This document shows positions 1-57,788 of a stretch of DNA of 57,788 bases, piece after piece. The notes under the pieces were generated by a model. That model was given only the letters and a program-made list of their open reading frames with translations, was not told the DNA's origin and did not search any database. A program made the translations under genes and the position numbers. Numbering within the stretch: position 1 is the first letter of the stretch; each line of letters opens with the position of its first letter. This stretch comes from Candidatus Saccharimonadota bacterium. Its GTDB lineage: Bacteria > Patescibacteriota > Saccharimonadia > Saccharimonadales > Saccharimonadaceae. The stretch spans positions 1 to 57,788 of the forward strand of contig JAFRBS010000018.1 of assembly GCA_017404725.1 (NCBI GenBank), given 5' to 3'.

Positions 1-1
1 A

Positions 2-934
2 TCTTATGAAGTAGCGATAACGCCAAGCATAAACGCTACTACCAGTACAAACAGCCTCAAAGTCCCATATGGCAGTAGCAAGACCTTCACGATTACGCCT
101 AACGCTGGGTACTATCTAACAGGTATTACCTGTAGCTCAGGCTATACTTGTACTGGCTACTCTACTGGCTCTGCTTCCAACCCATCCGCAGCCTCTAGAG
201 GAACCCAGACGATTACTGTAACGAATAATAGTTCAACGAATACTGGCGCGGTGTCCTTTACTCTAGGAAACACTTATCGTATCTCCTTCACGAAGACGAA
301 TATCAGCAGTCCATCTGCCTCTTATGTTGACGTTGCCTACGGCGGTTCCACGACCGTTACCGTAACGCCAAGCTCCGGCTATTACCTAAGTGGCTTCTCA
401 GGCTGTCCATCTGGCTGGACCTGCTCGGGCGTCTCTACCGGTACTTCCTATACCGGGAACCAGACCTTAACCTTGACGAACAATAGCTCCGTGAATACTG
501 GGACGATTACCCTGACTGGTACCGTAGCCGATCCATGCGCCGCATACGGAAGCGACTATGTCTATCTTGCGGATGGACATTGTTGGACCAAGAGCTCACA
601 GGGTACTTCAAACTGGCTCAACGCCAGCTGTCCATCCGGGACAACTATGCCAAGCAAATCCGCATTTGAAACACTTATAAGCAAATATGGCTCGGGTAGC
701 GGCCTCTATAACGCCACTGGCTGGAGTGGCTCTTACTGGTCTAGTAGTGCCGATTTTGTCGAAATAAAAGAAGGAGGAGTTGACTTTGGCTATCGGGAGG
801 AAGCCTATTATCTAAATATTAACAGCAGCTCAGCTAATATCTATAAGAATACTTATGCCTATCAGTGCATGTGTAAAGACGGGAACTGCAGCGAATCGAG
901 CTCTGGATATTATAAGATAGTATGCTATCGGTAA
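2..934 (+). CDS. FISUMP-type surface protein, 3' part
   Basis: The frame is open from the left edge, so this is the C-terminal 310 residues of a larger protein. It begins with two tandem beta-type repeats of about 80 residues, each with a VxYG start, a TPxxGYYLxG core, a conserved Cys pair around G-TC, and a TxTxTNxSSxNTG end. The last ~130 residues (from DPCAAYG) resemble the C-terminal half of the Fibrobacter succinogenes major paralogous (FISUMP) domain, with a MPSKSAFETL segment and a YWSSS motif, plus extra cysteines near the end. No membrane anchor or LPXTG motif is visible. The same repeat type occurs in the gene entering at the right edge. Role as an adhesin or host-contact protein is inference. 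Confidence 0.75.
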   Translation, partial: SYEVAITPSINATTSTNSLKVPYGSSKTFTITPNAGYYLTGITCSSGYTCTGYSTGSASNPSAASRGTQTITVTNNSSTNTGAVSFTLGNTYRISFTKTNISSPSASYVDVAYGGSTTVTVTPSSGYYLSGFSGCPSGWTCSGVSTGTSYTGNQTLTLTNNSSVNTGTITLTGTVADPCAAYGSDYVYLADGHCWTKSSQGTSNWLNASCPSGTTMPSKSAFETLISKYGSGSGLYNATGWSGSYWSSSADFVEIKEGGVDFGYREEAYYLNINSSSANIYKNTYAYQCMCKDGNCSESSSGYYKIVCYR

Positions 935-986
935 CTCAAGCCCGTTGCCGCCTAAAACCTCCAATTATAGCATAAATCATCCAAGA

Positions 987-1036
987 TTTACAAGAGAATT
1001 GCAAAACAAAATTTCATCTCCTAAACCTCTTGTAAA
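987..1036. repeat. 10-bp inverted repeat overlapping a -35 box
   Basis: Perfect 10-bp arms at 987-996 and 1027-1036 (TTTACAAGAG and its complement). The right arm covers the -35 hexamer (1030-1035) of the small transcription unit that follows. It could be an operator or the weak terminator of the upstream surface-protein gene. Confidence 0.4.
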
Positions 1037-1059
1037 AATTTCAAAATGTGTTATATACT
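1030..1059 (+). promoter_or_regulatory. promoter of the small peptide unit
   Basis: TTGTAA (1030-1035), an 18-bp spacer and TATACT (1054-1059). Transcription would start near 1066. The stretch 935-1029 upstream holds no gene. Confidence 0.5.
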
Positions 1060-1090
1060 GGTCATCGTGGGGTTTTGGGCTATGGTTAAT

Positions 1091-1140
1091 TGGAATATGA
1101 ACTGCGAAGCAGTACTAGGCACCAGCTTGGACATATTCCA
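1091..1140 (+). promoter_or_regulatory. structured leader hairpin before a small ORF
   Basis: Arms TGGAATATG (1091-1099) and CATATTCCA (1132-1140) pair perfectly. Inside sits a second hairpin, ACTGC (1101-1105) with GCAGT (1109-1113). The outer stem ends one base before a strong Shine-Dalgarno, so folding or ligand binding could affect translation of the ORF at 1153. No known riboswitch class was recognised. Confidence 0.45.
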
Positions 1141-1152
1141 GAAAGGAGGTGC

Positions 1153-1230
1153 ATGAGATTAGACTTTCTGACACTCCGTGTTAAAAGCCTCAAGATCATA
1201 CTTCTGACCATAAAGAAGATTCGCCGCTAG
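1153..1230 (+). CDS. 25-residue basic hydrophobic peptide
   Basis: ATG preceded by a strong Shine-Dalgarno, AAAGGAGGT, at optimal spacing. The product has 25 residues, starts MRLDFLTLRV and ends TIKKIRR. It alternates hydrophobic residues with Lys and Arg, as small membrane-active or leader peptides do. The stop codon lies inside the first of two downstream hairpins. Promoter, structured leader, ORF and terminators form a self-contained unit of about 235 nt. I do not recognise a family. A type I toxin-like peptide and a regulatory leader peptide are both possible. Confidence 0.4.
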   Translation: MRLDFLTLRVKSLKIILLTIKKIRR

Positions 1231-1300
1231 CGACGAATCTTCTATAACCCTATAGGGATATTTTGTTTCCTAGTGACAGAATATCCCGATGTTTTTATAT
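1215..1300 (+). terminator. double hairpin with T tract
   Basis: The first hairpin is near-palindromic over 28 nt, with GAAGATTCG and CGAATCTTC arms around the small ORF's stop. The second pairs GGGATATTTTG with CAGAATATCCC across a loop of 11 and is followed by GATGTTTTTATAT. The second is a plausible rho-independent terminator. The first may be regulatory. Confidence 0.5.
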
Positions 1301-1375
1301 TAGCACAAGCGGAAACAAAATTCAAGACCTGGAACGGTTGATTTTTAGGGGGAAGCGTGGTAGAATAGAAGAAGT

Positions 1376-1438
1376 TTCGGGCTCGTTCAGGAGGGCTAGG
1401 CTAAGCCGAGAAGTCTAGCGTTGCTGAACGGGTCCGAA
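1376..1438 (+). promoter_or_regulatory. rpsA leader hairpin
   Basis: A 15-bp stem with two G-U pairs joins 1376-1390 to 1424-1438. It encloses a smaller GCTAG/CTAGC stem. It lies in the 5' leader of rpsA, after a -10-like TAGAAT and just before the Shine-Dalgarno (AAGGAAGG). A role in S1 autoregulation is inference by analogy with ribosomal-protein leaders. Confidence 0.45.
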
Positions 1439-1454
1439 GGAAGGAAAATTATTT

Positions 1455-2519
1455 ATGGCTAAGCCTAAAAAAGTAACTATGGACGAGCTCCTGGAGAAAT
1501 CGGGGGAGAGCGTCAAAAGACTCGTCACGGGTGATACCGTGGACGGTACCGTGATGTCGGTAAAAAAGCACGAGATTCTCGTTGATCTTGGGGCGAACGG
1601 CGTGGGGATGATCCCTCGTCGCGAAGCGGCGTATGCACGCAATCTTGAGGTCGGTCAGGAAGTTACCGCTTCGGTGATTGATGCGGAGATGCCGGACGGG
1701 ACAGTTCTGCTGTCGATGCGTAAGGCAGTCAAAGACAAGGGCTGGGACGAAATTATGGAAAAGGTCGAGGCGGGCGGAACCGTAGAGATTACGCCGTTCG
1801 ACGCGAACAGGGGCGGTTTGCTCGTGGAATACGAAGGGATTCGCGGGTTCTTGCCAGTTTCGCAGCTTTCGGCGGAGCACTATCCGCGCGTTGGCTCGGC
1901 AGACAAGGACGAGATCCTGCAGCGTCTAAATTCGCTAGTCGGCCAGAACATTAAGGCGCGTATTCTTGATGCATCCAAGAAAGACAACAAGCTGATCTTC
2001 TCTGAGAAGGAAGCGGTTAAAGACGCCCTTGCGGCTCGCTTTAAGGACATGGTCGTTGGCGATACGATTAAGGGTCTCGTTACCGGTGTGGTCGACTTCG
2101 GCGTATTCGTCAATGTTGACGGAATCGAAGGCCTGGTCCATATTTCCGAGATTTCTTGGGAACGCGTAAATAATCCAGCCGATTATGTTAAGGTTGGCGA
2201 CACAATTGAGGCGAAGATCATCGCGATCGATAAGGAACGCTTGTCGCTTTCGATGAAGCAGCTCAAGGAAGACCCGTGGCTATCTGAGGTCGAAGGCCTG
2301 AAGAAAGGCTCGAAGGTCGAGGGGACTGTTACGCGAATCACGCCGTTTGGTGCGTTCGTACAGATCTCGCCGGCGGTTGAGGCGTTGGTTCACGTTTCTG
2401 AGCTTGGCGAAGGCAGCGATGTTGATCCGGAGAAGGTCTTTACGCTTAATGAGCGCAAAGATTTCAAGGTGCTCGACATTGACCGCGACGCGCGTAAAAT
2501 TTCATTAACGGTGGCCTAA
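1455..2519 (+). CDS. rpsA: 30S ribosomal protein S1 homologue
   Basis: 354 residues with four S1 RNA-binding repeats at about 25-90, 107-184, 201-268 and 285-352. The third and fourth carry the classic GVFV..GIEGLVHISE and GAFVQI..VEALVHVSE signatures. Four repeats instead of six is usual for small Gram-positive-like and CPR S1 proteins. The start has a Shine-Dalgarno (AAGGAAGG) and a structured leader. The TAA stop overlaps the ATG of the next gene (TAATG), so femAB is probably translationally coupled. Binds mRNA at the ribosome; the product is well supported. Confidence 0.92.
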   Translation: MAKPKKVTMDELLEKSGESVKRLVTGDTVDGTVMSVKKHEILVDLGANGVGMIPRREAAYARNLEVGQEVTASVIDAEMPDGTVLLSMRKAVKDKGWDEIMEKVEAGGTVEITPFDANRGGLLVEYEGIRGFLPVSQLSAEHYPRVGSADKDEILQRLNSLVGQNIKARILDASKKDNKLIFSEKEAVKDALAARFKDMVVGDTIKGLVTGVVDFGVFVNVDGIEGLVHISEISWERVNNPADYVKVGDTIEAKIIAIDKERLSLSMKQLKEDPWLSEVEGLKKGSKVEGTVTRITPFGAFVQISPAVEALVHVSELGEGSDVDPEKVFTLNERKDFKVLDIDRDARKISLTVA

Positions 2520-3688
2520 TGGAGTTTTCTGAACTTTCAGTTCAGGAATTTGAGAAATTCGCACTGGGTGCGCCCGGTGCGAATTTTATGCAAAGTCGCG
2601 AGATGTACGAGCGGTTCTTGAAAAACGGGCGCGAGGCGTATCTGGTCGGCGTGAAAAGTAGCGCCGGGAAGAGTGCGGAAGCTGGCGCTACGTCGGGCTC
2701 TCGTGGGAAGGTTTTGGCCGCGGGGATTTTGATGAATATGGGCTCGAAGCGAGGGCTCGGGAAGATTTTTGGTATCGCGATGGGGCCTTTAATGGATTTT
2801 TCAGCAGAAAATTGGCGCGAAGTTCTAGCCGTTTTTACCTCTGGGATGCGCGAGTTTTTGAAGCCGAAAACGGCTTTTGCGGTACAGATTACGCCGCACG
2901 CGGCGGTATCAAGGCGCGACTATGAAAACCAGCCGCTTTGTGAGGTTTTCCCGGAAATAAAGCCGGAATTAAAAAAGCTAGGTTATAAAGATCTTGGTGA
3001 GGTCGGGCAGATTAAATGGGAATATGTCATAGATTTTGGGAAGGGAAAGGCGCGAAAATCTTTGGATGAGATTTTTGACGGGTTCAGAAAGGATATTCGG
3101 ACGAGGATTAAACAGGCGTCGGAGCGATACGGGGTGAGGATTCGCGATCTGGAGTTCGACGAGCTGTCGGTTATGAAAGATATGACGGATGAGGCGGTTG
3201 CGGCGCATAATTTTCACGATAAAGACTTGAAATATTACCAGGAAATGTGGGAAGCGTTCGGCGATAAGGTCAAATTCGTGGTCGCGGAAGTGCCGAAGGA
3301 AATTGCGGAAGGAAAGGTTGAGCGGCTAGACAAGATGCCGGAGGGTTCTCAGCTTTCGGGCGAGTATGTGCCGATTTCGGCGGTGATGTATATGTTGTAT
3401 GGTCCAGAGGTGATTTCGTTATTTTCGGGCGTGACGCGGAAGTATAAAAACGTGGGTGGGTGTTCGCATTTGATTCGCTGGGAGCTGATAAAATACGCTT
3501 ACGAAAACGGTTTTTCGCGGTATGATTTTTATGGCGTGAAGCCGGTCGCGGGGAACAGCGTCTATAATTTCAAGGCGGGTTTTCGCGGAGAGATCGAGGA
3601 ACTGGTCGGGACGCACCAGCTGCCGATTACGGCGCTAGGGAAGGCCTATACTTTAAGGGCGAAGTATAAAGAATACGGCGTGTTTTAG
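2519..3688 (+). CDS. FemAB/MurM-family peptidoglycan bridge aminoacyltransferase
   Basis: 389 residues in the GNAT-like fold of FemA/FemB/MurM enzymes, which add amino acids from aminoacyl-tRNA to the lipid II peptide. Visible family marks are NFMQSREMYERF near residue 23, the IAMGPLMDF segment, a helical arm rich in charged residues in the middle, and the C-terminal FYGVKP...YNFKAGF signature. It starts on the stop of rpsA (1-base overlap). Residues 47-64 form a Gly/Ser/Ala-rich loop that breaks the usual short turn and is encoded by a DNA palindrome (2658-2691), so it looks like an insertion. The amino acid added cannot be read from sequence. Confidence 0.85.
   Translation: MEFSELSVQEFEKFALGAPGANFMQSREMYERFLKNGREAYLVGVKSSAGKSAEAGATSGSRGKVLAAGILMNMGSKRGLGKIFGIAMGPLMDFSAENWREVLAVFTSGMREFLKPKTAFAVQITPHAAVSRRDYENQPLCEVFPEIKPELKKLGYKDLGEVGQIKWEYVIDFGKGKARKSLDEIFDGFRKDIRTRIKQASERYGVRIRDLEFDELSVMKDMTDEAVAAHNFHDKDLKYYQEMWEAFGDKVKFVVAEVPKEIAEGKVERLDKMPEGSQLSGEYVPISAVMYMLYGPEVISLFSGVTRKYKNVGGCSHLIRWELIKYAYENGFSRYDFYGVKPVAGNSVYNFKAGFRGEIEELVGTHQLPITALGKAYTLRAKYKEYGVF
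2658..2691. repeat. palindrome inside femAB
   Basis: Perfect 8-bp arms GTAGCGCC (2658-2665) and GGCGCTAC (2684-2691) around 18 nt, in frame. It encodes the Ala/Gly/Ser-rich loop of the protein. Confidence 0.5.
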
Positions 3689-4119
3689 GTTGCTTCAAGA
3701 AGTTTGGCCGAAGGAGACTGGTTAGCAAGTTTTTTGTCGAAGGTAAATAGCGGTTCGGCATGATTTACTTCGGCGTAGGCGGCGAGGCAACAGTCATTGA
3801 AGCTAAGCTTAGGGTGTTCCAGATAGAAGGGAAAGGCGCGTTCCGTAATATATCGCTCATAGATAGCGCTGTCGGAAAAGCGCGTTAGAAAGAAGTTTAA
3901 GCCGTCGATAATTTGCATGCGAGAATAATGGTATTGGGTATCAAGAACATAGACGGCTTCGGAAATCGCTAGAGTAGATACATGGAAAATGACATCATTT
4001 TTAATTAGGAAATTTAGCGCGGCGAGAGCCTGCTCGTAAGGGCCCCTAGTAATGATGCGGATGAGGATACTGGTGTCCAGGGAAATGATGTTGGAATTAG
4101 ATTGCTTCGAATTGCTCAT
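3685..4119 (-). CDS. PIN-domain toxin, VapC-like
   Basis: 144 residues with a PIN nuclease fold. Candidate metal-binding acids are D15 (LDTSILI), E54 (ISEAVYVL), D109 (SFNDCCLAAY) and D128 (FTFDKKLA), in the order expected for VapC ribonucleases. It overlaps the upstream antitoxin gene by 23 bp, typical of co-translated TA pairs. Its stop overlaps the stop of the convergent femAB gene by 4 bp. Likely a tRNA- or rRNA-cleaving toxin; the target is unknown. Confidence 0.8.
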   Translation of the reverse strand: MSNSKQSNSNIISLDTSILIRIITRGPYEQALAALNFLIKNDVIFHVSTLAISEAVYVLDTQYHYSRMQIIDGLNFFLTRFSDSAIYERYITERAFPFYLEHPKLSFNDCCLAAYAEVNHAEPLFTFDKKLANQSPSAKLLEAT

Positions 4120-4519
4120 GGTTAAACGGGATCCCTTTCTTTTTATAGTCGGCTTTAACTTTTTCTAGCAACTTATGGTGCTCGGCGATAGCGGCTTCTA
4201 TCTCTTTCGGGCGAGGCGTTTCGGGGCGCTGTTCGTAATAATAAGCCGGTGTGAATTTATAATAATACAGGCGTTCGTATTCGCTTAAGTCTTCTCTTTT
4301 CGAGAGATTGTTGACTAGCTTTGCGTCGTCTTTGGCGGTTCTATTCCCGATTTTGTCGAGTTCGGCCAGCAATTCTTCGGCGGAGGCCTGTTTTTCTACG
4401 GCGAGCTTGTTGTTCTCAAAATCAACATAGACCTTGTCGCCGGGCTTTACTCCGAGTTTTTCGCGGGCGGCTTTGGTCAGAGTGATTTGGCCGGATTTGG
4501 TAATAGTAGTAGTATACAT
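4097..4519 (-). CDS. AbrB/MazE-type antitoxin
   Basis: 140 residues. The first 45 form a SpoVT-AbrB swapped-hairpin DNA-binding domain (TITKSGQITL, AREKLGVKPGDKV). The long charged, Tyr-rich C-terminal part would bind and mask the PIN toxin downstream. The gene has a good Shine-Dalgarno (AAAGGAG), and the minus strand carries TTGCTA, a 17-bp spacer and TACAAT upstream. It probably autoregulates the pair, as AbrB-type antitoxins do. Confidence 0.8.
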   Translation of the reverse strand: MYTTTITKSGQITLTKAAREKLGVKPGDKVYVDFENNKLAVEKQASAEELLAELDKIGNRTAKDDAKLVNNLSKREDLSEYERLYYYKFTPAYYYEQRPETPRPKEIEAAIAEHHKLLEKVKADYKKKGIPFNHEQFEAI

Positions 4520-4585
4520 ATTAAAACTTGCTCCTTTTAATAATTGTAGCGTATTTTAATAAGAATAGCAAGGTTTAATAAAAAT

Positions 4586-4608
4586 ATGACCCGTATAGGT
4601 CATTTTTT
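4586..4608 (-). terminator. tRNA-Asn terminator
   Basis: ATGACC (4586-4591) pairs with GGTCAT (4598-4603) around six bases, with A and T runs on both sides. It lies immediately after the tRNA-Asn CCA end on the minus strand. The symmetrical runs mean it could work in both directions. Confidence 0.6.
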
Positions 4609-4609
4609 A

Positions 4610-4684
4610 TGGCTCCCGGGGCCGGGCTCGAACCGGCAACCTCGAAGTTAACAGCTTCTTGCTCCACCATTGAGCTACCCGGGA
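4610..4684 (-). tRNA. tRNA-Asn (GTT), CCA encoded
   Basis: Minus-strand cloverleaf. Acceptor TCCCGGG/CCCGGGA, D arm GCTC...GAGC, anticodon loop CTGTTAA reading GTT, T arm GCCGG-TTCGAGC-CCGGC, discriminator G and an encoded CCA. The first anticodon-stem pair is mismatched. The precursor starts about 30 nt upstream in a GC-rich hairpin (GCCCC/GGGGG). Confidence 0.9.
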
Positions 4685-4725
4685 AAGTCCAGTTCGGCTC
4701 CCCCTAAGGGGCTCGAACTCATACT

Positions 4726-4754
4726 ATTATAACGCAAAGCGCATATTTTTACAA
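4726..4754 (-). promoter_or_regulatory. tRNA-Asn promoter
   Basis: Minus-strand TATAAT (4726-4731), 17-bp spacer and TTGTAA (4749-4754). It is back to back with the promoter of the plus-strand RNA starting near 4794. Confidence 0.65.
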
Positions 4755-4758
4755 GGGG

Positions 4759-4787
4759 TTTACAAAAAAGAAGTTTTGTAGTATAAT
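4759..4787 (+). promoter_or_regulatory. strong promoter of the 4794-5070 RNA
   Basis: TTTACA (4759-4764), exactly 17 bp, TATAAT (4782-4787). No Shine-Dalgarno or convincing reading frame follows within 300 nt. Confidence 0.7.
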
Positions 4788-4793
4788 AGATAA

Positions 4794-5070
4794 AAGGGTT
4801 GAGCCAAGCGGGATGACGCTGGCCGGATTTTAACAAGATGTGTTTGTTGGTTGTAACTATTGACCTAGTTTTTCAAAAAATGATAAAAAATCATGGAAGA
4901 TGATGATAGAATCGAAAAATTTAATATAGCGCGCTACACCCACGCGCGAAATACGACAAATGTAATAAAACTGACAAACACAAATCTTGGTTAAACCGGA
5001 ACAAATCCATAAAGTCATAGCTTGGTTCGCCCTAGTACCTGGTGGACGACAGACACGGATGTCTGTTTTA
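4794..5070 (+). ncRNA. ~275-nt rod-like structured RNA, class unknown
   Basis: The RNA ends pair: 4796-4809 with 5020-5033, about 13 of 14 positions including G-U. A second long stem joins 4823-4852 to 4968-4999, including 13 consecutive pairs (4840-4852 with 4969-4981). The interior has smaller hairpins (ATGAT/ATCAT; GCGCG/CGCGC near 4930-4950). It ends at a 7-bp terminator with loop CGGA and TTTA (5049-5070). I could not find RNase P, tmRNA or SRP signatures. A 6S-like RNA is possible because of the rod shape, but the length is greater than usual. Confidence 0.6.
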
Positions 5071-5117
5071 CATATATATGTGTTCACGGCCTGGAGCTTA
5101 GCTTCGGGCCGCTTTTA
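5049..5117 (+). terminator. two terminator hairpins before infB
   Basis: The first has 7-bp arms (5049-5055 with 5060-5066), loop CGGA, then TTT. The second is an ~11-bp stem, 5087-5097 with 5101-5111, loop TTA, followed by CTTTTA. Together they insulate infB from the upstream RNA gene. Confidence 0.65.
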
Positions 5118-5162
5118 TTGGGGTAGAAAGCGTGGGCGGTTTTAAAAACTTCTAAAATGTGG

Positions 5163-5168
5163 TAGAAT
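5163..5168 (+). promoter_or_regulatory. -10 box of infB, 6 nt before ATG
   Basis: TAGAAT preceded by TGTGG. It ends 6 nt before the ATG at 5175, so the predicted transcript starts at the start codon. No Shine-Dalgarno is possible. Confidence 0.6.
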
Positions 5169-5174
5169 AGAAAA

Positions 5175-6965
5175 ATGAGTTCAGCAGAGAAGAGTGAGAC
5201 AGAAAAGGTGATCCAGATTACTGGATCTATTACTGTTGATGAGCTTGCAAAAGAGCTTGGGCTTTCTGTAACGACGCTGATTGGTGAGCTTTTTAAAGAG
5301 GGGATTGTCGCAACGATTAACCAACGACTTGACTTTGACACGGCGACTCTGATTATTGAAGAATTAGGAATCGAGGGAGTAAAACTCGAAAAGAAAAACA
5401 CTACGACAAAAATTGGACACGAACAGAGGGAACTTTCGGATAAAGCGGTTTTAAGGCCGCCGGTGGTGGCGGTGATGGGTCACGTTGATCATGGTAAGAC
5501 AACTTTACTCGATACTTTACTTAATAAAAAGACCGTTGAGGGTGAGGCTGGGGGGATCACGCAACATATTTCTGCTTATCAGTTGAAACACGATGGGCGA
5601 ATGATTACTTTTCTTGATACTCCGGGCCATGAGGCTTTTGCGGCGATTCGCCAGCACGGTGCGATGCTTACCGATATTGTAGTGATTGTCGTAGCGGCGG
5701 ATGATGGCGTTAAGCCACAGACGGTCGAGGCGATTAAATTTGCGCAAAGTGCGAATGCGAAAATTATTGTAGCGATCAACAAAATTGACCGTGAAGGCGC
5801 GGATATTCCGCGAACGATGGCTGACCTTTCGCAACACGGTCTCCAGCCGGAAGAATGGGGTGGCGATGTTGTGATGGTTCCGATTTCGGCGAAGATGAAC
5901 CAGAATCTAGACAAGCTGCTAGACATGATTTTGCTTACGGCGGACATGGAAGAGCTGAAGGCGGATGTTGATATTCCGTCCGAGGGCTTAGTTATTGAAA
6001 GTCATATGGAAGTTGGAAAAGGGTCGGTTGTGAACCTTTTGGTGACCGGTGGAGAACTCAAGGTTGGCGAATTTATCGTCGCTGGCTCGTCGTATGCGAA
6101 AGTTCGGACGATGTTGGATTTCCGGGGGAAGCCGAAGGGCAAGGCGACGCCTTCTACTCCTGTGACGGTGACTGGTTTTAAGGAACTGCCGAACTTTGGC
6201 GATCGATTTATCGAAGTTGATGACGAGAAGACCGCTCGAAAGATGGCGCTACTCAACGCTCAGGGCGAGGCGGATGCCGCCGCGGCGTCTAATGTTACTT
6301 CCTCGGACCTTCTTAGGATGATGAACACGGCGGATAATTCGAAGATGTTTAATGTCTTAATTAAGGGCGATGTTTTAGGTTCAGTTACTTCGGTAGTGGA
6401 TTCTTTGAAGATGATCGATACGAAGGGTGAAGTTGCGCTAAATATTGTCGCGACCGGCGTGGGCGATGTGACGGAAAATGATGTTTACATGGCGAACGGC
6501 GAGAACACCGTTATTTATGGTTTTAACGTGACCGTGCCGACGAACATCGCGAAGATGGCGGCGCGTGATAATGTGCCGATTAGGTGCTACAAAGTCATTT
6601 ACGAGCTGATTGATGATGCGAAGAAATCGATGGAAGATTTGCTTGATGCGGAAATTGTAGAAACGCCGACTGGTACGCTTAAAGTTCAGGGCGTGTTTAG
6701 GACCGAGAAGACTTCGATTATCGCTGGTGGCGAAGTTACGGACGGTTCGGTTGCGGCCGGGATGCTGGCGAAAGTTTATCGCGGAAAAGAAGAGCTTGGC
6801 GAAGTTGAAGTTGAGAGCGTCCAGAAAGAGAAGATTAAGGTTGACAAGTTGGACGCTGGGGAAGTCGGGGGTTTGGCGCTTAAGACTGAGCATAAGATTC
6901 AATTAGAGATAGGCGATAAACTCGAATTCTTCACCCGTGAAACCGTAAAAAAGACACTATCTTAG
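5175..6965 (+). CDS. infB: translation initiation factor IF-2
   Basis: 596 residues, a compact IF-2. An IF2_N helical domain (about 14-65) is followed by the GTPase with G1 GHVDHGKT (102-109), G3 DTPGH (148-152) and G4 NKID (202-205). Domains II-IV end with the C-terminal region that binds formyl-Met-tRNA. The long N-terminal extension of enteric IF-2 is missing, as in many small genomes. A -10 box ends 6 nt before the ATG, so translation is probably leaderless. The last 28 nt of the gene form one arm of a long hairpin (6939-7042). Confidence 0.95.
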   Translation: MSSAEKSETEKVIQITGSITVDELAKELGLSVTTLIGELFKEGIVATINQRLDFDTATLIIEELGIEGVKLEKKNTTTKIGHEQRELSDKAVLRPPVVAVMGHVDHGKTTLLDTLLNKKTVEGEAGGITQHISAYQLKHDGRMITFLDTPGHEAFAAIRQHGAMLTDIVVIVVAADDGVKPQTVEAIKFAQSANAKIIVAINKIDREGADIPRTMADLSQHGLQPEEWGGDVVMVPISAKMNQNLDKLLDMILLTADMEELKADVDIPSEGLVIESHMEVGKGSVVNLLVTGGELKVGEFIVAGSSYAKVRTMLDFRGKPKGKATPSTPVTVTGFKELPNFGDRFIEVDDEKTARKMALLNAQGEADAAAASNVTSSDLLRMMNTADNSKMFNVLIKGDVLGSVTSVVDSLKMIDTKGEVALNIVATGVGDVTENDVYMANGENTVIYGFNVTVPTNIAKMAARDNVPIRCYKVIYELIDDAKKSMEDLLDAEIVETPTGTLKVQGVFRTEKTSIIAGGEVTDGSVAAGMLAKVYRGKEELGEVEVESVQKEKIKVDKLDAGEVGGLALKTEHKIQLEIGDKLEFFTRETVKKTLS

Positions 6966-7042
6966 CATTTTTCCTCACTCGCTCATCGTGTAGATGCGCT
7001 TCGTTCGGAGAAAATGCTAATCTAGTGCCTTTTTACGATTTC
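6939..7042. repeat. mirrored hairpin element A, after infB
   Basis: The left arm (6939-6966) lies in the infB end, including the stop. The right arm (7016-7042) is its complement with a few mismatches and one indel. The core TTAGCATTTTTCC...GGAGAAAATGCTAA matches elements at 13731-13829 and 29799-29884. It lies between convergent genes and may serve as a two-way terminator. Confidence 0.7.
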
Positions 7043-7766
7043 AGCTATTTAATTTTGCGTCGATCTTTTTGCGGAGGAGTTCGTAGAATTTTTCTTCGGT
7101 GCCAGCGTTAGAGAAGTCGATCCATTCGCCGTCTAGGTAAATCGCTGGAGTGCCTGGGACATCAATTTTCTTGCCGATGCCCATATCGAAATCAATTTTC
7201 TTTTTGACGTTGGCTGAGCCCATATCGTTCTTGAATTTTTCAACATCACCCTTGCCTTCAGTGACTTTTTCAAAGTAGTCAATGAAGATCGCGGTACGAT
7301 CGGAAGCGTCGGCATATTCCCAGGAAGATTGGTTAGCGAATAATTTATCGGCGTATGGCTTCCAATAGCCTTGGAGTGCAGCGGCTTCGGCGGCTGAAGC
7401 GGCGGCGGTACCGTTTTGATGATAGGAGAGGAGGAAGTTACGGTAAACGACCGCGAGTTTGCCATCGTATTCTTCAACAAGTTTATTTAAGCGAGGATTA
7501 GTCGTGGCACAACCTGGACATTGGTAGTCGGCGTATTCAAAGAGTTTAACCGGCGCGTCGGCGTTACCTTTAATATGGTCGGAAATGTTGCCGTTGTCTT
7601 CTGTGCCTTCAATGATTTCGTTGAAATTATATTTAGAATAATCGACTTCGGTGGCTTTTTTATGGTTTAAAGCCAAAACGATCATAGCGCCGAGCGCGAT
7701 AGCGCCGAGCACGATGCCGACGATGGCGATTTTGGAAAATCCGGATCTGCTAAAATTCTTTTTCAT
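7041..7766 (-). CDS. membrane-anchored DsbA/BdbD-like thiol oxidoreductase
   Basis: 241 residues from the ATG at 7764-7766, chosen because GAGGAG sits a few bases upstream; a longer TTG start at 7778 would lie on that site. Residues ~12-33 are a membrane anchor. A thioredoxin-fold domain follows with CPGC at 83-86 and a cis-Pro loop (VPGTPAIYL) near the C-terminus, with a helical insert between, as in DsbA/BdbD. It probably forms disulfides in exported proteins outside the membrane. The cysteine-rich surface proteins at both window ends are plausible clients, which is inference. Confidence 0.85.
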   Translation of the reverse strand: MKKNFSRSGFSKIAIVGIVLGAIALGAMIVLALNHKKATEVDYSKYNFNEIIEGTEDNGNISDHIKGNADAPVKLFEYADYQCPGCATTNPRLNKLVEEYDGKLAVVYRNFLLSYHQNGTAAASAAEAAALQGYWKPYADKLFANQSSWEYADASDRTAIFIDYFEKVTEGKGDVEKFKNDMGSANVKKKIDFDMGIGKKIDVPGTPAIYLDGEWIDFSNAGTEEKFYELLRKKIDAKLNS

Positions 7767-7827
7767 ATTGCTCCTCAATTTATGGTATACTAATAATATA
7801 TTAACATAAAATTTGACAGGTGACCAT

Positions 7828-8502
7828 ATGCGAGATATTGTAAATAAAATTCTGGAGAGGTTTCGTGGGCAGCCTAAAGATGTTAAGGAGGTTCCCGAGG
7901 AGGACCCTAAAGGCGTTTCTGAAGATGCGGAAACTCCGGAGAAGGAAGAACTTCCGACTTATAGTCCGAAGACGCTGGAGGCGTTTTTGCAGATTATTAA
8001 GAATACGCCGAAAGAGGTTTTGTCGGACCAAGACCGGACGATTTTGGCCTCAGCGATTTCTTTTCGCGACCGGAAAGTTAGCGATATTATGCTGCCGCGC
8101 GAGAAGATCACTTTTGTTTATGAACATGATTTTCTCGGGCCTTTGATGCTGGACAAACTTTTTCAGACGGGATACTCGCATTTTCCGGTTTTGTCTTCGG
8201 ACGGGCGGCAGGTCATCGGGATTATTCATACTGAGAATCTGAACTCGCTGGAAATTCGGGCGAACGAGCGGGCAGGGAAATATGTGGACGAGAAAGTGTT
8301 TTATCTGCGTAATGATTACACACTTGACCAGGCGATGGCGGCGTTTCTTCGGACGAACTCGTTTTTCTACATGGTTGTGGATTCGCAAGGGAAGATAGTG
8401 GGACTTTTGACTTATAAGATGTTGGTTCGGCATTTACTCGGCTATGAGCCGACGGATGATTTTGACGGCGATTCTAGTCTTGCCGCTATTATGAAACGCT
8501 AG
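7828..8502 (+). CDS. CBS-domain protein, CorC-like
   Basis: 224 residues from the ATG at 7828, chosen over a TTG at 7813 because AGGTGA lies just upstream. An acidic N-terminal ~50 residues is followed by a tandem CBS pair: RKVSDIMLPREKI opens the first repeat, and VDEKVFYLRNDYTLDQAMAAFL opens the second. The layout matches the cytosolic part of CorC/TlyC-type proteins, but there is no membrane domain or CorC_HlyC tail. CBS pairs bind adenosyl nucleotides. The partner is unknown. Confidence 0.8.
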   Translation: MRDIVNKILERFRGQPKDVKEVPEEDPKGVSEDAETPEKEELPTYSPKTLEAFLQIIKNTPKEVLSDQDRTILASAISFRDRKVSDIMLPREKITFVYEHDFLGPLMLDKLFQTGYSHFPVLSSDGRQVIGIIHTENLNSLEIRANERAGKYVDEKVFYLRNDYTLDQAMAAFLRTNSFFYMVVDSQGKIVGLLTYKMLVRHLLGYEPTDDFDGDSSLAAIMKR

Positions 8503-8509
8503 AGTGTGG

Positions 8510-8515
8510 TATAAT
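8510..8515 (+). promoter_or_regulatory. -10 box of aspS
   Basis: TATAAT in the context GTGTGGTATAATA, ending 8 nt before the aspS ATG at 8524. Predicts a leaderless or nearly leaderless transcript. Confidence 0.6.
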
Positions 8516-8523
8516 ATAAAGTT

Positions 8524-10284
8524 ATGAGGACATTGTCGATTGATTTGAAAGATTTTCTTGGCAAAACCGTGACCGTTTCGGGTTGGGTTAATTCTCGGCG
8601 CGATCACGGCGGTTTGATTTTTATTGACCTGCGTGATCACAAAGGGATTATTCAGCTAGTCGTAACTCCGGACACCGCGGAGGCGTTTTCTTTGGCGGAG
8701 TCGTTGCGTGATGAATTCGTGATTACGGCGACGGGGAAGATGCGCGAGCGGGCGGAAGAACTGAAGAATCCGAATATTCCGACGGGAGATATTGAGTTAG
8801 TTGTCTCGGAACTTTCGCTTCTTAATAAGTCGGAAACGCCGCCGGTTAATACGCACGATGATGGGCCGGAGACTGGGGAAGATTTGAGACTGCGTTATCG
8901 CTATCTTGACCTTCGCCGGCCGAGTATGCAGAATTTAATTTCGCGTCGTTCGGAATATTATCAGATTCTTCGAAAATACATGACGGACCGGGAATTTATT
9001 GAGGTGCCGACGCCGATTTTGGCGAACTCGTCGCCGGAAGGGGCGCGCGATTTTCTGGTGCCGTCCAGGGTTCATCCGGGCAAGTTTTATGCTTTGCCGC
9101 AGGCGCCGCAACAGTTTAAACAGCTTCTGATGGTCGGCGGAGTCCCGCGCTATTTCCAGATTGCGCCGTGTTTTCGTGATGAGGATCCTAGAGCCGATAG
9201 GCTTTATGGCGATTTCTATCAGCTGGATCTTGAGATGGCGTTCGTGGATGATGGCGAAACAGTGCGGAGGGAAGTTGAGCCGCTGATTAAATCGTTGGCG
9301 GTCGATTTTGGCGGGAAAGAGCTGATTTCTGAAGAAGTTCTGCGGATTTCTTATAAGGAGGCGATGGAGAAATACGGGACGGACAAGCCGGATCTTCGGT
9401 TTGAGATGCCGCTGATCGAGCTGACGGAGGCTCTTTCTGGTACCGAGTTTAAGGTTTTCCAGTCGCCTTGCGTTAAGGCTTTGTGCGTTAAGGGCGGAGC
9501 GTCGCTTACGCGTTCGCAGATTGACAACTTTACCGACCAGGCTCGGAAACTTGGTGCGGGGGGTCTAGCCTATATTATCTACGAGAACGGGGAAGAAAAG
9601 TCGCCGATTGCGAAGTTTTTGAAGGACTCCGAACTTGCCGAAATCAAGAAATTGACCGGTGCTGCGGACGGGGATGCGGTGTTCTTTGGCGCGGATGCAC
9701 GCGAGAAAGTGAATAAGGTTCTAGGCGAGCTTAGAATTTCGTTTGCGGAACATTTTGGTCTTCGCGATGATTCTAAGGTTGCTCTGCTTTGGGTCGTAGA
9801 CTTTCCGTTTTACGAATATAATGATGGCGAGAAGAAGATTGACTTTGGCCATAACCCATTTTCGATGCCGAAGGGCGGACTTGCGGCGTTAGAAGCGGCG
9901 AAAACTGACGAAGAAAAATTGGCGCTTCTTGCGGATCAGTATGATATGGTGATGAACGGTTGCGAGATTTGTTCGGGTGCGGTTCGGAACCATAATCCGG
10001 AGATTATGCTGAAAGCTTTCTCGGTTTTGGGGTATGACGCCTCCTACGTTGAGGAGCGGTTTGGTGGGATGCTTAATGCGTTCAAGTTTGGTGCGCCACC
10101 ACATGCAGGCTGTGCGTTTGGGATTGATCGTATCTTTATGATTTTGACTGGCGCTTCGAATATTCGCGACATTGTGGCATTCCCGAAGAACGGTTCGGGC
10201 GTGGACCTGATGATGGGCTCGCCGTCCGTGGTTGACGAGGACCAGCTAACTGATGCGCATATCGCGGTGGTTGAGGACGACTAA
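8524..10284 (+). CDS. aspS: aspartyl-tRNA synthetase
   Basis: 586 residues, the full bacterial type. N-terminal OB-fold anticodon-binding domain (about 1-105), class II motif 2 FRDEDPRADR near 218, a GAD insertion (about 280-400), and motif 3 in GCAFGIDRIFMILTG near the end. It charges tRNA-Asp with Asp. Whether it also charges tRNA-Asn (non-discriminating) cannot be settled here. A -10 box lies 8 nt upstream and there is no Shine-Dalgarno. It is followed by a GC hairpin and then by operator-like repeats. Confidence 0.95.
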   Translation: MRTLSIDLKDFLGKTVTVSGWVNSRRDHGGLIFIDLRDHKGIIQLVVTPDTAEAFSLAESLRDEFVITATGKMRERAEELKNPNIPTGDIELVVSELSLLNKSETPPVNTHDDGPETGEDLRLRYRYLDLRRPSMQNLISRRSEYYQILRKYMTDREFIEVPTPILANSSPEGARDFLVPSRVHPGKFYALPQAPQQFKQLLMVGGVPRYFQIAPCFRDEDPRADRLYGDFYQLDLEMAFVDDGETVRREVEPLIKSLAVDFGGKELISEEVLRISYKEAMEKYGTDKPDLRFEMPLIELTEALSGTEFKVFQSPCVKALCVKGGASLTRSQIDNFTDQARKLGAGGLAYIIYENGEEKSPIAKFLKDSELAEIKKLTGAADGDAVFFGADAREKVNKVLGELRISFAEHFGLRDDSKVALLWVVDFPFYEYNDGEKKIDFGHNPFSMPKGGLAALEAAKTDEEKLALLADQYDMVMNGCEICSGAVRNHNPEIMLKAFSVLGYDASYVEERFGGMLNAFKFGAPPHAGCAFGIDRIFMILTGASNIRDIVAFPKNGSGVDLMMGSPSVVDEDQLTDAHIAVVEDD

Positions 10285-10356
10285 CGGGCGGATTCGCCCG
10301 AAAGTGGACATATTGGTCTAAAAAAGTGGACGGATTCTAGGTTTGTCCGCTTTTTT
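10285..10356 (+). terminator. aspS terminator hairpins
   Basis: CGGGCG-GATT-CGCCCG at 10285-10300. A second stem, GTGGAC (10326-10331) with GTCCGC (10345-10350), is followed by six T. The left arm of the second stem is part of a direct repeat copy, so terminator and repeat overlap. Confidence 0.6.
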
Positions 10357-10414
10357 GGCGGGATAACAGGGGTGGGGAAAAGTGGACATATTGGTCTAAA
10401 AAAGTGGACGGATT
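10301..10414. repeat. two 36-bp direct repeats, operator-like
   Basis: Identical 36-bp copies at 10301-10336 and 10379-10414. Each contains two AGTGGAC motifs 22 bp apart, two helical turns. The second copy ends 4 bp before the -10 of the regulator gene at 10431, in the place of a -35 element. Confidence 0.8.
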
Positions 10415-10418
10415 ATGA

Positions 10419-10424
10419 TATAAT
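10419..10424 (+). promoter_or_regulatory. -10 box of the HTH-GHKL gene
   Basis: TATAAT ending 6 nt before the ATG at 10431. The -35 region is occupied by the AGTGGAC repeats. Confidence 0.65.
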
Positions 10425-10430
10425 GTATAC

Positions 10431-11462
10431 ATGAGCAGTAGAGTTGAAGAAATTATCTATGGAGAATTAGCCAAATCTGGTAGGGAAATGACGGCATTAG
10501 AGCTGTCTGAGCTTCCGGGCGTAGGGAGTCGGACTTACGCTAGTCGGGTTTTGGCGAAGCTTGTTGCTAGTAAAAAAATATATCAGCGAAAACATGGGAG
10601 AAACGTATATTATCGGACGACGGCTGGGGTTTTAATCGATGAGGAGTTTTCGACGAAAGGGCTAAGGGAAGAGACGGTTTGGGAAAAAGTCTACGAGGAT
10701 AAAGAGTTTTTTTCGCCGGTGTCGGAACAGGCGCGAGATATTTTAGCGTTTTCGTTTTTGGAAATGTTGAATAATGCGATAGATCACTCGCGCTCAGGGG
10801 TAGTACATGTGAAGATTTGGCGAGAGTTGGGCTTTTTGAAATTTATCGTTAGAGATTTTGGGGTGGGGATTTTTCAGAATTTGATGACGAAAAAGAGGCT
10901 TCCTGACGAGGTTGATGCGATTAGGGTACTTTTACAGGGGAAAACGACGACCGACCCGGCGAGACATTCCGGGGAAGGGGTGTTTTGGACTTCAAAAATC
11001 GCAGATAAAATGATGTTTTCTTCGGGGGAGACAAGGCTTATTATCGATAATATAATTGGTGATTTTGCGATCGAGGAGACGGACGAGCGAACTCTAGGGA
11101 CGGAGGTGTATTTTGAGATTCAGGAAGATACGAAGCGGTCTATGTCGAAACTTTTTCACCAATATTCGTTCGACCACGAGAAGATCCTGCTCGATACGAC
11201 GGTCGTGCCGGTGAAACTTTTCGACTCGGGGGAGGTTTGGATTTCTCGGTCCCAGGCGCGAAAACTTTTAAGTGGGCTAGAGAAATTTAAGCAGGTTACC
11301 TTTGATTTTAAAGGAGTGGACTTAATCGGGCAGGGGTTCGCGGATGAGATTTTTCGGGTTTTTCAGATTCAGTATCCGGAAATTGTCCTCGAGGGGGCGA
11401 ACATGAACGATACGGTAAGGATTCTGGTCGAGCGGGCGAAGAACGACCCGATGGGGAGATAA
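10431..11462 (+). CDS. HTH-GHKL ATPase-DUF4325 (STAS-like) regulator
   Basis: 343 residues. A winged-helix-like domain (1-65) is followed by a GHKL ATPase with an N box around E111/N114/N115 (FLEMLNNAIDHS), a G1 box RDFGVGI (141-147) and a GEGVFWTSK lid region near 181. The last ~75 residues (FKQVTFDFKGVDLIGQGFADEIFRVF) match the STAS-like DUF4325. This resembles an anti-sigma kinase (SpoIIAB type) and its antagonist (SpoIIAA type) fused to a DNA-binding domain. Repeats upstream suggest autoregulation. Its target and trigger are unknown. Confidence 0.75.
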   Translation: MSSRVEEIIYGELAKSGREMTALELSELPGVGSRTYASRVLAKLVASKKIYQRKHGRNVYYRTTAGVLIDEEFSTKGLREETVWEKVYEDKEFFSPVSEQARDILAFSFLEMLNNAIDHSRSGVVHVKIWRELGFLKFIVRDFGVGIFQNLMTKKRLPDEVDAIRVLLQGKTTTDPARHSGEGVFWTSKIADKMMFSSGETRLIIDNIIGDFAIEETDERTLGTEVYFEIQEDTKRSMSKLFHQYSFDHEKILLDTTVVPVKLFDSGEVWISRSQARKLLSGLEKFKQVTFDFKGVDLIGQGFADEIFRVFQIQYPEIVLEGANMNDTVRILVERAKNDPMGR

Positions 11463-11582
11463 ATGTTGCTTTTTTGGCTAATGTTTGGTATAATAGGAGT
11501 ATAGTTAATTATCTTGTATCGATTTTCAGTAGGGAGGTATGCTGATGTCGGTCGGTGGTTAAAAAGAAAAGGAAATTTAAAT

Positions 11583-13742
11583 ATGAATAAGCAAGAACAA
11601 GAGCGGCGTGCGAAATTGCTCGCGATGAGTAAAGAGCGGTTGCCGCAAATTAAGAAAGAATTTGAAGAAAGACAGAAGGTCTCGTCGGTCGATAAGTTTG
11701 AGGCGGCGCAGGACCGGCATTTTAATAGCAATTTTGAGCAGGGCGGAAAAGATGCGCATCTTGTTGCGAAGAAAAAAACCGCGGCGAAGGCGACGAAATC
11801 CGCGAAATCCGCGAAATCTGGTGGGAAGAAGTCGAAGAAAAATGTGCCGGAAGAGCGAAAAGTTAACCTCTCGGTTTCGACGCGTAAGGGCGAGGTTACG
11901 CATCACCAGCGGATGCTTTCTCAAGATGTTAACGCGCAGGCGACGCAACACATCATCGGCGTGCCAGTAAATAAATCTAAGTACAATGGCTACGATGGTG
12001 CGCAAGTTACGAACGCGAAATTGAAGCAAATGCGGCCGGACCCAGAGGCGGTGCGGATTATTCCGATTGGTGGGGTTGGCGAGTTTGGTATCGGCAAGAA
12101 CATGACGATTATCGAATATAAGTCGGAAATGATCGTCGTCGATATGGGCGTGCTATTCGCGGGGAGTGATTACCCAGGCGTAAATTATCTGATCCCGGAC
12201 ATCAAATATCTAGAAGATAACCGCGACAAAGTTAAGGCGATTTTATTTACGCACGCGCATCTTGACCACATCGGGGCCTGCCGGCATTTACTTCCGAAAT
12301 TTAATCCGCTGACGCCGATTTATGGTACGGATTTTACGATCGGGATGATCAAAAAACAGATGTCGGAGCTGGATGATGTGCCGGATCTGAACTATCAGGT
12401 TGTCGATCCGTTTAAGCACGAAAAATTCCAGGTTTCGGAGCATTTTTCGGTTGAATTTATTCACGTCCTACACTCGATTCCGGGTTCTACGGCGATTGTG
12501 GTCAGGACGCCAAACGGAGTGATCTATCTTTCTGGCGACTGGCGCCACGAGGAAAATCCGTATGGTAAGCAGACCGACTACGAGCGGATTGATGAGATCG
12601 TGAAGAACGAGGGAATCACCTTGATGTTGAACGAATCTACGAACATTGATTCGCCGGGTCATCATCCACATTCAGAATTTGATGTTGGCGATAACCTCGG
12701 GAAAGTGATGGATCACTATGCGAACGGACGCGTGATTATCTCGTGTTTCTCATCACAGGTTTCGCGTATCGAATCGACACTTCGCGAGGCGGCAGCACGC
12801 GGACGGAAAGTCGCGTTCTCGGGCTTTTCCATGATTAATAACGTCGAGGTTGCGCTTAGGACAAAGATGATTAAGGTGCCGAAAGACACGATTATGAAGA
12901 TGGAAGATATCGTTAAGCTTCCGGACGATAAAATCACGATCGTTTGTACTGGGTCGCAGGGCGAGCTCAACGCGGTTTTAAATCGCATGGTGACCGGCGC
13001 GCACAAGCACATCAAGATTAAGCCGACGGATACGATTGTGTTCTCGTCTAATCCGATTCCGGGTAATGAACCGCACGTCGTAAATACAGTTGACGGGCTG
13101 CTGCGCGAGGGGGCGCAGGTAATTCAGAACGGTAAGACGCATCTTAATAACATCGGGCCGCTACACCTTTCTGGCCATGCGTACTATGAAGATCACGTGG
13201 ACTTTTTGGAGCGAACTAGACCTCTAAATTACATGCCATATCACGGTGAGTTTTACATGCTTGAGCATAACGCGGAGATGGCGGATAATGTCATCGGCAT
13301 TCCGCGCGAGCGTATTATCGTTTCGGATGACGGCGACATTGTTGAGCTTCTTCCGGATAAGAAAATTCGCAAGAACGGTCGGATTCCGGTCGGGAATAAA
13401 CTTTATGATGATGCGGATCAGGCGGTTCACGAGGCGGTCGTAAAGGATCGCATCCATATTTCGCGCGAGGGAATTTTCATAATCGTTCTCACGGTTTCGA
13501 AGAAGACGGGGCATCTTATCAAGACGCCGGATATTGTGTCGCGCGCGTTTATTTACCTGGACAATTCGGAAGAGCTAATCGGGAAGATTCGGCATTATCT
13601 GCGTCAGAAAACGGATCGGTCGATTTCTTCTGATCCGGAGCTGAAAGTCTTAAAAGACGAGATTAAGGACGATGTTACGCATATCTTATTCGACGCGACT
13701 GGGCATACGCCAATCGTAATACCCGTAATCAATAAGGTTTAA
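11583..13742 (+). CDS. rnj: ribonuclease J
   Basis: About 719 residues from the ATG at 11583, which has an AAGGAAA site; an upstream TTG at 11514 has nothing to support it. The first ~150 residues are a Lys/Arg/Ala-rich tail not found in the classic enzyme, perhaps for RNA binding. The metallo-beta-lactamase core follows (IIPIGGVGEFGIGKN) with the HAHLDH zinc motif near residue 224, then the beta-CASP region and a C-terminal domain. It is a 5'-3' exo- and endonuclease in mRNA and rRNA processing. The gene has an ~80-nt leader from a TATAAT near 11490. Its end is one arm of hairpin element B. Confidence 0.93.
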   Translation: MNKQEQERRAKLLAMSKERLPQIKKEFEERQKVSSVDKFEAAQDRHFNSNFEQGGKDAHLVAKKKTAAKATKSAKSAKSGGKKSKKNVPEERKVNLSVSTRKGEVTHHQRMLSQDVNAQATQHIIGVPVNKSKYNGYDGAQVTNAKLKQMRPDPEAVRIIPIGGVGEFGIGKNMTIIEYKSEMIVVDMGVLFAGSDYPGVNYLIPDIKYLEDNRDKVKAILFTHAHLDHIGACRHLLPKFNPLTPIYGTDFTIGMIKKQMSELDDVPDLNYQVVDPFKHEKFQVSEHFSVEFIHVLHSIPGSTAIVVRTPNGVIYLSGDWRHEENPYGKQTDYERIDEIVKNEGITLMLNESTNIDSPGHHPHSEFDVGDNLGKVMDHYANGRVIISCFSSQVSRIESTLREAAARGRKVAFSGFSMINNVEVALRTKMIKVPKDTIMKMEDIVKLPDDKITIVCTGSQGELNAVLNRMVTGAHKHIKIKPTDTIVFSSNPIPGNEPHVVNTVDGLLREGAQVIQNGKTHLNNIGPLHLSGHAYYEDHVDFLERTRPLNYMPYHGEFYMLEHNAEMADNVIGIPRERIIVSDDGDIVELLPDKKIRKNGRIPVGNKLYDDADQAVHEAVVKDRIHISREGIFIIVLTVSKKTGHLIKTPDIVSRAFIYLDNSEELIGKIRHYLRQKTDRSISSDPELKVLKDEIKDDVTHILFDATGHTPIVIPVINKV

Positions 13743-13829
13743 GGCCCTATCTCGGCATTTTTCCTCGTATGGCCGCCATAAGGCGCGCCATACTCGGAGA
13801 AAATACCAATCTAGAACCTTAAACCTATT
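13731..13829. repeat. mirrored hairpin element B, after rnj
   Basis: The left arm starts inside rnj (13731-13744, including the stop). The right arm ends at 13829 and mirrors it. The core TATCTCGGCATTTTTCC...CGGAGAAAATACCAATCTA is nearly identical to element C, while the apical stem (GTATGGC/GCCATAC) differs but still pairs. Confidence 0.7.
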
Positions 13830-13850
13830 GATTTTTTATGATAAAGCGGT

Positions 13851-13856
13851 TATACT
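13851..13856 (+). promoter_or_regulatory. -10 box of the DUF5663 gene at 13863
   Basis: TATACT ending 6 nt before the ATG. Leaderless-type arrangement. Confidence 0.5.
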
Positions 13857-13862
13857 TAAATT

Positions 13863-14282
13863 ATGGATATAGATGAGAGTTTTTTAAATGAGGTGGGCCT
13901 CTCTGAGATGCCCGAAGAACAAAAAAGTGCGTTTTTAGCGCACACCCAAGACGAGCTTGAGATGCGCGTGGGTGAAAAAATGAGCGAAGGACTTTCTGCC
14001 GAGCAGATGGAAGAGTTCGAGGGGATCATGAAAAATGACCAGGAAGTTATTCGCAAGCTGATTCTCGACATGAAACAGGATTTTCGCGAGGATGAGATTT
14101 ATAAGAAGATTTTGAAGAAGCATAACGTCGAGCAGGGCGATTGGGCGATCCTGGGCGAGTATCTTTCGGTTAAGTGGATTCAGAAAAATCGACCGGAATA
14201 TCGCGAGATTGTCTCTAGCGTGATGGAGAATTTGAAGAACGAAATTCGCGAGAGCGCGCCGCAGATTTTGGCGACGGCGTAA
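13863..14282 (+). CDS. DUF5663-like protein
   Basis: 139 acidic residues, no signal peptide. The N-terminal FLNEVGLSEMPEEQKSAFL, then LEMRVGEKMSEGLSAEQMEEFE, fit the small helical DUF5663 pattern common in CPR genomes. The C-terminal half is predicted helical (YKKILKKHNVEQGD...). A second protein with the same helical pattern lies at 30383. Function is unknown. It has its own leaderless-type promoter and a bidirectional terminator shared with fmt. Confidence 0.6.
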   Translation: MDIDESFLNEVGLSEMPEEQKSAFLAHTQDELEMRVGEKMSEGLSAEQMEEFEGIMKNDQEVIRKLILDMKQDFREDEIYKKILKKHNVEQGDWAILGEYLSVKWIQKNRPEYREIVSSVMENLKNEIRESAPQILATA

Positions 14283-14285
14283 CGG

Positions 14286-14310
14286 AAAATAACGCCTCTG
14301 GCGTTATTTT
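14286..14310. terminator. bidirectional terminator, 13863 gene / fmt
   Basis: An 11-bp stem (14286-14296 with 14300-14310) with loop TCT and A/T runs on both sides. It includes the fmt stop codon on the minus strand. Confidence 0.75.
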
Positions 14311-15143
14311 TTGTCTCGCAGGTAGCCGTTGATGAAAGATTTCGTGTCCATGGGTTTTTTGCCGGCGGGCTGGATTTCGGTGATGACGAAGTAGCGACCA
14401 TCGGCGCCACCGACGGCGAGAAAACCGGAATTTTTGTCTTTGACGATTTGGCCGGGTTTTAAGAATTGGCTTTCGTCGTACGGCTCGCCGAAATGGGCGT
14501 CGATGATAATGCAGTCTACGCCGCCGAGTTCGAGACGAGTTTTCGGAAAGTCCTCAAAAGCGCGGAATTTGCAGGCCATGTCCAGGGCTTCTTCGTAGAG
14601 AGGATTTAATTTGGACATGGAAGTATCTAATTTTTTAGTATAGGTCGCGTTTTTGTCGTTTTGGGGCTTTGGTTTCGGGAGATTTTCGAGATTTCTGACT
14701 AGCCATTCGGTAGCGCGCGTCGCCAGGCCTTCGTAAATTTCGTCTTTATAATAGTTCCATTCGTACCAGATGTTGCTCTGATAGTAAATTGGGCCGGCGT
14801 CCATCTTTTCGACTAGCTTCATAATCGAGACGCCGAAGTCGCGATCGCGGTTTAAGATCGCGGTTTCGACCGGGGAAGGGCCGCGATACCTCGGGAGTTC
14901 AGAGGGATGGATGTTCAAAATGCCCTCTGGTTCGAAAAGATCGAGCAGGTCTTTTTTCAAGATGACACCGAAAGAGGCGAGGATGCCATGGGCCTCAGGA
15001 TGCTGTTTTTTCAGCTCTTTGACTTTTTTCAGATCGTCTTTATCGTGGGCATGAAAAATTACATCAGTATATTCTTCAAGGATTTCTAGAACATCGTCGG
15101 CGAGCATGCCGTTGCCGAAAAATATGACTTTTGGTTTACTCAT
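14304..15143 (-). CDS. fmt: methionyl-tRNA formyltransferase
   Basis: 279 residues from the ATG at 15141-15143 (MSKPKVIFFGNG), chosen because GGGGA lies just upstream; a longer start would have no homology. The formyl-transfer domain has NIHPSELPRYRGPSP with the catalytic Asn and His, and the Asp of KMDAGPIYY. The C-terminal tRNA-binding part is short, so the protein is smaller than the E. coli enzyme. It formylates Met-tRNA for initiation and works with def, whose 3' end it overlaps by 8 bp. Confidence 0.9.
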   Translation of the reverse strand: MSKPKVIFFGNGMLADDVLEILEEYTDVIFHAHDKDDLKKVKELKKQHPEAHGILASFGVILKKDLLDLFEPEGILNIHPSELPRYRGPSPVETAILNRDRDFGVSIMKLVEKMDAGPIYYQSNIWYEWNYYKDEIYEGLATRATEWLVRNLENLPKPKPQNDKNATYTKKLDTSMSKLNPLYEEALDMACKFRAFEDFPKTRLELGGVDCIIIDAHFGEPYDESQFLKPGQIVKDKNSGFLAVGGADGRYFVITEIQPAGKKPMDTKSFINGYLRDKK

Positions 15144-15708
15144 TTCCCCATAACTCCTTATTATTTTTAACTTCTTTCTCGTAATCAACGGGCTCGAGGT
15201 CGCCTTTGTCGTTCATCTTATAGAAAGCGTCTTTTTCGTCTTTGATATGGTCGATAAAGAGAATGCCGCTTAAATGGTCAATTTCGTGGAGCAAGGTACG
15301 GGCGAGAAAGCCTTCGGCCTTGATTCTGACAGGAGTGCCGTCTTCGAGTTCGGCTTTGATTTTGGCTTTTTCGGGGCGGGGAACTTTGCCGTAAAGATAG
15401 GGAACGGAGAGGCACCCCTCAAAATCGCTGATGGTTTTGCCCTCGGTTTTAATGACCTCTGGGTTCAAGAGAGCGGTAAAATGATTATTAGCCTTATCAT
15501 CAAAATCATCACGCACGATGATGACGCGCTTATTTACCCCGAGCTGGGGCGCGGCCATCGCGGCGGAAAGTTCATACTGATGTTCTTTTTCCCAGTCCAG
15601 GCAGTCTTTTCGCATAGCCTCAATTGCCTGTTTAATTTCCGGATCGTCTGGGTTTGCCTTGGTCGATTTTTGGCGCAGACGCGGGTCGGGAGTCGTAATA
15701 ATTTCCAT
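15136..15708 (-). CDS. def: peptide deformylase
   Basis: 190 residues. Motif 2 EGCLS gives the metal ligand C99, and motif 3 HEIDH gives H141, E142 and H145. Motif 1 reads LSAAMAAPQ, so the usual first glycine and leucine are changed. It removes the formyl group from nascent proteins. A minus-strand TATAAT (15715-15720) ends 6 nt before the ATG and adjoins the end of priA, so def and fmt can be transcribed independently of priA. Confidence 0.92.
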   Translation of the reverse strand: MEIITTPDPRLRQKSTKANPDDPEIKQAIEAMRKDCLDWEKEHQYELSAAMAAPQLGVNKRVIIVRDDFDDKANNHFTALLNPEVIKTEGKTISDFEGCLSVPYLYGKVPRPEKAKIKAELEDGTPVRIKAEGFLARTLLHEIDHLSGILFIDHIKDEKDAFYKMNDKGDLEPVDYEKEVKNNKELWGNE

Positions 15709-15714
15709 AGGGAT

Positions 15715-15720
15715 ATTATA
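15715..15720 (-). promoter_or_regulatory. -10 box of def
   Basis: TATAAT on the minus strand, six bases before the ATG, directly after the priA stop. Confidence 0.6.
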
Positions 15721-17664
15721 CTAAATCAGGGAAGGAGGGTCAAGGACGAGATGGAGATTGCTGTTTTCGGGGAGTTTTTTCAGGGCGTTTACTAGGCTTT
15801 TTCGGTTTTTGGATTTAATCACGATTTGCCAGGTATAACCCCTGGGGGTCCGCTCGTGAAACGCCGGCGTCATCGCCGAAATCTTTAGATTTTTATCAGA
15901 TTTCAAGAGGCTGTAGTAGGTTTTTAGGTGTTTCAAGACGGTTGTCTCAGTTTTATAGGTCAAAGTCAATTTTGCGAGATAATAAAACGGCGGGAAAGCG
16001 GCCTTTTTGCGCTTTTTTAAGAGGTAGTCCGAAAAATCATCGTAGTTTTCAGAGATAGCGTTTAAAATTACAGGGTGATCCGGCTGGTAAGTTTGGATGA
16101 ATACTTCTGTATCTTTCAGATGGCCTCGGCCGACGCGGCCGATAACCTGGGAAAGGAGCTGAAAAGTCTTTTCTTCGGCGCCGTAATCTGGGAGACTGAG
16201 GCCCGCGTCGGCCTGTACCACGCCAACGGTCTTTAACTTCGGTAAATCTAGGCCCTTAGCGATAGTTTGTGTGCCGATAATGATGTCAATGTCCCCAGAT
16301 TTGACCTCGTCATAGAGCGCGTCCAGCGAATTCGACTTCGTGTTGTCGGCGTCGAACCGGGCGATTTTGGCGGTTTTTTCTAACTTTTTCAGCTCCTCCT
16401 CTAGAAGTTTGGTACCAAAACCCTTATGAACCAGTTCGGGATTTTTGCACTCTGGGCAGGATTTCGGGATTTTCTGATGTGCGCCGCATGTATGACAGAT
16501 CAGCTCATAACTATCGGCGTGGAGCGTCAGGGGTAAAAAGCAGTTTGGACAGAGCGCCTGCCACCCGCATTTTTCGCAAATCGTCAGGGGTGCAGAGCCG
16601 CGCCGATTGTGAAAAATCAGGGTTTGATGCCCAGATTTCAGGTTTTCTTTAATTGCTTTCAGTAAATCGTCTGAAAAATAGCGATTTTTCAGGAATTTCT
16701 CGCGGTTTTTGAGGTCGATAACCTTGATTTCCGGTTTTTCGGCGGTTTTTTTGGCTCTTTCGGTCAGCTTTATGACGGCGTTATTCTCTTTGGCGAGATA
16801 ATAATCGGCGACTAGAGGCGTGGCCGTCCCCTGTACGCAAGAAATTTTCAGGTCATTAGCGATAAAACTAGCCAGTCTTAAAGCCGAATACTTTGGTGGG
16901 TTCTCTTGAAAATAGGTTTGCTCGTGGGCCTCGTCAATCAGAATTAGACCGAGATTTTTCAGGGGTGCGAGCAAGGCTGAACGCGGACCGATGATGATTT
17001 TCGGGTCTTTTTCGTCGGCTTTTAAGATGGTTTCCCAGGTCAGATGTCGCTCCGCCTCGGTTTGGCGACTATGGATTTTTGTCACAGTTTGACCGAAAGT
17101 GCTCTCAAAAACCTGAACTAGCTGGGAGGTCAGAGCGATTTCAGGGACGAGCAAAATGACCGATTTTTGGGCTTTTAGGGTATTTTCCGCTAGTTTAAGG
17201 TAGATGTTCGTTTTTCCGCTTCCGGTTACCCCGTTTAGGAGTTTCGTGGCCGTAGGAACGCTCTCTAGGGCTTCTAGGGCTTGTTTTTGAGCGGGGTTAA
17301 GAGGAATTTTAACAACACTTCTTCGGCCCGCGTCCGCGTCTTTAAAATTCCTCTTACGCACCTTTAAAACGCCTGTTGGGAGGAATAGATTGGCGACGAC
17401 AGGGAGTGGACAGAGGTAATATTCAGAGAGCCATAAGAGGGCGTTTAAGAGATGGGATGGCAGTGGTTCATCATAAATGGTGCGGAGGATTGGTTTGGTT
17501 GCGAATTCTGGTTTTTCTAACTCTGTTTTGACGATGCCGGGGATTTTGCTTCTACCGAGAGGGATTTCCACGATTTGCCCAGCTTTTAGAGGTATCTCTG
17601 AGGAATAGGTCAGAACATCTGCCCCAGCGCGAAAAACCTTGGTTGGAATTACCTCGTAATACAT
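15721..17664 (-). CDS. priA: primosomal protein N' (replication restart helicase PriA)
   Basis: 647 residues, somewhat shorter than the E. coli protein. N-terminal DNA-binding domain, then the superfamily 2 helicase with Walker A GVTGSGKT (145-152) and DEAH (244-247). Four CxxC pairs in the middle (CEKC, CPNC, CHTC, CPEC) bind two zinc ions. It reloads the replisome at stalled forks. A minus-strand TATAAT (17671-17676) ends exactly 6 nt before the ATG, so the message is probably leaderless. Confidence 0.93.
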   Translation of the reverse strand: MYYEVIPTKVFRAGADVLTYSSEIPLKAGQIVEIPLGRSKIPGIVKTELEKPEFATKPILRTIYDEPLPSHLLNALLWLSEYYLCPLPVVANLFLPTGVLKVRKRNFKDADAGRRSVVKIPLNPAQKQALEALESVPTATKLLNGVTGSGKTNIYLKLAENTLKAQKSVILLVPEIALTSQLVQVFESTFGQTVTKIHSRQTEAERHLTWETILKADEKDPKIIIGPRSALLAPLKNLGLILIDEAHEQTYFQENPPKYSALRLASFIANDLKISCVQGTATPLVADYYLAKENNAVIKLTERAKKTAEKPEIKVIDLKNREKFLKNRYFSDDLLKAIKENLKSGHQTLIFHNRRGSAPLTICEKCGWQALCPNCFLPLTLHADSYELICHTCGAHQKIPKSCPECKNPELVHKGFGTKLLEEELKKLEKTAKIARFDADNTKSNSLDALYDEVKSGDIDIIIGTQTIAKGLDLPKLKTVGVVQADAGLSLPDYGAEEKTFQLLSQVIGRVGRGHLKDTEVFIQTYQPDHPVILNAISENYDDFSDYLLKKRKKAAFPPFYYLAKLTLTYKTETTVLKHLKTYYSLLKSDKNLKISAMTPAFHERTPRGYTWQIVIKSKNRKSLVNALKKLPENSNLHLVLDPPSLI

Positions 17665-17670
17665 ACTTCA

Positions 17671-17676
17671 ATTATA
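17671..17676 (-). promoter_or_regulatory. -10 box of priA
   Basis: TATAAT on the minus strand, 6 nt before the ATG. Confidence 0.6.
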
Positions 17677-17752
17677 TCATGTGAAAAAATGTTGTATTTT
17701 TTACATATTTGCGGAAAATCATGGTATAATAGAGGTAAGAAAGTGAGGAATT

Positions 17753-18064
17753 ATGTTGGATGTATTCATTACATCGCGAGTTCGGCGAAAGGTTTTGACG
17801 GTGTTTGCGAAATACCCGGATTTTAAGACGCACGTCCGGGCGCTGTCGAAGTTGATCAAAGAGGACCCAGGGAATATTCAGCGTGAGCTTAGGCGGCTGG
17901 AAAAGGGGAAGTTTTTGATCTCCACAAAGAAGGGCAACACGACGATTTATCAGACGAATAAGCAGTTTCCTCTCTTAAAAGAGCTTCAGAGTATGGTGAT
18001 TAAGAGCGAGCAGCTCAGAAAACAAAAAAATACCCAGAAATCGATAAATAACACGATTGGGTAG
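17753..18064 (+). CDS. winged-helix transcriptional regulator
   Basis: 103 residues. A winged-helix domain covers about 8-75, with a recognition helix in the IKEDPGNIQRELRRLEK segment and a wing of the form LISTKKGNTTIYQTN, followed by a helical charged tail. ArsR/MarR-like folds of this kind usually repress nearby genes. A TATAAT lies about 30 nt upstream, and GAGGA precedes the ATG, so this gene has a leader. recJ begins 5 nt after its stop, so they are probably an operon. No metal or ligand site is evident. Confidence 0.7.
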   Translation: MLDVFITSRVRRKVLTVFAKYPDFKTHVRALSKLIKEDPGNIQRELRRLEKGKFLISTKKGNTTIYQTNKQFPLLKELQSMVIKSEQLRKQKNTQKSINNTIG

Positions 18065-18069
18065 GCACT

Positions 18070-19746
18070 TTGGGTAGCCGGTTGTTTTCTAGGTTGCTAA
18101 AGGCTAGGGGGCTTTCAGAGGAGTTTTTGGACCCCAAGTATGAGGAGCTGTCCGATCCGCTTCTGTTGCCTGACATGGATAAGGCGGTTTCTAGGCTGGT
18201 TCAGGCGGTTTCGTCAGGGGAGAAGGTGCTGGTTTACGGGGATTATGATGTTGATGGGGTGACGGCGGCAACGATTATGAAGGAGACTTTAGAGCTAATC
18301 GGGGTTTCTTCGGTTTCTGTGATGTTGCCGGACCGGTTTATCGATGGATACGGGATGAGTTCTCGCGCGGTTGAACGGGCGACTTCTGAGGGGGTTTCGC
18401 TGGTCGTGACGGTGGACTGTGGGAGTAATAATGGCGTAGTGGTTGATGAGCTTTCGGCGGCCGGAGTTGATGTAATTGTGACAGATCATCACGAGATTTC
18501 AGATACGATACCTTCGGCGGCGGTCGCGGTGGTGAATCCGAAGCGGAAGGATTTTACGGGGCCGAAGGGTTTAAGAGAGCTTTGCGGCGCAGGGGTGGCA
18601 TTTTTCGTGGCGCGGGCGCTGGTTTCGCGCGGGTTAATTCCTGAGGGCAGGGAAAAATGGTTGCTTGATCTTACGATGATCGGGACGATTTGCGACTCGA
18701 TGGAGCTAACCTCTGATAATCGGATAATTTGTCGGTATGGGCTTCTAGTTTTAGGGAAGACGAAGCGGCCGGGGCTTTTGGAGCTGATGCGTGTGGCAGG
18801 TACGAAGGCGCTAAATACAGAGGCGATTGGGTTTCAGATTGGGCCGAGGTTGAACGCGGCAGGGCGTTTGGAGACGGCGGGGAAGTCGCTAGATCTGCTT
18901 TCGACTTGGTCACGGACAGAGGCAGCGGAGTTGGCGCGCGAGCTAAATGAGTTGAATAAGGAGCGGCGAAGGCAGCAGCAAGAGGCGGTTTCGGGGGTTT
19001 TGGTGTCTTCTGGCGCTGGCGCTGGTGGTGCTGACGGCGCTGGCACTGGTGGCACTGATGCTCTTTCTGAGCCGGTAGTGGTGGTTTCGGGACCTTGGCA
19101 CGAGGGGATTTTGGGGATTATTGCTGGGCGATTAACAGAGAGATTGCGCAAACCTTCGTTTGTTTTAACTGAGGTTTCCGACGGCGGCTTTAAGGGCTCG
19201 GGAAGGTCTTTCGGGGAGTTTAACCTTGCGGAGGCTTTGAATGCCTGTCGGGATGATCTTGTATCTGGGGGCGGGCACGCGGCGGCGGCCGGGGTGACGG
19301 TTAAGCCGGATCGACTAGATGATTTTAAACGCGATATTAATGACTTTTATAAGGGGTTAGGACTATCTGACCAGGAGCGGTTTTTAGAGGTTTCGGAAGA
19401 TTTGGAAGTCGAAGCGATTTCGGATTTTTCGCTAGATTTCGTGGAGGAACTTTCCCAGCTCGAGCCGTTCGGGAACGGAAATCCGGAGCCAGTGTTCTTA
19501 TTGCCAGGGGTGACGGTGATGGAGGTTCGGAAAATGGGAGCAGATGGAAAGCATCTTCGCCTGACGATTCGCGATGGATTAGGTACGATTATGAAGCTAG
19601 TGGCATTTTTTGCCAGAGGGGAATGGTTCGAACTTCAACCGGGTGAGCGAGCGGATGTCTGGGTCAGCGTGATGAAAAATGAGTGGAACGGGTCAGTTAG
19701 TGTTGAGGGGCGAATTCTAAGAGTCGAGCGAAGCAAGGTTGACTAA
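18070..19746 (+). CDS. recJ: single-strand DNA exonuclease RecJ
   Basis: 558 residues with the DHH family motifs: GDYDVDG (57-63), a VDCG segment, DHHE, and the GPRLNAAGRL region, followed by the DHHA1 domain with GGGHAAAAG. The only start in frame after an upstream stop is TTG at 18070, so translation is probably coupled to the preceding gene. Residues about 314-335 are a Gly/Ala/Asp/Thr-rich insert made of GGTGCT-like codon repeats. RecJ degrades single strands 5'-3' in repair. Confidence 0.92.
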   Translation: MGSRLFSRLLKARGLSEEFLDPKYEELSDPLLLPDMDKAVSRLVQAVSSGEKVLVYGDYDVDGVTAATIMKETLELIGVSSVSVMLPDRFIDGYGMSSRAVERATSEGVSLVVTVDCGSNNGVVVDELSAAGVDVIVTDHHEISDTIPSAAVAVVNPKRKDFTGPKGLRELCGAGVAFFVARALVSRGLIPEGREKWLLDLTMIGTICDSMELTSDNRIICRYGLLVLGKTKRPGLLELMRVAGTKALNTEAIGFQIGPRLNAAGRLETAGKSLDLLSTWSRTEAAELARELNELNKERRRQQQEAVSGVLVSSGAGAGGADGAGTGGTDALSEPVVVVSGPWHEGILGIIAGRLTERLRKPSFVLTEVSDGGFKGSGRSFGEFNLAEALNACRDDLVSGGGHAAAAGVTVKPDRLDDFKRDINDFYKGLGLSDQERFLEVSEDLEVEAISDFSLDFVEELSQLEPFGNGNPEPVFLLPGVTVMEVRKMGADGKHLRLTIRDGLGTIMKLVAFFARGEWFELQPGERADVWVSVMKNEWNGSVSVEGRILRVERSKVD

Positions 19747-19750
19747 TGTG

Positions 19751-19773
19751 CTAATATTGTGTTACAATGTTAG
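19751..19773. promoter_or_regulatory. relB operator palindrome over the -10
   Basis: Two 10-bp half sites, CTAATATTGT and ACAATGTTAG, are separated by GTT and are complementary with one mismatch. The palindrome contains the TACAAT -10 (19763-19768). It is the obvious binding site for the RelB-type ribbon-helix-helix protein. Confidence 0.7.
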
Positions 19774-19790
19774 TATAAAAGGAGTATATT

Positions 19791-20060
19791 ATGGGTACAG
19801 CAGTAACAACAATTACGGTAAGAACAGATGCAGAAACTAAGCGGAAGGCGAAGGAGCTGTTTGCTGGTTTTGGGATGGATATGAGTACGGCGATTAATGC
19901 GTTTTTGCATCAGTCGGTGACTGAGCGAGCGATTCCGTTTCGGATTTGGAAGGGGGATGTACCAAATGACGAGACGCTTGAGGCAATCAATGATCCAGAA
20001 ACTTACGGGCCTTTTGATACGGTAGAGGAATTAATGGAGGCCCTTGATGCTGACGATTGA
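19791..20060 (+). CDS. RelB/DinJ-family antitoxin
   Basis: 89 residues. The N-terminus TTITVRTDAETKRKAKELF..FGMDMSTAINAFL is the ribbon-helix-helix DNA-binding part of RelB/DinJ. The C-terminal acidic tail would cover the YafQ-like toxin. AAAGGAG precedes the ATG. Its stop overlaps the toxin ATG by 14 bp. It probably represses its own promoter through the palindrome at 19751-19773. Confidence 0.88.
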   Translation: MGTAVTTITVRTDAETKRKAKELFAGFGMDMSTAINAFLHQSVTERAIPFRIWKGDVPNDETLEAINDPETYGPFDTVEELMEALDADD

Positions 20061-20328
20061 GTATAAGGGAAAATTTAAACAAGATTATAAGCGTCTAAAA
20101 AAGAGACACTATGACATGAAATATCTAAACGAGGTAATCACTATGCTTGCCAATGAACAAAAGTTACCAATGAGATATCGAGATCATAGTTTAACTGATT
20201 CAAGAGATTATAAGGGGCTAAGAGAGTGCCATATAAAGCCAAATTGGTTGTTGGTTTATAGAATAGATAACGGCAGGCTGGTTTTAGAGTTAACAAGAAC
20301 GGGGGCGCATAGCGATTTGTTTCGATAA
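20047..20328 (+). CDS. YafQ/RelE-family mRNA interferase toxin
   Basis: 93 residues from the ATG at 20047. YafQ marks are a conserved RDHSL, the KGLRECHIKPNWLLVYRI core and the C-terminal RTGAHSDLF. The two His of the core and the late His match catalytic YafQ positions. The residue after HIKP is Asn where YafQ has a catalytic Asp (HVEPDW in E. coli), so activity could be reduced. It would cut mRNA in the ribosomal A site. Confidence 0.85.
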   Translation: MLTIEYKGKFKQDYKRLKKRHYDMKYLNEVITMLANEQKLPMRYRDHSLTDSRDYKGLRECHIKPNWLLVYRIDNGRLVLELTRTGAHSDLFR

Positions 20329-20383
20329 AATTGACAGCGATGTCGGTGCATGTATAATTAGATATAAATAACGAAGGAGGGAT

Positions 20384-21037
20384 ATGGGTTCCGGTGAGAT
20401 GTTATCGAATACGGAGAACAGGATAGAAAATACGGGTTGGGATTATTTGGATTATCGGAAAGTTGACACAAGAGAATATGTCGAATCCGGAATTGCTGAT
20501 GGTAGCTTAGAGGTTATCGAGGCTATTAAGACTGGAAAACTTGGGGCGGAGCAAGGTAAGATTGGACAGGAAGTTATTTCCTGGAGTGAGGGGGAAAATG
20601 GGGAACCGATAAAGGAAAAGGTGGCCACGGTTAAAGCTGATGAGGAAACCGGCGAGCCAGGCTGGATCGTAACAAAACTTGATGAGGAAGGTAATCCGTT
20701 AGTTGATCATAATGGCTATCTTAACCAGTGGATTATTCCTGATAAGAAGTTTAAAGAGAAATATGAAGCCGATGCTGAACATCCAGGAGTATTTAAGCCG
20801 GCTGGAGGTCCGCAAAAGTTCGTAGAAACAAAGGAAAATCTTACGATTTCTCAGTGGGGGAACAAAATGAATATGCCAAAGGGGAGCTTTATTAACGTGA
20901 CAAATCCGGACGATATGTATGCGGTAAATCCGAGAGATTTTCGGGATACATATCAAAAAGTCGGGGAAGGTTCTAGTTTAGACTCTTTTGAGGAGCCAAC
21001 GACCTGGGATAATCTTGCTGAAAAAATGACCAGTTGA
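20384..21037 (+). CDS. uncharacterised soluble protein, PGDYG-like motifs
   Basis: 217 residues, acidic, no signal or membrane segment. GGAGGG precedes the ATG by a few bases, and TATAAT lies about 30 nt before it. Two related motifs are visible: GWIVTK...QWIIPDKKFKEKY and, ~70 residues later, MPKGSFINV...MYAVNPRDFRDTY. Their shape, a Gly-Ser/Asp turn followed by Y-V-x-F-x-x-TY, recalls the PGDYG family, but I am not sure. No catalytic set can be proposed. It is a single gene with its own terminator. Confidence 0.55.
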   Translation: MGSGEMLSNTENRIENTGWDYLDYRKVDTREYVESGIADGSLEVIEAIKTGKLGAEQGKIGQEVISWSEGENGEPIKEKVATVKADEETGEPGWIVTKLDEEGNPLVDHNGYLNQWIIPDKKFKEKYEADAEHPGVFKPAGGPQKFVETKENLTISQWGNKMNMPKGSFINVTNPDDMYAVNPRDFRDTYQKVGEGSSLDSFEEPTTWDNLAEKMTS

Positions 21038-21052
21038 AAAAATCTCGATAAA

Positions 21053-21078
21053 AAATAGCCCCCTTGCGGGGGTTATTT
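21053..21078. terminator. bidirectional terminator, 20384 gene / rpsU
   Basis: CCCCC-TTGC-GGGGG extended by A-T pairs on both sides, with A and T runs. It serves both convergent genes. Confidence 0.8.
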
Positions 21079-21296
21079 TATTTGAGACCAAGTTTTAGGC
21101 GCTCGGTTTTTTCGGCGCGGCGGATCTCGCGCATAATCGCCTTCTGGCGACGCTCGCGTTTAGAGATAGGCTTCGAAAAACGAGTCTGGGACTTCGCAAG
21201 CGGCAAAACACCACTCTGTAAAACCTTGCGATTAAAGCGGCGAATAATGTTCTCGTTCGCCTCGTTCTGGTCTTTTCTAGTAACTTTTACTGCCAT
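21078..21296 (-). CDS. rpsU: 30S ribosomal protein bS21
   Basis: 72 residues, very basic. MAVKVTRKDQNEANENIIRRF matches the bS21 start and the Arg/Lys-rich C-terminal helix follows. The start at 21294-21296 is chosen because the minus-strand TATAAT (21307-21312) would place transcription at about 21300, leaving only 4 nt of leader; a longer start at 21308 would lie inside the -10. It binds the 30S platform near the anti-Shine-Dalgarno region. Confidence 0.9.
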   Translation of the reverse strand: MAVKVTRKDQNEANENIIRRFNRKVLQSGVLPLAKSQTRFSKPISKRERRQKAIMREIRRAEKTERLKLGLK

Positions 21297-21363
21297 ATTG
21301 GTATCCATTATATCAGATACTTTTAAAAGTTTCAAGAGGGAATTTTTTGGGTCTGGTTTGTGA

Positions 21364-21369
21364 TATAAT
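21364..21369 (+). promoter_or_regulatory. -10 box of adk
   Basis: TATAAT in TGTGATATAATA, ending 6 nt before the adk ATG at 21376. Confidence 0.6.
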
Positions 21370-21375
21370 AGAGGC

Positions 21376-21999
21376 ATGATTATATTATTTGGGCCTCCGG
21401 GGTCAGGAAAATCTACACAGGGGCGAGCGCTCGCTGATAAATATGGGCTTTCGTGGCTTTCTGTGGGGCAGATTTTAAGAGAAACCGGGAAGTTTAACGA
21501 AACCTTGAAGAATGGGGAGTTGGTGGACGACGAAACAGTGGTCGGGCTAATGAATCGGGCGATTGCGCGAGCGAACGCTGACGGACTGGACGTAGTTTTA
21601 GACGGCTATCCGCGCGATAAGAAGCAGACGGAAATCATGTTGGCGGATGACGAGTCGGAGTTTTTTGACCGGGTTGATCTTGCGATAGTTTTAGACGTTC
21701 CGGAAGACGAGCTAATCGCGCGAATAAATTTGCGTGGTCGGGCGGACGATACTGAACAAGTGATTGCGCGGCGGATTTCGGTCTTTGAACAAAATATTTG
21801 TTCAATTTTACCTCTGTTGGAGGAACAGAATATCGCGGTTGAGCATATCGATGGAGTTGGGACGTACGACGAAGTATTTGATCGAATCGACGCGATGACG
21901 CAGAAGTATTTGCCGGAGTTAAAAGAAGTATTCAACAATACGGACGCGAAGGTGATTGAAAATGATGCTAATGTTTTAGAAAAGAGTTATGGAGAATAA
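21376..21999 (+). CDS. adk: adenylate kinase
   Basis: 207 residues. The P-loop GPPGSGKS is at 6-13, DGYPRDKKQ is the AMP-site signature, and a short lid (NLRGRADDTEQVIARRI) replaces the zinc-bearing long lid. It equilibrates AMP, ADP and ATP. The gene's last codons overlap an upstream candidate ATG of map, and the adk TAA directly precedes the chosen map start, so the two are co-transcribed. A -10 box lies 6 nt before the ATG. Confidence 0.92.
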   Translation: MIILFGPPGSGKSTQGRALADKYGLSWLSVGQILRETGKFNETLKNGELVDDETVVGLMNRAIARANADGLDVVLDGYPRDKKQTEIMLADDESEFFDRVDLAIVLDVPEDELIARINLRGRADDTEQVIARRISVFEQNICSILPLLEEQNIAVEHIDGVGTYDEVFDRIDAMTQKYLPELKEVFNNTDAKVIENDANVLEKSYGE

Positions 22000-22000
22000 A

Positions 22001-22768
22001 ATGGACGAGAAAAAGATTCAGGCGATGCGCGAAGGGGGGAAGATTTTAGCGGGGCTTTTGACTGATCTTAAAAAGCACGTTCAGGCGGGAATGTCTGAGA
22101 AGGAGATTGATAAGTGGGTTCGAGATGAAGTCGTTCGGCGCGGGGCAGAGGTTGCGTATGACTTTCTGCCAGAGAAGTTTCCGGGGGCGATCTGTATTTC
22201 TACTAATGACCAGCTGGTTCACGGTGCGCCATCTGATTATGTTTTAGAAGAGGGGGATAAGGTGTCGTTTGATATGGTGATACGCTATAAGGGGTATTAC
22301 ACTGATGCTGCCTTTACGATGATGGTACCAGAGAAGGCGGGCGAGAAGGCCAAGGGGTCGCCGGCGGTGCGCCAGATGATTTCGATTACTGAAAGCGCGC
22401 TTTTGGCCGGAGTAGAAGAGGTTCGCCCGGGGGCGCATCTCGGGGATATCGGCTATGCGGTTCAGAAGGTTCTAGAACAGGGTCATCTTGGGGTAATTAC
22501 GAACTACGTGGGGCATTTTATCGGTCGTGAAATGCACGAGGAGCCGGCGGTACCGAACTATGGCAAACGGGGGCACGGCTATGTGCTGCAGGTTGGTGAT
22601 ACGCTTTGCATTGAGCCGATGTCATCTCTCGGTAGTCCGAAGAACCGGATTTTAGAAGATGGAAGTGGTTGGACGGTAGTGATGCGAGACGGTTCGTATG
22701 GATGCCATTGTGAATATACGATTTTAGTCACTGAAGACGGACACGAAATCTTGACCCCCTGGAAATAG
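22001..22768 (+). CDS. map: methionine aminopeptidase, type I
   Basis: 255 residues from the ATG at 22001, which has GGAG at correct spacing inside the end of adk; an ATG at 21989 has no site. The metal ligands are visible in order: Asp in VSFDMVI, Asp in YYTDAAFT, His in VGHFIG, Glu in LCIEPM and Glu in HCEYTILV. It trims the initiator Met after deformylation, so it works downstream of def and fmt. Confidence 0.93.
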   Translation: MDEKKIQAMREGGKILAGLLTDLKKHVQAGMSEKEIDKWVRDEVVRRGAEVAYDFLPEKFPGAICISTNDQLVHGAPSDYVLEEGDKVSFDMVIRYKGYYTDAAFTMMVPEKAGEKAKGSPAVRQMISITESALLAGVEEVRPGAHLGDIGYAVQKVLEQGHLGVITNYVGHFIGREMHEEPAVPNYGKRGHGYVLQVGDTLCIEPMSSLGSPKNRILEDGSGWTVVMRDGSYGCHCEYTILVTEDGHEILTPWK

Positions 22769-22774
22769 TTATGC

Positions 22775-22780
22775 TATAAT
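22775..22780 (+). promoter_or_regulatory. -10 box of ftsA
   Basis: TATAAT ending 6 nt before the ftsA ATG at 22787; no Shine-Dalgarno. Confidence 0.6.
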
Positions 22781-22786
22781 GGGCTT

Positions 22787-24010
22787 ATGGATGAAGCCCA
22801 GAAGTTCGCAGTTGGACTAGATGTCGGCACGGAAAATGTGCGGGCGGTGGTTGCGACTGTAGGTAAAGAGGGCGCTATCTCGGTAGTTGGCTACAACGAA
22901 GGTCCAAACGCAGGGATGCGTAAAGGGGTTGTAGCGAATTTGACTGGTCCGGCGGAGGCGATTGACCGAATGTTGGGCGAAGTCGAACGTATGAGTGGAT
23001 ATGAGGTCGATTCGGCCTATGTTTCGATTAATGGTGCGCATGTGATGTCGCTCAAAGCTGAGGGGATGATTGTCGTCGGGGCGGAAGACCACGAGATTAC
23101 TGATGCCGATATGGACAGAGTAGAGGATGCGGCGGTAGTCGGGAGAATTCCGGCGAACCGAGCGGTTCTAGACGTTTTACCTCTGTCTTATACCTTGGAC
23201 GGCCAGGGGGGAATTAAAGATCCTCTAGGGATGACTGGTTCACGTTTAGAGCTTAAAGCGAGCGTAATTTCAGCTCTAGCGCCGAATGAGTTGAACTTGA
23301 AGAAGGCGACTGACGGCGCGAAGGTAACGGCTGATAAGGTGATCCCGAGCGTAATGGCGGCGGCGCACGCAGTTTTATCCGAAAAACAGATGGAAAACGG
23401 AGTGGCAGTAGTCGATCTTGGGGCAGCAACGACGGGGGTTGCGGTGTTTGAAGAAGGTGATCTTCAATATGTTGGGGTTATCCCGGTTGGTGCAAATAAT
23501 ATCACTAACGACCTCGCGATTGTTTTGGAGATTGATACGGATATTGCGGAAGACATTAAACAGAGGTTTGTTACGGCTGGATTTAGGGGCGGAGATGATA
23601 TTGTAGTCAAGCGCGATCACGAGGAAATGATCTTCTCGCGCGAGAGCGTTGAACAAGTTGTGCGCGATCGTTTGATTGAGATTTTTGACCGCGTACGTAA
23701 AGAGCTTCGAACGGCGAAATACGACCATCGTCTTCCTGAGGGAATTGTATTGGTTGGCGGTGGCGCAAAATTGGCAGAGATTGATGTATTTGCGAAGGAA
23801 CAACTTCAGGCAGCGATTAAAATTGGTACGCCTTCTGGGCTTGGCGGAGTTGGCGATGCGATTGAGAAGCCTGAGTATGCGGCGGCGGTCGGGCTGGCGC
23901 TTTTGGCGGCGAGAAGTGGCGGTGCTGTTCGTACGGTGCCGAACAAGAAAAAAGTTGGTCTGAACAAGAAAAAAGTTGGCGGGCTTTTCGGCTGGACAAA
24001 AAAGTTCTAA
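22787..24010 (+). CDS. ftsA: cell division protein FtsA
   Basis: 407 residues of the actin/Hsp70 ATPase superfamily. GLDVGTENVRAVV opens the phosphate-1 loop, VAVVDLGAATTGVAVF is the second, and a GIVLVGGGAKLAEI segment forms the adenosine loop. The 1C domain lies between. The C-terminus repeats NKKKVG twice and ends GLFGWTKKF, an amphipathic helix that would bind the membrane. It tethers FtsZ, encoded next. Confidence 0.92.
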   Translation: MDEAQKFAVGLDVGTENVRAVVATVGKEGAISVVGYNEGPNAGMRKGVVANLTGPAEAIDRMLGEVERMSGYEVDSAYVSINGAHVMSLKAEGMIVVGAEDHEITDADMDRVEDAAVVGRIPANRAVLDVLPLSYTLDGQGGIKDPLGMTGSRLELKASVISALAPNELNLKKATDGAKVTADKVIPSVMAAAHAVLSEKQMENGVAVVDLGAATTGVAVFEEGDLQYVGVIPVGANNITNDLAIVLEIDTDIAEDIKQRFVTAGFRGGDDIVVKRDHEEMIFSRESVEQVVRDRLIEIFDRVRKELRTAKYDHRLPEGIVLVGGGAKLAEIDVFAKEQLQAAIKIGTPSGLGGVGDAIEKPEYAAAVGLALLAARSGGAVRTVPNKKKVGLNKKKVGGLFGWTKKF

Positions 24011-24088
24011 AAAACTGACTTAGGGGGTTGATATTTTTTTTGCGATATATTATAATGAATACAAATATTATCAAGAGAGGAAAATTAA

Positions 24089-25312
24089 ATGCCAGAAATC
24101 AAGCCAACAGAGGTAGAAAGCGCAGCAAGCATTAAGGTCGTAGGTGTCGGTGGAGCCGGCGGTTCGGCTGTAGACAGAATGAAAGAAGTAGGTCTTTCTA
24201 ATGTCGAGTTTATTGCGATTAATACCGATGCACAAGCATTGCATCATTCTGATGCAGATACCAAAGTTCATATCGGAAAAGGCCTAGGTGCCGGTGGTGA
24301 TCCACAGAAAGGCCGTGAGGCTGCAGAAGAGAGCCGCGAGAATATCGCTAAGGCGCTCGACGGGGCCGACATGGTATTTATTACACTTGGTGCTGGTGGT
24401 GGCACTGGTTCTGGTGCTGGCCCAGTTATTGCAAAGGAAGCGCGTGATCGCGACATCCTGACTGTTGGCGTGGCGACGAAACCATTTACTTTCGAAGGTG
24501 CGAAACGTAAGGAAAACGCTGATGCGGCGATTGATGAGCTTTCCCACGAGGTCGATGCTCTGATTACGATTCCTAACGATCGCCTGCTTCAGACGATTGA
24601 TCCGAGAACTCCTCTACTTGAGACCTTTAAGATCGCTGACGATGTGCTTCGTCAGGGTGTTCAGGGTATCTCTGAGCTCATTACCGAGCACGCTTTGATT
24701 AATCTAGACTTTGCCGACGTTAAGGCGATTATGAAGAATGCTGGTTCGGCGCTTATGGGTATCGGTCGGGCTTCCGGTGAAAACCGTGCGGTCTTGGCTG
24801 CACAGCAGGCGATTGAGTCTCCATTGATTGAAGTTAAGATCGAAGGTGCGCGTGGCGTTCTCTTCTCGGTGGCTGGTGGTTATGACATGAGTATGTCCGA
24901 GATTCAGGAAGCGGCTGAGGTTATTACCAGTGCTGTTTCACCAGATGCGAACATCATCTTCGGTGCATCTATTCGCCCTGACCTTGAAGATGAGGTAGTG
25001 ATTACGGTTGTAGCGACTGGGTTTGACTCCGATTATTATCGTAATCTCGAGCTACATAATCCAGCTTTTGAGGAGCCGAAGCCGACTAGCGAGCCGACAG
25101 TTGCGTCCGCGATTAAGGCGGTCGAAGAGAAGAAAGACGACGGCAAACCGCAGGTTTCTTCGGAAGATTTTGCGGCTGAGAACAAGGTTAATATGTGGGA
25201 TTCGATTAAGGCGACCGAGGAGACGTCTGCCGAGAATAGTAGTAGTTCTGACGATGATGATGACGATTTGGACGTTCCGCCATCGTTACGCGGCAAGCTT
25301 CGCAAGAAATAG
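24089..25312 (+). CDS. ftsZ: cell division GTPase FtsZ
   Basis: 407 residues. GVGGAGGSAVDRM, the NTDAQAL segment and the GAGGGTGSGA tubulin signature identify it. A long acidic linker (about 335-395) ends in a basic tail, LRGKLRKK, in place of the usual D-x-PxFLR-like motif that binds FtsA. GAGAGGA precedes the ATG, and TATAAT lies about 35 nt upstream, so it has its own promoter between ftsA and ftsZ. Confidence 0.96.
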   Translation: MPEIKPTEVESAASIKVVGVGGAGGSAVDRMKEVGLSNVEFIAINTDAQALHHSDADTKVHIGKGLGAGGDPQKGREAAEESRENIAKALDGADMVFITLGAGGGTGSGAGPVIAKEARDRDILTVGVATKPFTFEGAKRKENADAAIDELSHEVDALITIPNDRLLQTIDPRTPLLETFKIADDVLRQGVQGISELITEHALINLDFADVKAIMKNAGSALMGIGRASGENRAVLAAQQAIESPLIEVKIEGARGVLFSVAGGYDMSMSEIQEAAEVITSAVSPDANIIFGASIRPDLEDEVVITVVATGFDSDYYRNLELHNPAFEEPKPTSEPTVASAIKAVEEKKDDGKPQVSSEDFAAENKVNMWDSIKATEETSAENSSSSDDDDDDLDVPPSLRGKLRKK

Positions 25313-25334
25313 TTAAATTTGGAGGGTCGGGGGA

Positions 25335-25796
25335 ATGAGTAAGTTTAAGATCGGTGACAGTAAGGTGCTAGAGAGCCGGGAATCTCCGGACGGCACGATG
25401 ATTCGGCGTCGGCGAGTAACGAACGACGGGAAACATCGGTTTACGACTTACGAGCGGATCGAAATGCCGACCCTGATGGTTAAGAAAAGCAGCGGGAAGA
25501 TCGAGACTTTTGATCGTGATAAGCTACAAACGGCGGTACGCCGGAGCGTGGGGAAGTTCTTTAACTCTGACCTTGAGGTTGAGGAAGTCGTAAACGAAGT
25601 TGAGCGGAGAGTTCACGATCTTGGCGAAGAGGAAATTGTGTCAAAACGAATCGGAGAGACGATTTTGGACGTTTTGGCGGACGTGAACGAAGTCGCGTAT
25701 GTGCGGTTCGCGAGCGTGTTTCAAGAATTTAAGTCGCTGGACGAGTTCGAGAAAATCATCGCCCGGCAAAAGCAGAAGAAAAAGGAGGGCAAATGA
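25335..25796 (+). CDS. NrdR homologue lacking zinc-ribbon cysteines
   Basis: 153 residues. The order is that of NrdR: a short N-terminal part with DGTMIRRRR and RFTTYERIE, then an ATP-cone (VKKSSGKIETFDRDKLQTAVRRSV...). All four zinc cysteines are missing: the CPxC position reads FKIGDS and the C-x-x-C before RFTTYE reads VTNDGK. No cysteine appears in the whole protein. It may have lost DNA binding or folds without metal, so nrdR is not assigned as symbol. Its TGA overlaps the ATG of the next gene. Confidence 0.82.
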   Translation: MSKFKIGDSKVLESRESPDGTMIRRRRVTNDGKHRFTTYERIEMPTLMVKKSSGKIETFDRDKLQTAVRRSVGKFFNSDLEVEEVVNEVERRVHDLGEEEIVSKRIGETILDVLADVNEVAYVRFASVFQEFKSLDEFEKIIARQKQKKKEGK

Positions 25797-26059
25797 GAGT
25801 AGTATGTTTATATAAGCGCGAAACTGATTATGGACGCGAGGTCGAGGATTATCTGAATGATATTGGGCGGATGCCGACGAAGTCGGAAATTGAAGCGATC
25901 GACCCGGAGACGATCGACGGGGAAATTATGGCGCGGGCGCGGGACATCGTGCGCTATCCGGCGATTTTAGCGCTGGATGGGAACGGCTCGGTTGTTCAGG
26001 AGTGGATTGGACTACCGCTGCCGCCGATTGATGAAGTCGTTTATTATCTTAACTCTTAG
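25793..26059 (+). CDS. small thioredoxin-like protein without CxxC
   Basis: 88 residues. The pattern VVCLYKRETDYGREVEDYL, IDPETIDGEIMARARDIVRYPAILAL, VVQEWIG suggests a thioredoxin or glutaredoxin fold with a YPAI cis-Pro segment. The redox CxxC is absent; only one Cys (C5) is seen. It is translationally coupled to the NrdR-like gene (ATGA overlap). The role is unknown. The shared operon suggests a link to the NrdR homologue, which is inference. Confidence 0.6.
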   Translation: MRVVCLYKRETDYGREVEDYLNDIGRMPTKSEIEAIDPETIDGEIMARARDIVRYPAILALDGNGSVVQEWIGLPLPPIDEVVYYLNS

Positions 26060-26068
26060 TTTTTGTGG

Positions 26069-26074
26069 TATAAT
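26069..26074 (+). promoter_or_regulatory. -10 box of the HD gene
   Basis: TATAAT in TTGTGGTATAATA, ending 7 nt before the ATG at 26082. Confidence 0.55.
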
Positions 26075-26081
26075 ATAAGAG

Positions 26082-26701
26082 ATGGAAGAGTTAAGAAAAA
26101 AAGCAGAAGAAATTTTTGAGCGAAATTGCGCGAAGCGGCTGGATGAGGTGCATTGTCGCGGAGTCGCGTATGTGGCAGAGAAAATTGCTAGGCGCGCCGG
26201 CATGAACGCGGACAAGGCGTATGTTTTTGGGCTTTTACACGATGTAGGGAAAGAGCCACACTCGGGCTGGGGTCATATTATGATTGGCTATGAGAAAATG
26301 ACGGCCGAGGGGATGCCGGAAGTAGCGCGGATTTGTCTGACGCATTCGTTTCCGGTAAAATCGGTGCTTTCTGACATGAGGGATGAGGAGTTTTATGATT
26401 TTGTGGCGGGTTATATTGAGAAAGTCGAATATGACGATTATGATCTACTAGTTCAGTTAGCGGATTTTATGGCCTGCGCGGATGGAGTGGTGCCGATCGA
26501 GTGGCGAGTTTGTGATATTTTGCTTAGGCATCAGGCGACGCCGAATTCGCAGGCGATGCTTCGGAGGATTTATGAGCTGAAGCAGTATTTTGCGGAGAAA
26601 TGCGGGGTTTCGGATTTGTATGAGCTGTTTGATGATGAGTTTTCGAAGGTAGATTATCATAAAATTCCGGGGGATTTTAAGTTTGAAAAGGAGGGCACGA
26701 A

Positions 26702-26705
<4 letters not shown>
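26082..26705 (+). CDS. HD-domain phosphohydrolase
   Basis: 207 residues. H24 (VHCRGVAYV), the HD pair in FGLLHDVGKEPHS and a later His and Asp (LTHSFPVKS, LVQLADFMACADG) form a typical HD metal set. The family covers phosphodiesterases and nucleotide hydrolases; the substrate is not evident. The last four bases overlap the ATG of ileS (26702), so the genes are co-transcribed. Confidence 0.75.
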
Positions 26706-29798
<3,093 letters not shown>

Positions 29799-29800
<2 letters not shown>

Positions 29801-29884
29801 AAATCGTTTATCTCGGCATTTTTCCGAGCTTGCTCTACAATAAGTAGCGCTTCGCTCGGAGAAAATACCAATCTAAACGATCTT
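29799..29884. repeat. mirrored hairpin element C, after ileS
   Basis: It has the same core as element B (TATCTCGGCATTTTTCC and GGAGAAAATACCAATCTA), but the outer arms pair ATCGTTTA at the end of ileS with TAAACGAT. The apex CCGAGC...GCTCGG is its own. It stands just before the TTGACA promoter at 29889. Confidence 0.7.
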
Positions 29885-29888
29885 AGTC

Positions 29889-29917
29889 TTGACAAAAAAT
29901 ACAAAGTGTGCTATTAT
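29889..29917 (+). promoter_or_regulatory. consensus promoter of the 29986 gene
   Basis: TTGACA (29889-29894), exactly 17 bp, TATTAT (29912-29917), with an AAAGGAGA Shine-Dalgarno further on. Confidence 0.75.
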
Positions 29918-29985
29918 GAAAGTAAGTTAGATAATAAAACAACAAAAATGTCTAACACATAAACAAAAAGGAGAACAAACATAAG

Positions 29986-30171
29986 ATGAGCGAGAAAATC
30001 AACACTGAACAGAAAGGAGATTATACGTCGGAGTTCGAACTTATAGGTGGTTCGGAAAAAGGCGAAATGGAGTATAAAGCAACAGGGGAAATTAGCGAAG
30101 CCGCTAAGAAAAGAATTAGCCTGGGGCGAAAAGCGCTAGAAGCAGCGCGACTTGCTTACGGAGAAAGGTAA
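29986..30171 (+). CDS. 61-residue hypothetical protein
   Basis: Charged, no signal or membrane segment. AAAAGGAG precedes the ATG at 29986, the promoter has perfect -35 and spacing, and a strong terminator follows at 30197-30219. All three support a real small gene. The C-terminal half (AAKKRISLGRKALEAARLAYG) is likely helical. No family was recognised. Confidence 0.6.
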   Translation: MSEKINTEQKGDYTSEFELIGGSEKGEMEYKATGEISEAAKKRISLGRKALEAARLAYGER

Positions 30172-30196
30172 ATTATAAGATAAATTGCGAGAAAAA

Positions 30197-30219
30197 CCGA
30201 ACATTCTGTTCGGTTTTTT
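30197..30219 (+). terminator. terminator of the 29986 gene
   Basis: CCGAACA-TTC-TGTTCGG followed by six T. Confidence 0.85.
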
Positions 30220-30302
30220 GATGCACTAAGGAGATTAGGCGGGAGAGTTGGCGCTTAGGCGTGGATTGGTGGAGATTTTTATGAAAAAGTACAAAAAAGG
30301 TC

Positions 30303-30331
30303 TTGACGCGGGTAAACATAAGTGTTAACAT
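30303..30331 (+). promoter_or_regulatory. promoter of the surface operon at 30383
   Basis: TTGACG (30303-30308), 17 bp, TAACAT (30326-30331). A ~45-nt leader with AAAGGT-type ribosome site follows. Confidence 0.65.
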
Positions 30332-30382
30332 AGAGGCAGAAAAGGTCATATAATTAAATAAAAAGAAAGGTTAGGGACCCGT

Positions 30383-30733
30383 ATGGAAGAAAATACGACC
30401 GTTGCCACCGCGGAAGTCGTCGATCAGGTTGTTGAGAAGTTGATCGAGGATAAGGGTTTGGCGAACTTAAAGGAGGAGCAGAAAAAGGAGCTTGAAAAAG
30501 TTCTGAAAGAGCAGCTCGTAAAACGGATTAATCTGGAGATCGTTGAAGAACTGCCGGATGATAAGTTTGAGGGGCTCAAGAAGGCTGCGAAAGAGAAAAA
30601 TGTAGACTACGAGAAGCTTCAGGACGTGGTGGCCGAGGCGGATCTTGATATGGAAAAGATTCTTGAGAAGGTGGTCCCGGAATTTCGGCAGAAATTCTTA
30701 GATATGGAACTTAAAGAAAAGGCGGAGGCATAA
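30383..30733 (+). CDS. DUF5663-like helical protein
   Basis: 116 residues. The pattern LVKRINLEIVEELPDDKFEGLKKAAKEKN with an N-terminal KLIEDKGLANLKEEQKKEL follows the same helical layout as the protein at 13863, fitting DUF5663. Acidic and soluble. First gene of an operon with a large membrane-anchored protein (next start 2 nt after its stop) and an LPKTG protein. The role is unknown; the operon suggests cell-surface assembly. Confidence 0.6.
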   Translation: MEENTTVATAEVVDQVVEKLIEDKGLANLKEEQKKELEKVLKEQLVKRINLEIVEELPDDKFEGLKKAAKEKNVDYEKLQDVVAEADLDMEKILEKVVPEFRQKFLDMELKEKAEA

Positions 30734-30734
30734 T

Positions 30735-33146
30735 ATGAATTCGGAAAAATTGCATAATAATACTGGACTAGAATTCACGGATGCTCAGAAAGAAGCTTTG
30801 GCTGGTATGTCGCCAGAAGAGCTTGAGAAGTTGCAGGCGGAGTTCCAGAAAGACATCGCGAAAAGAACGGCGCTGGCGATGGAGCTAGAGTATAAAAATG
30901 ATGACGGTTGGTCTGCAGAACGCCGCGAAAAATGGATGGATGGCAAGGATGATGATGAGTATCAGCACTTGCTAGATAAGGTTTCGTTCGCGAAGACGCC
31001 GAGCGAACGGGCGAAGGCGGAAGAGCAGTTACGCAAGTACCAAAAGGCGCGCGAGGTAATCGCGGCGAAGGAAAAGGCGGAGGCCTTAGAAAACGGCGGG
31101 GCCCAGGCTGGGGCGGCTGAGACGACGGCGGCTGAAGCGCCTAAGCTGGAGACTGAGCTGAATAATTTGTCTGACGAAGAATATGAAGAGCTGCTCGAAA
31201 AGGCAAATATGGGCGATGCGGCAGCACAGGCTAGACTAGCGGAGCTTCAGAGTGCACACGCCGAGGCGGCGAAAGACGCGGCGGTTGAGGAAAGCATGAA
31301 CAAACTTGATAATGACGTCTTAGGCCCAGAAGGGGTTACTGATTTGATCGATAACTTTGATGCTGACCATGAAAATAATAAAGAATATGACAGTTTCGAT
31401 GAGTTTGCGAGCGAGCCGGTCGACGGGGTGGACGGAAATGAGTTCGCCGTAGAAGTTCCGGAGGAAGTCAAGGAATTTCTAGAGCTAGAAAAGGAAACGA
31501 TCGAGCGGGTTAACAATGAATATGAAGCTGATTTCGAAGCGAAGTTGAGTGAGAGCAAAAGGGGGAATTGGGTTAAGCGCAATCTCAAGAAAGTCAAGGT
31601 TGCACTGTTTGCGTTCGGGGCGTTTGGAGCGTCCATTCTCAGTTCGCTTGTTGGTCATGGTGGGACGCCGGCTGTTGCGAAAACTGTGACTGGCGGCGAG
31701 GGCATCTATAACGAGTTTACGGCGTCTGGTCTGACGGAGAAGACGAGAAATCTTGGCAATGACGAGAGGGCTCCTAGCGCGGACGAAAGCGTGACGACGA
31801 ATTCTGAGGCACGGTTGACGGATGATGAAAACGCCGGCGAGACTGATGAGAGTAAGGCGGAAAAAATTTCGTCGACGGCGAAGTTTAAGATTGGCGGGAA
31901 AGAGTTCACCTATGAGAACATGAAGCATGAAGGCGGGTATAGTAAAGGTGGGGACTCGTATTATGACGACGACAAAGATGGCGAACACTCGATGATGGGT
32001 CCGGCTTATGAAGGCAAATGGAAGGGCACGGAAACCGCGTTTGAGAGTTATGAAGGAATGATGGCGGCGCTTAAAGGCTCACCGGAGATTGCTAGTACGA
32101 TCGCGATGGCGGCGGGAATTCTGGGCGCAGAAAATATTCATTCGCCAGCGGCGTTGAATGATTTTGCGGATGAGCTTCGGAATAAAAATCCAAAAGGATT
32201 TGACAAGTTTATGACGGAGGCGTCGGATTATATTAACAATTTCGTGAACGGCGGGCAGATGGAAGTTTCGGTGATTCCTGCTGGCGAACATTACCAATCG
32301 TCCTTTACCTATGGACATAAGGATCTTGAGATTGGTATCGATAAGGATGTTCATCATGATGATTTCGATGTCCAGATAATCGATTTCGTCGATGCGGACG
32401 GAAAGAGCATGTTTAACAGCGACGAGGCGAAAGCGCGAATTCGTGAGATGTTCGGTCTGTCTAAGAAAGTGAACTTTACGGCGGGTTGGAGCGCAAGGTG
32501 TGGTCAGATTGTGATTGTGATTGTGATTAAGACTAAGACAATATCGAAGCTGGAGGCGACGGCTGACCTTATCGGCGTTCCGGAGTTTGAGGCGGAGGCG
32601 GAAATTATTCCGGACAAGCCAGATAAACCGGAAGAACCGGAAGAACCTGGCGAGCCGGAGGAGCCGAACGATGAGGAGACGACGGAAACTCCGACGGGGA
32701 CACCGACGGAAGAAACGACGACGGAAACGCCAGTTGTAGAAGTTGTGACCCCGGAGACGACGCCAACGCCGGAGCCGACACCGACGGTAACGCCGGACGT
32801 AACGCCGACACCAACGTTGGAGCCAAAGGGTCCGGACACACACGCTGGCGATAACCAACAGCAGATGGGTACGACCGAGACCAATAACGACGACACGAAA
32901 GTAACGGCGGAGGAACGCGGGAATGTTGACCCGAACGTCGCGCCGGGTGCGGCAGTGCCGGGGACGAATACCGAAGGCGTGAATACCGAAACAGTAAATC
33001 CGGGCGGACTGAACCAGACGGAAACGACGCCGGAACCGGATTTATCTAACGAAGCATCACGGACTGAAAATATTGAGCATGGTGGGGATGCACAGAGCTT
33101 AGCGGAAAGAATGGCTGCAGCAGAAGCAGCAGAAAGGAACCAATAA
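30735..33146 (+). CDS. large membrane-anchored protein with Pro/Thr-rich tail
   Basis: 803 residues. No signal peptide; a coiled, Glu/Lys-rich cytoplasmic-type first third (about 1-280) is followed by one membrane segment at ~288-307 (VKVALFAFGAFGASILSSLV). After it come ~300 residues of unknown extracellular or exported fold, then a Pro/Glu/Thr-rich stretch from ~625 with many EEP and TPT repeats. The next gene starts 2 nt after its stop. It resembles a surface-anchored stalk or a regulator spanning the membrane; I do not recognise the domains. Composition differs from the surroundings in the C-terminal stretch. Confidence 0.55.
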   Translation: MNSEKLHNNTGLEFTDAQKEALAGMSPEELEKLQAEFQKDIAKRTALAMELEYKNDDGWSAERREKWMDGKDDDEYQHLLDKVSFAKTPSERAKAEEQLRKYQKAREVIAAKEKAEALENGGAQAGAAETTAAEAPKLETELNNLSDEEYEELLEKANMGDAAAQARLAELQSAHAEAAKDAAVEESMNKLDNDVLGPEGVTDLIDNFDADHENNKEYDSFDEFASEPVDGVDGNEFAVEVPEEVKEFLELEKETIERVNNEYEADFEAKLSESKRGNWVKRNLKKVKVALFAFGAFGASILSSLVGHGGTPAVAKTVTGGEGIYNEFTASGLTEKTRNLGNDERAPSADESVTTNSEARLTDDENAGETDESKAEKISSTAKFKIGGKEFTYENMKHEGGYSKGGDSYYDDDKDGEHSMMGPAYEGKWKGTETAFESYEGMMAALKGSPEIASTIAMAAGILGAENIHSPAALNDFADELRNKNPKGFDKFMTEASDYINNFVNGGQMEVSVIPAGEHYQSSFTYGHKDLEIGIDKDVHHDDFDVQIIDFVDADGKSMFNSDEAKARIREMFGLSKKVNFTAGWSARCGQIVIVIVIKTKTISKLEATADLIGVPEFEAEAEIIPDKPDKPEEPEEPGEPEEPNDEETTETPTGTPTEETTTETPVVEVVTPETTPTPEPTPTVTPDVTPTPTLEPKGPDTHAGDNQQQMGTTETNNDDTKVTAEERGNVDPNVAPGAAVPGTNTEGVNTETVNPGGLNQTETTPEPDLSNEASRTENIEHGGDAQSLAERMAAAEAAERNQ

Positions 33147-33147
33147 A

Positions 33148-34449
33148 ATGAAACTTAAAAAACTTGCAATTTTTTCAGAAGCGTTAGTCTTAACGGCGGC
33201 GATGTTGCCGATGACGATGCCAATCGCGACGACGCAGGCGGCGAATAACGACTGGGGTCCACAAGATCGGGCAACCTTTACTTGGGACAGCCCGGCGAGT
33301 TATCCGACGTTTAACTCGATGACGAATAACCCGACGCTCGGCGATGAACGAAACTTTGTGCGCGTTCGTCAGGCGGACACGGACGAGACTTACTCAGACA
33401 ACGTGACGCTGGAAGTTGGTAAGGAATATGAGATCTACACTTATGTCCATAACAATGCGGCGGCGAATTTGAACGCGGACGGAACCGGCATCGCTTCGGG
33501 CGTAATGATTAAGGCAGAGCTTCCGCAACAGCTTTCGGCGGGTGAAGCTGGCGTCGTAAAGAGTACGATCACAGCGGATAATACGAACCCGAAAAGCGTT
33601 TATGACACGGCGTTCTTACACGCGACTTCGACCGTATATCTGCGCTATGTACCGAATTCGGCGACGATCCATAACGCCGGCTCGGCTAATGGGCAGATTC
33701 TCGATGCAAACTCATTGTTCGGCGCGGGCGCAGGCTATGCCTATTACAATAGCGATTGGGGCTTAATTCCAGGTTGTAACGAGTATGCTGGATATATAAC
33801 TTATCGTATAAAAGTTGACCAGCCGGATTTTCTGGTAGATAAAACGGCGGCGGTGAATGGTTCGGATACGTATGCAGATGAAATTGATGCAAAGCCGGGC
33901 GATACCGTAAAGTTCAAGATCAACTACACCAATAATGGAACGACGGCGCAGGAAAATGTGACGATTCACGATAATATGCCGGAGGGGCTTGAATATGTCG
34001 CGGGATCGACCTATGTTACGACGACGGCAGATCCGACGGGCAAGAGTATGCCGGATGGGTATATGTTCGATACGGGGTTAAATATCGGCAATTTCCAGGC
34101 TGGCGAGACGGCGACGATTACTTATGAAGCGAAATTATCGAATTCTACGGAAAAATTTGCGTGTGGCAACACTGTGATTTATAATGACGCATCAATAGCT
34201 TCGCCGAATGGAACAGAATACGATAAGGTGAAAATTAAAGTGACGCGCAATGAGGACTGTATGCCGGCAAGCTTGCCGAAGACGGGGCCGGCGGAGATTA
34301 TTGCGGCGAGTACGATTCTATTGTTCATCGGTATAGGCGGGACGTATTGGATTGTGTCTTATAATAAGATGCGCAAGATTAAGTCGGTTGCGGCAGGGGA
34401 AGAGAAGTCGCCTTCTGATATTGTAAAGAGTGGCTTTATTAACAAATAA
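33148..34449 (+). CDS. LPKTG-type surface protein with DUF11 domain
   Basis: 433 residues. A signal peptide (about 1-33, ending TTQAA) leads a secreted protein. An N-terminal domain of unknown fold is followed by a DUF11 beta domain (about 225-340, KPGDTVKFKINYTNNGT...VTIHDNMPEGLEYV). The C-terminus has LPKTGP near residue 376, a membrane segment and a basic tail, the layout of a sortase substrate. No sortase gene is in the window. The last codon and stop lie in a perfect 25-bp inverted repeat shared with rplU. Confidence 0.85.
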   Translation: MKLKKLAIFSEALVLTAAMLPMTMPIATTQAANNDWGPQDRATFTWDSPASYPTFNSMTNNPTLGDERNFVRVRQADTDETYSDNVTLEVGKEYEIYTYVHNNAAANLNADGTGIASGVMIKAELPQQLSAGEAGVVKSTITADNTNPKSVYDTAFLHATSTVYLRYVPNSATIHNAGSANGQILDANSLFGAGAGYAYYNSDWGLIPGCNEYAGYITYRIKVDQPDFLVDKTAAVNGSDTYADEIDAKPGDTVKFKINYTNNGTTAQENVTIHDNMPEGLEYVAGSTYVTTTADPTGKSMPDGYMFDTGLNIGNFQAGETATITYEAKLSNSTEKFACGNTVIYNDASIASPNGTEYDKVKIKVTRNEDCMPASLPKTGPAEIIAASTILLFIGIGGTYWIVSYNKMRKIKSVAAGEEKSPSDIVKSGFINK

Positions 34450-34572
34450 AACTTCATCTTGCTGAGGGGACTTGAAAGCTAGTAAAAAACACAACACATA
34501 TAGTGTTGTGTTTTTTACGCTTTCAAATCTGGTCTAAATCTCATTATCCTCAGCAAGATGAAGTTTTATTTG
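34443..34572. terminator. giant bidirectional hairpin between convergent genes
   Basis: Perfect 25-bp outer arms (34443-34467 and 34548-34572) include both genes' last codon and stop. Inside are TTGAAAGC/GCTTTCAA and a 15-bp TAAAAAACACAACAC stem. An unpaired 24-nt bulge lies on the right. Confidence 0.85.
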
Positions 34573-34877
34573 CCGATGGATACAATTTCGATAAGAGAGT
34601 ATTTTTGGCGATGACCGTTCTCGGTATGGACACGCTTTTTCGAGTGGTAACGGATTACGCGAACTTTGTCGCCCTTGACTTCCGCTTCCTTAACCTTAGC
34701 TGAAACTTTTACGCCCTTTACCGTAGGAGTACCGACGGTCGTTTTGTCGCCGTCGATTACGAGCAAAGCGTCAGTCTCGAGCTCTTTCGTGCCTGTCGGG
34801 AGGAGGTCCACCCGTAGGGTCTCTTTTTCGGCGACGAGATACTGTTTCCCGCCAACCTTAATGACTGCTTTCTTCAT
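34566..34877 (-). CDS. rplU: 50S ribosomal protein bL21
   Basis: 103 residues from the ATG at 34875-34877 (MKKAVIKVGGKQYLV), with AAAGGAAT upstream; a longer start would add non-homologous residues. The GGKQYLV and KYSLIEIVSI segments are bL21 signatures. It stands alone, without rpmA (bL27), which normally follows. It is convergent with the LPKTG gene. Confidence 0.93.
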   Translation of the reverse strand: MKKAVIKVGGKQYLVAEKETLRVDLLPTGTKELETDALLVIDGDKTTVGTPTVKGVKVSAKVKEAEVKGDKVRVIRYHSKKRVHTENGHRQKYSLIEIVSIGK

Positions 34878-34919
34878 AATAATTCCTTTAATTTTTAACT
34901 TTTTCCATTTTAGCATAGA

Positions 34920-34948
34920 TTGACAAAAAAGTAAAGAGGCGGTAGAAT
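34920..34948 (+). promoter_or_regulatory. parA promoter
   Basis: TTGACA (34920-34925), 17 bp, TAGAAT (34943-34948). The -10 ends 6 nt before the parA ATG at 34955. Confidence 0.75.
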
Positions 34949-34954
34949 TTAATT

Positions 34955-35725
34955 ATGGCTACGGTTATTTGTATAACTAACCAAAAAGGAGGCGTCGGCA
35001 AAACTACTACTGCCGTTAATCTTGGCTACTTCCTAGCGAAAGATAAGTTTAAGACTTTGATTGTGGATTTTGATCCGCAGGGAAACGCGACGAGCGGTCT
35101 TGGGATCGATAAGCGTGAGATGAACGCATCGATGACGGAAGTTCTATCGGGGCGGGCGACTCTTTCGGGCGTGGTGCTTAAGACTAAGACGAAGAATTTA
35201 GACATTGCCCCGACGACGCCGGAGTTGGCGAACGCGGAAGTAGAACTCGCGAACGCGGAGAAGCGTTTTGTGCGACTAAAATTAGCGATTCAGACGGTGA
35301 TGCGTGATTATGACTATATTATTATTGATTCGCCGCCGAGCCTGTCGTTTTTGACCGTGAACGGGATGATTGCTGCGGAATACTTACTTTTGCCTGTACA
35401 GACCGAGTTTTATGCCCTTGAGGGCGTCGCACAGCTCCTAGAAAGCATGAAACTGGTCAAGAAGGCTATGAACCCTAACCTTAAGCTTTTAGGCGTCTTA
35501 GCGACGATGTACGACAAGCGGACGACTTTATCGGCGCAGGTTTTAGAGGAGGTTAAGAAATACTTTAAGTCTAAGGTGTTTGATACGACGATTCCGCGGA
35601 ATGTGCGCGTGGCCGAAGCGCCGAGCCACGGAGCGCCTGTCGGGAGCTATGATAAGTTTTCTAAGGGGGCGAAGGCGTATAAAGCGCTCGCTCGCGAAGT
35701 TGAAGAAAGGACGGGTAAAAAATAA
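34955..35725 (+). CDS. parA: chromosome-partitioning ATPase ParA (Soj)
   Basis: 256 residues. A deviant Walker A KGGVGKTT (11-18), Walker A' DFDPQGNAT and the switch PPSLSFLT identify ParA. It moves ParB-parS complexes. The TAA overlaps the parB ATG (TAATG). Leaderless-type promoter with a consensus -35. Confidence 0.95.
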   Translation: MATVICITNQKGGVGKTTTAVNLGYFLAKDKFKTLIVDFDPQGNATSGLGIDKREMNASMTEVLSGRATLSGVVLKTKTKNLDIAPTTPELANAEVELANAEKRFVRLKLAIQTVMRDYDYIIIDSPPSLSFLTVNGMIAAEYLLLPVQTEFYALEGVAQLLESMKLVKKAMNPNLKLLGVLATMYDKRTTLSAQVLEEVKKYFKSKVFDTTIPRNVRVAEAPSHGAPVGSYDKFSKGAKAYKALAREVEERTGKK

Positions 35726-36570
35726 TGGCGAAAGGCGGTTTAGGACGAGGATTCGAGAGTTTAATTCCGACGGAATTAGTCGACGAGGAATTCGATCCGA
35801 CAGTTTCAGAAGATTTAGCGAATTCTTCGCTCGTCGAGATCAAGATCTCGGAGATTGTTCGCGACGAGGACCAGCCGAGGAAGAGTTTTGATGAAGCTGA
35901 GCTAGAGGACCTAGCGGTATCGATCAAAGAGCATGGGATTTTACAGCCGCTGGTTTTAGTTCGCGAAGAAGGCAAATATAAAATCGTAGCGGGTGAACGC
36001 AGGTGGCGCGCGGCGAAACTTGCGGGACTCTTAAAAGTTCCGGCGATCGTGCGAACTTTGGACGCGCAAAATCGCCTAGAGCTTTCGATTATCGAGAATG
36101 CGCAGCGCGAAGATCTTTCAGCAATCGAGCTTGCGACGGCGTACGCAAAGCTAAAGTCACAGTTTAATCTAACCGATAAAGAAATTGCGAAACGCGTAGG
36201 GAAGAGCGAGTCGAGTGTAAAAAATACCATGAGGCTCTTGGAACTTCCAGATTTTGCGAAGAAAGCGATGATGGAAAATAAACTTTCGGAAGGCGTAATG
36301 AGACCGCTTATTAAGGCTGAAGAAAGCTTAATAGAGCGCGCCGTGCCGATGATTGTGCGCGAAGGCTGGTCGGCGAGGAAAGTTGAACAATTTATTGCCA
36401 CGAACAAAAAGAAGAGTTCGGCGCGCGTGGTTAAAGCCTCGACATTCGTTAAAGAAGAGGCGAAACTGACTAAAAAATGGGGACATGAAGTTAGGATCTC
36501 TGCGCGTTCGGTTACGTTTTCTTGCAAGAATGAAAAGGACTTGCGCGAACTTCTGAAAAAACTTGGGTAG
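35725..36570 (+). CDS. parB: chromosome-partitioning protein ParB
   Basis: 281 residues. The CTP-binding box contains GERRWRA (about residue 90) and IENAQREDLSAIE, followed by a helix-turn-helix (LTDKEIAKRVGKSESSVKNTMRLLELP) and a C-terminal dimer domain. It loads at parS sites and slides as a clamp. I found no parS-like 16-mer in this window, so the centromere is elsewhere or divergent. Confidence 0.94.
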   Translation: MAKGGLGRGFESLIPTELVDEEFDPTVSEDLANSSLVEIKISEIVRDEDQPRKSFDEAELEDLAVSIKEHGILQPLVLVREEGKYKIVAGERRWRAAKLAGLLKVPAIVRTLDAQNRLELSIIENAQREDLSAIELATAYAKLKSQFNLTDKEIAKRVGKSESSVKNTMRLLELPDFAKKAMMENKLSEGVMRPLIKAEESLIERAVPMIVREGWSARKVEQFIATNKKKSSARVVKASTFVKEEAKLTKKWGHEVRISARSVTFSCKNEKDLRELLKKLG

Positions 36571-36575
36571 AGACT

Positions 36576-38015
36576 ATGGCGAGGAAGTCAAGAATCGATA
36601 AGGCGGTGGAAATAGCCACGAAGGCCCATGAGGGGCAGATGCGAAAAAGCGGCGATCCGTATATTGTTCACCCTATGGCGGTGATGAAAATTGTGCAGGA
36701 CTGGGGGATGGATGAGGACACGATTATCGCGGCGGTTTTGCACGATACGGTCGAAGATACAGAGATTACGCTTGAGGATATTCGGCGGGAATTTGGTGAG
36801 ACGGTGGCGTTTTTGGTTGATGGGGTAACGAAACTTTCTAAGGCGCGGTCGGGGATGCGCGATATCGACACATACCTTCCGGAAACGCGAGATAATTTGC
36901 TCCGGCTCTTAATTGCGATGGGTTCGGACGTACGGGTTCTGATTATTAAACTTGCGGATCGGCTACATAATATGCGGACGCTCTCGGCGCTTCCGCCGGA
37001 CAAACAAAAGAAAATCGCGAAAGAAACGCTGGAAGTTTTTGCGCCACTGGCAGATCGGCTGAACATGGGGCGATTGCGCGTAGAGATGGCAGATTTGGCG
37101 TTTTCGTATGTCGACCCAGGGCGATTTAAAGAACTTCAGGATTTGATCGAGGAATACAACCGTTCGGCGGAGAAAACTTTGGGCAAAATTAGAAAGGAAG
37201 TTTCGGAGCTGCTTGGTCGGGAGAAAATTCGGTTCTCGATCGACGGACGAGTAAAATCAGTTTATTCTCTGCATAAAAAGTTGGCGAAGCATAATCAGAA
37301 TATCGGCGAAATTTATGATTTAACGGCGCTTCGGATTATCGTGAGCGACATTACGGATTGTTATCTGGTTCTTGGGCTAATTCATTCGCTCTATACGCCG
37401 ATGTCGGGGCGGATTAAAGATTATATCGCGATGCCGAAACAGAATGGTTACCAGTCGCTACACACGACGGTAATTACGCCGGACAAGAAAATTATTGAGT
37501 TCCAGATTCGGACGCGTGAGATGCATGAGTATGCGGAGCGAGGTCTTGCGGCGTCGTTTTATTACAATGAACAGAAGCTGACCGAGAATTATCGGACGGG
37601 GAAGATTCAGCATCTGCCGACGTCGCTTCTTTGGATTTCTGAGCTTCAGACGACGGCGGCGCAGCTGCGCGAGGGGAAGAAAATTGACATGAAAAAGCTG
37701 AAGTTAAACCTGTTTGCGGACAAGATCTTTGTCTATACGCCGAAGGGAGATATTATCGACCTTCCGAACGGGGCGTTGCCGCTGGACTTTGCGTATCGGC
37801 TGCATTCGGAGATTGGAGAGCGGGTACTTGGCGTTAAAATTAATGGGAAAATGAGCAGTCTGAATACGCGGCTAAAACATGAGGATGTTGTTGAAATTAT
37901 CACGAGCAAGAAGCAGATGGCGCGGGCATCATGGTTTGATAAGATTTTTACGGCGCACGCGCGGAATAAATTGCGGGCACAGCTGCGTGGCAAAAATGGC
38001 CCAGATATGGTATAA
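36576..38015 (+). CDS. bifunctional (p)ppGpp synthetase/hydrolase, short RSH
   Basis: 479 residues. The hydrolase HD domain has HDTVEDTE near residue 56 and a paired ADRLHNMRTL. The synthetase domain follows (RVKSVYSLHKK, IKDYIAMPKQNGYQSLHTTV, EFQIRT), then a TGS domain (DKIFVYTPKGDIIDLPNGALPLDFAY). The C-terminal zinc-finger and ACT regions of full RelA/SpoT are absent, so ribosome-dependent activation may be reduced. The gene follows parB closely and is likely in the same operon. Confidence 0.92.
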   Translation: MARKSRIDKAVEIATKAHEGQMRKSGDPYIVHPMAVMKIVQDWGMDEDTIIAAVLHDTVEDTEITLEDIRREFGETVAFLVDGVTKLSKARSGMRDIDTYLPETRDNLLRLLIAMGSDVRVLIIKLADRLHNMRTLSALPPDKQKKIAKETLEVFAPLADRLNMGRLRVEMADLAFSYVDPGRFKELQDLIEEYNRSAEKTLGKIRKEVSELLGREKIRFSIDGRVKSVYSLHKKLAKHNQNIGEIYDLTALRIIVSDITDCYLVLGLIHSLYTPMSGRIKDYIAMPKQNGYQSLHTTVITPDKKIIEFQIRTREMHEYAERGLAASFYYNEQKLTENYRTGKIQHLPTSLLWISELQTTAAQLREGKKIDMKKLKLNLFADKIFVYTPKGDIIDLPNGALPLDFAYRLHSEIGERVLGVKINGKMSSLNTRLKHEDVVEIITSKKQMARASWFDKIFTAHARNKLRAQLRGKNGPDMV

Positions 38016-38016
38016 T
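38011..38016 (+). promoter_or_regulatory. -10 box of rnhA
   Basis: TATAAT in ATATGGTATAATT, ending 6 nt before the rnhA ATG at 38023; it overlaps the rsh stop region. Confidence 0.6.
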
Positions 38017-38022
38017 TAAGGC

Positions 38023-38475
38023 ATGAGAATATTTTGGACAGACGGGAGCGCGAATCCGAATCCTGGTCCTGGCGGGTACGCCGTGATCGAGGAGACTGCT
38101 GATGGGAGGTTTGTGCCGGTTCGTCTGGGGTCTGAGAAGAATTCTACGAATATTCGGATGGAGGGAGCGGCGATTGGTGCGGCGATAAAATGTGCGGCGC
38201 CGGAGAAATGTGAGATTCATACGGATTCGGAATTTTGGAAGAACGTCCTGGAGTCGTGGGCGCCAGGCTGGAAAGCGCAGAATTGGAAAAAGCGTGGCGG
38301 TCCGATCAAAAATCTAGAGTTAGTAAAGGCGGTATACTGGTTTTATGAGAAATACCAGCCGGAGATTATTTGGACGCGGGGACACGTCGGAACTGTTGGT
38401 AACGAGATGGCGGATGAATTTGCGAATAAGGCGAGAAAAGGCTTAACGATCGAAGAGTGGGAGAAGGAGAATTAA
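38023..38475 (+). CDS. rnhA: ribonuclease HI
   Basis: 150 residues. Catalytic acids appear in order: D7 (FWTDGSA), E (NIRMEGAA), D (EIHTDSEF), and D near the end (NEMADEFANK), with the conserved His in TRGHVG. It cuts RNA in RNA-DNA hybrids. The TAA is followed immediately by the ATG of the CYTH gene. Confidence 0.93.
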   Translation: MRIFWTDGSANPNPGPGGYAVIEETADGRFVPVRLGSEKNSTNIRMEGAAIGAAIKCAAPEKCEIHTDSEFWKNVLESWAPGWKAQNWKKRGGPIKNLELVKAVYWFYEKYQPEIIWTRGHVGTVGNEMADEFANKARKGLTIEEWEKEN

Positions 38476-39015
38476 ATGAAACGAGCGATTATTAAGACGA
38501 AGGTTAAAAATAAGGAAGAGCTTGATCGGCGGATGAAAGAGATTTCGCTTTCGTTCGAGCCGGTGATGTGGCAACATGACCGAGTATATCTGCCGCGGGG
38601 GTATCGGCCGAATATGAATATGCCGAGGATGATTATGCGGACGGAAATGAAGTCGGTCGAGAAGCCGGCGCGATATGTTTTGATTTTGAAAAGACATATC
38701 GCGGATTCGGGGGTCGACGTGGTTAACCAGACCCAGGTTAACGATTATGTCGAGACAGTGAATTTGATTCATCAGCTTGGGTTTGGGAATGCGGCGGAAG
38801 TTTCTCGGCGGCGGCAGGTGCTCCGGATCGGCGAGGACGCGGTAATGTATCTTGATAAAGTTGACCGAGTTCCGGGGTATTATCTGAAGATTGAGACGAA
38901 ATTGAACGATAGCGATAAGGTTTCGGAAGTGATGGAAGATTTAAAGCGGACGCTGAAGCTGTTTTCACAAGATGAGAAAACGATCACGAACGATACGTAT
39001 TTCGATTTGTTATAA
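38476..39015 (+). CDS. CYTH-domain protein
   Basis: 179 residues. Late part reads VNDYVETVNLIHQLGFGNAAEVSRRRQVLRI...VMYLDKVDRVPGYYLKIETKL, the CYTH pattern of triphosphate-binding enzymes (class IV adenylate cyclase and inorganic triphosphatase types). The N-terminal ExExK strand is degenerate (IIKTKVKNKEEL). It may bind triphosphorylated substrates. Directly follows rnhA and shares its promoter. Confidence 0.7.
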   Translation: MKRAIIKTKVKNKEELDRRMKEISLSFEPVMWQHDRVYLPRGYRPNMNMPRMIMRTEMKSVEKPARYVLILKRHIADSGVDVVNQTQVNDYVETVNLIHQLGFGNAAEVSRRRQVLRIGEDAVMYLDKVDRVPGYYLKIETKLNDSDKVSEVMEDLKRTLKLFSQDEKTITNDTYFDLL

Positions 39016-39036
39016 TAAATATATAAAGGAGGTTTT

Positions 39037-40014
39037 ATGAATGAATTTGATGTGTTTCAATGGGCGAACGAAGTAGATGAAATTAAGGGGAATGTTTCGG
39101 TCGAGTTGTTTTTGTTCAACAAAAATTATACGCCGTATAAGGTAAAATATTCGGAATCTTTGACGAACTCGGTCAAGGCGCTGTTCATGAATGAGGCAAT
39201 TAAATATGTCATCGAGGGTGCGGACAAGGGGCTGGAATGCCGCGAATATGAGAAAAGCGACGGGGAAGAAAAGATTGTTTATCGGACGAAGCTTTCGAAG
39301 GTTTCGCGAGCGGAAACGCTTCTACACCTGATCGAGAAGGAGTATAAAGACATCGATTATTTTTCGGACGATGAGTATGAATTTAAGAAAATTAAGGGAA
39401 TTCTCGCCAAGTTTTCGTACCCGGATTCTTCGACGGGAGACATGAAGTTTTTCTATATCGCGAAGGGGCTTTCGGCTTCGTCGGCGCTTAAAGGCGCGTC
39501 GTCTTGGGAGCTTAACGGGGAAAGTTTTGCGCCGTTTTCGGCGGAAGTGGCGATTAAGATGCCTTCGGACAATCAGGTCGCGATCGTTGGTGGCGACGTA
39601 GTGATTTTTAACCAGAAGAAGTTTGAGGTTTTGTTCCAGTATGATTATAAGACTCAGGTCATCGCCGAGGAAAAGGCAAAAGAGTTAACCGAGAAGTATA
39701 AGCTTTCGTTCGCAGAGGGTTTGACGCTTGATGCGCTCTTACAAGAGCGAAAACCAGCGCTTCGCAAAGTCCAGGCAATGTCGATCGAAGAAGAAATGTC
39801 GCAGGAACAGTTGATTAACTATGCGGATGAAATGCAGCTTGAACTGATGACGGACGACGATGGCTCGATTATTATCATGGACGATAAAGATCTCTCCATG
39901 TTCGTTAATTTGATTAATGAAGATTATTATGTTTCGCCGGTGAACGGGAAACGGTATGAGATTAAGTCGAAGAAACTACTGGCTGATGCCGAAGGTGAAC
40001 CGCCAAGAGGATAA
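39037..40014 (+). CDS. KwaB-like DUF4868 protein, no KwaA neighbour
   Basis: 325 residues, soluble. The middle and C-terminal parts match the DUF4868 family of Kiwa KwaB: VVIFNQKKFEVLFQYDYKTQVI, a helical stretch with LDALLQERKPALRKVQAMS, and INEDYYVSPVNGKRYEIKSKK. GGAGG precedes the ATG. A KwaA membrane partner is not encoded nearby; the next genes are an RHH-like antitoxin and a RelE-like toxin on the other strand. Anti-phage or other role is open. Confidence 0.65.
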   Translation: MNEFDVFQWANEVDEIKGNVSVELFLFNKNYTPYKVKYSESLTNSVKALFMNEAIKYVIEGADKGLECREYEKSDGEEKIVYRTKLSKVSRAETLLHLIEKEYKDIDYFSDDEYEFKKIKGILAKFSYPDSSTGDMKFFYIAKGLSASSALKGASSWELNGESFAPFSAEVAIKMPSDNQVAIVGGDVVIFNQKKFEVLFQYDYKTQVIAEEKAKELTEKYKLSFAEGLTLDALLQERKPALRKVQAMSIEEEMSQEQLINYADEMQLELMTDDDGSIIIMDDKDLSMFVNLINEDYYVSPVNGKRYEIKSKKLLADAEGEPPRG

Positions 40015-40332
40015 TTATTTTAGAATGGTTTCGAAGTCCTGTTTGTCGTGGAGAAATGCATCGATCCAAACCTCTGAATCGCTGGTGATATGATAGAAGA
40101 ATTTGTATTTGTGCTTTTTGAGATGAATCTTTCTAATTCCTCTTGCGCTTAGATCCTTGTCTTCACAAAAAGCGTGAGCTTCAGCATTGTAACTTATCAA
40201 TGCCAGAGTATTTTTGACGTCTGCATAAAGATTGTTAGCGGCGAAGCCATCTCTAAGCTCGTACAAAATATACACGAAAGTTTTTCTAAGACTTGCCTTA
40301 CTGTCGTCGGAAAGCGTAATTTTAAAGGCCAT
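40015..40332 (-). CDS. RelE/ParE-like toxin
   Basis: 105 residues of the RelE/ParE type, with IRKIHLKKHKYKFFYHI and WIDAFLHDKQDFETILK giving the beta-strand core. It overlaps its antitoxin gene by 11 bp and follows it on the minus strand. The stop adjoins the convergent DUF4868 gene. The target is unknown. Confidence 0.75.
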   Translation of the reverse strand: MAFKITLSDDSKASLRKTFVYILYELRDGFAANNLYADVKNTLALISYNAEAHAFCEDKDLSARGIRKIHLKKHKYKFFYHITSDSEVWIDAFLHDKQDFETILK

Positions 40333-40570
40333 ATTCTTCGTGGAACTCTTTCTGAACTTCCTCCCACGAATAACCTTCGCCTCGCTTACTTTGTTCTATA
40401 GATTTATCGATCAGGGCCAGAAATTCTTTTTTGGTATATCTTTTTAAGTCCACCCTTTCTTGCTGTCGTTTCCGTTTCGCTAGAATTTGTTTAATATATT
40501 TCTGCACATTAAGCATCTCCGCCTCAGAGAGGCGATTAACCATAGAGATTGTAGCTTCTGCTGTAGTCAT
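40322..40570 (-). CDS. small antitoxin
   Basis: 82 residues. A helical N-terminus (ISMVNRLSEAEMLNVQKYIKQIL) followed by a basic stretch and an acidic end (YSWEEVQKEFHEEYGL), the layout of Phd/RelB-type antitoxins. The minus-strand TATAAT (40577-40582) ends 6 nt before the ATG and overlaps a perfect 12-bp palindrome, so it likely represses itself. Confidence 0.7.
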   Translation of the reverse strand: MTTAEATISMVNRLSEAEMLNVQKYIKQILAKRKRQQERVDLKRYTKKEFLALIDKSIEQSKRGEGYSWEEVQKEFHEEYGL

Positions 40571-40576
40571 GACTTC

Positions 40577-40592
40577 ATTATATCATATGATA
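40577..40592 (-). promoter_or_regulatory. TA promoter with 12-bp palindrome
   Basis: The minus-strand TATAAT (40577-40582) is partly inside TATCATATGATA (40581-40592). Confidence 0.6.
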
Positions 40593-40595
40593 CAT

Positions 40596-40628
40596 AATAA
40601 ATAAACCCCAGAAGGGGGTTTATTTATT
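40596..40628 (-). terminator. pilin terminator
   Basis: A stem of ~14 bp (AAACCCC with GGGG plus AT pairs) and an AGAA loop lies just downstream of the pilin gene on the minus strand. Confidence 0.7.
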
Positions 40629-40646
40629 ATACATAGGTTTGGTTTA

Positions 40647-41189
40647 TTAGCTATTAGAGCCGCAGAAGACACCACCGCCTTCGAGTTTGTAAACGAAAGC
40701 GAGCTGACGGTTAGAGCCGGTCGCTTCTACTACATTTTCGCCTTCGCATTTGCCTTTATGATAAACATAAATAGTGTGGTCGAAATCTGTTGGAGCAGTA
40801 TAATTTGTGTAATCGCCCTTATCATTAATGATATAGTTAGTTCCATCCGGGTCAATAAATTCGCCTTCGCCTTCGGTATCTGGAATATTTATGCTATCTT
40901 CAGGCAGTTGTCTCATGTAGTTTTTGAGGAAAGCGCCCCAGCCGTTACCGTTAACCTTTGTGTCGATGCCAGTACTAGATGGCACTTTACCACGGTTATT
41001 GGATTGGTAATTTGTAATTTGGGTCGAGAAGCCAGAAAGATCGTCGCGGCGCTGGGTGTCGCGCTGGGAGCGCTGGAGAGCCGGGAGGGCTAAGAAGACC
41101 ATCAAGAAGATAAGGCCGGCGATAGCCAAGACGAGGACAACCTCGATGATGGTGAAACCTGATTTTGATTTGGAGTGATTCTTTAACAT
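40647..41189 (-). CDS. type IV pilin / pseudopilin
   Basis: 180 residues. The prepilin cleavage motif SGFTIIEVVLVLAIAG puts cleavage after G11 with F12 first and E16 as the conserved Glu+5, followed by a hydrophobic helix. The globular part is C-terminal and has two Cys late (CEGENV, FCGSNS), which the DsbA-like enzyme might join. Its peptidase is the next gene on the opposite strand. Confidence 0.88.
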   Translation of the reverse strand: MLKNHSKSKSGFTIIEVVLVLAIAGLIFLMVFLALPALQRSQRDTQRRDDLSGFSTQITNYQSNNRGKVPSSTGIDTKVNGNGWGAFLKNYMRQLPEDSINIPDTEGEGEFIDPDGTNYIINDKGDYTNYTAPTDFDHTIYVYHKGKCEGENVVEATGSNRQLAFVYKLEGGGVFCGSNS

Positions 41190-41294
41190 ATTTCCTCTTT
41201 ACTTAAAATCTTTTATTACACTTATGTCTATAATATAGCAAGTTTGATGAAAATGCAAGTGTTTTTTGGTTTTTTGAGATTTTTCGGCGTGTGA

Positions 41295-41300
41295 TATAAT
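41295..41300 (+). promoter_or_regulatory. -10 box of prepilin peptidase gene
   Basis: TATAAT in GTGATATAATA, ending 6 nt before the ATG at 41307. Confidence 0.55.
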
Positions 41301-41306
41301 AGGAAT

Positions 41307-42116
41307 ATGAACGAGGTAGTGTTTTTAGCGATTTTGTTTGTTTTCGGGGCGGTTTTTGGGAGCTTTGCGTGTTGTCAGGCTTGGCGGCTGAGGCTTAAAG
41401 AAGAGGGGAAGAAAAGCCCGGGGAAACGATCGGTTTGTATGAGTTGTGGGAGAAAATTGAAGTTCTCTGAGAATTTGCCAATATTATCTTGGGTATTTTT
41501 GAAAGGAAGATGTAAAGAATGTAGAGCCAAAATTGGAAAGGCAGAAATCCTGAGTGAGATTGGACTTGCGACAGTGTTTATACTAATTGGAATGTATTTT
41601 TACGATTCAGTTTTTGTCAGCGTAGGAGGTAGCTTCCCGCTAGTGGCGATTTTGAAGATGGTGCTAGTACTATTTGCGGTAGTGGCGATGTGGGTTGTCG
41701 TGGTTTATGATGCGAAGTGGGGAAGGATGCCGAATATGGGGCTACTGTTTGCGAATATTTTTGCGGCGGCATATCTGATCGTTACGATAATTTTCGAAGG
41801 GGTTGCGCCGCTGAGCCTTATCGGGGCAATTGGATTTTTGCCGGGGCTGTATTATGTATTATATATATTCTCGAAAGAGAAGCTGGTCGGGGGAGGAGAT
41901 TGGCTTTTAGCATTAGCGGTGGCGATGATTCTGCCAAACTGGTTTTTGGCGCTCGCGGTACTTTTTGTAGCGAACTTTCTTGCAAGTATTTTCTCGGTCC
42001 CAATTATGTTAAAAGAAGGGAAGAAAGCACAAGTTCCGTTTGGGCCGTTCTTATTCACGGGGTTTTTAATAGTTTTTATGCTGCAGGAAATCTTACTAAA
42101 GATCGGGCTGAGCTAA
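41307..42116 (+). CDS. prepilin peptidase (A24, PilD-like)
   Basis: 269 residues, several membrane segments. FGSF near 18 and two CxxC pairs (CMSC, CKEC) form the N-terminal zinc-bound part. The two catalytic Asp motifs are YDAKWGRMPN and GGGDW. It cleaves and may methylate the pilin encoded opposite. Its stop overlaps the convergent transporter gene by 4 bp. Confidence 0.92.
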   Translation: MNEVVFLAILFVFGAVFGSFACCQAWRLRLKEEGKKSPGKRSVCMSCGRKLKFSENLPILSWVFLKGRCKECRAKIGKAEILSEIGLATVFILIGMYFYDSVFVSVGGSFPLVAILKMVLVLFAVVAMWVVVVYDAKWGRMPNMGLLFANIFAAAYLIVTIIFEGVAPLSLIGAIGFLPGLYYVLYIFSKEKLVGGGDWLLALAVAMILPNWFLALAVLFVANFLASIFSVPIMLKEGKKAQVPFGPFLFTGFLIVFMLQEILLKIGLS

Positions 42117-43198
42117 TCGCGCAGGGCTTTAATATTCGGGTATTCGTCGATTAAGACTTTGATTACGCCGGCGATCGGGATCGAAATGATCGCCCCGAGC
42201 AGGCCAAACGCGTACATGCCGATTGTAATCGAAACAAGAATTACCAAAGTCGGAAGTTTTAAAGAGTTACCCTGAACTTTCGGCGCAATAATGTTATTTT
42301 CAATTTGTAGATATACGATATAGAACACTAGGAAAACACCGCCCGCAATCGGATTTTGGAAAATCAAAAGCAGGGAAATCAGCCCGCAAGAAATAATCGG
42401 ACCGAACATCGGAATTAGGTAAAATACTGCCGCGATTAGCGCCATCGGGAAGGCAAATCCAGAGGAAAATCCGAAAATCAGCGACAGCACGAACGTCGTT
42501 AGTCCGACCACGATTCCGTCTAATACCCCGACGAGTACCTGGCCGGTTACATATTTCGAAATTACGCCGGCGGTTTTGCTTAAAATCCGTGCCGCAAGTT
42601 TTCCGGCCTCGGTATTTTTCCCGGTAACTTTCTTTCTTAGCCAGTCTACGAGCCCTGGGCCTTGGACCATGAACAATACTGTTAAGACTATGGTCAAAAC
42701 TAGTCCGGTCAGGAAACTCGTAACTGTTCCGATTCCGGAAACTAAGATCCCGGAAGCGTTTTTCACGAAGTCGGACGAGAAGCTTTTTACTGCCGTAATG
42801 GCCTGGTCTGAGAAGTTGTCTACGCCGAAGTTGGCAAAGAATTTGTTCACTCCGTCGAGCCCGCCTACGGAGTTTTGGATCATTTCTGGCGCTTGTTTTA
42901 CGAAGCGCACCGTTTCGTTCGCGACCATCGGCCCGATAATTGCTACCGCCGTCCCCACGACGATGAACACGATCGCTACCGCGGTTATCGCCGTCAGCGC
43001 TGGCCGGCTTTTTTTCTTGTCTATGCGGTCAAGTTTATTTGCGAGCGGTTTAATCGCGATGGCTAAGAAAATCGAGAGCCCGACGATGATTAAACCTTCG
43101 GCCGCCCAGAGAATCATAGCGATAATTAGCGACAAGACCGCCAGGACGATCCAGAATCTGAAAAATGTTTTTGTGTCAACTTCAATTGTTCGTGACAT
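42113..43198 (-). CDS. AI-2E family transporter
   Basis: 361 residues from the ATG at 43196-43198, which has AAGGAGG just upstream; a longer start is not supported. About eight membrane helices with a soluble region (APEMIQNSVGGL...SDFVKNASG) and the late FYLIPMFGPIISC and PKVQGNSLKLPTLVI segments identify the family. Proteins of this family move small molecules or Na+; the substrate is unknown. A minus-strand TATAAT (43217-43222) lies just upstream. Confidence 0.85.
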   Translation of the reverse strand: MSRTIEVDTKTFFRFWIVLAVLSLIIAMILWAAEGLIIVGLSIFLAIAIKPLANKLDRIDKKKSRPALTAITAVAIVFIVVGTAVAIIGPMVANETVRFVKQAPEMIQNSVGGLDGVNKFFANFGVDNFSDQAITAVKSFSSDFVKNASGILVSGIGTVTSFLTGLVLTIVLTVLFMVQGPGLVDWLRKKVTGKNTEAGKLAARILSKTAGVISKYVTGQVLVGVLDGIVVGLTTFVLSLIFGFSSGFAFPMALIAAVFYLIPMFGPIISCGLISLLLIFQNPIAGGVFLVFYIVYLQIENNIIAPKVQGNSLKLPTLVILVSITIGMYAFGLLGAIISIPIAGVIKVLIDEYPNIKALRD

Positions 43199-43235
43199 TT
43201 CGCCTCCTTTTTCCACATTATACCACAAAAAATGA

Positions 43236-43241
43236 TATAAT
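43236..43241 (+). promoter_or_regulatory. tRNA-Pro(CGG) promoter -10
   Basis: TATAAT, with the start expected within 3 nt of the mature tRNA 5' end. Confidence 0.55.
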
Positions 43242-43251
43242 AATAATATGT

Positions 43252-43327
43252 CTGGGTGTGGCGCAGTTGGTAGCGCGCAGCGTTCGGGACGCTGAGGTCG
43301 TCGGTTCAAGTCCGATCACCCAGACCA
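43252..43327 (+). tRNA. tRNA-Pro (CGG)
   Basis: Acceptor CTGGGTG/CACCCAG, anticodon loop TTCGGGA reading CGG, T arm TCGG-TTCAAGT-CCGA, encoded CCA at 43325-43327. The glycosyltransferase ATG follows 10 nt after CCA, so they may be one transcript. Confidence 0.9.
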
Positions 43328-43337
43328 GGAACTATAT

Positions 43338-44903
43338 ATGAACCAAAAGCGACGTCATATTTTATGCATGTTTATTCCGCTGGTTTTCAGCGTAGTTTAC
43401 ATGCTTTTTTGTATTATTAATATTCGGGGGTCGATTTGGTTTGATGAGTCCTTTTCGGCTTATTTAATTCGCGGCAATTTCGCCGACATCTGGAATTTGA
43501 CTGCGCAGGACGTCCATCCGCCGCTTTTCTACTTCCTGCTAAAAATTTGGTCGCTAATTTTCGGGAATACTGATTTTGCGCTCAGGTTTATGTCCGTTTT
43601 CTTTGGCGCGGTGGCGATTATTCTGGCTTTCCATCTTCTAAAGCGCTGGTTTGGCGCTAAAATTGCGACAGCCTCTAGCTTTATGCTCGCGCTTTCGCCG
43701 ATGTTTATTCGCTTTGGCGCGGAAATGCGGATGTATACGCTCGTTTTTACCATCGTGATTGGCGCGACCTATGCCCTTGATGTGGCGCTCGAGAAAAGGG
43801 AAGCGAAATATTGGGCGCTGTATGCGATTTTGATTGCGCTGGGGATGTGGACGCATTATTTTGCCGCTATCGCTTGGCTGGCGCATCTGATTTATCTCGT
43901 TTTCATTCGCAAGGAGAAAATTTGGAAAAAGCCGCTGCTTCCGACTTATATTTTTGCGATTATATTATATCTGCCTTGGGTTCCGTTTTTCCTCAAACAA
44001 ACTGGCACAGTCCAGGGCAACGGTTTTTGGATTCCGGAGCTTACCGCGGTTACGCCGCTGGATTATCTCGGGAATGCGGTGGTTTATAAAGATGCAGAAT
44101 ACATTACCGGATGGGGTGTTTTGCTTCTGGCGGGTGTTGTAATTTTTACAACAGTTGCGCTGGTCAAGGCCTACAAAAATCTGAAAAAAGCGCAAAAAGA
44201 CCATTTTCGGATGCTCCTGCTCCTGGTTTTTGCGCCGCCGCTGATTTTGATTTTGCTTTCGCTGCCGCCGCTTCGTCCGATGTTTATCGACCGATATGTT
44301 ATTTATGCAGCGAGTTTAGTTTGGGCGTTATTCGGGCTGGCCATCTTCTTTAATTTTCGCGCGTTTAAGGAACGCCTGGCTAAAAAACGCAGAAAGCGCG
44401 AACTTGTTAAGGCTAGAAATTTGCTGGTTTGTCCGTTTTTGTTGCTTGGGCTGGTTATCACTTCTGCTGTGGTCGGGATTGTTAACGTCGAGGCTCGTGA
44501 GCCGCGCGGGTATGTTAAAGATATTTATGAGCTGACTTCTGAGATGGCGGACGAGAATGAGCCGATTTTGATGAATAATGTCTGGAATTATTACGACGCG
44601 ATATTTTATTCGAGCGCGAAACATCCGGTTTATATTATGAACGACTGGATTAGTTATGAATATGGTTCGGAGGAGCCGGTTCGTAAATATCATTATAATG
44701 TGATCGACGACCTCGATGGTTTTAAGACTGGGCACGATAGGTTCTGGTATATTACGGATTTGCCGAACGCCGGGGACGATTCGGTCAGCTCGAAGTTGAC
44801 TGGCGATTCGGATGCCGAGGCGAAATCGCCGATTGATGGCTATCGCGTTGTCAGCGAAATTTCTAATGGTCATCATCTCGCCCTTGAACTGGAAAAAGAA
44901 TAA
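43338..44903 (+). CDS. GT39-type membrane glycosyltransferase
   Basis: 521 residues with about 11 membrane helices. The first loop has IWFDESFSAYL with the conserved acid pair of GT39/ArnT-like enzymes, and a VHPPLFYFLLKIW segment. A soluble ~130-residue tail faces outside. It would transfer a lipid-linked sugar to surface proteins or lipids. No promoter of its own is seen: it follows tRNA-Pro by 10 nt. Confidence 0.85.
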   Translation: MNQKRRHILCMFIPLVFSVVYMLFCIINIRGSIWFDESFSAYLIRGNFADIWNLTAQDVHPPLFYFLLKIWSLIFGNTDFALRFMSVFFGAVAIILAFHLLKRWFGAKIATASSFMLALSPMFIRFGAEMRMYTLVFTIVIGATYALDVALEKREAKYWALYAILIALGMWTHYFAAIAWLAHLIYLVFIRKEKIWKKPLLPTYIFAIILYLPWVPFFLKQTGTVQGNGFWIPELTAVTPLDYLGNAVVYKDAEYITGWGVLLLAGVVIFTTVALVKAYKNLKKAQKDHFRMLLLLVFAPPLILILLSLPPLRPMFIDRYVIYAASLVWALFGLAIFFNFRAFKERLAKKRRKRELVKARNLLVCPFLLLGLVITSAVVGIVNVEAREPRGYVKDIYELTSEMADENEPILMNNVWNYYDAIFYSSAKHPVYIMNDWISYEYGSEEPVRKYHYNVIDDLDGFKTGHDRFWYITDLPNAGDDSVSSKLTGDSDAEAKSPIDGYRVVSEISNGHHLALELEKE

Positions 44904-44906
44904 TGC

Positions 44907-44912
44907 TATAAT
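44907..44912 (+). promoter_or_regulatory. tRNA-Pro(TGG) promoter -10
   Basis: TATAAT 12 nt before the tRNA 5' end. Confidence 0.55.
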
Positions 44913-44924
44913 ATGTATGGTCAG

Positions 44925-45000
44925 CGGGGCGTAGCACAGTTGGTAGCGCACGCGGTTTGGGACCGTGAGGTCGCAGGTTCGAGTCCTGTCGCCCCGACCA
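44925..45000 (+). tRNA. tRNA-Pro (TGG)
   Basis: Acceptor CGGGGCG/CGCCCCG, anticodon loop TTTGGGA reading TGG, T arm GCAGG-TTCGAGT-CCTGT, discriminator A and encoded CCA. Confidence 0.9.
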
Positions 45001-45002
45001 CG

Positions 45003-45036
45003 AAATCGGCATTTCCAAAGGAAATGCGATTTTTTT
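45003..45036 (+). terminator. tRNA-Pro(TGG) terminator
   Basis: CATTTCC-AAA-GGAAATG extended by AAATCG/CGATTT with one bulged G, then a T run. A second perfect 10-bp pair joins 45001-45010 to GCCGATTTCG at 45067-45076. Confidence 0.75.
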
Positions 45037-45072
45037 GTGAAACAAAAAAATCAGCGCGCGAAGCGCGCCGAT

Positions 45073-45240
45073 TTCGGGGAAAGACATGAAGCGATACAAC
45101 TTTTCGTAGAAAAGTTGTTAGAGCGAATGTCTTACCACGCTTCGGGGAAAGACATGAAGCGATACAACTTTTCGTAGAAAAGTTGTTAGAGCGAATGTCT
45201 TACCACGCTTCGGGGAAAGCCGAGCGTAGCGAGGCTTACC
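45073..45240 (+). repeat. tandem 68-bp hairpin repeat upstream of ftsH
   Basis: Two identical copies (45073-45140, 45141-45208) and a shortened third (45209-45240). Each starts TTCGGGGAAAG and ends CTTACC. The full copies fold as AAGACAT/ATGTCTT enclosing CAACTTTTC/GAAAAGTTG. The short copy keeps the flanks but has a different stem. Confidence 0.85.
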
Positions 45241-45249
45241 ATTTTATGC

Positions 45250-45255
45250 TATAAT
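45250..45255 (+). promoter_or_regulatory. -10 box of ftsH
   Basis: TATAAT ending 6 nt before the ftsH ATG at 45262; the hairpin repeats lie where upstream elements would be. Confidence 0.6.
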
Positions 45256-45261
45256 TGATAT

Positions 45262-47178
45262 ATGGCAAATAATACGAAGAGTAATAAGAATTCTACTGAT
45301 GCAAAAAAGAACGCTAATCTCGCGCGGCGCATTTCATTTATCTTTATTTTGGTCCTGCTTGGGCTTGGCATAGTTTCGCTGATGAATCCGGCGACTACCC
45401 TAGAGGAAGTTCCGCTCTCTGACGTGATTTCCCGCGCGAACGATGAAAACGGAAATATTAAAAAAATCACCGTCGCCGGTAACAAGCTTGAAATTACTTT
45501 AAAAGATAAGGACCGCGCCACTCAAACCTCCAAAAAAGATGGCTCTGGCACGCTCTACGACCAAGGTCTAGTTGATCGTTGTAAGGATCTTCAGGGCGAC
45601 GAGAAAAAATCTTGCCAAGAAAAATATCCGGTTATCGAGTATACTGATCCGTTCGACATTTGGGGAACTATCGGCGATGTTGCAATTCTAGTTCTCCCAA
45701 CTCTCGCTTTGATTATCTTCTTCGCATATATGATGCGCCAGGCCCAGGCCATGAATAAAGATTCTATGGGATTTGGTAAGGCGAAAGCGAAATTATACGG
45801 GCCGGACAAGAAGAAGGTCAAATTCGACGACGTAGCAGGGAACGAAGCCGCAAAACAAGACCTAACCGAGATCGTTGACTTCTTGAAAAATCCGAAACGC
45901 TACGAAAAACTCGGCGCAAAAATCCCACGCGGCGTACTACTCGCTGGCGCTCCGGGTACGGGTAAAACTTTGATGGCTCGCGCCGTGGCGGGCGAAGCCA
46001 ACGTTCCATTCTTTAGCATTTCTGGCTCCGAGTTCGCCGAGATGTTCGTCGGCGTCGGCGCGAGCCGCGTTCGCGACCTGTTTAACAAAGCCAAGAAAAA
46101 TGCTCCGGCGATTATCTTTATCGACGAAATCGATGCCGTTGCGCATAAGCGCGACGCGCGCGGTGGGGCTGGCAGGGAAGATGAACAGACCCTAAATCAA
46201 ATTCTTGTAGAGATGGACGGTTTCGATAATGACTCTGGCGTCATCGTTATGGCTGCGACGAACCGCGTTGATATGCTCGATAAGGCGCTGCTTCGCCCGG
46301 GGCGGTTTGATCGCCATATTAACGTTACTTTGCCAGAACGAAAAGACCGCTTAGAAATTCTGAAAGTGCATTTTAAGAACAAGCCGTCGGCCGAGGATTT
46401 GGACCTAAATAGTCTCGCGAAAAAGACTGCCGGGTCTTCTGGCGCTGACCTTGCGAACATTGCGAACGAGGCGGCGATTACTGCGGCGCGAGAGAAACAT
46501 GAAAAAATTACGAATAAAGACTTGACCGAGGCGTTTGAGCGCGTGGCGATCGGTCCGGAACGAAAATCTAAAGTCATGAACGATACCGAAAAGAAAATTA
46601 CCGCTTACCACGAGGCTGGGCATGCGATCGTTGGACACGTCCTGCCGGATTCTGACCCGGTTCATAAAGTTACGATTATTCCGCGCGGAAATACTGGCGG
46701 CGTGACGTGGTTCCTGCCTCCGGAAGATCGGAGCTATAAAAACATTTACGAGCTAAAGGATATTCTCGCGCGCGCGATGGGCGGGCGGATTGCCGAGAAA
46801 CTCGTTTTCGGCAAGGAAGCGATTACGACCGGCGCCTCGTCTGACCTAAAGAACGTCGCGAGTCTCGCTAAGGAAATGGTCGTCGAGGAAGGCATGGGTA
46901 TGAAAACTAGAAATCTCGTCTTCCCGGGCGAAGAAACGGGTTATTATACCATCCAGACTGGCAAGCCATATTCTGAGAAAACTGCTGAGACGATCGATGC
47001 GGAGGTCAAGTTGCTTTCTGATGAGGCCGCGGCGCGTGCGGAGGCCGTCTTAAAGGCGAATGCGAAAGTGCTTGATCGCTTAGCCTCTGCTTTGCTCGAA
47101 AACGAAACTCTGGAAGAAGCTGAACTAGGTCCGCTACTTAAAGGTTCGACCATGCCATCCGTCGCAAAATTGCATTAG
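45262..47178 (+). CDS. ftsH: ATP-dependent zinc metalloprotease FtsH
   Basis: 638 residues. Two membrane segments (about 22-40 and 140-160) flank an exported domain. The AAA module has GAPGTGKT and the DEIDA Walker B, then arginine fingers in RPGRFDR. The zinc HEAGH lies near residue 450. It degrades membrane and soluble substrates. A -10 box lies 6 nt before the ATG. Confidence 0.96.
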
Positions 47179-47184
47179 GCATGG

Positions 47185-47190
47185 TATAAT
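47185..47190 (+). promoter_or_regulatory. -10 box of murJ
   Basis: TATAAT in CATGGTATAATA, ending 7 nt before the ATG at 47198. Confidence 0.55.
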
Positions 47191-47197
47191 AAAGTAG

Positions 47198-48826
47198 ATG
47201 AGAAAAATTAAATTTAAATCCGTCGTCGCGATGGCAAACTCTAGATTGTCGATTAAATTCGCCGCCGTGATTTTAGCGGTTTCGACGCTGCTTTCTGCGC
47301 TGCTTGGTATTTTCCGCGACCGACTCTTAAACGGTTTTTATCTCGATACTTATCCGACCGGGATCGATGCTTATACCGCCGCGTTCACGATTCCGGATTT
47401 TATGTTTTTCATTTTAACGTCTGGGGCGCTCGCCGTTTCGTTTATTCCGGTTTTTAATCAGCGGCTTGTTAACGGTAACAAAAAATCCGCCTGGGAGCTG
47501 AGTTCATCGGTCCTAAATCTGATGGCGTTGATTACTTTTATCGCCAGTATTTTGATCATGATTTTTGCGGACCCGCTCGTTCGCTACGTTGTCGGTCCGG
47601 GGCTTGATGAACCCGGCACGATTCTTGCGATTAATATGATGCGTGTGATCGCGATTAACCCGTTTCTTATGTCCATCGCGACTGTCTTGAACTCCATCCA
47701 GCAGGCCGTCGGACGTTTCGTTTTCTACGCGATCGCCCCGGCGCTTTATAACGTCGGTATTTTAATCGGGATCACTGTCTTTACCGGCGGAATTAACATC
47801 TTCGGCATCCAGATTTTCGAGGGTGGGATCATGGGCGTTGCGCTCGGGGTTGTGCTTGGCGCGATTTTGCAGGTCATCATGTCTATCGTCGGGTTGATCG
47901 GCCTAGGGTTCGATTACCAGTTTAAGATCAACTGGAAAAATCATGGTTTTCGCTCCGTTCTGAAACTTTTGCCGGCGCGTTCGCTGGACCAGGGAATTGA
48001 TTACGTGAACACGATCGTAAACACGAACCTTTCTTCGCGCATGGGCGCCGGGGCGTTGCGTAGTTATCAGCAGGCTACGAACTTGAGCCAGATGCCGACG
48101 AATTTGATCGGCGTCGCGATTTCGACCGCCTTTTTCCCGAAGTTGACCGAAGACTTGGGACGTGGGAAAGAAAGCGAGTTTTACGCTACTTTTCGCGTGG
48201 CTCTACGGACGATTATTTGGGTTTCGCTGCCGGTTTCGATTATTGCGTATTTCGGCCGTGGCTACGTCGTTTCGTTCATTAAAAATGGTGGCGATGCGCT
48301 GATCGCGTCGATTCTTGGGACTTTGATCCTATCGACTTTTGCGCGCTGTGTTTTCCATATCGCTTCGCGTGGATTTTACGCTCGCCAAGACACAAAAACT
48401 CCGTTTATCGTTTCGATCGTTGCGGTCGGGTTTTCGACTCTGCTCGCTATCGCTTTCGCCATTTTTGGCTGGGGACCGGAAGGGCTAGGCTATGCTCAGT
48501 CGATCGGGGCTGTGCTTGAGATCGTGATTTTGCTCTGGCTTTTACAGCGCGTTTCGAAAAATAAATTGTTCGATAAAACTTTTTGGCGCGCGATTTTGCG
48601 CATGATGATCGCGACCGCGATTACTGGCGTCGTGGCTTATTCGATGACGAAATTCTTGCCGTTCAGAAAAACCGACGATTCGATCTTTAATACTTTGCCG
48701 AAATTTGGCGTCATTACGCTCGTCTCGGTCGTGGCTTATCTTGTCGCTAGCTTCTTCTTGAACCTTGAGGAAGTAAAGCCGTTCGTCGCGAAACTAAAGA
48801 AGGTTCTCTTTAAGAACGCCGTTTAA
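47198..48826 (+). CDS. murJ: lipid II flippase MurJ
   Basis: 542 residues of the MviN/MurJ family, about 14 helices, with the N-terminal GIFRDRLLNGFYL segment and a polar cavity pattern (AYTAAFTIPDFMFFIL). It flips lipid II to the outer face, upstream of FemAB-modified bridges. A murJ-methyltransferase order follows. It lies 20 nt after the ftsH stop. Confidence 0.94.
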   Translation: MRKIKFKSVVAMANSRLSIKFAAVILAVSTLLSALLGIFRDRLLNGFYLDTYPTGIDAYTAAFTIPDFMFFILTSGALAVSFIPVFNQRLVNGNKKSAWELSSSVLNLMALITFIASILIMIFADPLVRYVVGPGLDEPGTILAINMMRVIAINPFLMSIATVLNSIQQAVGRFVFYAIAPALYNVGILIGITVFTGGINIFGIQIFEGGIMGVALGVVLGAILQVIMSIVGLIGLGFDYQFKINWKNHGFRSVLKLLPARSLDQGIDYVNTIVNTNLSSRMGAGALRSYQQATNLSQMPTNLIGVAISTAFFPKLTEDLGRGKESEFYATFRVALRTIIWVSLPVSIIAYFGRGYVVSFIKNGGDALIASILGTLILSTFARCVFHIASRGFYARQDTKTPFIVSIVAVGFSTLLAIAFAIFGWGPEGLGYAQSIGAVLEIVILLWLLQRVSKNKLFDKTFWRAILRMMIATAITGVVAYSMTKFLPFRKTDDSIFNTLPKFGVITLVSVVAYLVASFFLNLEEVKPFVAKLKKVLFKNAV

Positions 48827-48833
48827 AATATGG

Positions 48834-48839
48834 TATAAT
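48834..48839 (+). promoter_or_regulatory. -10 box of the methyltransferase gene
   Basis: TATAAT in ATATGGTATAATA, ending 7 nt before the ATG at 48847. Confidence 0.55.
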
Positions 48840-48846
48840 ATATATT

Positions 48847-49608
48847 ATGAGTAAAAAATCACCCAAGGTAATTTCCGACTATAACGGCTACGATTATAAA
48901 AAGATTTTCTGGGAAGACGCGGATCGCGCGTATGAAGATGCGGCGGATCGCATGGCGATTCGGAAACTTCTCCCGAAACATATGGACAAATTCGTCGATA
49001 TTGCCGGAGGATACGGCCGCCTCGCTGATGAATATCTTCCGCGGGCAAAATCTGCGACGTTATTTGATTATTCGAAAACCGAGTTAAAGCAGGCGCGCGA
49101 GATTTATGGCCGACGTCTAAAGACTAAGGCTGGCGATATTTATGACCTGCCGTTTAAAGATGGCGAATTTACGAGCCTGATGATGATCCGCGCGACGCAT
49201 CATTTTAAAGACATGAAAAAAGTGACTGCCGAATTATACCGCATTCTTAAGCCGGGCGGCGTCGCGGTAATCGAAGTCGCGAACAAGAAAACTTTGCCGC
49301 GCATGGTGCGGTTTCTGACACGCCGCACGAAGATAAATCCGTTTAATCGTTCCGTCGCGAATCTGACTGATATTAGTAAAAACGGTTTCTATAATTACCA
49401 TCCGAAATATATGGAAGATATTTTTAAAAAGCAGGGATTTAAAATCGAGAAAGTTTTGTCCGTTTCGAATTTCCGGAACCGCACGCTAAAAAATGTGCTC
49501 GGGACAGAGCGACTGATTAAGCTCGAGAACGGTGCGCAGAAAGTTCTCGCGCCGGTTCGTTTTGCGCCTTCGATTTATTATAAGCTTGTCAAACCTGGCG
49601 ACAAGTAG
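48847..49608 (+). CDS. class I SAM-dependent methyltransferase
   Basis: 253 residues. Motif I FVDIAGGYGRLADEY (49-63), a TLFDYSK second strand, and MIRATHHFKD in the acceptor region fit class I methyltransferases, type 11. The C-terminal region has an MVRFLTRRTKINPFN basic patch. The substrate is not evident. It has its own leaderless-type promoter. Confidence 0.85.
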   Translation: MSKKSPKVISDYNGYDYKKIFWEDADRAYEDAADRMAIRKLLPKHMDKFVDIAGGYGRLADEYLPRAKSATLFDYSKTELKQAREIYGRRLKTKAGDIYDLPFKDGEFTSLMMIRATHHFKDMKKVTAELYRILKPGGVAVIEVANKKTLPRMVRFLTRRTKINPFNRSVANLTDISKNGFYNYHPKYMEDIFKKQGFKIEKVLSVSNFRNRTLKNVLGTERLIKLENGAQKVLAPVRFAPSIYYKLVKPGDK

Positions 49609-49648
49609 TATAATAACCATAAGCTAATTAAATAAATTAAGGAGTATT

Positions 49649-50113
49649 ATGGCTACTGTAAAAAAACCAGCTACTAAAAAAGCGACTGCAACAAAATCGG
49701 AAGTAAAAAAGCCGGCGGCGATCAAGCCGGCCAAGAAGGCCGAAAAGAAGAGCATGAAAGGTCTATGTATCGGGCTGATTATCGCGGCAGCGGCGGTAGT
49801 AATCGCGGCGGCGGTTTGCCTGTTCATCTTTACTCGCCCGAACCTTGTCGGGACGTATAAGTTGACCGGAATCGAGCGCGATGGCGAAGATCAGAGCAAC
49901 AGCATCAGCATTCTCGAAGGGCTTGGCATGAGCGCGACGATGGAGCTTAAGAGCGACAAAAGCGGAAAGCTCGACCTCTTCGGAGAAGAAAGCGATGTTA
50001 CTTACGACGATAAGAATATCACGATCAACGGCGCTTCTTCCGAATATACATTCAAAGATGGTAAACTATCTATGGAACAAAACGGCTCGAAACTAATCTT
50101 TACCAAAAACTAG
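49649..50113 (+). CDS. membrane-anchored small protein, lipocalin-like
   Basis: 154 residues. Lys/Ala/Pro-rich cytoplasmic start (1-38), membrane segment about 43-62, then a ~90-residue beta-rich domain beginning LVGTYKLTGIERDG, with strands of the form MELKSDKSGKLDL and EYTFKDGKLSM. This resembles a lipocalin-like fold. The AAGGAG site precedes the ATG. Function is unknown. Confidence 0.6.
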   Translation: MATVKKPATKKATATKSEVKKPAAIKPAKKAEKKSMKGLCIGLIIAAAAVVIAAAVCLFIFTRPNLVGTYKLTGIERDGEDQSNSISILEGLGMSATMELKSDKSGKLDLFGEESDVTYDDKNITINGASSEYTFKDGKLSMEQNGSKLIFTKN

Positions 50114-50121
50114 CTGACGCC

Positions 50122-50152
50122 AAAAAATCCCACTTATAAAAGTGGGATTTTT
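50122..50152 (+). terminator. terminator of the 49649 gene
   Basis: TCCCACTT-ATAA-AAGTGGGA with AAA/TTT extension and a T run. Confidence 0.85.
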
Positions 50153-50156
50153 GTGT

Positions 50157-50162
50157 TATAAT
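50157..50162 (+). promoter_or_regulatory. tRNA-Ala promoter -10
   Basis: TATAAT 8 nt before the tRNA 5' end. Confidence 0.55.
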
Positions 50163-50170
50163 ATATCTAA

Positions 50171-50247
50171 GGGGCATTAGCTCAGTTGGCTAGAGCGCTT
50201 CAATGGCATTGAAGAGGTCATCGGTTCGAATCCGATATGCTCCACCA
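50171..50247 (+). tRNA. tRNA-Ala (GGC)
   Basis: Acceptor GGGGCAT/ATGCTCC with one G-U, anticodon GGC in a CTTCAAT-type loop, T arm ATCGG-TTCGAAT-CCGAT, encoded CCA. Confidence 0.92.
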
Positions 50248-50256
50248 TTTTTTTGT

Positions 50257-51270
50257 CTAACGTAAGCCGAAAGCTTTCTGGACCTTTTCCAGTTTTCTGT
50301 CGGCAACTTCGTTCACATAAGCTTCGCCGGTTTCCAGCAGCTCGTAAACTGCCTCTTCGGAAATAGCGGCGAGTTCTTCCTGGAAACTCGCGAGAAAAGT
50401 AGAGACACTTTCGGCAACTTTCTTTTTCAGATCTCCATAATGACTTTCGCCAGCCCAAGTCGAGATTACTTCCTGGAGTGGGACGTCATTTACTAGAGCC
50501 TCAATTTGTAATAGATTAGAAATACCTGGCTGGTTAAACATATCAAACTTGATATTCCCAAGGCTATCAGTCGTGGCGGACATAATTTTCTTCGCGGCGA
50601 CGGACGGATCATCTGATAACATGATTTTTGAGTTCTCTGCGCGAGAGGACTTACTCATTTTCTTTTCTGGATTTTGTAGATCACGGATACGAATTCCGCC
50701 GTCTAAGTTCATAAATTTAACCTGTTCCTCAGTTTTTTCTGGCGGAGTAAAAATCGGCTCATCGAAACGGTTGTTTATCCGGATGGCAAGATTGCGCGTC
50801 AGCTCTAGATGCTGGAACTGGTCCTCGCCGACCGGCACATACCTCGCGTCGTAAAGCAAAATATCCGCGGCCATCAAAACTGGGTAATCAAAAATTCCAG
50901 CGTTTACCGACTCTTTTCCCTCGGATTTCTCTTTAAACTGGGTCATACGATTAAGTTCGCCCATGCTAGCGACGCAATTTAAGATCCAGTTTAGCTCAGA
51001 ATGTGCCGGGACGTAAGACTGACGATAAAAATGGACATTTCCGCCTACTTTTAGACCAGCGGCAAGATAATATTTCACTGATTTAATGATATTTTTCTGT
51101 AAATCCCCGTCAACATCTGAAATGATCGTATGTAAATCCGGGACAAAAATGTTGATATTATGGGTTTTGTTATGTTCATTCGCCAGACGAACCATCGGCA
51201 CGAGCGCGCCGAGAAAATTTCCTAAAGTCAGCTCGCCATTTACGCGAATTCCAGTTAAAATCGTATCCAT
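50257..51270 (-). CDS. trpS: tryptophanyl-tRNA synthetase
   Basis: 337 residues. TLGNFLGA gives the HIGH-type motif near 15-22 and KMSKS is at 204-208, with MNLDGGIRIRDLQN before it. The layout is the bacterial TrpRS type. The minus-strand TATAAT (51277-51282) ends 6 nt before the ATG. It faces the tRNA-Ala gene, with only a T run between. Confidence 0.95.
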   Translation of the reverse strand: MDTILTGIRVNGELTLGNFLGALVPMVRLANEHNKTHNINIFVPDLHTIISDVDGDLQKNIIKSVKYYLAAGLKVGGNVHFYRQSYVPAHSELNWILNCVASMGELNRMTQFKEKSEGKESVNAGIFDYPVLMAADILLYDARYVPVGEDQFQHLELTRNLAIRINNRFDEPIFTPPEKTEEQVKFMNLDGGIRIRDLQNPEKKMSKSSRAENSKIMLSDDPSVAAKKIMSATTDSLGNIKFDMFNQPGISNLLQIEALVNDVPLQEVISTWAGESHYGDLKKKVAESVSTFLASFQEELAAISEEAVYELLETGEAYVNEVADRKLEKVQKAFGLR

Positions 51271-51276
51271 ATAAGT

Positions 51277-51282
51277 ATTATA
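51277..51282 (-). promoter_or_regulatory. -10 box of trpS
   Basis: TATAAT in TATGGTATAATA on the minus strand, 6 nt before the ATG. Confidence 0.6.
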
Positions 51283-51310
51283 CCATACTGGAAGATGTTC
51301 TAAAATATGC

Positions 51311-51316
51311 TATAAT
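51311..51316 (+). promoter_or_regulatory. -10 box of the pseudouridine synthase gene
   Basis: TATAAT ending 7 nt before the ATG at 51324. Confidence 0.55.
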
Positions 51317-51323
51317 ATTTAAG

Positions 51324-52256
51324 ATGATTATCACTGGGAAAAAATTTAGCAAGCCGGAAATGTCGCGCGTGAAAAATGGTGACGTTGAGCTTAGCGCGGC
51401 GCCGGAAAAGGCGGAAAGAAAGCGGCTCGACCATATTTTAGTCGGGCTTCATCCTGAGTTTAACCGTTCTACGCTGCAGAATTTTATCAAGTCTGGGTAT
51501 GTCGCGGTCGGTGGCAAGATTGTTAAGAAACCTAATGCTGAGATTGAGCTTGATGCAGACGGAAAGCCGCCGGAAATCGAATTAAACGTTCCGGAGCGGG
51601 AAGTTCCGCCTAACGTAAAAGATTTTACGATTTATGAAGACGAGAACGTACTCGTTTTAAACAAACCGGCGGGGATGCTTTCTATGAAAAAGGGCGAATG
51701 GACCCCGGAAGTTACGCTCGAGGATTACGGGCTGATTGTTCATCGCCTCGATCGCGATACTTCGGGCGTGGTCATTCTTGCTAAAAATCCGGCGGTCCAA
51801 AGTTTTCTTAGGAAGCAGTTCCAGGATCGAAAAACGCATAAAACTTATTATGCTATCGTCGAGGGACGGCCGAAACTTGATGAAGCGAAAATTGATCTGC
51901 CGATAGTCAGAAATATTAAACATCCGACGACTTTCTTGGTCGACCCGAATGGTAAACCTGCGCAAACTTTCTATAAAGTCATAAAAACCGCGGGGAATTA
52001 TTCGCTCGTCGAGCTGAAGCCGGTTACTGGGCGGACGCACCAGCTGCGCGTTCATCTTAAATATCTCGGCTGTCCGATCGTTGGCGATCCGATTTATGGT
52101 TCGAAGCCGAAAGCTGACAAAAAGCCGGAAGATCGACTTTATCTCCATGCGAAATCTCTCGAAATTACCATTCCGGGAGAGGATGCAGGCGATCGCCGAA
52201 TTTTTGAGGCGGCGATTCCGAAAGAATTTGATGAATTTCTCGAAAGGCAAAAGTAG
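51324..52256 (+). CDS. RluD-type 23S pseudouridine synthase
   Basis: 310 residues. An S4 domain (about 33-80, LDHILVG...FIKSGYVAVGGKIV) precedes the RluA-type core with the HRLDRDTSG motif at 140-148, whose D143 is catalytic, and a GRTHQLRVHLKYLGCPIVGDPIYG segment. The residue modified cannot be told. The TAG overlaps the GTG of the next gene. Confidence 0.9.
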   Translation: MIITGKKFSKPEMSRVKNGDVELSAAPEKAERKRLDHILVGLHPEFNRSTLQNFIKSGYVAVGGKIVKKPNAEIELDADGKPPEIELNVPEREVPPNVKDFTIYEDENVLVLNKPAGMLSMKKGEWTPEVTLEDYGLIVHRLDRDTSGVVILAKNPAVQSFLRKQFQDRKTHKTYYAIVEGRPKLDEAKIDLPIVRNIKHPTTFLVDPNGKPAQTFYKVIKTAGNYSLVELKPVTGRTHQLRVHLKYLGCPIVGDPIYGSKPKADKKPEDRLYLHAKSLEITIPGEDAGDRRIFEAAIPKEFDEFLERQK

Positions 52257-52975
52257 TGTTTTTTGATGATTCGGAAAAAATCCCTGAGCTTGCGAAAGGT
52301 ACCGGGTTTTCGATTTTTGTCATCGAAGACGAGATTAAAATTAGCAACAAAAAAGTCGTTAAAACTGCCAAAAATCAGGCGCTGTCGATCAACTTGCCGA
52401 AAGAGGCGACTATCGAAGTCGAGGAAATAAACGGCAAAATTCGCGTCGACCAAATTCGCGAAATCGAGGAGCGCGTAAAAACTAAGGCGACTAGCGATCA
52501 GTTTATCGTCGTAAAAAATGCGGGGAATATGAACGAGGCGGCGGAGAATGCGTTCTTAAAACTGCTCGAAGAGCCGAAAGAAAATTATCATTTCGTATTG
52601 TTTACGAAATCTCCGAGTGACCTTCTAGAAACCGTGCTTTCGCGCGGGGAAATTTATATTCTTAAGCAGGAAAATCCGCTCGATCGGCCGATAATGGCTG
52701 ATGAGGGGAGTGAGGAGCTAGCCAGAAAATTGATCGCTGCCGATTTTAATCGCCTGCTCGCGATTGCTGCGGAAATTTCGGACAAAAAGTTGCATAAAAA
52801 CCCGCGCGAGGATGCGAAAAAGGCGGCTCAAGTAGCGATTGAGATTTTATATAAGTCGTATTTTAAAACTAAGAACCCGAAATTTTTGAAAAAGCTTGAG
52901 AAGTTTCTGGAACTTTATGAAAATTTGGATCGAAACGGCCATATCAAGTTGCATTTAGTGGCGGATTTATGCTAA
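52256..52975 (+). CDS. DNA polymerase III delta'-like protein
   Basis: 239 residues from a GTG overlapping the previous stop. IRVDQIREIEERV, an AENAFLKLLEEPKENYHFVLFT segment and LLETVLSR match delta' (HolB). The Walker A is absent, as in delta'. The C-terminal collar is short. It would be the clamp-loader wrench. Starts by coupling to the pseudouridine gene. Confidence 0.85.
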   Translation: MFFDDSEKIPELAKGTGFSIFVIEDEIKISNKKVVKTAKNQALSINLPKEATIEVEEINGKIRVDQIREIEERVKTKATSDQFIVVKNAGNMNEAAENAFLKLLEEPKENYHFVLFTKSPSDLLETVLSRGEIYILKQENPLDRPIMADEGSEELARKLIAADFNRLLAIAAEISDKKLHKNPREDAKKAAQVAIEILYKSYFKTKNPKFLKKLEKFLELYENLDRNGHIKLHLVADLC

Positions 52976-52978
52976 AAT
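52973..52978 (+). promoter_or_regulatory. -10-like box of the TPR gene
   Basis: TAAAAT ending 6 nt before the ATG at 52985. Confidence 0.4.
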
Positions 52979-52984
52979 AGGGTT

Positions 52985-53662
52985 ATGTTAGGTATTTTGC
53001 TAATTTTGCTTTTTTGTGCCTTTCTCGCTTTTGTTTTCTCGGATACTCCTAAAGATAAGGAAGAAAAAGAGAAGAAGGACCCGAAGTTTGAGTCGCAGAT
53101 GAAAAAACTCTGGAATATTGCGCAGTCTTCCATGCGCGATCGGAAGCCGGTTCGGGCGGAAAAAGCGCTGCTTACGATTCTGAAGTTTGATGAGAAAAAT
53201 GCGGCGGCGTATAATCGGCTCGGGATTTTGTATGCGAAAAGTCAGAGGTTTGATGAGGCGATCGAATGTTTCGAGATTGCGCAGTCGCTCGATAATAACG
53301 CGTCGTCGCTGCATAACGTTGGGCTGATTTATCTCGAGACCGGCGCGTATGAGAAGGCGATTATGGCTTTTCGTCAGGCTTTGGAGCTCGAGGGCGATGT
53401 TCCGGCGCGGTATATTGCGCTGGCTAAAGCCGAGGAGAAAGTAGGAAATCGGAAGAATGCTATCGAGGCGCTCGAGGCCGCGTTCGATCTCGATCATGCC
53501 GTTTCGACTTTGCGTCAGATTCTGGAGATTTATGAGGCGGCAGATGATTCTGAGAACGTCGCCGCGACGACCGCTCGGATCGAGGCGCAAATCGCCGAAA
53601 ATGCTAAAAAGCGGGCCGAAAATGCGAGAAGGCGGGGGCTGCGCGTTCGCCGGCACGCTTAG
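52985..53662 (+). CDS. membrane-anchored TPR protein
   Basis: 225 residues. One N-terminal membrane segment (2-19), then about three to four TPR repeats (60-170) with AAAYNRLGILYAKSQRFDEAIECF and SSLHNVGLIYLETGAYEKAIMAF. The basic C-terminal end is Arg-rich. It may scaffold complexes at the membrane; partners are unknown. Confidence 0.8.
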   Translation: MLGILLILLFCAFLAFVFSDTPKDKEEKEKKDPKFESQMKKLWNIAQSSMRDRKPVRAEKALLTILKFDEKNAAAYNRLGILYAKSQRFDEAIECFEIAQSLDNNASSLHNVGLIYLETGAYEKAIMAFRQALELEGDVPARYIALAKAEEKVGNRKNAIEALEAAFDLDHAVSTLRQILEIYEAADDSENVAATTARIEAQIAENAKKRAENARRRGLRVRRHA

Positions 53663-53777
53663 CCTGCTAGGGGATTTCGCGCTTGATTTTTGTCGAAATC
53701 TGTGATATAATAGATAGGTTGGTGTAAATTTTCTAGTACCTTGCCAAAGACACGGCAAGAAGAAAAGGAGGAAAACC

Positions 53778-54650
53778 ATGTTCTTTACAAAGAAGAAAGT
53801 CGCAACCGTTATTTTAGCATTTGTGCTGCTTTTCTCCATCGTTAGCCCGGCCTCTAGAATGACCGCTAACGCTGCCCAAAAGGAGAATCATGGATTATCG
53901 GAAACCCAGGTCGCTTTTGTAAAAAAGTGCTGGCCGATTGTTCATGAACTTTGCGAAAAAAGCCTCACAAAGGACGGCCTCGGCGATTCGGATTACGTTC
54001 TGCTCGCCCAAGTTGCGCTCGAGAGTTTTTATTTCAAGAGCGATATTAGTCGGGACAAGAACAACGATCTCGGAATCGACGCTTATGAGACTGAGACGCA
54101 ATCGATATATGAACATGCGCGTCGGTTCGACTCCCACGAAGAATGTTATGCTTATCATGTAGACTTAATGATTAGGAAGTATAAAACTGCCGCAAGACAT
54201 CATGACGACCCGTTTACGTTTGTTAAACTTATCGCGGAGAGTTATGCCCCGGGGTCGGACGAGTATGTTGATAGCATCACGGAGTTGATCAAAAAATTTG
54301 CGCGGTATAATGTGCAGTATTATCGTGAGAAAATTTGGGAGGTCAAAAAGCCGCTGAACCGGGCGAAGAGGATTCTGGCGGAAACGAAGGCGCGTTTTGC
54401 TGAGAGAACTAAGGAGCTAATGGCTTTAGACAGGATTCGTGTTGATGAATTATGCAAGGCGTGCAAGACGAAGCAGTCGAAAAAGCCGCTCGGGCTAAAT
54501 AGTCCGATCGATCCGGACGAGGTTAACTATGGGAAATCCATCCGAAATTTAAGGCGAAATATTAAGAGATGGAAGAAGGACCTGCGGCGCGTCAAAAAGG
54601 ATGCGCATACGACTTTTCGCACGCTCAGGCTGGCCAGCCGTAGGGCGTAA
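53778..54650 (+). CDS. secreted glucosaminidase-like protein
   Basis: 290 residues. A signal peptide (about 1-33) precedes a lysozyme-like domain similar to the glucosaminidase of FlgJ/LytG type: LLAQVALES with the likely catalytic E82, then KNNDLGIDAY and a late DPFTFVKLIAESYA. The tail is rich in Arg and Lys and is predicted coiled, so it may bind peptidoglycan or nucleic acid. AAGGAGGA precedes the ATG. The leader has a CTTGCC...GGCAAG hairpin. A terminator follows. It probably cuts peptidoglycan, perhaps of the host. Confidence 0.75.
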   Translation: MFFTKKKVATVILAFVLLFSIVSPASRMTANAAQKENHGLSETQVAFVKKCWPIVHELCEKSLTKDGLGDSDYVLLAQVALESFYFKSDISRDKNNDLGIDAYETETQSIYEHARRFDSHEECYAYHVDLMIRKYKTAARHHDDPFTFVKLIAESYAPGSDEYVDSITELIKKFARYNVQYYREKIWEVKKPLNRAKRILAETKARFAERTKELMALDRIRVDELCKACKTKQSKKPLGLNSPIDPDEVNYGKSIRNLRRNIKRWKKDLRRVKKDAHTTFRTLRLASRRA

Positions 54651-54656
54651 TTTCAG

Positions 54657-54684
54657 AAGCCATCACGAAAGTGGTGGCTTTTTT
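54657..54684 (+). terminator. glucosaminidase terminator
   Basis: AAGCCATCAC-GAAA-GTGGTGGCTT with T run. Confidence 0.85.
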
Positions 54685-54697
54685 ATGCGGGGTGTGT

Positions 54698-54703
54698 TAT
54701 AAT
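54698..54703 (+). promoter_or_regulatory. tRNA-Thr promoter -10
   Basis: TATAAT placing the start within a few bases of the tRNA 5' end at 54713. Confidence 0.55.
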
Positions 54704-54712
54704 GAGTATAAT

Positions 54713-54788
54713 GCCGCGATAGCTCAGTTGGTAGAGCGCATCCATGGTAAGGATGAGGTCACCGGTTCAAACCCGGTTCGCGGCTCCA
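54713..54788 (+). tRNA. tRNA-Thr (GGT)
   Basis: Acceptor GCCGCGA/TCGCGGC, anticodon GGT in CATCCAT-GGT-AAGGATG, T arm ACCGG-TTCAAAC-CCGGT, discriminator T and encoded CCA. A fic remnant starts 7 nt later. Confidence 0.92.
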
Positions 54789-54795
54789 TTTTTGT

Positions 54796-55439
54796 ATGGC
54801 TTATCCATGCATAGCGAATTTAAATAATTACATCAATAGTGACGACGGCGAGCAGTATGATCTACTTAAAATCGCTATCGCCAATCATCGTTTCGTCTGG
54901 ATCCATCCATTCGGCAATGGCAATGGTCGCACCGACAGACTCATGACCTATGCGCTTCTTTGCAAGAAGGGTTATATTGTGCCAAATAAAATGCGCTTAT
55001 TTAACCCAACGGCTGTTTTTGCCGGTGATCGTAATAAGTATTATGATATGCTGGCTCTCGCCGATGATTATAAAGACGAGCATATTTTGGAGTGGTGCGA
55101 ATACTTCCTGTCTGGGGTTCGTGATGAGATTAAGAAATCCGAATCTCTTGCCGACGCAGAGTTCGTGAATAAGAAGATTTTGCTTCCGTCCGTTGATCGT
55201 ATGGAAAAAGCTGGTATTGTTTCTCGACTAGAAAGTAATATCCTTGGCCGCGCTGTTCGGAAGTCACTTCCGTTGCTATCGCTCAGCAAATTAAGAAGCT
55301 TCGTGATCGCAACCTCATTAAGCCGACTCGTGAAGGTGGTCGCGAATACGAAATTAGTTTTGAGAATAGCGAACTGACGCGTGTTACTTTGGAACAGATG
55401 GATCTTGCTGGGTTGCTCCCGATCAGAGTGGATCGCTAA
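54796..55439 (+). pseudogene. fic remnant, truncated and frameshifted
   Basis: The first frame encodes the Fic core with HPFGNGNGR (consensus HPFxxGNGR) near residue 37, but the N-terminal part of the domain is missing, cut just after tRNA-Thr. Near 55263 the frame shifts by one base: the old frame ends at 55377 in unlike residues, while the next frame reads a good C-terminal winged-helix-like end (SVAIAQQIKKLRDRNLIKPT) to TAA at 55437-55439. Fic enzymes transfer AMP or similar groups to proteins. The break and the tRNA junction suggest an integrated piece in decay. Confidence 0.75.
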
Positions 55440-55454
55440 AAGTAGTACATGAGG

Positions 55455-55484
55455 ACCCGCCAGAAATGGCGGGTGGCTCGATTT
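55455..55484 (+). terminator. hairpin after the fic remnant
   Basis: ACCCGCCA-GAAA-TGGCGGGT (55455-55474), followed by GGCTCGATTTTA. It lies inside the low-confidence frame at 55466. Confidence 0.55.
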
Positions 55485-55627
55485 TAGAGGGCCGCTTGTC
55501 CTTGAGAAATATAGTCACGAATGTTGTTGATATTAGACCTGGCAATGTTGAATTAATTTACTTAAAAACCTCGGCGGGAACGAATCCAGACCGAGGCGCT
55601 GTATCTCTATTTTATCATAATTTCTGA
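55466..55627 (+). other. short open frame of uncertain status
   Basis: 53 codons from ATG, open further upstream in the same frame through the end of the fic remnant. It reads as a mixed polar segment (NIVTNVVDIRPGNVELIYLK) with no known domain. It may be the tail of a lost gene. Confidence 0.2.
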
Positions 55628-55645
55628 CAAAATTGGTAAAAAGTA

Positions 55646-55674
55646 TTGCACTTTTTCAAAATCTGTGTTATCAT
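55646..55674 (+). promoter_or_regulatory. promoter of the small RNA at 55681
   Basis: TTGCAC (55646-55651), exactly 17 bp, TATCAT (55669-55674). No ORF follows. Confidence 0.65.
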
Positions 55675-55680
55675 TAGTAA

Positions 55681-55760
55681 TGAAAGAGGCCGGCTCGAAA
55701 GGCGTCCGTTATGGATACTTGCCCTGGTAGGGATAGAGCCGGTTTCGCCTTGTCTGCAAT
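55681..55760 (+). ncRNA. pseudoknotted RNA facing a DUF3800 gene
   Basis: An 11-bp stem with two G-U pairs joins 55686-55696 to 55736-55746. Inside are CCCT-GGT-AGGG (55722-55732) and a TCC/GGA hairpin. AAGGCG (55699-55704), in the loop, is the exact complement of CGCCTT (55746-55751) just after the stem: a pseudoknot. The 3' end meets the stop of the convergent DUF3800 gene. Small RNAs of the DUF3800 motif set are known near such genes; whether this is one of them needs a covariance search. Confidence 0.6.
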
Positions 55761-55763
55761 TTT

Positions 55764-56396
55764 CTACATAAGATCGAGCGACTTGAGCTCGACTATTTTC
55801 TTTCGAATAATATTGATGTATTCATCAGAATCCGTTTTTTCTTTCTGTAATGAGCGGTTAATTGACCCAACGATAATGTCGGTTAGCTGGATAAGATTAT
55901 CTCGGCGAGAATCACTTGTATCGAAATCTGCGACTTTCTTGTTTTCTCCAGAGTTCAGTTCGCGACGGATGTAAGTTTTTACGCGCAATTTATATTGTCT
56001 TGTATATTTACCATCCATTCTAATCGCAGCGTCTTCTAGTGGCATAATCGCAAGCAACTCCTTGGTGGACCAGTTATAAAGCTTATCGTTGGCTGCCAAT
56101 TTAAACATATTTGGATACTTTGCCTTATCCACATAAACCGCATAGATATCAAAATTGTACTGATTTACGATTCTTAAGAACTCTAGCTTAATAGGCTTAG
56201 CTGTCGTCCTAAACTTGAATTCATGCGAATCTTTCCATCCGAGTGAACGTCGGTATTGAGAAATTGCGTCGTCTACCAGTTGTGCTGACTCAGAATCAAT
56301 AAAGATTGCACTGGCCATCACGAATGTGGAGCTACTAGCTCCGGCCTTGAAGCCGGGATCGCCCGAATCATCTATAAAAACTAATTGCTTGCTCAT
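55764..56396 (-). CDS. DUF3800 protein
   Basis: 210 residues. VFIDDSGDPGF (acids D9, D10 and D13) and the C-terminal NLIQLTDIIVGSI are marks of the DUF3800 family, which has an RNase H-like arrangement of acids but no proven function. The minus-strand TATAAT (56404-56409) ends 7 nt before the ATG. The gene is convergent with the pseudoknotted RNA. It lies next to the fic remnant at tRNA-Thr, a mobile-looking spot. Confidence 0.85.
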   Translation of the reverse strand: MSKQLVFIDDSGDPGFKAGASSSTFVMASAIFIDSESAQLVDDAISQYRRSLGWKDSHEFKFRTTAKPIKLEFLRIVNQYNFDIYAVYVDKAKYPNMFKLAANDKLYNWSTKELLAIMPLEDAAIRMDGKYTRQYKLRVKTYIRRELNSGENKKVADFDTSDSRRDNLIQLTDIIVGSINRSLQKEKTDSDEYINIIRKKIVELKSLDLM

Positions 56397-56460
56397 TTCT
56401 CCAATTATATCATATCTTCTTCAGTTTATAGCATGGTTGCTAGCACATTGCGGTTTTTTG

Positions 56461-56488
56461 TTGACATGGAAAATGGTTGTGGTATAAT
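56461..56488 (+). promoter_or_regulatory. promoter of the FISUMP protein at 56555
   Basis: TTGACA, 16 bp, TATAAT. A leader of ~65 nt follows with a GGGA...TCCC hairpin and the CGGAGGAG ribosome site. Confidence 0.75.
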
Positions 56489-56554
56489 GGAGAGTAATTA
56501 GGGAGGTGTTTCCCAATTAACATTAATATTATTAACCTTTTCGGAGGAGACAAT

Positions 56555-57788
56555 ATGAAGAATACAAGAAAAAACTTAATGACAGCGGGCTTGACGGCGA
56601 GCTTGGGGCTTAGTGCGTTCGCGGCGGCGGTAATGGCGCCGGGGGCGTTTGCGGCGACGTCGACGAACGGGAATACGCGAGTCGAGATGGAAGTTGCGAC
56701 GTCGATCGCGATGAAGATTGTCTCGCCGAATGATACGGATCCGGACTGTTTGGCCGAGAGTGGCGTTACTTACGGCGTGGTTAACCGCTATGCTTATAGT
56801 AACGGCGAAGGCGGGAAAGTTGTCGACACCTTCGACGGCCGGGAAGGTCAGAAAGACGAAATCAACACGAACACCTCTTGTGCGAAGCTGAACATGACGC
56901 CGAATACGTTCGATTCGACTTATTCCGACGTAACCGTCTACACGAACAGCGGTACGGGTTACGCGATTTCGGTCCAGCCAGTCGGCGGGTCGGCGGCGCT
57001 TTTAAACGTAAACGATAATACCTCGACGATTCCGGCGGGCGTCCTGGTCGAGAACAACGGGACTGTTTCCGGCGGCCAGAACCTCTGGTCTTATAAGACA
57101 GACAACGGGATCCAGCAGACTTGGTCGGCGATGGGGACGAGCGCGACGACGATTAAATCTTACGACACAGAAACGAGCGGCGGGGAAACGACGCGCGTTA
57201 CTTACGGCGTCTCGACAGGGAACAACGCGACGGGTACGTACGTAGGCTCGCTGACTTATACCGCAACGATGTTCGACGGAAGCTCGAACCCGTACGTCTC
57301 GGACGTAGCGATTCCGGCGGTCGCGAACTTAATCGCGAACACAGATAACTTATCGATTCCGTTCGGCCACGCGGCGAACGTTACGGTTACCCCGGCGGAA
57401 GGTTATTATCTTTCCGGCGTGACTTGCCCGACCGGCTTTACTTGTACCGGCTATTCTACGGACATTCCGACGACTTACCCGGCAGGGTCGCAGACGATTA
57501 CCGTTACGAACGGGAACACGAATACGACCGGGACCCTCGCTCTGACCGTTTCGCCGCTTTCGCTCAGCAATATCTCGACGATGCAAGAGATGTCGCCGGC
57601 GATCGTTCAGGGGACGGCGACAGGCGCGTCGAAGAGTTTAGCCGATACCCGTGGCGGCTCGTATACCGTAACGAAACTCGCAGATAACAACATCTGGATG
57701 ACGCAAGATCTGAAACTAGGTGGCAGCGCGGCCGTCGCGTTAGACAGCACGAACTCTGACTTGCCATCCGGCGCGTCCTACACCCTCC
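56555..57788 (+). CDS. FISUMP-type surface protein, 5' part
   Basis: 411 codons run off the right edge. A signal peptide (about 1-33, ending PGAFA-ATS) precedes a beta-rich domain (VEMEVATSIAMKIVS...), then one copy of the TP..GYYLSGVTCPTGFTCTGYST repeat and the start of a FISUMP domain (ADTRGGSYTVTKLADNNIWMTQDLK). The family match is clear and the repeat matches those in the gene at the left edge. CGGAGGAG precedes the ATG. Role in surface attachment is inference. Confidence 0.85.
   Translation, partial: MKNTRKNLMTAGLTASLGLSAFAAAVMAPGAFAATSTNGNTRVEMEVATSIAMKIVSPNDTDPDCLAESGVTYGVVNRYAYSNGEGGKVVDTFDGREGQKDEINTNTSCAKLNMTPNTFDSTYSDVTVYTNSGTGYAISVQPVGGSAALLNVNDNTSTIPAGVLVENNGTVSGGQNLWSYKTDNGIQQTWSAMGTSATTIKSYDTETSGGETTRVTYGVSTGNNATGTYVGSLTYTATMFDGSSNPYVSDVAIPAVANLIANTDNLSIPFGHAANVTVTPAEGYYLSGVTCPTGFTCTGYSTDIPTTYPAGSQTITVTNGNTNTTGTLALTVSPLSLSNISTMQEMSPAIVQGTATGASKSLADTRGGSYTVTKLADNNIWMTQDLKLGGSAAVALDSTNSDLPSGASYTL

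Follow-up and report, generated by a model that had tools for sequence, protein, structure and literature searches.

A DUF3800-IX RNA and its convergent DUF3800 gene in Saccharibacteria: a possible mobile module of an RNA-neutralised nuclease

The stretch of DNA analysed here (the window) is a contig of 57.8 kb (C7) from a 739-kb genome (G000); protein searches place close relatives of it among Candidatus Saccharibacteria, several of them of ruminant-gut origin. Near the end of this contig, a small structured RNA faces the stop of a DUF3800 gene on the opposite strand. The features of the locus are the following:

54713-54788: tRNA-Thr, followed by a partial fic gene
55646-55651 and 55669-55674, plus strand: promoter-like site of the RNA, TTGCAC and TATCAT, 17 nt apart
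55681-55762, plus strand: DUF3800-IX RNA, the region covered by covariance model R1
55686-55696, plus strand: 5′ arm of helix P1, pairing with 55736-55746
55702-55707, plus strand: 5′ arm of helix P2, pairing with 55713-55718
55713-55718, plus strand: 3′ arm of helix P2
55722-55732, plus strand: hairpin P3, CCCU-GGU-AGGG
55736-55746, plus strand: 3′ arm of helix P1
55764-56396, minus strand: DUF3800 gene, 210 aa, RNase HII-like predicted fold
55774-55802, plus strand: terminator-like hairpin with a T-rich tail inside the DUF3800 3′ end, a possible 3′ end of the RNA
56404-56412, minus strand: extended −10-like box TGATATAAT, putatively serving DUF3800, 7 nt ahead of the ATG

The RNA belongs to a recognised family. 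Positions 55686-55750 of the plus strand match the full model (1-67) of Rfam RF02968 (DUF3800-IX) at 38.0 bits, above the gathering threshold of 36.8, in a local scan with lax filters; run over the entire window at default settings, Rfam did not pick it up. R1, a covariance model trained on nine RNAs, gives it 69.6 bits, a value that reflects the presence of the window sequence in the training set. Its architecture consists of P2 and P3 closed by P1; the sequence CGAA is conserved after P1, as is a UA before the P1 3′ arm. The 11-bp stem described in an earlier note on this DNA, which had proposed a small RNA paired with the DUF3800 gene and suggested Rfam and covariance searches, is P1.

Covariation strongly supports this three-helix junction. 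In the nine-RNA alignment, 93.7% of paired cells are filled by pairs and 16 of 21 pairs have changed on both sides; over 39 RNAs the figures rise to 95.2% and 20 of 21 (10/11 pairs in P1, 6/6 in P2 and 4/4 modelled pairs in P3). The larger alignment was fitted to the covariance model and is therefore biased towards it, but its covariation score of 0.838 is far above the controls, shuffled sequences giving 0.240 and slid partners no more than 0.16. The support for the structure comes from this covariation and not from folding energy, which is unremarkable against shuffled sequence (z −1.15). The window RNA carries one C·A mismatch in P2, and one pair of this helix is a conserved U·G wobble, present in 8/9 RNAs of the first alignment and 24/37 of the larger one.

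The H-type pseudoknot that had been proposed between AAGGCG (55699-55704) and CGCCTT (55746-55751) does not survive this comparison. Its bases are complementary, but the pairing is not conserved and competes with P2: positions 55702-55704 are already used in P2 and 55746 in P1. The two nearest relatives (G497 and G422) carry AAAGCG and CGCCTT, which turns one G-C pair of the pseudoknot into A·C, and their P2 is perfect. Over the 39 RNAs the best loop-tail helix is 4.18 bp long on average, hardly more than the 4.03 bp obtained with shuffled tails.

The earlier claim that the RNA cannot code holds in softened form. An open reading frame of 87 codons (ATG at 55711) begins within the RNA region; a coding role is unlikely because the aligned RNAs show indels and free base changes. 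The 5′ leader is about 5 nt long, a T tract or terminator makes up most of the 3′ tail, and only short loops vary, so that no guide-like variable segment is seen in the aligned portion of the 39 RNAs. The promoter with 17-nt spacing is indeed present, and like the −10-like box of the DUF3800 gene it was read directly from the sequence. It matches 8/12 consensus bases, below the listing level of a promoter consensus scan, and a −10-like box (at least 5/6) lies at a comparable distance upstream of the RNA in 31/34 homologous loci. The terminator-like hairpin comes from a consensus scan that found one site against 3.3 expected by chance.

The gene that the RNA faces matches Pfam PF12686 at 41.9 bits (cut-off 21; E 2.1e-10), in keeping with the convergent DUF3800 gene described before. 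Its AlphaFold2 model, made with 33 sequences in the alignment, is predicted with high confidence (pLDDT 92, pTM 0.90) and is best matched by RNase HII (Z 12.8 over 161 of 210 residues, rmsd 2.8, 9% identity). RNase HII and eukaryotic RNase H2 structures mostly score between Z 12.8 and 11.3 and RNase HIII between 11.4 and 10.0, followed by Argonaute PIWI and others at Z 8.2 or less. The nuclease-like fold suspected from the acidic start of the protein can thus be narrowed to a confidently predicted RNase HII fold. Residues D9, D13, E59, K91, D128 and D173, among others, are invariant in 33 DUF3800 proteins. In the model, D9 lies at the end of strand 1, D128 at the end of a later strand and D173 in a helix, which we take to be the places where RNase H enzymes carry acidic residues, by general placement rather than residue mapping. 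Across eight RNA-linked pairs dN is 0.07-0.25 and dS near or past saturation, dN being far below dS throughout. An RNase H fold has been predicted for DUF3800 before (PMC10910872).

Database searches with this protein returned little else. The PADLOC candidate PDC-M04A matches it (E 7.5e-8), and plasmid records hold one distant match. The protein profile found nothing of use among PDB sequences, matches in PHROGs and NCBIfam were weak or uncharacterised, and phage records gave none for the window protein.

The decayed fic and tRNA-Thr said to adjoin the pair are both there. Directly after the tRNA (54713-55440 as a whole) lies a truncated fic, whose Fic match begins at profile position 46 of 93 and whose frame, as read from the sequence, is broken near 55260; the fragment resembles ‘mobile mystery protein B’, at a score under the cut-off of that model. 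On the other side, a large surface-protein-like open reading frame occupies 56555-57787. Such frames repeatedly adjoin IX-type RNAs, paired or unpaired, in the genus of the window (L025 3920-4327; L066 1-477; L201 1-1272).

Across genomes, RNA and gene occur together. PF12686 is present in 74/393 genomes of the class and is patchy even inside one genus. When 109 DUF3800 proteins are arranged in a tree, every member of one 33-member clade has an IX-type RNA beside its gene, and five further RNAs adjoin DUF3800s outside it; the RNA labels on this tree were assigned partly by eye, L062 being weak (18.0 bits with R2) and L119 (23.2 bits, also weak) left out. A simple stem scan missed several RNAs found by covariance model, and its blanks were not counted as absence. 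The same pairing extends to 80 loci in public genomes, chosen by two peptide patterns of the RNA-linked clade and hence representing that clade rather than all DUF3800s. These loci span Patescibacteria, Oscillospiraceae, Nitrospira, Proteobacteria, Planctomycetes, Verrucomicrobia, Chloroflexi and others. An RNA lies beside the gene in 80/80, nearly always convergent and with close 3′ ends, and RF02968 scores above gathering in 72. In the other eight a homologue below the threshold adjoins the gene, recognised by covariance model or by eye: four are apparently R2-type loci by place, L222 and L285 were found by R1 (L285 weakly), and L246 and L263 by eye. At L277 the RF02968 match is remote from the gene, and a second RNA copy lies beside it. 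In IMG/VR, RF02968 is found beside the gene in 11/12 relatives.

The convergent, neighbouring 3′ ends of nearly all loci could suggest that the RNA controls DUF3800 expression in cis, through convergent transcription or antisense read-through and without binding the protein. This is improbable, since the linkage survives changes of side and orientation. In G410:C5 a promoter, the RNA, a T tract, a Shine-Dalgarno sequence and DUF3800 follow one another in tandem on one strand, and in L217 the RNA lies downstream of DUF3800, also on the same strand. The RNA fold is moreover conserved over many phyla, and copies without a partner gene exist. That the two stay linked while their layout changes speaks for partners in function and against antisense control.

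Several loci carry more than one RNA. Two IX-type RNAs flank a single DUF3800 in G018:C7 and G064:C6 (L010 and L023), in the same orientation and with differing sequences, and two lie in tandem at one gene in L258 and L289. In L217, all on one strand, a DUF3800-XI RNA (2429-2476) lies directly upstream of the gene whose downstream RNA is of the IX type (3187-3250). In L110 (2482-2529) an XI RNA sits in the DUF3800 5′ leader, immediately before the Shine-Dalgarno sequence.

The genome of the window itself holds further copies. A second pair, again convergent, consists of an RNA at C24:16544-16606 and a DUF3800 gene at C24:16678-17181, and a third RNA (C20, 3760-3823) retains P1-P3 intact on a 4.3-kb contig that has no DUF3800. 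Searches with R1 found 20 RNAs in 393 class genomes and those with R2 found 11 in 386. Among the roughly 30 class RNAs from about 390 genomes, eight well-scoring ones lack a DUF3800 in their flanks, taken as 1.5 kb on each side and less at one contig end: G000:C20, G410:C2, G733:C4, G733:C7, G706:C8, G532:C13, G568:C62 and G479:C4. G451:C5, at 30.3 bits, is a doubtful ninth candidate. DUF3800 is matched nowhere in three of the genomes with unpaired RNAs (G568, G479 and G706), none of the genomes being fully complete. Some unpaired RNAs look decayed, and G706:C8 and G733:C7 have no clear −10. The unpaired RNA of G479 adjoins a serine-recombinase-like open reading frame (L201 1607-3079), recognised by eye. 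The converse, a clade DUF3800 protein without an RNA, was found neither in the 33-member tree clade nor at the 80 public loci.

This asymmetry bears on the main rival to a toxin-antitoxin reading, in which RNA and protein would form an effector ribonucleoprotein and the nuclease would depend on the RNA as its cofactor or activator, either as a defence enzyme or in an RNA-directed manner like OMEGA and CRISPR effectors. Such a cofactor would equally explain why the protein is never seen without its RNA. Argonaute and RuvC nucleases use RNase H folds, a TPR-DUF3800 protein is linked to Cas12a2 systems (PMC10910872), and the PADLOC match could be read in the same sense. Against it stand the RNAs that persist in genomes with no DUF3800 match, and the lack of a guide-like stretch in an RNA with so short a leader, a tail that is mostly T tract or terminator and variation confined to short loops; the latter weakens the RNA-guided version and not an activator role. 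An antitoxin may outlive its toxin and not the reverse, and a ribonucleoprotein gives less reason for keeping a lone RNA. On balance, a cofactor role appears unlikely, at something like one chance in a handful.

RNA and protein have also diverged together. Their identities correlate over 34 pairs (Mantel rho 0.479, reached by 0/5000 permutations) and remain correlated when RNA identities insensitive to gaps are used (0.321; 0/2000 permutations). The correlation holds within the genus of the window (rho 0.500, 15 pairs, 0/5000 permutations), which limits the effect of host descent.

RNA and gene together make up a minimal cassette that is mobile among bacterial genomes. In the C24 copy of G000 it forms a unit of about 680 nt between convergent pth and dprA, genes with nothing between them in at least 12 of the 30 genomes inspected, and a search for a partner gene there left RNA and DUF3800 as the sole contents. 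The same site is occupied by YefM-YoeB in G639. At the pth-dprA junctions collected from this genus (L163-L192), DUF3800 with its RNA, YefM-YoeB, unknown open reading frames or nothing at all are seen. Neighbours also differ among the nearest relatives of the window, with a reverse transcriptase in G497 and unrelated frames in G422. Of the mobile or defence setting suggested earlier, mobility is thus borne out by patchy occurrence, the precise pth-dprA insertion and IMG/VR contigs, and a part in defence is conceivable.

Mobility raises the alternative that the hairpin acts as DNA, serving as a transposition or excision signal for DUF3800 in the manner of REP/RAYT elements, with unpaired copies as non-autonomous derivatives. 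Patchy insertions, the unpaired copies, an RNase H-like fold common to transposases and the flanking copies in G018:C7 and G064:C6 would all suit such an element. Those flanking copies, however, share their orientation and differ in sequence; the conserved U·G wobble of P2, the promoters and the T tracts point to a transcript; and inspection of the pth-dprA site by eye revealed neither terminal repeats nor target duplications. A DNA element is therefore very improbable. A housekeeping or other unlisted role could be entertained, given that no DUF3800 RNA class has an assigned function, but the patchy distribution of the protein (74/393 class genomes) speaks against housekeeping, and this whole group of explanations appears quite unlikely.

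The reading favoured here, to which we give a probability of about one half, is that of a mobile two-component module working like a type III toxin-antitoxin system, an RNA-neutralised nuclease. DUF3800 would be a metal-dependent nuclease with the RNase HII fold and, most probably, RNA as its substrate, and the three-way-junction RNA of about 70 nt, made from its own promoter, would bind and block it. Upon loss of the module, or a shut-off of host transcription (for example by phage), the RNA would decay and the nuclease would be freed.

This toxin-antitoxin reading is favoured because the pairing is constant, whether by RF02968 (72/80) or by a sub-threshold homologue in the remaining loci; because RNAs exist without the protein and no clade protein without an RNA; because the two partners diverge together; and because a predicted RNase HII fold, invariant acidic residues and dN far below dS are consistent with a conserved enzyme of this kind. 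Further reasons are the minimal cassette at a site that holds YefM-YoeB in G639, the tandem type III layout of G410:C5, the two RNA copies beside one gene in L258, L289, G018 and G064, and the precedent of the AbiF-associated RNA, which neutralises its own toxin via direct binding (PMC12373285). Several points count against it. The usual convergent layout with separate promoters is unlike ToxIN, a single RNA unit stands where ToxIN has a repeat array, and some unpaired RNAs look decayed. To our knowledge, RNase HII enzymes are not toxins.

Other DUF3800 clades appear to have RNA-like elements of their own. In a clade marked by DESGNLGRGG, such an element lies on the same strand just after the DUF3800 stop (L056, L058, L065, L070, L071, L073, L078, L080, L082, L084, L112 and L114); many have a promoter, GGCGUAAGCC...GCAGC and a terminator, with two-sided changes in 14/18 predicted pairs, and no Rfam match to such an element scores above gathering in the scanned L065, L070, L072 and L084. 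In a DESGDLGFDF clade (L049, L091, L098, L104 and L115), a convergent element, AAUUCCUCUGUCG...CGACAGAGG, lies beyond the DUF3800 stop, with compensatory changes in L049 and L115 and no Rfam match to it above gathering in L098, L104 and L115. Tentatively, and with somewhat less assurance than for the window pair, DUF3800s and their RNAs may constitute a large unrecognised class of RNA-neutralised RNase HII-type toxins with clade-specific RNA folds, at least two apparently not in Rfam, in many phyla including host-dependent Patescibacteria and in proviruses.

Both the RNA family and its tie to DUF3800 genes were already known, and the window RNA is a new member. The evidence added here comprises a linkage that is constant from phylum to phylum, RNAs that lack a partner gene, co-divergence, the docking site and the RNase HII model. 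Rfam has listed DUF3800 RNAs for years, with no function assigned to them; linkage, asymmetry, co-divergence, predicted fold and a site shared with YefM-YoeB now converge on one question, namely whether the protein is toxic and the RNA neutralises it. If so, it would represent a new toxin fold for RNA-protein toxin-antitoxin systems.

Among known systems, the closest is DUF3800-IX itself (RF02968), which reportedly comes from the 2017 motif series of Weinberg et al. The window RNA scores above its gathering threshold, shares the P1/P2/P3 junction and has an adjoining DUF3800 gene; it differs in lying near the threshold and in its one P2 mismatch, and variants from the same genus fall below threshold. 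The protein resembles RNase HII (RnhB) in predicted fold and in an acidic pair ending strand 1 (DD/DE-S-G), where RNase HII has DEAGRG. Unlike RNase HII it is mobile and RNA-linked, and the two are 9% identical in sequence. OMEGA and CRISPR-type RNAs carry a guide segment, of which the aligned portion of the 39 RNAs has none.

Type III toxin-antitoxin systems (ToxIN, CptIN and TenpIN) are defined by a repeat-array antitoxin upstream of a MazF/Kid-like toxin (PMC5086642). They share with the DUF3800 pair the inhibition of an endoribonuclease by RNA, as proposed here, and the tandem layout in one locus, G410:C5. Their toxins have the MazF/Kid-like fold, whereas the DUF3800 model matches RNase HII best, and their antitoxins are pseudoknotted, whereas the pseudoknot proposed for DUF3800-IX is not conserved over 39 RNAs. 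The window pair is convergent instead of having the antitoxin upstream with a terminator between, G410:C5 being the sole exception among the loci examined, and a single RNA unit stands in place of tandem repeats at the window locus. For these reasons of operon order and repeat array, a type III-like way of working is proposed and formal membership of type III is not claimed. An experimental precedent is the AbiF (Abi_2) RNA RCd22, a structured RNA beside a protein gene that neutralises the toxin by binding in a type III-like manner (PMC12373285). AbiF is Abi_2/Cas13-like rather than RNase H-like, and its RNA lies upstream with two motif copies; in both systems a structured RNA is tied to one protein family and is found in mobile and prophage settings.
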